Origin: a virus
Length of the DNA stretch: 24,889 bases
Reading direction: 5' to 3' (one strand)
IMG/VR virus record: IMGVR_UViG_3300031857_001288
Span: 1-24,889 of that record
Shown here in pieces: positions 1 to 24,889 of the stretch (positions are counted from its first letter, which is position 1; the number at the start of each line of letters is the position of its first letter). The translations under genes were made by a program, and so were the position numbers. The notes below the pieces were generated by a model that did no database searches, was not told the DNA's origin, and saw only the letters and a list, made by a program, of their open reading frames with translations.

Positions 1-1
1 G

Positions 2-226
2 GCTAACGAGTTGGGACTTGGTGGTACTTGGGTACAGACCAGTTACAACGCACGCATCCGTAAGAACTATGCAGGTATCGGCTACACATACAGTGAACAG
101 CACGATGCCTTCATTGCACCTAAGCCAGAGTGCCACGACACCGTGACCTTTGACGAAGAAACTTGCACCTGGTCTTGTCCAGATGCGTCACACGTAATCA
201 TCATAGGAGAAGAAACAAATGGCTGA
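2..226 (+). CDS. Small virion-type protein, 3' end only
   Basis: The frame is open from the window edge to the stop at 224-226, so the start lies upstream. The 74 visible residues contain a tyrosine/arginine-rich segment with the words RKNYAGIGYTY and DAFIAPKPE, followed by a short Cys-containing tail. From memory, this type of short protein recurs beside tail genes in aquatic phages. That recollection supports a virion or tail-associated role but not a precise function. Its last 8 bases overlap the ATG of the next gene, so the two are probably translationally coupled in the late operon. Confidence 0.7.
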   Translation, partial: ANELGLGGTWVQTSYNARIRKNYAGIGYTYSEQHDAFIAPKPECHDTVTFDEETCTWSCPDASHVIIIGEETNG

Positions 227-449
227 TAAGAAACTGATCGTAGACCTTGCTAAAGGAACACAGACCTATGTGGACCTTACAGCAGAGGAGATTGAACAGC
301 GTGCAGTAGATGCACAGGCTGCAGAGATTGAGCGAGCAGAGCGAGAAGCAGCAGAGGCTGCTAAGGCTGATGCAAAGCTCAGCGCTCAAGCAAAGCTCGC
401 AGCACTCGGTCTTACAGGCGAAGAAGTAGCAGCACTTACCAACAACTAA
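219..449 (+). CDS. Small Ala/Glu-rich helical protein, unknown role
   Basis: 76 aa starting at an ATG preceded by the ribosome site TAGGAGAAG. The middle, about residues 20-60, is a nearly continuous Ala/Glu/Lys/Arg helix with a strong coiled-coil look. The N-terminus is short and beta-prone (KLIVDLAKGT). It overlaps the preceding gene by 8 bases and sits just before the 634-aa structural gene, so it is probably a tail-region or assembly protein. No family is recognised. Confidence 0.75.
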   Translation: MADKKLIVDLAKGTQTYVDLTAEEIEQRAVDAQAAEIERAEREAAEAAKADAKLSAQAKLAALGLTGEEVAALTNN

Positions 450-458
450 GGAGAAGTA

Positions 459-2363
459 ATGCCGTATAGCGACGATATCACGGAGGCAATTCCCTATGTT
501 CTTTCCAACCCTGCGGGATCTACTTCCTATACTCCAACTGGACCAGCATACGAGGTAGCATTTGCAGCGCTGCCATTCTTTCTTGCTGCATCCGATGAGC
601 AACCTTATCGCCGTGTAACTGCTCAGTATCGTAAGCAACAGATTGACCAGACTCGTGAACCTGGTGAGCAGACGCTCACCGGTTGGTGGGTTAGAAGTCA
701 ATCCTCGTTCCACTTAGGAGCGGGGATTAAGTATTTCGAGCCTATCCAGGAAGAGTCACTGCGCTTTCAGTACACAGAATCTAAAGGTATAGATGTCTGG
801 ACTAGAGGACAAGCAACGCTACTTAACGATACAGCCAGCTTCTATGCAGGAGCAGCACCTGCTCAGTTAATCGGTGTCAATGATGGCACCAATGACTGCA
901 TCTTTGTTACAGACGGCACAGCTCTTAAGAAGATTACTAGCGCTGGTGTATCAACAACTATTACTCAGGCTGGTACAGCTTCTACTATCTACAGCCTTAC
1001 TACTAACGGCACCAGTTATTTCTTTATCAATGGTACTCACGTTCATAAAGGCTCAGTTGGTGCTACACCTGCTGATGCTGAAATCTATAATGCATCTGGT
1101 ACTACTCGTGCCACTATCCGCTTTGTAAAGCAACGCCTTATTGCTGCTATTGGTAACTCTATCTACGAACTTAATGCTAATCACGGTGGCGGTGCTTTGC
1201 CTGCTGCTTTTTATACCCATCCTAACGCATCGTGGGTATGGTCTAGCATCTCTGAAGGACCGCAAGCAATTTACATCTCAGGCTATGATCCTAACGGAAC
1301 TTCATCATCTGTATTTAAGATTACTTTAGATGCTACAAATCCTAACTCTTTAGGCTTCCCAACTCTTAACACACCTACAGTAGTTATTGATATGCCACTT
1401 GGTGAGCGCATCAATGACTTTGATGTATACCTTGGTACATATGCAGTACTTGCAACCAGTGCTGGCTTTAGAGTCGGCGTTGCTGATTCAACTGGAGATG
1501 TCCAGTATGGGCCACTACTCTATAGAGATGCTGCCTGTACTGCTATTGCTTTCAAGGACAGCTATGCCTACCTTGCAACAAAGGTAGACGGTGAGGCAGG
1601 GTTAGTTCGCACTGACCTATCTACAACTGTCATCGCTAGCGCTCTGTATTTCCCTTGGGCTTGGGACCTTATTGCAACAGGTACTAGCGCAACTGCATCT
1701 CAGGTTGCCTTCTTTGGTAACTCAGACCGAGCAGCATTTACTACAGGTAATAACGTATGGGCTGAGGCTACGACTTTAGTAGCAACAGGCTACCTACGTA
1801 CCGGTTATATCCGATACAACACACTTGAAACTAAGATTTACAAACTACTACAGGCTCGTATTGATACAACCAATGGTGGCATTAGCATCCAGTCTATTGA
1901 CTCAACAGATACTGAGTACTCTATCGGTGTCTTCTCGCAAGGCGAGACAGTGCCTGAGATTAACGTGAACTACCCAACTACTTCACAAGAGTACCTTGGC
2001 TTTAAGTTCACTATGTCTAGGTCAACTACAGACTCTGCCAAGGGGCCACTATTTACTGGCTACCAGTTGAAGTCTCTGCCTGCAGTACCACGTCAGCGCT
2101 TGATTCAATACCCAGTATTCTGCTATGACCACGAGAGTGACAAGTTCAGCAACGAAGTGGGCTATGAAGGATCTGCCTACGCACGTATGTCTCAGCTAGA
2201 GCAGATTGAAAACGTGGGTGACACCATCCGCGTTCAAGACTTTAGAACAGGTGAGTCCTACTTGGGTATCATCGAAGAGATGGACTTCATCAACAAGACC
2301 CCAGAAGATAAGCGCTTCTCTGGCTTTGGTGGCACGCTCCTAGTAACTATAAGGACGGTCTAA
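459..2363 (+). CDS. Large virion structural protein, probably tail/adsorption
   Basis: 634 aa with a good ribosome site (AAGGAGAAGTA before the ATG). The protein is rich in Thr, Ser, Gly, Tyr and Ala and has very few charged helices. It shows repeated short beta-strand patterns, for example alternating hydrophobics with GT, TDG and NG turns between residues 130 and 420, as in beta-propeller or beta-helix virion proteins. No enzymatic motif is visible. The position between small tail-type genes and the lysis cassette fits a tail or receptor-contact protein. That role is inferred from context; the ORF itself is certain. Confidence 0.85.
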   Translation: MPYSDDITEAIPYVLSNPAGSTSYTPTGPAYEVAFAALPFFLAASDEQPYRRVTAQYRKQQIDQTREPGEQTLTGWWVRSQSSFHLGAGIKYFEPIQEESLRFQYTESKGIDVWTRGQATLLNDTASFYAGAAPAQLIGVNDGTNDCIFVTDGTALKKITSAGVSTTITQAGTASTIYSLTTNGTSYFFINGTHVHKGSVGATPADAEIYNASGTTRATIRFVKQRLIAAIGNSIYELNANHGGGALPAAFYTHPNASWVWSSISEGPQAIYISGYDPNGTSSSVFKITLDATNPNSLGFPTLNTPTVVIDMPLGERINDFDVYLGTYAVLATSAGFRVGVADSTGDVQYGPLLYRDAACTAIAFKDSYAYLATKVDGEAGLVRTDLSTTVIASALYFPWAWDLIATGTSATASQVAFFGNSDRAAFTTGNNVWAEATTLVATGYLRTGYIRYNTLETKIYKLLQARIDTTNGGISIQSIDSTDTEYSIGVFSQGETVPEINVNYPTTSQEYLGFKFTMSRSTTDSAKGPLFTGYQLKSLPAVPRQRLIQYPVFCYDHESDKFSNEVGYEGSAYARMSQLEQIENVGDTIRVQDFRTGESYLGIIEEMDFINKTPEDKRFSGFGGTLLVTIRTV

Positions 2364-2587
2364 TGCAGGCGCAAGATTATGCAACAGTAGCAGTTTCGGT
2401 AATGACCATCATTGGTGGCTTAGTAGCGTCAGTACGTTGGCTAGTTAAACACTACCTTGCTGAACTTAAACCCAATTCTGGAACGTCAATGAGAGATGCC
2501 GTCAATATCAACAGCGAAAGATTGGACAGAGTTGAACAACGCGTTGACCAAATTTACCTTATCCTCTGTGAGAGTAAGGGCAAGTAA
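2363..2587 (+). CDS. Small membrane protein with coiled coil, holin-like
   Basis: 74 aa whose ATG overlaps the previous stop (TAATG). Residues about 7-28 form one hydrophobic helix (VAVSVMTIIGGLVASVRWLV). A charged helix follows, about residues 45-70, with heptad-like Leu/Val spacing (SERLDRVEQRVDQIYLIL). One transmembrane segment plus a C-terminal coiled coil is common in small lysis-region phage proteins. It may be a holin partner or a tail-to-membrane protein. The next gene starts inside its 3' end. Confidence 0.75.
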   Translation: MQAQDYATVAVSVMTIIGGLVASVRWLVKHYLAELKPNSGTSMRDAVNINSERLDRVEQRVDQIYLILCESKGK

Positions 2588-3701
2588 GTACGCAGTATTC
2601 TTTATAGTCCTGGGTACTTCATTCTTTTGGAGTCCCACCGCTAGTGCAGCAACTGCATACGCTGACGTAACGTGTGCTAATCAAGCTGGCACTCAGCAAA
2701 CATATCAAATTGGATGGGATAACAGTCAGCAGTTCTTTGCTGATAAAGGTTACATCCCTAGATTCTTTTGTGAAGGTGGCTATGCGCCACCAGGATTTAC
2801 TATCTATGTAAGCGATAATCTTGCTAACACTGCTTCTGGTTATTACAACGGCGTAGCACCTACACCTACTGTAAGTCCCACTCCAGAGCCTTCGCCTTCG
2901 CCAAGTCCAACTCCTTCTGAGACTCCAACAGTTGTAGATGATCCTGTTGTAGAGACAGTAACTCCTGTTGCACCAAGCGATACCGAGACCGTACCTGGTA
3001 ATACAGATACATCCACACCAGTGTCTGAGACACCGACAGTAGTAGACACAAGTACAGCCACATCAAATCCTCCAACGCCAGTTGAGCCAGCACCTAGTGT
3101 GCCTGCTCCGCCTCCGGTAGTTGAACCTCAACCAGTTCCTGAACCTGCTCCGGTTCCAGCACCTCAACCTGAGCCTCAGCCTGAACCAGCGCCGGAACCA
3201 CCGGCACCTGCGGAAGAGCCGCCAGTTGTTGAAGAGCCACCGCCTGTCGAAGAACCTGCCCCACCTGTTGTTGAAGAAGAGCCGCCTCTACCGCCAGTGG
3301 AGCCTGAGCCACCTGCACCAGCTCCAGAGCCTTTGCCTGAGCTAGTCGAAGAATCTGAGCCAGAACCTCAACCTGATACTGCACCTGAACCCCCAAGCAT
3401 CAACGATGTTAACTTGGAAAGTCTAGCACCTAGTACACCGGTAACACTAGATAACGGCGTAGTAGTGACAGCAGAAGTTGCAATAGCGGTGGCCTTACTA
3501 CAGGACCCTGCTGCCCTACTAGGTGAATTGTTCACTGATCCAGCAGCAGCTTTTGCTGCCCTTGGCAGCGTGGGTGCAGACCTACCACCTGAAGTTCGTG
3601 AGCGAGCTGAAGAGGTAGTCATTGCCTCAGTAATTGTAGGAAATATAGCCACCAGTGCTGCAGCAACTGCTGCTGCAGGCGCTGCTTATAGAAGGAAGTA
3701 A
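2568..3701 (+). CDS. Secreted proline-rich protein with C-terminal membrane anchor
   Basis: GTG at 2568 is the preferred start because it places a clean signal peptide at the N-terminus: basic RVRASK, a hydrophobic core about residues 8-21, and a TASA-A cleavage site near residue 27. An ATG at 2496 would bury that signal. The product is 377 aa. After the signal comes a 65-residue folded-looking domain with two Cys (about 36 and 68). A long Pro/Glu/Thr/Val-rich rod follows (about 97-285), and then an Ala-rich helical region. The last 25 residues are hydrophobic and end in RRK, as a type I membrane anchor would. There is no LPXTG motif and no lipobox. It overlaps the previous gene by 20 bases and precedes the holin/endolysin genes. 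The function is unknown. The topology suggests a wall-spanning or surface protein made during infection. Confidence 0.8.
   Translation: MRVRASKYAVFFIVLGTSFFWSPTASAATAYADVTCANQAGTQQTYQIGWDNSQQFFADKGYIPRFFCEGGYAPPGFTIYVSDNLANTASGYYNGVAPTPTVSPTPEPSPSPSPTPSETPTVVDDPVVETVTPVAPSDTETVPGNTDTSTPVSETPTVVDTSTATSNPPTPVEPAPSVPAPPPVVEPQPVPEPAPVPAPQPEPQPEPAPEPPAPAEEPPVVEEPPPVEEPAPPVVEEEPPLPPVEPEPPAPAPEPLPELVEESEPEPQPDTAPEPPSINDVNLESLAPSTPVTLDNGVVVTAEVAIAVALLQDPAALLGELFTDPAAAFAALGSVGADLPPEVRERAEEVVIASVIVGNIATSAAATAAAGAAYRRK
2873..3405 (+). repeat. Low-complexity Pro/Glu/Thr coding repeat
   Basis: Degenerate tandem codon repeats encode short units such as PEPxP, PVVEEP and PTPSP inside the secreted protein. 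The first part is Thr/Ser-rich and the second Pro/Glu-rich. Such tracts change length easily by slippage. Spurious long ORFs appear in the other frames here because of the biased composition. Confidence 0.85.
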
Positions 3702-3703
3702 TA

Positions 3704-3874
3704 GTGAAAAAGTTCTTCTCCGATATAGCAAATCAACTTTGGACTCTACTAGGTATGTTTATTGCTTGGGTGGTCCTTGAAGGTTCTGCCAAGACAATCG
3801 TTGGATATGCCATTGGCATCTCATTGATTATCTGGATAGTCACTCTTAATTTACGCAACCTAAAGGATGAATAA
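3704..3874 (+). CDS. Small two-helix membrane protein, holin-like
   Basis: 56 aa starting at GTG, two bases after the previous stop, and ending in TAATG shared with the next gene. It has a basic N-terminus (MKKFF), a hydrophobic stretch at about residues 12-27 (LWTLLGMFIAWVVL), a second at about 32-48 (IVGYAIGISLIIWIVTL) and a charged tail (NLRNLKDE). Two short transmembrane helices directly before another membrane protein and the endolysin fit a class II holin arrangement. The assignment rests on topology and context only. Confidence 0.7.
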   Translation: MKKFFSDIANQLWTLLGMFIAWVVLEGSAKTIVGYAIGISLIIWIVTLNLRNLKDE

Positions 3875-4116
3875 TGGATACATTTAAGAATGTAATGATG
3901 AGGATATTTGCTGTCATTGCAGCAGAATCACTCGGAGTTATTGGTGCTGGCTCTCTAGTTGGTATTGAAGTATGGCAGGCAGCAACACTTGCTGGTGCCC
4001 TTGGTGCGGCACGAGTGCTTGAAGCACTGGCCCGTTTCTACCTAGCAGACGGAAGCCTTACATCAGAAGAAATCAACGCAGCCTTCGCTAAGGTTGATAA
4101 GAAAGCGAGTGAGTAA
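3874..4116 (+). CDS. Holin-like membrane protein
   Basis: 80 aa with ATG overlapping the previous stop. Residues about 9-50 are hydrophobic and Ala/Gly/Leu-rich, enough for one long or two short membrane helices. A polar C-terminus with Glu/Lys follows (LTSEEINAAFAKVDKKASE). The stop overlaps the ATG of the CHAP endolysin (TAATG), so expression is coupled to lysis. This makes it the best candidate for the endolysin-release holin in this window, although three neighbouring small membrane proteins compete for that role. Confidence 0.7.
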   Translation: MDTFKNVMMRIFAVIAAESLGVIGAGSLVGIEVWQAATLAGALGAARVLEALARFYLADGSLTSEEINAAFAKVDKKASE

Positions 4117-4625
4117 TGGGACAGAGAGCAGACTTCATTGAAGTAGCCAAGGGTGAAATCGGAGTTATCGAGGGACCAAAGGATAATGAAACCAAGTACG
4201 GTGCATTTACCAAGGCTAACTTCCAACCTTGGTGCGGATCATTTGTTAACTGGTGCGCTAACGAAGTAGGTCTCAAGATTCCTAGTTGTGTATACACACC
4301 AGCAGGAGCAGGAGCCTTCATTAAGAAGGGTCAATGGGAAAAGGCAGAGGAAGCAGTTCCACTACCAGGAGATATCGTGTTCTTTGATTTCCCAGGAGAT
4401 GGTTTAGACCGTATCTCTCACGTTGGCATTGTCGTTAAAGATAACGGCGATGGCACAGTCACCTGTATCGAGGGCAACACTGCTCCCGATAAGAAGGGTG
4501 ACCAGCGAAACGGCGGAGAAGTTTGCCGCAAGGTTCGTGCATACAAAAAGAAGAATGGTTCCAAACTACGTAGGTCACAAGCTGTGTCCATCGTTGGCTT
4601 TGGTAAGCCAGTCTTCAAATCATAA
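4116..4625 (+). CDS. CHAP-domain endolysin (peptidoglycan amidase/endopeptidase)
   Basis: 169 aa. The CHAP (NlpC/P60-superfamily) signature is clear. The catalytic Cys40 lies in FQPWCGSFVNW, the His102 motif in RISHVGIVV, and a third polar position is supplied by CIEGNT (about 117-122). The domain fills nearly the whole protein. A short basic tail (about 140-165, KKKNGSKLRR) may bind the wall. No signal peptide is present, so release should depend on the upstream membrane proteins. The gene overlaps its predecessor by one base. Confidence 0.92.
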   Translation: MGQRADFIEVAKGEIGVIEGPKDNETKYGAFTKANFQPWCGSFVNWCANEVGLKIPSCVYTPAGAGAFIKKGQWEKAEEAVPLPGDIVFFDFPGDGLDRISHVGIVVKDNGDGTVTCIEGNTAPDKKGDQRNGGEVCRKVRAYKKKNGSKLRRSQAVSIVGFGKPVFKS

Positions 4626-4633
4626 GGAGAAAA

Positions 4634-4825
4634 ATGAACACAACTAAGTTAATCGCAATCGCTACAACTTATGCTCGTGCAGCAGTACCAGCAGTGGTAG
4701 CGCTCTACGCAGCTGGAGTTACAGATCCAAAGACATTAGCCTATGCTTTTGCATCAGCCTTCATTGCCCCAATTTGGAAGTCACTTGACCCAAAGGCAAA
4801 AGAGTTTGGTCGTGGGTCTAAGTAA
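4634..4825 (+). CDS. Small hydrophobic protein after endolysin, possible second holin
   Basis: 63 aa with a strong ribosome site (TAAGGAGAAAA then ATG). Residues about 5-29 are hydrophobic and Ala-rich (LIAIATTYARAAVPAVVALYAAGV) and 35-48 form a second, weaker hydrophobic segment. The C-terminus is basic (PKAKEFGRGSK). It is the last gene before the late terminator. A holin or antiholin role is plausible from topology and place only. Confidence 0.7.
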   Translation: MNTTKLIAIATTYARAAVPAVVALYAAGVTDPKTLAYAFASAFIAPIWKSLDPKAKEFGRGSK

Positions 4826-4849
4826 CCCATAAGCGCGAGGCAAATAGGT

Positions 4850-4880
4850 GGGCGGTCCTTCGGGGCCGCCCCCTTTTTTT
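4850..4880 (+). terminator. Intrinsic terminator ending the late operon
   Basis: Nine-base-pair GC-rich stem GGGCGGTCC / GGGCCGCCC (4850-4858 and 4863-4871, one G-T wobble) closed by a TTCG tetraloop. Seven T residues follow at 4874-4880. This is a textbook Rho-independent terminator on the + strand. The reverse strand lacks a T-run, so it is one-directional and protects the oppositely oriented HNH gene from late read-through. Confidence 0.95.
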
Positions 4881-4884
4881 GTCC

Positions 4885-5226
4885 CTAAAATATGCCAGAG
4901 TAAGAGTCACCGCTTAGGTGGGTCTTGAGACGGTGACAGTTTGCACAGAGCGTCTGTAGGTTCGACGGGTCGTTGTTGAACCGGTCACCGTCAATGTGGT
5001 CCACGTCGAGCTGGCTGATGTGTACTGGCTTGAAGTTGCAGTGCTCGCAGTAGTCCTTACGGTGGACAGAGTTGGGATACCTGAAGCGTCTATAGACTGC
5101 GTGGCATTTGTACCTGTTGGAAAGAGGTCGCCTTGAATCTCTGAGCTTGATTTTAGTGGGACCACAGACTGAGCATATACCAGTCCTGGTCTCTTCGTTA
5201 ATCTGTGAAAGTCTGTGCTTCATCAC
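4885..5226 (-). CDS. HNH endonuclease with zinc fingers
   Basis: 113 aa. The HNH fold is clear. A CEHC knuckle (Cys60, Cys63) precedes LDVDHIDGD (His77, the first H), followed by NDPSNLQTLC with the central Asn, and CANCHRLKTH (Cys94, Cys97, His98). An extra CSVC pair (18, 21) sits at the N-terminus. Such genes occur as free-standing homing-type nucleases or packaging-associated nucleases. This one lies away from terminase and on the opposite strand to its neighbours, which favours a mobile insertion into the late/early boundary. It overlaps the upstream gene by 29 bases. A second ATG follows the first directly, so the start could be 5223. Confidence 0.9.
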   Translation of the reverse strand: MMKHRLSQINEETRTGICSVCGPTKIKLRDSRRPLSNRYKCHAVYRRFRYPNSVHRKDYCEHCNFKPVHISQLDVDHIDGDRFNNDPSNLQTLCANCHRLKTHLSGDSYSGIF

Positions 5227-5464
5227 GATCTGGGGGACAGGGTACAGTTACCAAATTACCGCAAGAGAAACAGGTTGCATCTAATGCGTACCAAACTAGC
5301 TCGTAGTCCTCAAAGGATGCTGCGACGTTGAATACCATAGACCCACACGTACATACGTGAACGGGTCCTAACTGTCTTAAATCGGCCCCGAAAGGCTCAG
5401 GAAGGCCATAGTATGGGTCCTTAACGGACCTGAACTTTCGCAGGGTTGGTAGACGGAGCCGCAT
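5198..5464 (-). CDS. Small zinc-ribbon protein, unknown function
   Basis: 88 aa with an excellent ribosome site on the - strand (AGGAGG seven bases before the ATG). Two Cys pairs (CTCGS and CFSCG) flank a hydrophobic middle (FNVAASFEDYELVWYALDA) and suggest a zinc ribbon. The N-terminus carries a Pro/Gly-rich stretch (DPYYGLPEPFGADLRQLG). It shares a transcript with the HNH gene. No function is recognised. Confidence 0.75.
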   Translation of the reverse strand: MRLRLPTLRKFRSVKDPYYGLPEPFGADLRQLGPVHVCTCGSMVFNVAASFEDYELVWYALDATCFSCGNLVTVPCPPDRDEAQTFTD

Positions 5465-5481
5465 AGTCGGGCCTCCTGTCT

Positions 5482-5498
5482 CGGCCCTCTAAGGGCCG
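5482..5498. promoter_or_regulatory. 7-bp perfect inverted repeat in divergent promoter region
   Basis: CGGCCCT-CTA-AGGGCCG lies between the divergently transcribed zinc-protein gene (start 5464) and the proteasome-like gene (start 5588). On the - strand it would fall in the leader just ahead of the AGGAGG site. It could be an operator or an RNA hairpin controlling that gene. Only the symmetry is seen. Confidence 0.45.
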
Positions 5499-5554
5499 CT
5501 ACCGTTATTCGCCTTACGGCTCATATTGTAATCAAACACAGCTTGGTATGTGTC

Positions 5555-5581
5555 TTGCGACACGCCGTAGACTGGTAAAGT
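5555..5581 (+). promoter_or_regulatory. Possible promoter for the replication operon
   Basis: TTGCGA at 5555-5560 and TAAAGT at 5576-5581, with 15 bases between, stand right before the ATG at 5588. No Shine-Dalgarno sequence lies between. If used, transcription would begin at or within a few bases of the ATG, giving a leaderless mRNA, which is common in Actinobacteria. Spacing is short, so this is tentative. Confidence 0.4.
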
Positions 5582-5587
5582 ATTCCT

Positions 5588-6148
5588 ATGACAACACTCG
5601 TGGGTATCCAAGGCTCAGACTTCTTGGTAATGGCAGCCGATTCACAAATCACTGACGGTGATCAACGCATCATCTCGGTAGAGACACCCAAGATAGTATC
5701 AACGGGTAAGTATCTACTGGGTTTAACTGGTGACTCACGTCCAGGTGACATCCTTGCCTATGCGTGGAAGCCACCGCTCTATCGTGGTGAAGACCCAACC
5801 CGCTTTATGGGTAGCAGAGTACTGCCTAGTATCTCAGCTGCATTCAAAGAGGGTAACTATGAGGTCGATAACAAGGAGATGAACTTCTCGTTCTTGATAG
5901 GTTTCAACGGCAATATCTTTTCTATCGGTGGTGACCTATCGTTTAACACATCTGAGCGTGGACTATTCTCGGCAGGCTCAGGTGGGAATTATGCCCTTGG
6001 GTACTTGTATTCCTTGGAACCTAGGTCTTACAATAAAGTATTAACAGCAAGTGTGGTAGCTGAGAAAGCGGTCAGGATTTCATCCTTACTGGATATCAAT
6101 ACACACCCACCAATTCAGGTAGTAGCACAGACAAGGAATGATAAATGA
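5588..6148 (+). CDS. Proteasome-beta/HslV-like Ntn hydrolase (peptidase T1 type)
   Basis: 186 aa. The N-terminus reads MTTLVGIQGS. Removing Met would expose Thr2 as the catalytic Thr1 of the T1 peptidase family, without a propeptide, as in HslV. Asp18 of MAADSQIT then falls exactly on family position 17. Lys35 (ETPKIV) is within one residue of family Lys33, followed by a Gly turn (LLGLTGD). The later segment FSAGSGGNYALGYL matches the family GSGGNYA signature near the active site. Length is that of HslV/beta subunits. No ATPase partner (HslU, Mpa/ARC) is seen, so it may act alone, with host ATPases, or in remodelling host or phage proteins. It heads the replication operon. The next gene overlaps by ATGA. 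Confidence 0.88.
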   Translation: MTTLVGIQGSDFLVMAADSQITDGDQRIISVETPKIVSTGKYLLGLTGDSRPGDILAYAWKPPLYRGEDPTRFMGSRVLPSISAAFKEGNYEVDNKEMNFSFLIGFNGNIFSIGGDLSFNTSERGLFSAGSGGNYALGYLYSLEPRSYNKVLTASVVAEKAVRISSLLDINTHPPIQVVAQTRNDK

Positions 6149-6252
6149 AAGAGTTGATTCTAGTAGCAGGATTTAGTTTTGTAATGGGATTTGTCGGTGC
6201 TTACTGCTTTGATACTTTCCTACAATGGAAGGATGACCGCAGATGGCGATAG
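6145..6252 (+). CDS. 35-aa single-pass membrane protein
   Basis: A tiny ORF starting in the ATGA overlap with the protease gene and ending 10 bases inside the nuclease gene. It consists of a hydrophobic segment (LILVAGFSFVMGFVGAYCF) followed by a charged tail (WKDDRRWR). Tight coupling on both sides supports it as a real gene. The function is unknown. Confidence 0.6.
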   Translation: MKELILVAGFSFVMGFVGAYCFDTFLQWKDDRRWR

Positions 6253-7202
6253 AAGATCCGAAAGAATTACTACTGCACGTACTGCACGCTAAAGATGCAA
6301 GTCGTGACCGTAGCCTACAGACAGAGGTAGGTCCATCAGAGATAGGTGGATGTAAGCGCAAGGTTTGGTACAGACTAAACGCACAACCACATACCAACGA
6401 GAACCAATCTAAGTTGGCTGCCATTATGGGTACTGCTATCCACGCAGCTATCGAAGAGGCTATCGGTGCACTTGATCCTGAAGGTAAAGAATACTTGGTG
6501 GAAACTGAGGTTGCCTTTGGTGATATGAAAGCACACGTTGACTTATTCGTACCTAGCACCGGTGCTGTCATTGACTGGAAGACTTCTAAGATTAAGAACC
6601 TTAGTTACTTCCCATCTAACCAACAGCGCTGGCAGGTACAGCTCTATGGTTACTTGCTTACTAAGAATGGCTACCAGGTTAATACAGTTAACCTTGTTGC
6701 TATTGCTAGAGATGGTGCTGAGAAGGACATCAAGGTACATACAGAGCCTTACGATGAAACGATGGCACTGGCTGCACTTAGTTGGTTAGCTAACGTCAAG
6801 GCTTCTACAACGCTGCCAGAACCAGAGAAGGATCAGTCCTTCTGCAAGGACTACTGCCAGTACTACGATGCAACAGAAGAGATGGGTTGTGGTGGTTTAA
6901 AGAAAGAACGTATCGTCCTTAGTGAAGTCGTGATTGAGGACGCAGAAGTTGACAAGCACGCACTGCACTACCTACAGTTAGATAGCAAGATTAAAGAGCT
7001 GGAAAAGGAACGCGAGTCCTTGAAAGAATCTTTACAAGGCTCTACTGGTGTTACTGCTAGTGGCGTAGAAATCAGTTGGACAACAGTCAAAGGTCGTGAG
7101 ACAGTTGATGCAAAAGAAGTTGAGAAACTTCTGGGGTTTGTACCGAAGGTTGTCGGTAACGAATCTGTAAGACTCAATATCAAAACAAGTGGAGGAAAGT
7201 AA
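6243..7202 (+). CDS. Cas4/RecB-like PD-(D/E)XK nuclease with Fe-S cysteines
   Basis: 319 aa. The nuclease core is ordered as in RecB/Cas4: GTAIHAAIEE (His67), then VDLFV (Asp100), VIDWKTSK (Asp111, Lys113) and QVQLYGYLL (131-139). Four Cys are placed as in the Cas4/AddB iron-sulfur cluster: one N-terminal (Cys37 in GGCKRKVWY) and three C-terminal (Cys201, Cys205, Cys216). The C-terminus adds a Glu/Lys coiled coil (about 240-265) and a small domain. It probably processes DNA ends for phage recombination or replication. It is not next to any CRISPR array or cas gene. The next gene starts one base after its stop. Confidence 0.9.
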   Translation: MAIEDPKELLLHVLHAKDASRDRSLQTEVGPSEIGGCKRKVWYRLNAQPHTNENQSKLAAIMGTAIHAAIEEAIGALDPEGKEYLVETEVAFGDMKAHVDLFVPSTGAVIDWKTSKIKNLSYFPSNQQRWQVQLYGYLLTKNGYQVNTVNLVAIARDGAEKDIKVHTEPYDETMALAALSWLANVKASTTLPEPEKDQSFCKDYCQYYDATEEMGCGGLKKERIVLSEVVIEDAEVDKHALHYLQLDSKIKELEKERESLKESLQGSTGVTASGVEISWTTVKGRETVDAKEVEKLLGFVPKVVGNESVRLNIKTSGGK

Positions 7203-7586
7203 ATGGCTGCAAACGAAAACACAAAGTTCCAGATTAACTATAAGTTAGCTGACGGAACTCTTATCAATCTTTATGCTGCAGATATTAAGGATCTTGAGAC
7301 AGGTCTTACTGACCTATCAATGGTCGCAGCACTTATCAAGTCAACATCATCTGAACTATCAGGTGGTAGCGCACTAGCAACAGCTAACGCTGTTATTGCA
7401 CAGCAGTTCAATGCAACACCAGTAGCTGCACCAGTAGAAGCACCAGCACAGCCTGGAGCAAAGGTATGCAAGCACGGAGTAATGGCCTATAAGACAGGTA
7501 CATCAGCCAAGGGACCTTGGCAGGGTTATATGTGCGCCTCACCAAAGGGTGCGCCAGATAAGTGCGAGACTATCTGGGTTCGTTAA
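7203..7586 (+). CDS. Zinc-ribbon protein following the nuclease, possibly DNA-binding
   Basis: 127 aa. The N-terminal half (about 1-75) mixes beta and helix (KFQINYKLADGTLINLYA, then Ala-rich helices). An Ala/Pro linker (PVAAPVEAPAQPG) leads to a C-terminal Cys motif: CKHGVM, a Gly/Lys-rich loop, GYMC and DKCETIW. This resembles C-terminal zinc ribbons attached to phage single-strand-binding or recombination proteins. A DNA-binding role beside the nuclease is inference; no family is certain. Confidence 0.75.
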   Translation: MAANENTKFQINYKLADGTLINLYAADIKDLETGLTDLSMVAALIKSTSSELSGGSALATANAVIAQQFNATPVAAPVEAPAQPGAKVCKHGVMAYKTGTSAKGPWQGYMCASPKGAPDKCETIWVR

Positions 7587-7589
7587 TGT

Positions 7590-7853
7590 ATGCGAGGACC
7601 CTGGGAGTTTGAGGATCCGAGTTGTAAAGGCATAGATACAGAGATGTACTACCCAGTAGAACAGACTACTTCGTTTCCTGAAAAGAAACTTATTATTTCT
7701 ATCTGCGGTAGTTGTGTACATCAAGCTGAGTGTGCAGACTGGGGCGTTCGACACGAACGCTTTGGTATTTGGGGCGGTTTAACTGAAACTAAAAGAAAAG
7801 AAATCCGCCGACAAAAGAATATTAGCCTTCCGTTTGGAGAGTTCTGTGCTTGA
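7590..7853 (+). CDS. WhiB-like Fe-S transcription regulator
   Basis: 87 aa with the four Wbl cysteines (Cys12, Cys39, Cys42, Cys48 in the pattern C...CxxCxxxxxC) and the G[I/V]WGG turn (GIWGGLTE, 59-66), followed by a basic helix (TKRKEIRRQK). Members bind a 4Fe-4S cluster, contact the primary sigma factor and are confined to Actinobacteria and their phages. This makes it the best host indicator in the window. In mycobacteriophage TM4 a Wbl protein represses host whiB2 and affects superinfection. A similar role here is inference. The gene overlaps the start of the next one. Confidence 0.95.
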   Translation: MRGPWEFEDPSCKGIDTEMYYPVEQTTSFPEKKLIISICGSCVHQAECADWGVRHERFGIWGGLTETKRKEIRRQKNISLPFGEFCA

Positions 7854-8721
7854 TTTACAGCGTGCGTGGGGAACTGTCCTTACCAAAGCGACACCACTTC
7901 CTGACGTATGGGATGCACTAGCTGTAAAGCAAATTAAGTTTAGACGTGGACAAGTCTGTATGGTTGCAGCTGCACCCAATGCAGGCAAGTCTATGTTTGC
8001 TTTAATCTATGCAGTCAAGGCAGCAGTACCAACACTGTTCTTCTCAGCAGATACAGATACAACAACTGTAATGATGAGAGCAGCAGCGCATACATCTGGT
8101 CATAACCAGGTGAACGTGGAGCAGAACTTATCTTCTGATTCCCACTACTACGACACACACTTTGATAAGTTAAAGCACATCAAGTGGGTCTTTGACTCCA
8201 GTCCGTCACTCGATGATATCGAGTTGGAGATTAAGGCTTATGTCGAGTTGTACGGCCTAGCCCCTGAGTTGATCATCATAGATAACCTTATGAATGTAGC
8301 TGCTGAGACAGACAACGAATGGGCGGGGCTTCGTGCAATTATGATGGAGCTACACGATATGGCTCGTAAGACTGAGGCTTGCGTACTTGTGCTACACCAC
8401 GTCTCTGAACAGTCTGAGTACGGTAGTCCTACTGAACCACCAGCACGACGTGCAGTACACGGTAAGGTCAGTCAGTTACCTGCACTGATACTTACACTTG
8501 GGTATAACCCAACCAATGCTGAGTTGAAGATTGCTGCGGTAAAGAACCGCTTCGGTCCACACGCAGCAGACGGTAAGGATTTTGCAACCTTGTTAGTTAA
8601 CTATGGTGCTTGCCAGATATCAGATAGAAACGCATACGGTGCGATGCTCGCCCGTGATGCACGCTATGGCTATACTGGTAACTACATCGTAGATGAATAT
8701 GGAAATGAGATAGAACAATGA
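7846..8721 (+). CDS. RecA-fold replicative helicase-type ATPase
   Basis: 291 aa from GTG at 7846, chosen because GGAGAG stands five bases upstream and the overlap with whiB is then only 8 bases. A TTG at 7834 is the alternative. Walker A is APNAGKS (43-49) and Walker B LIIIDNL (142-148). After these come a sensor-like VLVLHHVSE and a region like the DnaB/KaiC family DNA-binding loop area (ARRAVHGKVSQLPALILTL). The N-terminal DnaB domain is absent, as is usual in phage DnaB-like or AAA_25 proteins. It probably unwinds DNA or loads with the split primase encoded downstream. Confidence 0.85.
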   Translation: MLDLQRAWGTVLTKATPLPDVWDALAVKQIKFRRGQVCMVAAAPNAGKSMFALIYAVKAAVPTLFFSADTDTTTVMMRAAAHTSGHNQVNVEQNLSSDSHYYDTHFDKLKHIKWVFDSSPSLDDIELEIKAYVELYGLAPELIIIDNLMNVAAETDNEWAGLRAIMMELHDMARKTEACVLVLHHVSEQSEYGSPTEPPARRAVHGKVSQLPALILTLGYNPTNAELKIAAVKNRFGPHAADGKDFATLLVNYGACQISDRNAYGAMLARDARYGYTGNYIVDEYGNEIEQ

Positions 8722-8885
8722 GTGATTTAGATAGAGAAGTAGCTATCCTTAAGGTTGATCTTGCTAACTTCTTCAACGCTTTGATTCAGTCAGGTGTTGT
8801 AGAGATAGTCAAAGATGAAGAAGGCCAGATGGTTTACAAGACTAACAAGGTAGTGCTCGTTGATGAGCAGCCCGAAGTACAATAA
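8718..8885 (+). CDS. Small acidic protein, unknown
   Basis: 55 aa starting in an ATGA overlap with the ATPase gene. The protein has an amphipathic helix (LDREVAILKVDLANFFNALIQSG) followed by a beta-like EIVKDEEGQMVYK segment, which looks like a small folded domain. It overlaps the resolvase gene by 23 bases. Placement suggests a helicase or resolvase accessory protein, but nothing specific is recognised. Confidence 0.65.
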   Translation: MSDLDREVAILKVDLANFFNALIQSGVVEIVKDEEGQMVYKTNKVVLVDEQPEVQ

Positions 8886-9219
8886 GGCTAAGGGTGCAGC
8901 CTTCGAGATTGATGTAATGAAATGGTTTCGTGGTCTTGGTGTACTAGCTGAACGCTTGCGCTTGGCTGGTAAAGACGACGAAGGGGATCTGGTTGTAGTT
9001 GTCACGGGACAGACCTACATACTAGAACTCAAGAACACGGCGAGACTAGACTTGCCTCAGTTCTGGAGAGAAGCAGAAGTTGAGGCGCTTAACTACGCTA
9101 AGGCTCGTGGTATCGGAGAAGTGCCACTGCATTATGTTGTAGTTAAGCGTCGCAACGCTGGCATAGAGAAGGCTTGGGTGGTCCAAGACTTACAGCAATG
9201 GTTAAAGGAGAAAGAATAA
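8863..9219 (+). CDS. Holliday-junction-resolvase-like PD-(D/E)XK nuclease
   Basis: 118 aa from ATG 8863; a TTG lies one codon upstream. The core is a restriction-like fold of archaeal Hjc or phage resolvase type: Glu15 in the first helix (GAAFEIDVMKWF), GD at 41-42 (DDEGDLVVV) and LELKN (Glu55, Lys57). The C-terminal half alternates helix and strand (YVVVKRR then the WLKEKE tail). Role: cutting branched DNA made during phage recombination or before packaging. The 3' end overlaps the next ATG by TAATG. Confidence 0.85.
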   Translation: MSSPKYNKAKGAAFEIDVMKWFRGLGVLAERLRLAGKDDEGDLVVVVTGQTYILELKNTARLDLPQFWREAEVEALNYAKARGIGEVPLHYVVVKRRNAGIEKAWVVQDLQQWLKEKE

Positions 9220-9335
9220 TGGCAGTACCAGAAGGTATCATCACAACATCAGACATCTTAGTACCTGAAGAAACAGTTGTTGAAGAGACTGTTACAGAAG
9301 AAGTAACAGCAGACGAAGAGCTAGACCAAGCGTGA
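9219..9335 (+). CDS. 38-aa acidic peptide
   Basis: ATG overlaps the resolvase stop. Almost every third residue is Glu or Thr (EETVVEETVTEEVTADEE) and net charge is strongly negative. It could be a DNA-mimic-like or binding peptide, or simply unstructured. Coupling on both sides (TAATG upstream, GTGA downstream) supports translation. Confidence 0.5.
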   Translation: MAVPEGIITTSDILVPEETVVEETVTEEVTADEELDQA

Positions 9336-9505
9336 TTTGCCAGCCTTGTGCAGATGCAGGTGAATACAATCGTTTGAACCAAATTAAACTTAGCGAAGCA
9401 CATCACGAACAATGCGAGGGGTGCGTATGCCAGCACAAGACTGGTCCAGGTTGGGTTCTAAGAAAAGGTTCAAAGGCTCCGTTGATGCAAACTCAATCCC
9501 CATAG
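9332..9505 (+). CDS. Small Cys/His zinc-finger protein
   Basis: 57 aa from GTG in the GTGA overlap with the acidic peptide. Two Cys clusters (ICQPC at the N-terminus and CEGCVCQHK in the middle), with a His-His between them, form a likely zinc site, followed by GPGWV. The last 26 codons overlap the primase zinc-finger gene in another frame. The pattern recalls small actinophage zinc proteins. The function is unknown. Confidence 0.6.
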   Translation: MICQPCADAGEYNRLNQIKLSEAHHEQCEGCVCQHKTGPGWVLRKGSKAPLMQTQSP

Positions 9506-9804
9506 CACCGATCATTCGGTACTTTGGTGGTGAGGTAAGAGAAGGTAAAGACGCTTCAGTGCGCTGTCTGATGCACAATGACAGCAGGCGCTCTGCTTCT
9601 ATGAATACCTATGACAACCTGTACTTCTGCTTTACCTGTGGTAAGGGTGGGAACGCAGCTAATATTGTGTGCATACTAGAGAACTTGGAGTTTAACGATG
9701 GCCTCAAACGCGCAGTCGAAATTGCTACTGGAAGCGGCGCAGAGATACGCCCAACAAATAAGTCCAGAGGCAATCGTGGCGCTAGAAGAACGTGGGATAT
9801 CTGA
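9427..9804 (+). CDS. DNA primase zinc-finger subunit (CHC2 type), split
   Basis: 125 aa from ATG 9427; ATG 9412 would add five residues. It matches the N-terminal part of DnaG-type primases: SIPIAPIIRYFGGEV, then the zinc site CLMHNDS and YFCFTCGKGGNAANIV (Cys-x2-His and Cys-x2-Cys), then the helix LKRAVEIATG. The normal protein would continue into a catalytic Toprim domain. Here that domain lies in the next gene, which overlaps by 107 bases in the +1 frame. The two products probably work together to make primers. Confidence 0.87.
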   Translation: MPAQDWSRLGSKKRFKGSVDANSIPIAPIIRYFGGEVREGKDASVRCLMHNDSRRSASMNTYDNLYFCFTCGKGGNAANIVCILENLEFNDGLKRAVEIATGSGAEIRPTNKSRGNRGARRTWDI

Positions 9805-10348
9805 AGAGGTAGCTGCGCTTTATTCTTTGGGGACCATCGTTGAACCAATGAACGGTCACGAGCTCTACGATGGGTGGATATCTATTCCATACATCACTGC
9901 CCTTGGTCACTGCGTTGGCTTTAAGTTCCGTAGATTAGATGATGGTAAGCCCAAGTACGGTAGCCCTACAGGACAGAAGGCTCATCTCTATAACGTAGTT
10001 GATACTACGATCTTAAGTAAGCACATCATTGTATGTGAAGGTGAGTTAGATACAGTCATAGTCTCCGGTGTCCTTGGTATACCAGCAGTAGGTATCCCTG
10101 GAGTGCAAGCGTGGAAGCCACACTTTGCTAAGTTGTTATCAGGTTATGACTCTGTTTATATTGTAGGTGACAATGATGTAAAGGAAGATGGCTCCAATCC
10201 TGGAGCTGACTTCTCTAAGCGCGTGTCACAGGAAGTATTAAACGGGACGATAGTACACTTACCACCCAATATGGACATCAATGACTACTACTTAGCCTAT
10301 GGAGCAGAAGCTACAAAGACTTTGTTAGTGGGTGAAGGAAATGGATAA
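9698..10348 (+). CDS. Primase catalytic subunit (Toprim), split
   Basis: 216 aa. It begins with helices and an RGISEEVAALYSLGT segment as seen before Toprim in phage primases. YITALGHCVGFKFRRLDDGKPKY is the N-terminal catalytic subdomain and VCEGELDTVI carries the Toprim Glu. YIVGDND supplies the DxD metal site, and DINDYYLAYG is near the end. ATG 9698 is the longest start; TTG 9722 or GTG 9776 would shorten the overlap with the zinc-finger gene. It is 107 bases overlapped with that gene, so the two halves may be separate subunits or joined by frameshifting. Confidence 0.88.
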   Translation: MASNAQSKLLLEAAQRYAQQISPEAIVALEERGISEEVAALYSLGTIVEPMNGHELYDGWISIPYITALGHCVGFKFRRLDDGKPKYGSPTGQKAHLYNVVDTTILSKHIIVCEGELDTVIVSGVLGIPAVGIPGVQAWKPHFAKLLSGYDSVYIVGDNDVKEDGSNPGADFSKRVSQEVLNGTIVHLPPNMDINDYYLAYGAEATKTLLVGEGNG

Positions 10349-10457
10349 GAGTGAATGGGCACAGATGGTACAGATTTTGCATACTATGGGCTTTCACATC
10401 TTGGAAATCAACTACGAGAAGGAGACACTTCTAATATGTCCAACAGCAACCCGTTAG
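10341..10457 (+). CDS. 38-aa ORF, unknown
   Basis: It starts inside the last codons of the Toprim gene and ends inside the next gene. The predicted helix-strand peptide (EWAQMVQILHTMGFHILEINYEKETLLICP) looks folded rather than random. The ribosome site is weak. It fills a gap that would otherwise have no gene. Confidence 0.45.
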   Translation: MDKSEWAQMVQILHTMGFHILEINYEKETLLICPTATR

Positions 10458-10744
10458 TAGATCATCTAGCGGTAGTTGGATACCGTGCAGGTGGTGTGTC
10501 CACCGAGGACTTAACATCTTTCATTGAATCATTTGCTTCACTGCGTGCTAACAGAGTCAAGGGCGTAGGCCACGACCAGTACGCTATAGCACAGGGGCAG
10601 AAGTTCGAGTCCTTTACTACCTCAGATACCATCAGAGAATTGATTGAAGAGCTAGCAGATGCTAGTAATTACATAGACTTCCTCGCTATCAAGCTGCTGA
10701 ACATACAGCACACTATAGATTTGGTGCTACCTGACTGTGACTGA
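10436..10744 (+). CDS. Small helical protein, possible MazG-like fold
   Basis: 102 aa from ATG 10436, with AAGGAG eleven bases upstream. The frame is open further upstream to ATG 10355, but that would overlap the 38-aa ORF completely. Its C-terminal helix RELIEELADASNYIDFLAIKL carries a Glu-x3-Glu-Glu-x2-Asp pattern like one metal-binding helix of all-alpha NTP pyrophosphatases. The second pattern of that family is not evident. Middle words include GYRAGGVSTEDL and HDQYAIAQGQKFESF. Treat the enzymatic idea as weak. Confidence 0.7.
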   Translation: MSNSNPLVDHLAVVGYRAGGVSTEDLTSFIESFASLRANRVKGVGHDQYAIAQGQKFESFTTSDTIRELIEELADASNYIDFLAIKLLNIQHTIDLVLPDCD

Positions 10745-11369
10745 ACTGCACAAGAACATCTATGACATCGTATACACCGTAGCGCAGACCACTTACCGCA
10801 GGTTTGGTAACTTTGTAGAGCGTGATGATATCAAGCAGGAGTGTGTCAAGTGGGCGCTTACTCGCGTTGATTATATCAACGAGCAGTTATCAGAGCCGGA
10901 AACTAAGAAGCGCCAGCATAACGAGCACCGTGTAGCGTGGCAGATGCTGCGTGTAGCAGAGCGATACGCACGCAAGGAGAAGGCAGTCAAGTCTGGCTAT
11001 CACATCACAGATGAGGCCTACTACGAGGGAGCTACGCTCACTCAGCTGTTGCCCTTCGTCATTGCATCAGTACTCGACGGTACTGTACTAGAGCAGGCAC
11101 AAGAGATGATCCGTGACGGTCAACCTAAAGGCTCATCATCTCCAGCAGAGGGTGGCAACCTGCTTGCAGTACTCATTGATATCAAGAAGGCTTACCTTGA
11201 GTTAGATGTTAACTCACAGCAGGTACTTACCCTGCGCTATCACGAGAACTTTACCTTAGCTCAGATAGGTGGCGTACTTGGTTGTGCTACCAGTACAGCA
11301 GAGCGCAGGTGCTTAGGTGCAGTGCGTAAGCTACAAGATGAACTCGGTGGGATAAGTCCATACCGGTGA
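10737..11369 (+). CDS. Sigma-70-like/helix-turn-helix transcription factor
   Basis: 210 aa from GTG 10737, overlapping the previous gene by 8 bases. Near the N-terminus ERDDIKQECVKWAL resembles the sigma region 2 helix (DDIxQE). The C-terminus has a clear region-4-type helix-turn-helix: LTLRYHENFTLAQIGGVLGCATSTAERRCLGAVRKLQ. The long middle is not typical of sigma-70 and has a Ser/Gly-rich linker. It could direct phage promoters, for example those ahead of terminase, or act as an accessory regulator. Confidence in the HTH is high, in true sigma activity moderate. Confidence 0.8.
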   Translation: MTELHKNIYDIVYTVAQTTYRRFGNFVERDDIKQECVKWALTRVDYINEQLSEPETKKRQHNEHRVAWQMLRVAERYARKEKAVKSGYHITDEAYYEGATLTQLLPFVIASVLDGTVLEQAQEMIRDGQPKGSSSPAEGGNLLAVLIDIKKAYLELDVNSQQVLTLRYHENFTLAQIGGVLGCATSTAERRCLGAVRKLQDELGGISPYR

Positions 11370-11749
11370 ACGAGATAATTCTGTATGACTTTCTTAAACT
11401 TAATCTTTACCCAGACTTACAGCGTGCGCCTGGAATCTATGATGCCTTCGACTGCACCAGTGCCAAGGCCGGTCACTTCATTGAACTGAAGTGTCGCCAA
11501 ACCCATTATTCTACGCTACTTATAGAGCAGATGAAGTACCGCAAGCTCATCGAGCAGGCGTATCACCGTGACCTACTGCCCTTCTATATCAACAGCACAC
11601 CGCTTGGCATCTACTCCTTTGATCTTACAGAAATAGATGAACCTGAATGGTTTGTCCACCCTATGCCAGCAACAACAGAGTTTGAGAACAACAACAAGGT
11701 AGAGAAGGTAGTTGGATACCTAGACGTAGAGGAAGCGGTGAAGCTATGA
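11366..11749 (+). CDS. Putative PD-(D/E)XK-fold nuclease-like protein
   Basis: 127 aa from GTG in an ATGA-type overlap with the sigma-like gene. YDAFDCTSAKAGHFIELKCRQ gives the Asp and Glu-x-Lys of a restriction-like fold, followed by a helix with Gln (YSTLLIEQMKYRKLI). The FDLTEI and WFVHPMPATTEF segments resemble strands. Small nucleases of this kind are common in actinophage replication operons. Catalytic activity is inferred from one motif. Confidence 0.7.
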   Translation: MNEIILYDFLKLNLYPDLQRAPGIYDAFDCTSAKAGHFIELKCRQTHYSTLLIEQMKYRKLIEQAYHRDLLPFYINSTPLGIYSFDLTEIDEPEWFVHPMPATTEFENNNKVEKVVGYLDVEEAVKL

Positions 11750-11925
11750 CATACGATTACGAGTGTCCAGGGTGCGGTGAGATACGCACTGTTGAGCGAA
11801 AGATGATTGACCCAGAAGCTACATACATATGTACCAGTTGCAACCGCGTACTTGAACGCAAGTGGTCCTCTCCTTCTATTACCTTTAAGGGTAGTGGTTT
11901 TTATAGCACAGATAACAAGCACTAA
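11746..11925 (+). CDS. FmdB-type zinc-ribbon protein
   Basis: 59 aa, ATGA-coupled to the previous gene. It begins MTYDYECPGCGE and has a second pair CTSCN, the two CxxC knuckles of the FmdB/CxxC_CxxC_SSSS family. It ends in SSPSITFKGSGFYSTDNK, also typical of the family (FxGSGFYxTD). These proteins are putative regulators or adaptor zinc ribbons. It is the last gene of the + strand replication operon. Confidence 0.9.
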   Translation: MTYDYECPGCGEIRTVERKMIDPEATYICTSCNRVLERKWSSPSITFKGSGFYSTDNKH

Positions 11926-11958
11926 CCCCCACCGGAAAGAGGTAACGGTGAGGGTTAG
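11922..11958. terminator. Hairpin between convergent operons
   Basis: CTAACCC and GGGTTAG (7 bp), then a C-A mismatch, then CACCG and CGGTG (5 bp), closing an 11-base loop. It overlaps the FmdB stop and lies 31 bases before the end of the opposing methyltransferase gene. It is nearly symmetrical, so it could end or stabilise transcripts from both sides. No T-run follows, so it is not a classical intrinsic terminator. Confidence 0.65.
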
Positions 11959-11989
11959 TTGGGCTGCTCAGAGTAGGTAAGCTATGCTC

Positions 11990-12616
11990 CTATACTATAT
12001 CACAGATGTTTCCGATTACCCACTCTACGACAGGCACAGCAACGGCATTTCCCATCTGCTTATATCTACTACTATCTGATTGTCCAGCTGTCCAATCGTC
12101 AGGGAATCCCTGCAATCTTTCACATTCTACCGGCGTCAAGCGGCGCACAGTTCCCTTGTTCAACAAGGTCTGATCATTAGATGTTGCTATCGTCAATGAC
12201 TTATCCTCACTAATCAAAGGGCCTTTGCCCCCACCTGGTTTACCTTCTCGCATACGCATAAGCGTTGCCACACCGTGACCACTTACTGAATCTAATGTAT
12301 ACATAGGATCTCCGTCCTCTCCATATCCTTTGCCCTGTGGCCCAGCTGTGTCGCTTCTTCCGATAATAGTTCCTTGTATGGGAATTGTTGCAACCATAGA
12401 TACATTGTTTCCACCTGTACCCATACGTGATGTAAGAGTGTTCATCGTATCTCCCTGTATCCTAGCTCCATCGTGGTAGTGGGGGTGAAAGACAATGATA
12501 GTAGTACGCACATCTCCATTATCAAATGCGTTCATAGTAGGCATCACTCCCCCTTCAATCCACGTTTCATAGTCTTCATCATTCTGCGCCCGCCTACTCT
12601 TCGTGAACCACAACAT
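11990..12616 (-). CDS. C5-cytosine methyltransferase, C-terminal part (TRD, motifs IX-X)
   Basis: 208 aa. The end has motif IX (RRLTPVECERLQGFPDDW) and motif X (MGNAVAVPVVEW). The earlier part holds the target-recognition region with words common in phage Dcm proteins (TIIGRSDTAGPQGKGYG, MREGKPGGGKGP). The first residues (SRRAQNDEDYETW) continue the alignment expected after the end of the upstream ORF rather than starting a fresh domain. It overlaps that ORF by 23 bases in a different frame. It is therefore either half of a frameshifted gene or the beta subunit of a two-chain enzyme such as M.AquI. Confidence 0.88.
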   Translation of the reverse strand: MLWFTKSRRAQNDEDYETWIEGGVMPTMNAFDNGDVRTTIIVFHPHYHDGARIQGDTMNTLTSRMGTGGNNVSMVATIPIQGTIIGRSDTAGPQGKGYGEDGDPMYTLDSVSGHGVATLMRMREGKPGGGKGPLISEDKSLTIATSNDQTLLNKGTVRRLTPVECERLQGFPDDWTAGQSDSSRYKQMGNAVAVPVVEWVIGNICDIV

Positions 12617-13319
12617 TGTCTTCAGGCCTTTTGTATGTAGTAGCTGTGAGGGTTGTTACTCCTGGGCTGTACTTAGCGAACCCTGTTTGACCAAAGCTTC
12701 TTGCAGTGCTTCCGGCAAGGTCTTGCCTCTGCGGTTGGCTCGTCTCAAGATCCCGTCGCACGCCTTGCTGCTTAAATAGTATTTCTCCGGCGCTTCCGCT
12801 TGAAGCACGTCGGCAAGCGATGAAGACACGCTTGCGCCGTTGGGGTACTCCGAAGTACTGAGCATCAAGCACGCGCCAGGCGACACTATACCCGAGGTCT
12901 GCCATCGTCCCGAGTACGACAGCAAAGTCTGCTCCGTTGTTAGAGGAAAGCAAACCAGGTACATTTTCGAGGATTGCGTACTCGCTTTGCGTTTCTTCCA
13001 CAATTCTTGCAATCTCCCAGAATAACCCGCTTCGTTCGCCAGCAAGACCAGCTCTTTTGCCAGCGACGCTAAGGTCTTGGCAGGGAAATCCTCCTGTAAT
13101 AATTCCTTTGCTTGGTTCAAATCCTGCTCCAATTAAATCACTCCCCTTTACTGTAGTTACATCATCAAAGATCTTGCTATTAGGAAACCGGTGTGCCAGT
13201 ACCTCTTGGCACTTCTTATCTATCTCAACTGAAGCTACAACATCTACACCGTTGCGCTCCATCGCTAGGTCAAAGCCACCTACACCAGCGAATAGTGATA
13301 CTCCTGTTAGGTTACTCAT
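12594..13319 (-). CDS. C5-cytosine methyltransferase, N-terminal catalytic part
   Basis: 241 aa from ATG 13319, fixed by the ATGA overlap with the upstream gene. It carries motif I (FAGVGGFD, 10-17), motif IV with catalytic Cys80 (GGFPCQDLS), motif VI (ENV, 118-120) and motif VIII (QRRKRVF, 160-166). It lacks motifs IX-X, which are in the next ORF. The enzyme would methylate cytosine at C5 to protect phage DNA from host restriction or mark it. No restriction partner is nearby. It is probably non-functional alone. Confidence 0.9.
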   Translation of the reverse strand: MSNLTGVSLFAGVGGFDLAMERNGVDVVASVEIDKKCQEVLAHRFPNSKIFDDVTTVKGSDLIGAGFEPSKGIITGGFPCQDLSVAGKRAGLAGERSGLFWEIARIVEETQSEYAILENVPGLLSSNNGADFAVVLGTMADLGYSVAWRVLDAQYFGVPQRRKRVFIACRRASSGSAGEILFKQQGVRRDLETSQPQRQDLAGSTARSFGQTGFAKYSPGVTTLTATTYKRPEDNVVVHEE

Positions 13320-13735
13320 CAGTACCAGCCTTTGGCGTGATGCCGCAAAGCGCGGCACGCACTCCCTCGATAGCGGTGTTCAAGGTATCGTAGACCGTGA
13401 AGGATTTGAAGTTCAGGGTCTCCACTACGCTCTCTAAGGAGTTGAGCAATTCCATAAGCCGAACTTCCTCGCTGGTTCTTTGCGAGGTGGTCAAACCTGC
13501 TCTCACGGGTCCATAGGGTGACAAGGCACGCTCTCTCTCTTGGCGAATATCCGAGAGCTTTACTAAATTTGATAGCGGTTTGTCGGTTCTCACGCTTCTC
13601 CCCCATTGTCGCCTTCGTTCTCTCCTTCATTACCGGCTTTGTTTGTAGGTGCAGAGCTGGAATCGGATCGTGTATCCACGAGGCTAGCAGCAGTAGTGCC
13701 GTTAATATCAAGCCACTTCTTACCCATTTGTTCAT
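13319..13735 (-). CDS. Membrane-anchored transglycosylase/lysozyme-like protein
   Basis: 138 aa from ATG 13735, with AAGGAG ten bases upstream. Residues 2-20 form a signal-anchor (KWVRSGLILTALLLLASW). The C-terminal 80 residues match the actinobacterial SLT-like domain: CLVTLWTRESRFDHLAKN with Glu78 as likely catalytic acid, SSAYGIAQ, DPELQILHGLRYLEHRY, and HAKGWY at the end. It probably cuts peptidoglycan glycan strands from outside the membrane. The first 146 bases overlap the upstream gene in another frame. Start at 13606 would remove the overlap and the anchor. It is translationally coupled to the methyltransferase. Confidence 0.85.
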   Translation of the reverse strand: MNKWVRSGLILTALLLLASWIHDPIPALHLQTKPVMKERTKATMGEKRENRQTAIKFSKALGYSPRERACLVTLWTRESRFDHLAKNQRGSSAYGIAQLLRERSGDPELQILHGLRYLEHRYRGSACRALRHHAKGWY

Positions 13736-13880
13736 CAAAGGCTTTCTCCTTCTCTAACAATTCTTTGTATTGTTCAAAGTGGGCGGTAGCCAACTTAGTT
13801 AGGGCGCGATCTCTCGCTCGTCTGTAGTTTCTGTAACTGACAGCCTGACTTGCGGCAGACTTGATTCTCTTTTCGTTCAT
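13590..13880 (-). CDS. Basic coiled-coil protein with acidic tail, unknown
   Basis: 96 aa with a purine-rich ribosome site (AGAGGAAGAGA) before the ATG. Residues 1-50 are Arg/Lys/Ala-rich helix (YRNYRRARDRALTKLA, then a Glu/Lys helix). GKKWLDING ends the conserved-looking part. The last 20 residues are Gly/Glu/Asn (GNEGENEGDNGGEA) and overlap the SLT-like gene. A nucleic-acid-binding role for the basic half is only a guess. Confidence 0.7.
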   Translation of the reverse strand: MNEKRIKSAASQAVSYRNYRRARDRALTKLATAHFEQYKELLEKEKAFDEQMGKKWLDINGTTAASLVDTRSDSSSAPTNKAGNEGENEGDNGGEA

Positions 13881-13948
13881 TCTCTTCCTCTCTTAATCAT
13901 AAGGTAGCCTACCAGTAGGACAGCTCCCATTACCAGCCAGTAGCTCAT
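13877..13948 (-). CDS. 23-aa membrane peptide
   Basis: ATGA overlaps at both ends (upstream stop 13945-13947, downstream start 13880). The peptide is a single hydrophobic helix with a basic end: WLVMGAVLLVGYLMIKRGRE. Coupling makes translation plausible. The function is unknown. Confidence 0.55.
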   Translation of the reverse strand: MSYWLVMGAVLLVGYLMIKRGRE

Positions 13949-14187
13949 CTACTAGCCTCTCTCACGATTGCCGTAATATCCAACGGCTGACCTACTAGGT
14001 AGGCGTCATCATCATCTGTTGTCCAGCCCGATACCAGTATCCTTACAGCTGTCGGTGAGGTTGCTATCCAGGCAAGAGCCTCTCTCTCGCTGTTGCCACC
14101 CCACTCGGCGTTCCCGCTCTCGTCTACTACCTCATATAACAGGATAAGTTCCTGCTTGGGTGGGTGAAAGCTAATCACTTCTCCCAT
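13945..14187 (-). CDS. Small conserved-type phage protein, unknown
   Basis: 80 aa. A beta-rich N-terminus (LILLYEVVDESGNAEWGG) is followed by a helix (SEREALAWIATSP), a strand (AVRILVSGWTTDD), an acidic loop and DAYLVGQPLDITAIV. This alternation looks like a compact alpha/beta domain. The ATG overlaps the stop of the upstream zinc protein (TAATG). Confidence 0.7.
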   Translation of the reverse strand: MGEVISFHPPKQELILLYEVVDESGNAEWGGNSEREALAWIATSPTAVRILVSGWTTDDDDAYLVGQPLDITAIVREASR

Positions 14188-14312
14188 TACGCCACCTCAT
14201 CTAGTTTATTTTGGCACTTAGAGCAGTAAACATCGTCGCCTTCCCAATAACCAGCTCGACCGCAATGCCACCACGATATATCTTGATCCTCTTTCAGCTC
14301 CCACTTACTCAT
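14187..14312 (-). CDS. 41-aa zinc-binding protein
   Basis: Starts at ATG 14312 after GAGGAAGAGGGCGACA, which doubles as the 3' coding end of the upstream gene. Contains WHCGRAGYW and YCSKCQ, three Cys plus His that could bind one zinc. TAATG overlap with the next gene. No known family. Confidence 0.6.
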   Translation of the reverse strand: MSKWELKEDQDISWWHCGRAGYWEGDDVYCSKCQNKLDEVA

Positions 14313-14526
14313 TGTCGCCCTCTTCCTCTCCAAATAATTTAGTCCAGCACGCAGGGTGCGTACCGGATATCAACAGTTCTCGATCCTCTGCCGACATATC
14401 AGGGAAGGCATTTTGAATATACTCTCCCCCTTGCCAGCTCTCTACCGCTTGGCGATCCAAGCTCCATACCTCGTACTGGTCACAGACACAGCAAGGTTTA
14501 GTTTTAACTACAATAGTGTCACTCAT
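14305..14526 (-). CDS. Small zinc protein with FPDMSAEDRELLISGTHPACW motif
   Basis: 73 aa from ATG 14526; upstream in-frame codons run into the preceding gene and are discarded. A CCVCDQYEVWSL knuckle is followed by a helix (RQAVESWQGGEYIQNA). Then comes a motif with ISGTHPACW, which from memory recurs in small proteins of Gram-positive phages. The acidic tail EEEGDNE is encoded by the ribosome site of the next gene. Confidence 0.7.
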   Translation of the reverse strand: MSDTIVVKTKPCCVCDQYEVWSLDRQAVESWQGGEYIQNAFPDMSAEDRELLISGTHPACWTKLFGEEEGDNE

Positions 14527-14641
14527 TGCCCTCTCCCTCTGTCGTATTAAATAGCCTGTCCAAGGCACGGTTTGCCTTGTTCAGCGTGGCGATAGCTTCC
14601 GCTATCTCCCTCTCCATTAGTTGCTCCATTGACTCGCTCAT
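14519..14641 (-). CDS. 40-aa helical peptide
   Basis: ATG in ATGA overlap with the upstream zinc ribbon. One amphipathic helix covers most of it (MEQLMEREIAEAIATLNKANRALDRLF), then the tail TTEGEGNE formed by the next ribosome site. It probably oligomerises or binds a partner by coiled coil. The function is unknown. Confidence 0.6.
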   Translation of the reverse strand: MSESMEQLMEREIAEAIATLNKANRALDRLFNTTEGEGNE

Positions 14642-14781
14642 ACCTTTACTCTCTTTCCGTATCGTCTATCGTGATAGCTTTTATATTCTTTTATCCACGC
14701 TGTTACGCACTTAGGGCAGGTGTTCAGCCCACTTAATTGCTCCGTTGGTATAGCAATACCGCACTTCTCGCACTCGCTCAT
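14638..14781 (-). CDS. 47-aa zinc ribbon
   Basis: CEKCGIAIPTEQ and CPKCVTAWIKEY give two CxxC knuckles 18 residues apart, a complete mini zinc ribbon, then a basic tail (HDRRYGKRVKV). ATGA overlap with the next gene. Possibly a small nucleic-acid or protein adaptor. Confidence 0.65.
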   Translation of the reverse strand: MSECEKCGIAIPTEQLSGLNTCPKCVTAWIKEYKSYHDRRYGKRVKV

Positions 14782-14783
14782 AG

Positions 14784-14927
14784 TTATATCTCTCTTTCAT
14801 AGTTTGGTTGGTTGGGAGCGCAAGCTACGCAATAGGGGCGAGTATCGCCCTCTAGCTCTCCCGTAGGCGTAGCCCATAGAATATCGTCAGCTTCATAATC
14901 CTTCAAGCATTGAGCGCAGGTAGTCAT
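14784..14927 (-). CDS. 47-aa zinc ribbon
   Basis: CAQCLKDYEADDILWATPTG, then PYCVACAPNQ: two CxxC knuckles with an acidic loop. Start could be ATG 14927 or 14942. The 14942 form adds MRVQD. It ends two bases before the next ATG. Confidence 0.6.
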   Translation of the reverse strand: MTTCAQCLKDYEADDILWATPTGELEGDTRPYCVACAPNQPNYEREI

Positions 14928-14976
14928 ATCTTGCACCCGCATTCTTTCACCGGCACTAGGTGATCCCCGCATATAG

Positions 14977-15129
14977 TCATATTTTTACCTTTCCATAAGC
15001 TAATAGCTCTCCCTCTTTGGAGAATTCTGCGTCACAATTACCGCAATAAACAGCACCACACTTACAATCGTGGTCGTCCGTATCCATAGAATAAAGCTCC
15101 TCGCTCTCGCACTCTTTACATATAGTCAT
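14977..15129 (-). CDS. 50-aa Cys-rich zinc protein
   Basis: CKECESEELYSM, then DHDCKCGAVYCGNCDAEF: six Cys and a His arranged like a double zinc site. ATGA overlap with the upstream gene. The ribosome site GAGGGAGAGAGCGA lies in that gene's 3' end. The function is unknown. Confidence 0.65.
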   Translation of the reverse strand: MTICKECESEELYSMDTDDHDCKCGAVYCGNCDAEFSKEGELLAYGKVKI

Positions 15130-15335
15130 TCGCTCTCTCCCTCTTTCTGTAATTTATCGTGCCACTCTGTGCTGTACAGGGTGATAGATAATCCTCGCTC
15201 TCTTGCGTACCTTATAGCTTCATATACATTCTCCATATCAGCAATAAAAGTATCCTGCTCTTGCCCTAGCACCCACTTAAACACTTGCCAGTATGTGCCG
15301 TGTCCCCCTGTCTCCGTCTCGTATGCCTTAATCAT
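15126..15335 (-). CDS. 69-aa protein, unknown
   Basis: Starts in ATGA overlap. The strand-like YWQVFKWVLGQ, helix DMENVYEAIRYARERG and strand LSITLYSTEW look like a small alpha/beta fold. The tail EGESE is identical to that of the upstream gene and is encoded by the embedded ribosome site. Confidence 0.65.
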   Translation of the reverse strand: MIKAYETETGGHGTYWQVFKWVLGQEQDTFIADMENVYEAIRYARERGLSITLYSTEWHDKLQKEGESE

Positions 15336-15514
15336 TCGCTCTCTCCTTCTATTGTTACGTCAATGCAGGGATAAAGGTCATTGGTCTTTACCATTTCATA
15401 GACCCATTCCATAAATTGTTCTGCTGCATACTCTTGTGGGTCGGATATGAGATAACCCATCTCCCGCTCTTGAGATATATCTATATGTAGTTTAAGTGTT
15501 GCTATCGCCTTCAT
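15332..15514 (-). CDS. 60-aa protein, unknown
   Basis: ATG preceded by AAGGAGGAAGAGGA. A strand (MKAIATLKLHIDIS), a helix (AAEQFMEWVYEMVKT) and a strand (PCIDVTIEGESE) suggest a compact small domain. The C-terminal EGESE matches the next gene's tail. Confidence 0.65.
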   Translation of the reverse strand: MKAIATLKLHIDISQEREMGYLISDPQEYAAEQFMEWVYEMVKTNDLYPCIDVTIEGESE

Positions 15515-15651
15515 TCCTCTTCCTCCTTATCTATACAAGCGGGACAGATATTGCCCTCGCCCTCTTGCTCGTCATACTCTCTCTCACACTCTCCGCATTT
15601 GATCTCGTTGAGCTGGTGATTGCTCCAGGGGTCGCCGTCGTAGTAACTCAC
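15511..15651 (-). CDS. 46-aa zinc ribbon
   Basis: GTG start in a GTGA overlap with the upstream gene. YYDGDPWSNHQ is followed by CGECEREYDEQ and CPACIDKEEEE, two CxxC knuckles. The Glu-rich tail encodes the next gene's AAGGAGGAAGAGG ribosome site. Confidence 0.65.
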   Translation of the reverse strand: MSYYDGDPWSNHQLNEIKCGECEREYDEQEGEGNICPACIDKEEEE

Positions 15652-15956
15652 TCGTTGCCCTCTGCCTCTAACATCTCCGCGATTGCGTCGCTAACTGTCT
15701 GCGGATTGCTCGCGTACTCTTTCAATGCGTCGGCCAGGTAATCAAGCTCCAAGTATCCAAGGGCTACGCCCTGCGGAATCTGTACGGCCTCGCCGTACTC
15801 TTCCTCTCCGTATCCGATAAGACCAAGGAAGACCGTCGCCGGTGTTGGATAGTTGTAATTACGAGACCACTCAAAAAGCGCGGTGGTGTGTTCAGCTCCT
15901 TTTCGTGGATCCTCATAGATAGCCCAAGTGTTGCGTGTTGCTGTCTCTGTGTTCAT
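15648..15956 (-). CDS. 102-aa ArdA-like acidic protein, tentative
   Basis: ATG 15956 follows GAAGGAGAGCGAAAG; the frame extends further upstream only across the preceding gene. The protein is strongly acidic with many Tyr and Gly (TPATVFLGLIGYGEEEYGEA). After that come LGYLELDYLADALKEYA and a helical end. Acidic, Leu/Tyr-rich small early proteins of this look include DNA-mimic antirestriction factors, but no defining motif is seen here. The tail LEAEGNE carries the next ribosome site. Confidence 0.65.
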   Translation of the reverse strand: MNTETATRNTWAIYEDPRKGAEHTTALFEWSRNYNYPTPATVFLGLIGYGEEEYGEAVQIPQGVALGYLELDYLADALKEYASNPQTVSDAIAEMLEAEGNE

Positions 15957-16165
15957 CTTTCGCTCTCCTTCTCTTTCTGTAGTTGTTTCTCGATTTCTCT
16001 CACAGCTTCGTTTAATGTAGAGGCTAGAATCCTCACGCCTTCCACGCGGAAGTCGTACGGCGTGGAATACTTTCCCGATCCTTTTGTTATGTGAATCCCC
16101 TGATAGAAGTAGGAAGTGCCCCACTCTCCTTTGTACTTTGTAACGCCTTGTGGAATTCTTGCCAC
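15953..16165 (-). CDS. 70-aa protein, unknown
   Basis: GTG 16165 is preferred. GAGGG stands seven bases upstream, and the longer ATG 16216 start would run through a strong hairpin. ARIPQGVTKYKGEWGTSYFYQGIHI is beta-rich and resembles the three-strand sheet of small DNA-binding (AP2/integrase-N-like) domains. A helix follows (TLNEAVREIEKQLQ). The DNA-binding idea is weak. The basic tail KEKESER comes from the next ribosome site. Confidence 0.6.
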   Translation of the reverse strand: MARIPQGVTKYKGEWGTSYFYQGIHITKGSGKYSTPYDFRVEGVRILASTLNEAVREIEKQLQKEKESER

Positions 16166-16206
16166 TTCGTCGCCCTCTTTCTCTTTCTCTTGTCTGCTAG
16201 TTGCAG

Positions 16207-16243
16207 AATACCACACTCTACCGGATAAGCAGAGTGTGATATT
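16207..16243. promoter_or_regulatory. Long inverted repeat in a gap of the early operon
   Basis: CACACTCT (16212-16219) and AGAGTGTG (16231-16238) pair perfectly around an 11-base loop. After one mismatch the arms extend by AATA/TATT. It lies between the stop at 16250 and the start at 16165 on the - strand. No T-run follows on either side, so it may be an operator, an mRNA processing site or a leaky terminator. Confidence 0.6.
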
Positions 16244-16249
16244 ACGCCT

Positions 16250-16381
16250 CTAGTATTCTCGCCCCGTTGCCTTGGTAAAGAGCCACCAAGCGCCCTCTAC
16301 CACAGCCCACAGCACCAGCGCTCCCACAATCAAGACCGCAAAGCTCAGCAAGATCGATCCTAAATAAATGAGCTCGCTCAT
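16250..16381 (-). CDS. 43-aa membrane protein
   Basis: ATGA overlap with the upstream gene. A long hydrophobic segment (LIYLGSILLSFAVLIVGALV, continuing LWAVVEGAWWLF) can span the membrane once or twice, with the short tail TKATGREY. The function is unknown. A hairpin follows its stop. Confidence 0.65.
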   Translation of the reverse strand: MSELIYLGSILLSFAVLIVGALVLWAVVEGAWWLFTKATGREY

Positions 16382-16563
16382 CGCTCGCCCTCTCTCTCGA
16401 CTGTAATCTCTCGTGCTGTCCAGGCTTCATCGTTGCCGTCTAAATCTTGCGGCTCTTGAACCTGCAACACGATCATCGAGATGAGGTTATTCATCTGATC
16501 GTCGGTAAGTGGTGAATCGGTGGTGAACTTTACGGTGATCGAGTGCTTCATTAGCTCGCTCAT
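16378..16563 (-). CDS. 61-aa protein, unknown
   Basis: Start ATG 16563 in TAATG overlap with the upstream gene; ATG 16551 is an alternative. Strand (HSITVKFTTDSPLT), helix (DDQMNNLISMIVLQVQ) and strand (EAWTAREITVEREGER) suggest an alpha/beta mini-domain. The tail EREGER is made by the next ribosome site. Confidence 0.65.
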   Translation of the reverse strand: MSELMKHSITVKFTTDSPLTDDQMNNLISMIVLQVQEPQDLDGNDEAWTAREITVEREGER

Positions 16564-16718
16564 TAGTTCGCCCCCTCTAGTGTCCAAATGTCTTCAATGT
16601 ATTGACGGTGATAATCTGCGTATTTTATAAAATCGGCTAGGCTGTCGAACTCTTTCTCGCCTTCAAATTTGGGAGAGTGTCCGGCTTCTTCTCTCTTCAC
16701 GATGTAGAACTTTAGCAT
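16563..16718 (-). CDS. 51-aa protein, unknown
   Basis: ATG 16718 is preceded by ACAGAAAGAGGAAAATAAA. The product has a strand (LKFYIVKREEAG), an acidic loop, then two helices (DSLADFIKYADYHRQYIEDIW). No family is recognised. Confidence 0.6.
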   Translation of the reverse strand: MLKFYIVKREEAGHSPKFEGEKEFDSLADFIKYADYHRQYIEDIWTLEGAN

Positions 16719-16768
16719 TTTATTTTCCTCTTTCTGTTAGGTCGAGCTCTATACGGTATAGATCGAAT

Positions 16769-17032
16769 TTACTTGTCTGTGTTATGTGAATTTATAAGTG
16801 AGACGAACTGATCGTGACTTAGGCTTTCAAAGAGAATCTGAGCGACAATGTCATTGAGCTCATTTTGCACTTCGGTCTCATCATCACGCAGAGAATTATC
16901 AAAGCCGACCGCTTTAGTGATTACACGATCGAGGCATTTCATCATTTCTGTCGAGGCTTCGACCACGATATCGGTGAAGGCTTGGTGCTGTGTCGCCTCG
17001 ATCCATTCTTTCTCATTCTTGATTATGTCCAT
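16769..17032 (-). CDS. 87-aa all-helical protein, unknown
   Basis: A strong ribosome site (AAGGAG, seven bases before ATG). The sequence is helical throughout with acidic surface (EWIEATQHQAFTDIVVEA, then NELNDIVAQILFESLS). Followed by a 50-bp gap before the next gene. The function is unknown. Confidence 0.7.
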   Translation of the reverse strand: MDIIKNEKEWIEATQHQAFTDIVVEASTEMMKCLDRVITKAVGFDNSLRDDETEVQNELNDIVAQILFESLSHDQFVSLINSHNTDK

Positions 17033-17056
17033 TTTTTTCTCCTTGGTCTCATCAGT

Positions 17057-17089
17057 AGCCGATTTACGGCTAGACCGCCCGAAGGCGGT
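17057..17089. promoter_or_regulatory. Two adjacent perfect hairpins in the early operon
   Basis: AGCCG-ATTTA-CGGCT (17057-17071) and ACCGCC-CGAA-GGCGGT (17074-17089) lie between the stop at 17096 and the start at 17032. On the - strand transcript the second has a UUCG tetraloop, so it should be very stable. No U-run follows. A partial terminator or RNA-processing element is possible. Confidence 0.6.
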
Positions 17090-17095
17090 TTCGAC

Positions 17096-17416
17096 CTATT
17101 CGTTGCTGAGTCGGATAACTTTCTCGGTGGCTTCACCGAGCTCGCTATCTGCATTTTCCCATTCTGCAAAGAGAGAGCGAAGGCGATTGAATCGGATCGA
17201 ATTGATTGACTCTTCAACTGTCCAACCGATGATTTTCAGAATCTCATTCTCGACTTCGTCTCGCTTTGCTTCGGCTTTCGCCTCTTTGACTTGCGCTCTG
17301 TACATTGCGAAGTCGGATCGAGCGGCGCTTTGCTTGCAAGGGTGGAAGCGGAATTCGGTTTCGTCGCTGGTGGTGAAACCGCAGTTAATGCAACCCATAT
17401 CGGTCTTGATAGTCAT
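17096..17416 (-). CDS. 106-aa zinc-finger/coiled-coil protein
   Basis: ATG 17416 after AAGGGGATAAAA. An N-terminal C2HC-type finger (CINCGFTTSDETEFRFHPC) leads into Ala/Glu/Lys helix (about 35-65) and further helices. Such combinations are seen in small nucleic-acid-binding regulators. The role here is unknown. Confidence 0.7.
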   Translation of the reverse strand: MTIKTDMGCINCGFTTSDETEFRFHPCKQSAARSDFAMYRAQVKEAKAEAKRDEVENEILKIIGWTVEESINSIRFNRLRSLFAEWENADSELGEATEKVIRLSNE

Positions 17417-17426
17417 TTTTATCCCC

Positions 17427-17645
17427 TTATCTTTCTGACTTAATCTGATCGTATAAATCGCCAAGTTGGCTTTGAACAAGTTGCTCGGTCACGCTTTCCA
17501 AAATGCGGTGACGGTTGAAACTGAGAAGCCCATTTGAATCTTTGGCTTCTCTTAATGCGATTGATTGCTGATTGTGCAGAAACATCAAGAGCGTTTCTAA
17601 ATCACGATCAGAGAGTTCGATTACGATTTTTTTACGATCGTTCAT
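17427..17645 (-). CDS. 72-aa early protein, first gene of the - strand operon
   Basis: ATG 17645 after AGAGGCAACA. The N-terminus is strand-like and basic (DRKKIVIELSDRDLETLLMFL), followed by helices. It might be a ribbon-helix-helix-type regulator (KKIVIELSD then helix), which would suit the promoter-proximal place, but the match is weak. Confidence 0.7.
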   Translation of the reverse strand: MNDRKKIVIELSDRDLETLLMFLHNQQSIALREAKDSNGLLSFNRHRILESVTEQLVQSQLGDLYDQIKSER

Positions 17646-17653
17646 TGTTGCCT

Positions 17654-17685
17654 CTTTTCTAGTGGCTTTTCCACTAAGAGAAAAG
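17654..17685 (-). promoter_or_regulatory. Leader hairpin ahead of the early operon
   Basis: CTTTTC/GAAAAG outer and TAGTGG/CCACTA inner stems with a 3-base bulge form an RNA hairpin that ends about 6 bases before the first ribosome site. It could modulate translation or stability of the early message. Confidence 0.5.
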
Positions 17686-17728
17686 TACCGGACTCTGCCC
17701 TATATCGGAAGCATTTAAGAGAAAAATC

Positions 17729-17737
17729 TTTATAACA
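17729..17737 (-). promoter_or_regulatory. Extended -10 promoter for the early - strand operon
   Basis: On the - strand the sequence is TGTTATAAA, an extended -10 (TGnTATAAA), about 90 bases before the first gene. No convincing -35 is seen, as is usual for extended -10 promoters. A TTGGTAAC element sits directly upstream, where a repressor could act. Confidence 0.55.
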
Positions 17738-17739
17738 GT

Positions 17740-17799
17740 TTGGTAACGGAATGCTGTGAACTTTCTGAGCTTTAAGTTACCAGCGAGTATTGTTACCAG
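17740..17799. repeat. GTTACC-type repeats, possible operators
   Basis: GTTACCAG occurs at 17776-17783 and 17792-17799 (16 bases apart), with the inverted relative TTGGTAAC at 17740-17747. They surround the early promoter. GAGCTTTA is also repeated at 17767 and 17822. Candidate repressor or replication-protein sites. Confidence 0.5.
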
Positions 17800-17825
17800 G
17801 TCTGGCTACTCAGTAACTTACGAGC

Positions 17826-17855
17826 TTTATACGATCGTCGAGTCTGATCGATTAA
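17826..17855 (-). promoter_or_regulatory. Possible second early - strand promoter
   Basis: On the - strand TATAAA (17831-17826) is preceded, 18 bases upstream, by TTAATC as a weak -35. A LexA-type box lies just upstream of the -35. Confidence 0.35.
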
Positions 17856-17859
17856 CTGC

Positions 17860-17873
17860 CGAACACCTGTTCG
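17860..17873. promoter_or_regulatory. LexA/SOS-box-like palindrome 1
   Basis: CGAACACCTGTTCG fits the Gram-positive/actinobacterial LexA operator CGAAC-N4-GTTCG with perfect symmetry of the half-sites. Confidence 0.65.
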
Positions 17874-17895
17874 ACGGCTAGAGATATTGACGGGG

Positions 17896-17909
17896 CGAAC
17901 ACTTGTTCG
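17896..17909. promoter_or_regulatory. LexA/SOS-box-like palindrome 2
   Basis: CGAACACTTGTTCG, again CGAAC-N4-GTTCG, 36 bases from the first box centre to centre. Two matches so close make chance less likely. Confidence 0.65.
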
Positions 17910-17952
17910 GGTCTGCCGGATACAGAGAAAGCCCTGCGATTCTTTCCAATAC

Positions 17953-17996
17953 TTATCCACAGCCTTATCCCCAACTGTGGACAGCCCTGTGGACAG
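17953..17996. other. DnaA-box cluster, candidate replication origin
   Basis: TTATCCACA (17953, perfect bacterial consensus) and TTATCCCCA (17965) face one way. TGTGGACAG at 17976 and 17988 (reverse of CTGTCCACA, one base from the actinobacterial TTGTCCACA) face the other. Adjacent boxes are 11-12 bases apart, about one helical turn. An A/T-rich stretch (about 18074-18094) follows and could be the unwinding element. The site lies in the largest gene-free region between the divergent operons. The arrangement resembles a small oriC. Confidence 0.65.
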
Positions 17997-18136
17997 CTCA
18001 CAGCGCGGTCGGGCGTGTCGCTGACGGTGACCCCCCCTTGTTTAATGCCGGAGTGGGTAGTGTTATGTACCCTACAAAAAAATATTTGCTAAAGTGAGAT
18101 CCCCGTAATATGGCTCTGACCTGCGGTTATGTATTG

Positions 18137-18152
18137 TGTGACTAACGTCACA
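18137..18152. promoter_or_regulatory. TGTGAC-TAAC-GTCACA palindrome
   Basis: A perfect 6-bp inverted repeat of operator size. It is itself bracketed by TTTGCTAA (18085-18092) and TTAGCAAA (18153-18160). A likely protein-binding site, protein unknown. Confidence 0.5.
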
Positions 18153-18346
18153 TTAGCAAAACGGGAATTGGTCTAAATTTCCTGCCTTATATATAGTAGG
18201 GGAGTAAAGCGGGGAATGTTCCGGTTTACGAGCTGTACGCTTCGGGTGGAACCCTTCGCGTAGCCCCCTAGGGCGAAGCGATCAGTACCACTAAATACGG
18301 GATAATTCTATTCAGTATTGAATCTCATTATGTGAGACAATCAGCT

Positions 18347-18355
18347 TGGTATAAA
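18347..18355 (+). promoter_or_regulatory. Extended -10 promoter candidate P1 for late genes
   Basis: TGGTATAAA within CTTGGTATAAA. The same CTTGGTATAA core recurs 91 bases downstream. No good -35. Confidence 0.45.
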
Positions 18356-18437
18356 ACTCATACTGGGTACATTAGAAATGTACCTGTAGATGAATCTTCA
18401 TAACCTACTGGGTAGGTTCTTAAATTCATCCTCAACT

Positions 18438-18446
18438 TGGTATAAG
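18438..18446 (+). promoter_or_regulatory. Extended -10 promoter candidate P2 for late genes
   Basis: TGGTATAAG within ACTTGGTATAAGG, about 90 bases before the terminase start. A transcript would begin near 18453 and carry the GATGAAC/GTTCATC hairpin in its leader. Confidence 0.45.
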
Positions 18447-18537
18447 GAATCTGTGATTCCGGCCCGTCTATTCCGGCGGATGAACACAGTTCATCTAGCA
18501 GACGCTACCGCGTCAGCCCTTTATTTTAGGAGATTAC

Positions 18538-20400
18538 GTGGCTGATAACTCAGCAGATATAGCCAAGCGTATTATCCTTGGATGTGTAGCAGAAGGTATG
18601 ACTATCGACGCGGCCTGTGGCAGCGCCGGTAAGTCCATCAAGACCTACGAGTACTACCGTCGCACCGATAAGATATTTGCAGATAAGATAGATCGAACCC
18701 GCCTCGGCCTGAAGGAGAAGTCCTTCGCATCCGGCGATGTTCACGATATCGACTTCGTGGAGTTCCGCCAGAAGTTTTTGCACTCTAAGACCTTTGCTCA
18801 CCAGAAGAACCTTATAGATGTGATTGAAGGGCGTGAACCTTCTTGGTTCCACCCCAGTATGAAATATGAGCCAGGACTTGCCTCAAACCGCGTCCTGATA
18901 AATATTCCGCCAAACCACGCCAAGTCGATTACGGTCACCGTCGACTACGTTACCTGGCAGGTAGCACGTAACCCTAACTTCCGAGTACTGATAGTCTCAC
19001 AGACACAGCAACTCGCAGCAGACTTTCTCTACGCCATCAAGCAGCGACTAACGCATCCGATGTATGCAGACCTCCAGAGCGCTTATGCAGCTGGCGTAGG
19101 GTTTAACTCTAAGACGGCCTCTTGGCAGGCAACCCGCGTCACCTTCGGTGATGAACTTCGTGAGTCTTCCGAAAAAGACCCGAACATTGAAGCCGTCGGT
19201 ATTGGCGGTCAGATTTACGGTAAGCGTGCCGATATGATTATTGTCGATGACGCCGTTACTCTCAAGAACGCTAATGAGTTTGAGAAGCAAATCCGGTGGT
19301 TAACCCAAGACGTGCGTTCCCGTCTTAACCCTACCGGTAAGTTAATTATTATTGGTACACGAGTAGCCTCGGTAGACCTATACCGCGAACTTCGCTCTGA
19401 GGATAGATACCCAGGCGGCCTTGTCCCTTGGAAGTATCTAGCGATGCCAGCCCTGTTAGACGCAGATGAAGACCCCGACAAGTGGGTTACTCTTTGGCCC
19501 GCCTCAGATGCACCATTTGATGGACAGGCAGAATCTGATAAGAACGATGACGGTCTATACCCACGTTGGTCTGGTCGTAACCTTTACAACGAACGTCAAG
19601 CGATGGATGCTAGTACCTGGGCTTTGGTCTACCAGCAGCAGGATGTATCTGAGAACGCTGCCTTTGACCCCGTATGTGTAAAAGGCTCCATTGATGGAAT
19701 GCGTAAGGCGGGCAACTTAGTTGCAGGCCACCCAGGACATCCACGAGACTTAAACGGCTTTACCTACATCTGTGGGCTAGACCCTGCGATGATTGGCGAT
19801 ACCGCAGCTATCTGTTACGCCATTGATAGATCAACGAGCAAGAGGTACATAGTAGATGCTATCAAGATTAGCCGTCCGTCTCCAGCCGATATACGTAATC
19901 TTATTTTTGATTGGACATCCCTATACTCACCGTCCGAATGGATTGTCGAAAAGAACGCCTTCCAATCCTTCTTAACGCAGGACGAAGGCATCCGTATGCA
20001 CCTAGCATCACGCGGCGTGCAGTTTAAGGAACACCATACCGGCTCTAATAAATGGGATGCCGGTTTCGGTGTGGCATCTATGTCTACCCTCTTTGGTACT
20101 AAGCAGTTTGATGGTAAGCACCATAGAGATAACCTGATACACCTTCCATCAGATCAGACCGAGAACATTAAGGCTCTGATAGAGCAGTTGATTACCTGGA
20201 CTCCAACGACTAAGGGTAAGACCGATATGGTGATGGCACTATGGTTCTGTGAAATCCGAGCACGTGAGATGCTCAACTACGGCAAGTATGCCACCCACCA
20301 TATGAAAAACCCTTTCCTCTCTCGTCAAGAGATAGGCAAAAGAACAGTGATTAACCTAGAAGAAGCATTCGCAGAGCAAAACAAAATCAGAGTCATATAG
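18538..20400 (+). CDS. Terminase large subunit
   Basis: 620 aa from GTG 18538, with TAGGAG five bases upstream. The first 60 residues look like a helix-turn-helix DNA-binding domain (GMTIDAACGSAGKSIKTYEYY), a role usually held by the small subunit, which is not seen here. The ATPase has Walker A IPPNHAKS (123-130) and Walker B MIIVDD (233-238). The RNase-H-like nuclease begins at ICGLDPA (Asp415) with later acidic residues. It would cut and pump phage DNA into the procapsid through the portal encoded two genes downstream. It opens the late operon. Confidence 0.96.
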   Translation: MADNSADIAKRIILGCVAEGMTIDAACGSAGKSIKTYEYYRRTDKIFADKIDRTRLGLKEKSFASGDVHDIDFVEFRQKFLHSKTFAHQKNLIDVIEGREPSWFHPSMKYEPGLASNRVLINIPPNHAKSITVTVDYVTWQVARNPNFRVLIVSQTQQLAADFLYAIKQRLTHPMYADLQSAYAAGVGFNSKTASWQATRVTFGDELRESSEKDPNIEAVGIGGQIYGKRADMIIVDDAVTLKNANEFEKQIRWLTQDVRSRLNPTGKLIIIGTRVASVDLYRELRSEDRYPGGLVPWKYLAMPALLDADEDPDKWVTLWPASDAPFDGQAESDKNDDGLYPRWSGRNLYNERQAMDASTWALVYQQQDVSENAAFDPVCVKGSIDGMRKAGNLVAGHPGHPRDLNGFTYICGLDPAMIGDTAAICYAIDRSTSKRYIVDAIKISRPSPADIRNLIFDWTSLYSPSEWIVEKNAFQSFLTQDEGIRMHLASRGVQFKEHHTGSNKWDAGFGVASMSTLFGTKQFDGKHHRDNLIHLPSDQTENIKALIEQLITWTPTTKGKTDMVMALWFCEIRAREMLNYGKYATHHMKNPFLSRQEIGKRTVINLEEAFAEQNKIRVI

Positions 20401-20408
20401 GAGACATA

Positions 20409-20702
20409 ATGAAGATACGCGGAGAATCAGGCGCTGTTCCAGCCAGAGGTAGCGGTGTATCTGGAGGCAAGGTGAATACTCCTAAAGTTTCAACTAAAAA
20501 AACAGATCCTACTGCTGCCTTAAAAAAATCTGGAATTGAAAAACTTACTAAACTTAATAAGACAACAAGTGAAGCCCATATTCTTTCTGCTGTAAGACAA
20601 GGAAAAATAACAGCAAAAGAAGCAGCTGCTATTGATCCTAAAAAATTTGGTATCTTAGTAAATCCAAAAATTGTTTCATCAAAAACTATAAAGTTAAATT
20701 AA
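20409..20702 (+). CDS. 97-aa basic protein between terminase and portal
   Basis: ATG 20409 with TAGGAGACATA upstream. Lys/Thr/Ala-rich: a Gly/Ser N-terminus, then Lys-rich helices (ALKKSGIEKLTKLNKTTSEAH). Codon use is clearly more A/T-rich (many AAA, ATT, TTA) than in terminase and portal, which may mean recent acquisition. The function is unknown. The basic charge allows DNA or RNA contact. Confidence 0.75.
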   Translation: MKIRGESGAVPARGSGVSGGKVNTPKVSTKKTDPTAALKKSGIEKLTKLNKTTSEAHILSAVRQGKITAKEAAAIDPKKFGILVNPKIVSSKTIKLN

Positions 20703-20712
20703 GGACCCCACA

Positions 20713-22470
20713 TTGTTATCAGTCAAAGAAGTTGACGCGAAACTATCGCGGCTACGCCAGCGGTCAGCATCACGCGACCAGCGTATGCGCGACGTGCTTT
20801 CGGTACGTCAAGGAGATATTTCAAAAGTATTTCCATCTATGTTCTCCGAGGACTATCCTAAGCCTCTCGTTGCCAACTTCATTGACGTAGCAGCACGCGA
20901 TCTAGCAGAAGCGATGGCGCCACTGCCATCCTTTAACTGTTCAGCAACTAATATGGTTTCCGATACGGCCCGTAAAGCTGCAGATACTCGCACCCGTATT
21001 GCCAACTTCTATGTATCAAACTCTGACCTACAGCTCCAGATGTACACTGCAGCCGATTGGTATAACACCTACGGTATGTGCGTTGGTATGGTTGAGATGG
21101 ATTACGACGACAACAACCCACGTATCCGTATGCTCAACCCATTTGGTATCTACCCAGAATTAGACCGATACGGCAGAACACTATCTGTCACTCAGGTTAT
21201 TATTACCGATGCAGAGTCTTTGGCAGCGCAGTACCCAGAGTTTTATGACCAGATTCTAGGTCGTAACCAGTACCAACTATCTTCACCTTATGTGTCAATG
21301 GTTCGCTACCACGACAAGGATCAGGACCTACTCTACTTACCAGAGCGTAAGAACCTAGTCTTATCTTCAACACCTAACATTCTTGGTAAGTGTATGGCAC
21401 GTACCGTAATGCGTTCATCCTTAGACGGAGAAGCACGCGGTCAGTTTGATGATGTACTCTCAGTACAACTCGCTCGTGCTCGCTTTGCTATCTTGCAGAT
21501 TCAAGCAGCTGAGAAGTCTATCCAAGCACCTATTGCTATCCCACAGGATGTGCAGGAACTTGCTCTCGGACCAGATGCAATTATGCGTTCTGCTAACCCA
21601 CAAGGTATTCGTCGTGTACCACTTGAATTACCACCTGGAGTCTTTACTGAATCCGGCGTACTAGAGCGTGAACTTCGTATGGGTGCTCGTTACCCAGAGT
21701 CTCGTTCAGGCAACATCGACGCATCTGTTGTTACTGGTCGTGGCGTGCAAGCACTACAGGCTGGATTTGATACACAGATTAAGGCAGCACAGGCGCAGTT
21801 TGCTCGCCTCTTTACAGAACTTGCAGCACTTTGCTTTGAAGCAGATGAGAAAGTATTTGGCGGTATCCCTAAGACTATTAAGGGATCTGACGATGGAACA
21901 CCGTATGTACTCAAGTACATCCCATCACGTGACATTAAGGGCGAATACGGCGTAGATGTCCGTTACGGCATTATGTCTGGTATGGATCCTAACCGCGCCA
22001 TCATTGCTTTACTACAAATGCGTTCAGATAAGCTCGTCTCACGTGACTATGTACGCCGTGAGATTCCAATGGACCTTAACGTTACACAAGAGGAACAACG
22101 TGTTGATATTGAAGAGATGCGCGACTCTTTGCGTGTTGCTGTTGCTCAGTACGCTCAGGCGATACCGGCACTCGCGGCGCAAGGCCAAGACCCTTCACAG
22201 ATTATCGGGCGTATCGCAGCTGTTATCCAAGGTCGCCAAAAGGGACAAGCGCTAGAGAACATTATCGAAAAGGCATTTATGCCAGAACCAGCCCCAACCC
22301 CAGAGATGCCACCTATGGCACCAGGTATGGAGCAACAGATTCCAGCAGCAGGTGTGGCCCCCGCTCCTGCCTCGCAGCAACCTCCACAAGAACAAGCTGG
22401 TCAGGCCCCTGCTGCTGGTCAACGTCCAGATATAGCCCAACTACTCGCTGGTATATCCGGCGCAGCTTAA
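20713..22470 (+). CDS. Portal protein
   Basis: 585 aa from TTG 20713, supported by AAGGA about 7 bases upstream. The order is as in phage portals: an N-terminal segment binding the capsid side (YPKPLVANFIDVAARDLAEAM), a wing domain (DWYNTYGMCVGMVEMDYDDNNPRIRMLNPFGIYPELD) and stem and crown helices (ESRSGNIDASVVTGRGVQALQAG onwards). The tail is Pro/Gln/Ala-rich and disordered (about 515-570). Twelve copies should form the DNA channel. Position after terminase supports it. Confidence 0.88.
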   Translation: MLSVKEVDAKLSRLRQRSASRDQRMRDVLSVRQGDISKVFPSMFSEDYPKPLVANFIDVAARDLAEAMAPLPSFNCSATNMVSDTARKAADTRTRIANFYVSNSDLQLQMYTAADWYNTYGMCVGMVEMDYDDNNPRIRMLNPFGIYPELDRYGRTLSVTQVIITDAESLAAQYPEFYDQILGRNQYQLSSPYVSMVRYHDKDQDLLYLPERKNLVLSSTPNILGKCMARTVMRSSLDGEARGQFDDVLSVQLARARFAILQIQAAEKSIQAPIAIPQDVQELALGPDAIMRSANPQGIRRVPLELPPGVFTESGVLERELRMGARYPESRSGNIDASVVTGRGVQALQAGFDTQIKAAQAQFARLFTELAALCFEADEKVFGGIPKTIKGSDDGTPYVLKYIPSRDIKGEYGVDVRYGIMSGMDPNRAIIALLQMRSDKLVSRDYVRREIPMDLNVTQEEQRVDIEEMRDSLRVAVAQYAQAIPALAAQGQDPSQIIGRIAAVIQGRQKGQALENIIEKAFMPEPAPTPEMPPMAPGMEQQIPAAGVAPAPASQQPPQEQAGQAPAAGQRPDIAQLLAGISGAA

Positions 22471-22487
22471 GCAGAGGAGGTGTAAAT

Positions 22488-22631
22488 ATGAACAAAGGAT
22501 CACGTGCAGCAGCACCTATGTCAAAGCCAGTTGAAGGCAAGAAGGATACCTCTAAGCCAGCAGGACCAGGCAAGGTTGTACCATCAATGATGCCAGCAGG
22601 CCGTCGCGGAACAGCAGTAAAAAAAGGCTAA
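22488..22631 (+). CDS. 47-aa basic protein
   Basis: Very strong ribosome site (GAGGAGGTGTAAAT). The product is Lys/Pro/Gly/Met-rich and apparently disordered (KPVEGKKDTSKPAGPGKVV, then MMPAGRRG). It may be a small head protein or peptide. No family is recognised. Confidence 0.65.
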   Translation: MNKGSRAAAPMSKPVEGKKDTSKPAGPGKVVPSMMPAGRRGTAVKKG

Positions 22632-22658
22632 CAAATTTAGTAGAAGGTGTATGGGACG

Positions 22659-22868
22659 ATGGACAATAACAGAATTCGTCGTCCTATACGCCCTTCTGAC
22701 TTTGTTGTAGTACTTGCAGAAACTGCATATAATTTATCGCAGGTAGCAACAGGATTTTTTGAATCATTATTAGAATTAAGTATTTACCATTCTAACCATA
22801 AAACTGAAACTAATCAGGCGTGGGAAGAGATGGCACAAGACCTAGAGACTTTAGAGGAGGACCGATGA
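22659..22868 (+). CDS. 69-aa protein with hydrophobic helix
   Basis: ATG 22659; GTG 22647 would add four residues. N-terminus basic (NNRIRRPIRP), then a long helix (FVVVLAETAYNLSQVATGFFESLLELSIY) and an acidic end (MAQDLETLEEDR), whose codons contain AGAGGAGG, the ribosome site of the next gene. The function is unknown. Confidence 0.65.
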   Translation: MDNNRIRRPIRPSDFVVVLAETAYNLSQVATGFFESLLELSIYHSNHKTETNQAWEEMAQDLETLEEDR

Positions 22869-23275
22869 CAACAGCACCAATGAATCCATTGGCAGGCGTA
22901 GCAGGTCCTGGTAAATATTCAGTACGTACAGATAACCTTGATATGGGTTCAACTGCATACGGAGAAGGTGTAGAGACAGCCGCTATTAAAGCAGGCGCTC
23001 CACTTGCTAAAACAGCAAATATCCGTCCAGAACAAGCAGCGGTAATTCGTGAGGCTGCAGTATCAGAACCTATTACTCCATTATTTGCTCCAACACAACG
23101 CCCTCAAGAAGAAATCACAGCTGGCGTTGACATTGGACCAGGCGTTGGATCATCAGCATTGATGATGGGTAAGTCAGTAGAAAAACTTTCAGATACTTTG
23201 GCAAAACTTTTGCCTTACGATACAACTGGTGAAATAACAATACTTTATCAGCAAGCTGCTTCAAGAGGACTTTAA
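22865..23275 (+). CDS. 136-aa structural-region protein, unknown
   Basis: ATG 22865 in ATGA overlap, with AGGAGG upstream. Gly/Ala/Pro-rich first two thirds with little secondary structure (NPLAGVAGPGKYSVRTDN), then helices near the end (GKSVEKLSDTLAKLLP, EITILYQQAAS). A scaffold- or head-associated protein is possible from place. TAATG with the following large gene. Confidence 0.7.
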   Translation: MTTAPMNPLAGVAGPGKYSVRTDNLDMGSTAYGEGVETAAIKAGAPLAKTANIRPEQAAVIREAAVSEPITPLFAPTQRPQEEITAGVDIGPGVGSSALMMGKSVEKLSDTLAKLLPYDTTGEITILYQQAASRGL

Positions 23276-24889
23276 TGGCTAGCACAAATTTAAAACTTGC
23301 TGCCACCCAAGCTCAATTAAATCCTAACGAAAAAAAACAAGTTGATGCTTTATCTAGTTTGCTAGATACTCACAAAAATCTTTTAGATTTACCTCCTGCT
23401 CAGGCTAAACAAAAGTTTAATCAGTTACCTGCAGATCAGCAGAATGCTCTTGTAGAATTTAATGGAGATAAGCCTGAAGAAAATCGTGGCGCTTGGGGTA
23501 CAGCTTGGCACTATACAGGTGGAAGACTTGTAGACGCTGGCAAAGTTGCATTAAATGCCGCTACAGCAGCGTCAGATTTTATGACACGTTTATATCGTTT
23601 TTCTAAAGTTGCAGAACAATTAGAAGAAGCGAAACCAGGTAACCAATTAAGAGGCCTATCAGGTCTTCAAACAGCTTGGGATGCCACAGGTAAAAGCGGA
23701 GAACTTGTCTTTGACCCAAACCGTATTAACAAGGCTAAAGCAAAATACACTCAAGACCGAGTTAATGTTGCCATTAAAGCATCTTCTGGTGTTCCGCTAG
23801 ATGAGATTATTGCCAACGGTACAGAAGAAGAAAAACAGATTGCTGCTAGAGCAAGCAAGAATCAAGACCCATTATATCAAGATGCTTACGATGCAGTAGT
23901 TGCTGCTAAATATTCACCTGGTCGTGATGTTGCTAATGCTGTATTACCAGAAGGACTAGAAGGTACAGGATTTCTTTACAAAGGAATTTCAGGCAGCGTT
24001 GATGCTTTATATAGATTTAGAACAGATCCATTACTAATTCTTGGTAAGGCAAAGCAGGCATATGATGCTGCTAGTTATTCTTTAATGAAAATTATTGGAA
24101 GTCCACAAAAACTAGATGCAGCATTTACTAATCCTAAAGTTGTCGGTTTTTTTGATACATACGGAAAAGAACTTGACAACTTAAAGGTTGCTCGCTCATC
24201 TAAAGATATCAAGGCCGCAACAGAAGCGTCAACTAAACTTAAGCGCATTGCTCCTGAATTTGGTCCAGCCGCTATTGATGAGTTTATTAGAGCTGGTGTT
24301 AAAGATGCACCTACAGCAAAAAACTACTTTGCTAACTTTGTTGATGTAAAAACAATTATTTCTGGACAGCCTGCTCGACAGACTCCACTTATTCCGCGTC
24401 TTGATGCAGCACGTAAAGCACGCATTGCCATCTATACGCAGGCAGATAAAGTTATTGATATTGATAAATCAGGTCGTAAGATTATTGCAGCACTTTATGG
24501 TTCAGAGCCACAATATGCAGATATTGCTACAGGTTTGATAGATGATCCTGCACGCATCGCACAGTATGAATCATTTATATCCAAAACAAAGGGTCCTTCT
24601 GGGGCAATACGTATGCCACTTGAAGTTATCCAAGGACGCATTGACCGTTTTGCAGCAAAGTTCACAACTATTCCGTACTTTAAAGATGGCTTCTTTGATG
24701 TAATGTCAGATAACGCCTCTACTCAGGTATATCGAGTTGCTCGCCTTGCTAACTCTCGTTATCACAGCAAGATGATTGCTGAAGCATTTGAAGCTGGTAC
24801 TGAAGGTCAACGCAAGCAGATATTTGTTGGTCTTTGGAATACAGTCGCAGAAATTCGCGGTGTATCTAAGTCAGCTGTAGGCAAATCTT
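23275..24889 (+). CDS. Large virion-type protein, 5' part (runs off window)
   Basis: ATG 23275 overlaps the previous stop (TAATG), and the frame stays open for 538 codons to the window end. The visible part is Ala/Lys-rich and mostly helical (AAKYSPGRDVANAVLPEG, then RLDAARKARIAIYTQADK), with no membrane segments and no recognised catalytic motif. Codon use is A/T-rich like the preceding small genes. Size, position after the portal and helical character suit an internal virion or ejection protein. That is inference; the 3' part is needed. Confidence 0.8.
   Translation, partial: MASTNLKLAATQAQLNPNEKKQVDALSSLLDTHKNLLDLPPAQAKQKFNQLPADQQNALVEFNGDKPEENRGAWGTAWHYTGGRLVDAGKVALNAATAASDFMTRLYRFSKVAEQLEEAKPGNQLRGLSGLQTAWDATGKSGELVFDPNRINKAKAKYTQDRVNVAIKASSGVPLDEIIANGTEEEKQIAARASKNQDPLYQDAYDAVVAAKYSPGRDVANAVLPEGLEGTGFLYKGISGSVDALYRFRTDPLLILGKAKQAYDAASYSLMKIIGSPQKLDAAFTNPKVVGFFDTYGKELDNLKVARSSKDIKAATEASTKLKRIAPEFGPAAIDEFIRAGVKDAPTAKNYFANFVDVKTIISGQPARQTPLIPRLDAARKARIAIYTQADKVIDIDKSGRKIIAALYGSEPQYADIATGLIDDPARIAQYESFISKTKGPSGAIRMPLEVIQGRIDRFAAKFTTIPYFKDGFFDVMSDNASTQVYRVARLANSRYHSKMIAEAFEAGTEGQRKQIFVGLWNTVAEIRGVSKSAVGKS

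Follow-up and report, generated by a model that had tools for sequence, protein, structure and literature searches.

A conserved RNA fold, which occupies a fixed place at a promoter and is present in one copy per genome, heads the late operon of a large group of uncultivated freshwater actinobacterial phages, and constitutes a previously undescribed RNA family that is absent from Rfam. The explanation that we favour, at about even confidence, is that the hairpins at 18254-18495 of the virus record analysed here (the ‘window’, which comprises all 24,889 bases of that record) form the 3' part of this conserved leader RNA, and that this RNA would act in cis, on transcription of the late operon. 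In more general terms, the leader probably helps to control late transcription, and is probably not the DNA-packaging site.

On one side of the hairpins is a block of small genes that runs leftward, and on the other is terL (18538-20400, + strand, assigned from its open reading frame and by tblastn), which encodes the large terminase, opens the late operon in this phage and has its ribosome-binding site, AGGAG, at 18528-18532 (+ strand). By tblastn, terL is 42-43% identical to annotated Streptomyces phage terminases and 47% identical to the terminases of the cultured Planktophila phages E7 and F5 (PMC10202952), and these resemblances make a freshwater actinobacterium the most likely host. The record also encodes a WhiB protein, a proteasome-subunit-like protein (5588-6148; Pfam PF00227, E = 4.8e-6) and a sigma-70 region-4 protein (10737-11369), the last of which is a candidate factor for the late promoter.

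The preliminary description of this DNA had reported a dense run of seven inverted repeats in front of the terminase gene. A strict scan (Watson-Crick pairs only, stems of at least 5 bp, loops of 3-8 nt, no overlaps) returned five perfect hairpins in the 242 nt from 18254 to 18495, at 18323-18337, 18366-18384 (8 bp), 18402-18418 (7 bp), 18446-18460 and 18479-18495 (7 bp), with 33 stem bp in all; the number rises to the reported seven with the addition of an enclosing stem at 18389-18430 and a 4-bp hairpin at 18263-18274. Dinucleotide shuffles of the same stretch, which had been proposed as a check, do not give a similar density: 1000 shuffles averaged 1.2 hairpins and 6.3 stem bp, five of them reached five hairpins and none reached 33 stem bp. 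The stretch ranks first in hairpin density among 204 windows across the record, and the folding energy of 18230-18540 is low (minimum free energy z = -4.0 on either strand), while that of the 5' leader core alone is ordinary (z about -0.5). The element in fact extends beyond the stretch first described, beginning at about 18199 and stopping near the ribosome-binding site, at about 18528.

A search with terL gave 80 related IMG/VR loci, to which pattern scans added more, and the leader is present in about 150 distinct IMG/VR relatives. In 187 loci it precedes terL on the same strand, at a distance of 187-795 nt. Fifteen of 16 long records carry a single copy, and the contig of the sixteenth ends inside the leader; no second copies were found elsewhere in the phage, and the idea of an antiterminator serving several operons through additional leader copies was dropped for that reason. 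The promoter pattern alone retrieved 20 new loci; two of these break off before 50 nt, and the leader was matched in all 18 that have enough downstream sequence. Several genomes carry tRNA-Arg genes or small open reading frames between leader and terL (a tRNA-Arg(acg) gene in L065, L070, L075, L077 and L080). Given the fixed promoter offset, the varying distance to terL and these intervening genes, the leader is tied to the start of the transcript and not to the terL start codon.

In the window the -10 region of this late promoter is TTATATATAGTA (18187-18198, + strand), which is conserved in related loci and places the inferred transcription start at about 18199. A CRP/GlxR-like palindrome, TGTGACTAACGTCACA, lies upstream (18137-18152, + strand), and the same order is found before terL in the relatives: CRP-like palindrome, promoter TTATATAnAGTA and then, directly, the structured leader. 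The palindrome is present in 140 of 150 distinct upstream sequences, nearly always with its centre 42-43 or 57-58 nt upstream of the -10 box (two distances that differ by about 16 nt), an arrangement suggesting that a host CRP-type regulator may control the late genes of the phage.

The leader core is 115-185 nt long and contains up to eight helices. Most relatives have a full ‘B’ type, in which P1 at the 5' end, H2 and H3 (with the loop CCUA) are followed by a long-range helix, P4, that encloses P5 and P6, and then by UUUUAGU, GGGAUAG and P7; P5 contains the near-invariant UUACCCCUC..CGCUGURGCU..UCGGG. The window carries a reduced ‘A’ type without P4-P6, matched by covariance model R1 at 18199-18312 (E = 8e-5, 27.4 bits). 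Its elements, all on the + strand, are P1, the 5'-terminal hairpin (18199-18233; GTAAA..TTTAC, inner CGG/CCG), which is 100% paired with two double-changed pairs; H2 (18236-18262; TACGC..GCGTA, inner GGG/CCC), also 100% paired and nearly invariant within the A type; H3 (18263-18274; GCCC-CCTA-GGGC), which across the family includes a variable pair that is GC in 49 cases, CG in 26 and UA in 13; P7 (18310-18323; ATTCA-GTAT-TGAAT), with two pairs changed on both sides; and P8 (18323-18337; TCTCA..TGAGA), identified by the hairpin scan and kept in A-type relatives. Because relatives of the L026 type combine an A-like H2 with a B-like P5, comparison of the two types suggests that the A type may have arisen by loss of P4-P6. 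In L018 (3376-3399), L022, L071 and L242-L248 P7 is adjoined by a separate insertion, some 75-80 nt in length, that forms stems of its own (..ACGTCCAAACAAAG..CTTTGTT..); its inner stem varies, and the L018 copy has no Rfam match.

The covariance model was built from 16 sequences with a hand-derived structure, since RNAalifold returned almost no structure from mixed alignments, owing to insertions and deletions between the subtypes. It matched once each in 96 of 100 sources. Over 95 distinct rows, 87.4% of cells are paired, and in 23 of the 32 model pairs both partners change; covariation scores 0.262, as against 0.104±0.005 for shuffled alignments (none of 500 reached it) and 0.03-0.06 for slid ones, in an alignment that leans towards the model because it was fitted to it. 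Independently of that model, in a sequence-only MAFFT alignment the strongest covarying pair is the lone G-C/C-G pair of P5. Within the A type itself (24 sequences) 99.3% of cells are paired and four pairs, in P1 and P7, are double-changed, a compensation that lends modest support to the fold. Two further pairings, one a CCCC/GGGG pairing between the start of the leader and UUACCCCUC and the other between H3 and the downstream boxes described below, showed no covariation by eye and were dropped. The alignment of relatives that had been suggested as a check thus finds the stems kept by compensatory changes, and together with the conservation supports the earlier proposal of a structured regulatory RNA. 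That the hairpins are chance palindromes of a noncoding stretch, as the unremarkable folding energy of the 5' core by itself might be taken to indicate, is a reading to which we give practically no credence: it is refuted by a hairpin density above that of all 1000 shuffles and by compensatory changes above every shuffled and slid control.

Hairpins come and go on the 3' side of the core from one relative to another. The two interspersed copies of a short core sequence noted previously are present as boxes, both CTTGGTATAA, at 18345-18354 and 18436-18445 (+ strand). Such a pair is found throughout the family in variable form (for example CCTAGTATAA, CCAGGTATAA and GCCGGTATAA in other genomes), its members being alike within a genome and not always identical (as in L241), with a spacing of 16-28 nt in the family and 91 nt in the window; as operators, which they may conceivably be, the boxes would be neither evenly spaced nor uniform. 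Between the boxes of the window lies an insertion, 18366-18430, which is absent from L006, L210 and L217. It consists of the hairpin GGTACATT-AGA-AATGTACC (18366-18384, + strand, from the hairpin scan), whose 8-bp stem shows a compensatory T-A to C-G change in L005, and of the nested hairpins GATGAAT[..AACCTAC-TGG-GTAGGTT..]ATTCATC (18389-18430, + strand, from folding and the hairpin scan). After the second box comes GGAATC-TGT-GATTCC (18446-18460, + strand, again from the scan), and similar hairpins follow the boxes in L021, L030, L066 and L242. A two-hairpin cassette, GATGAACACAGTTCATC and GACGCTACCGCGTC (18479-18514, + strand), completes the series; its seven variants keep every pair (100%), and three of the pairs have changed on both sides. 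Every inspected stretch with the two cassette patterns lies in this leader; the notion that the cassettes move between sites was set aside, as no such spread was seen.

The position beside terL had also been taken to suit a packaging site (pac or cos), with the leader acting as DNA. Genome ends do appear to lie within about 600 bp, and terL does adjoin the leader. The ends themselves are elsewhere, however: of 88 distinct leader contigs, 16 have their first base 238-283 bp upstream of the -10 box, against a background of about one contig end per 100 bp, and these starts sit outside the hairpins on a separate conserved motif, TGCCG-N8-10-TAGTCnGCCC, which recurs in the 123 distinct upstream sequences listed. 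In the window the corresponding terminus-like motif, TGCCG-N-AGCCC (17914-17934, + strand), is a candidate genome end on the strength of the contig-end cluster and its recurrence upstream of relatives, and is probably the genome terminus, although assembly breaks at sequences shared between strains could be part of the cause of the cluster. The Streptomyces phages WRightOn and Stella (L228/L230 and L229/L231) have deposited direct terminal repeats, of 264 and 263 bp, that likewise stop upstream of a promoter of this kind, at a distance of about 134 bp. With the contig ends lying upstream, and with a fixed promoter arrangement and compensatory changes of a G-U-tolerant pairing that point to RNA, a packaging site at 18254-18495 is rejected as very improbable. 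We would give just as little weight to an RNA associated with a replication origin, the transcript priming or regulating DNA replication from this intergenic region. The region separates divergent gene blocks, and DnaA-box-like repeats (TTATCCACA at 17953, TGTGGACA at 17976 and 17988; unstranded) lie just upstream in the window, where 17953-17995 is possibly an origin of replication, and also in front of 55 of 150 distinct promoters; in most of the relatives with the leader, nevertheless, such boxes are missing.

Under the explanation that we favour, a cis-acting leader of the late operon, transcription would begin at about 18199 at the promoter with its CRP-like site, and the nascent RNA would fold P1, H2 and H3, in most relatives also P4-P6 with UUUUAGU, and then P7/P8. 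So folded, the leader would affect in cis the transcription of the late operon, with its packaging and structural genes, either as an attenuator or, by analogy, by binding and modifying RNA polymerase as HK022 put does; the downstream cassettes would serve as structured spacers, variable in make-up, that separate the core from the ribosome-binding site. Control of transcription is favoured by the place of the element, by its conserved unpaired residues and by the density of terminator-like sites (a stem followed by U residues), of which there are 12 in 16.0 kb of leaders versus nine in 351 kb of same-strand late genes, a roughly 30-fold enrichment that falls mostly at a conserved place near +139. 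An intrinsic terminator has a G+C-rich stem with a U-run immediately after it; in full-type leaders a stem of at least 5 bp directly precedes UUUUA in 49 of 116, and in the window-type core in none; simple attenuation is disfavoured by this absence, by the shortness of the U-run (UUUUA) and by the incomplete stem. A put-like antiterminator would for its part find little to overcome, unless Rho matters, as the late operon is poor in intrinsic terminators (two found in the window region versus 6.5 expected). A bolder form of the proposal, which we hold only tentatively, is that phage RNAs of a new class, spread over this large family of freshwater actinophages, bind RNA polymerase, or else a ligand or protein, and switch on the whole late programme, with a counterpart in cultured Streptomyces phages that is equal in architecture and unrelated in sequence.

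Of comparable standing, and thus well short of probable, is a role in stability or translation, whereby the hairpins would shield the long late mRNA against ribonucleases while leaving the start of terL accessible. The placement of P1 at the extreme 5' end and the length of the operon speak for such a role, and added hairpins that differ in sequence and yet stay paired are expected of a protective structure; generic protection, however, requires neither the near-invariant unpaired UUACCCCUC or CCUA nor invariant residues in loops and internal loops. Less likely still is a discrete, trans-acting RNA of about 140 nt that ends at the stem and UUUU, with terL expressed by read-through, which might be a small RNA of the phage or else resemble the packaging RNA of phi29. 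Conservation of the stem and UUUU near +139 in many relatives, and a location beside terL and near a genome end, are in keeping with such a molecule, but the window's type has neither P4-P6 nor the U-run, the run is short where it exists, and the constant strand and position just before terL are better fitted by a role in cis.

No described element had been recognized in the preliminary description, and the searches bear this out. The whole window and nine relatives gave no match in Rfam 15 at the gathering threshold, and three leader stretches gave no meaningful match at a relaxed E-value. Among 84,980 genomes of bacteria and archaea none contains an exact match to the core pattern, on which ground a bacterial or prophage origin was discarded, and no DNA similarity was found among 50,697 phage records. 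A literature search, whose coverage lay largely outside subscription journals, found no description of the leader.

Among characterized systems, the leader can be compared with HK022 put, a cis-acting folded RNA within the phage transcript, of which putL lies just downstream of a promoter and heads a long operon (PMC9378689). The put RNAs are about 70 nt long with two stems, occur in two copies per genome (putL and putR) in lambdoid early operons, and suppress termination and pausing by binding the zinc-binding domain of the RNA polymerase beta' subunit (PMC9378689). The present leader likewise lies shortly downstream of the promoter of a long phage operon. It differs in its 115-185 nt, its up to eight helices, its single copy and its place in a late operon of actinophages, shows no sequence relation to put, and stands before a strand poor in intrinsic terminators to be overcome. 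It works like a leader RNA and is not a member of put, on account of its size, its stem number and the downstream terminators.

A further comparison is with EAR, found in the eps operons of Bacillus, and with LoaP-type antitermination as a class. EAR too is a leader RNA, some 100 nt long or longer, whose several helices lie close to the beginning of a long operon, and is similar to that extent; EAR, however, sits in bacterial polysaccharide operons, and the leader has no Rfam match of any kind. The pRNA of phi29, which derives from the end of the genome and assembles, through intermolecular loop-loop contacts, into a ring bound to the packaging motor, shares with the leader the character of a structured phage RNA and a possible link to packaging, whereas the leader heads the terL transcript and again has no match in Rfam.

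A parallel in arrangement is provided by Streptomyces phages of the Beephvirinae (WRightOn, Stella, FlowerPower, Manuel and others), in which a genome end, GTGAC-N5-TCACA, a TATATATA promoter, a GGGG start, a hairpin-rich leader and terL follow one another in the same order. Those leaders have other hairpins and conserved blocks of their own (CTCGGGATCATnnCTCCG and AGCCGCACGGCG), and common descent is not established, because the covariance model does not match them; by eye, their main hairpin stays paired despite sequence change. The leader described here adds an RNA family with clear covariation and with gain and loss of domains (P4-P6 and the hairpin cassettes), and, as phages of the window's type recur in freshwater viromes, it bears on how their late genes are switched on, a question that can be put to the test in laboratory strains, since cultured Streptomyces phages have a counterpart in the corresponding position.
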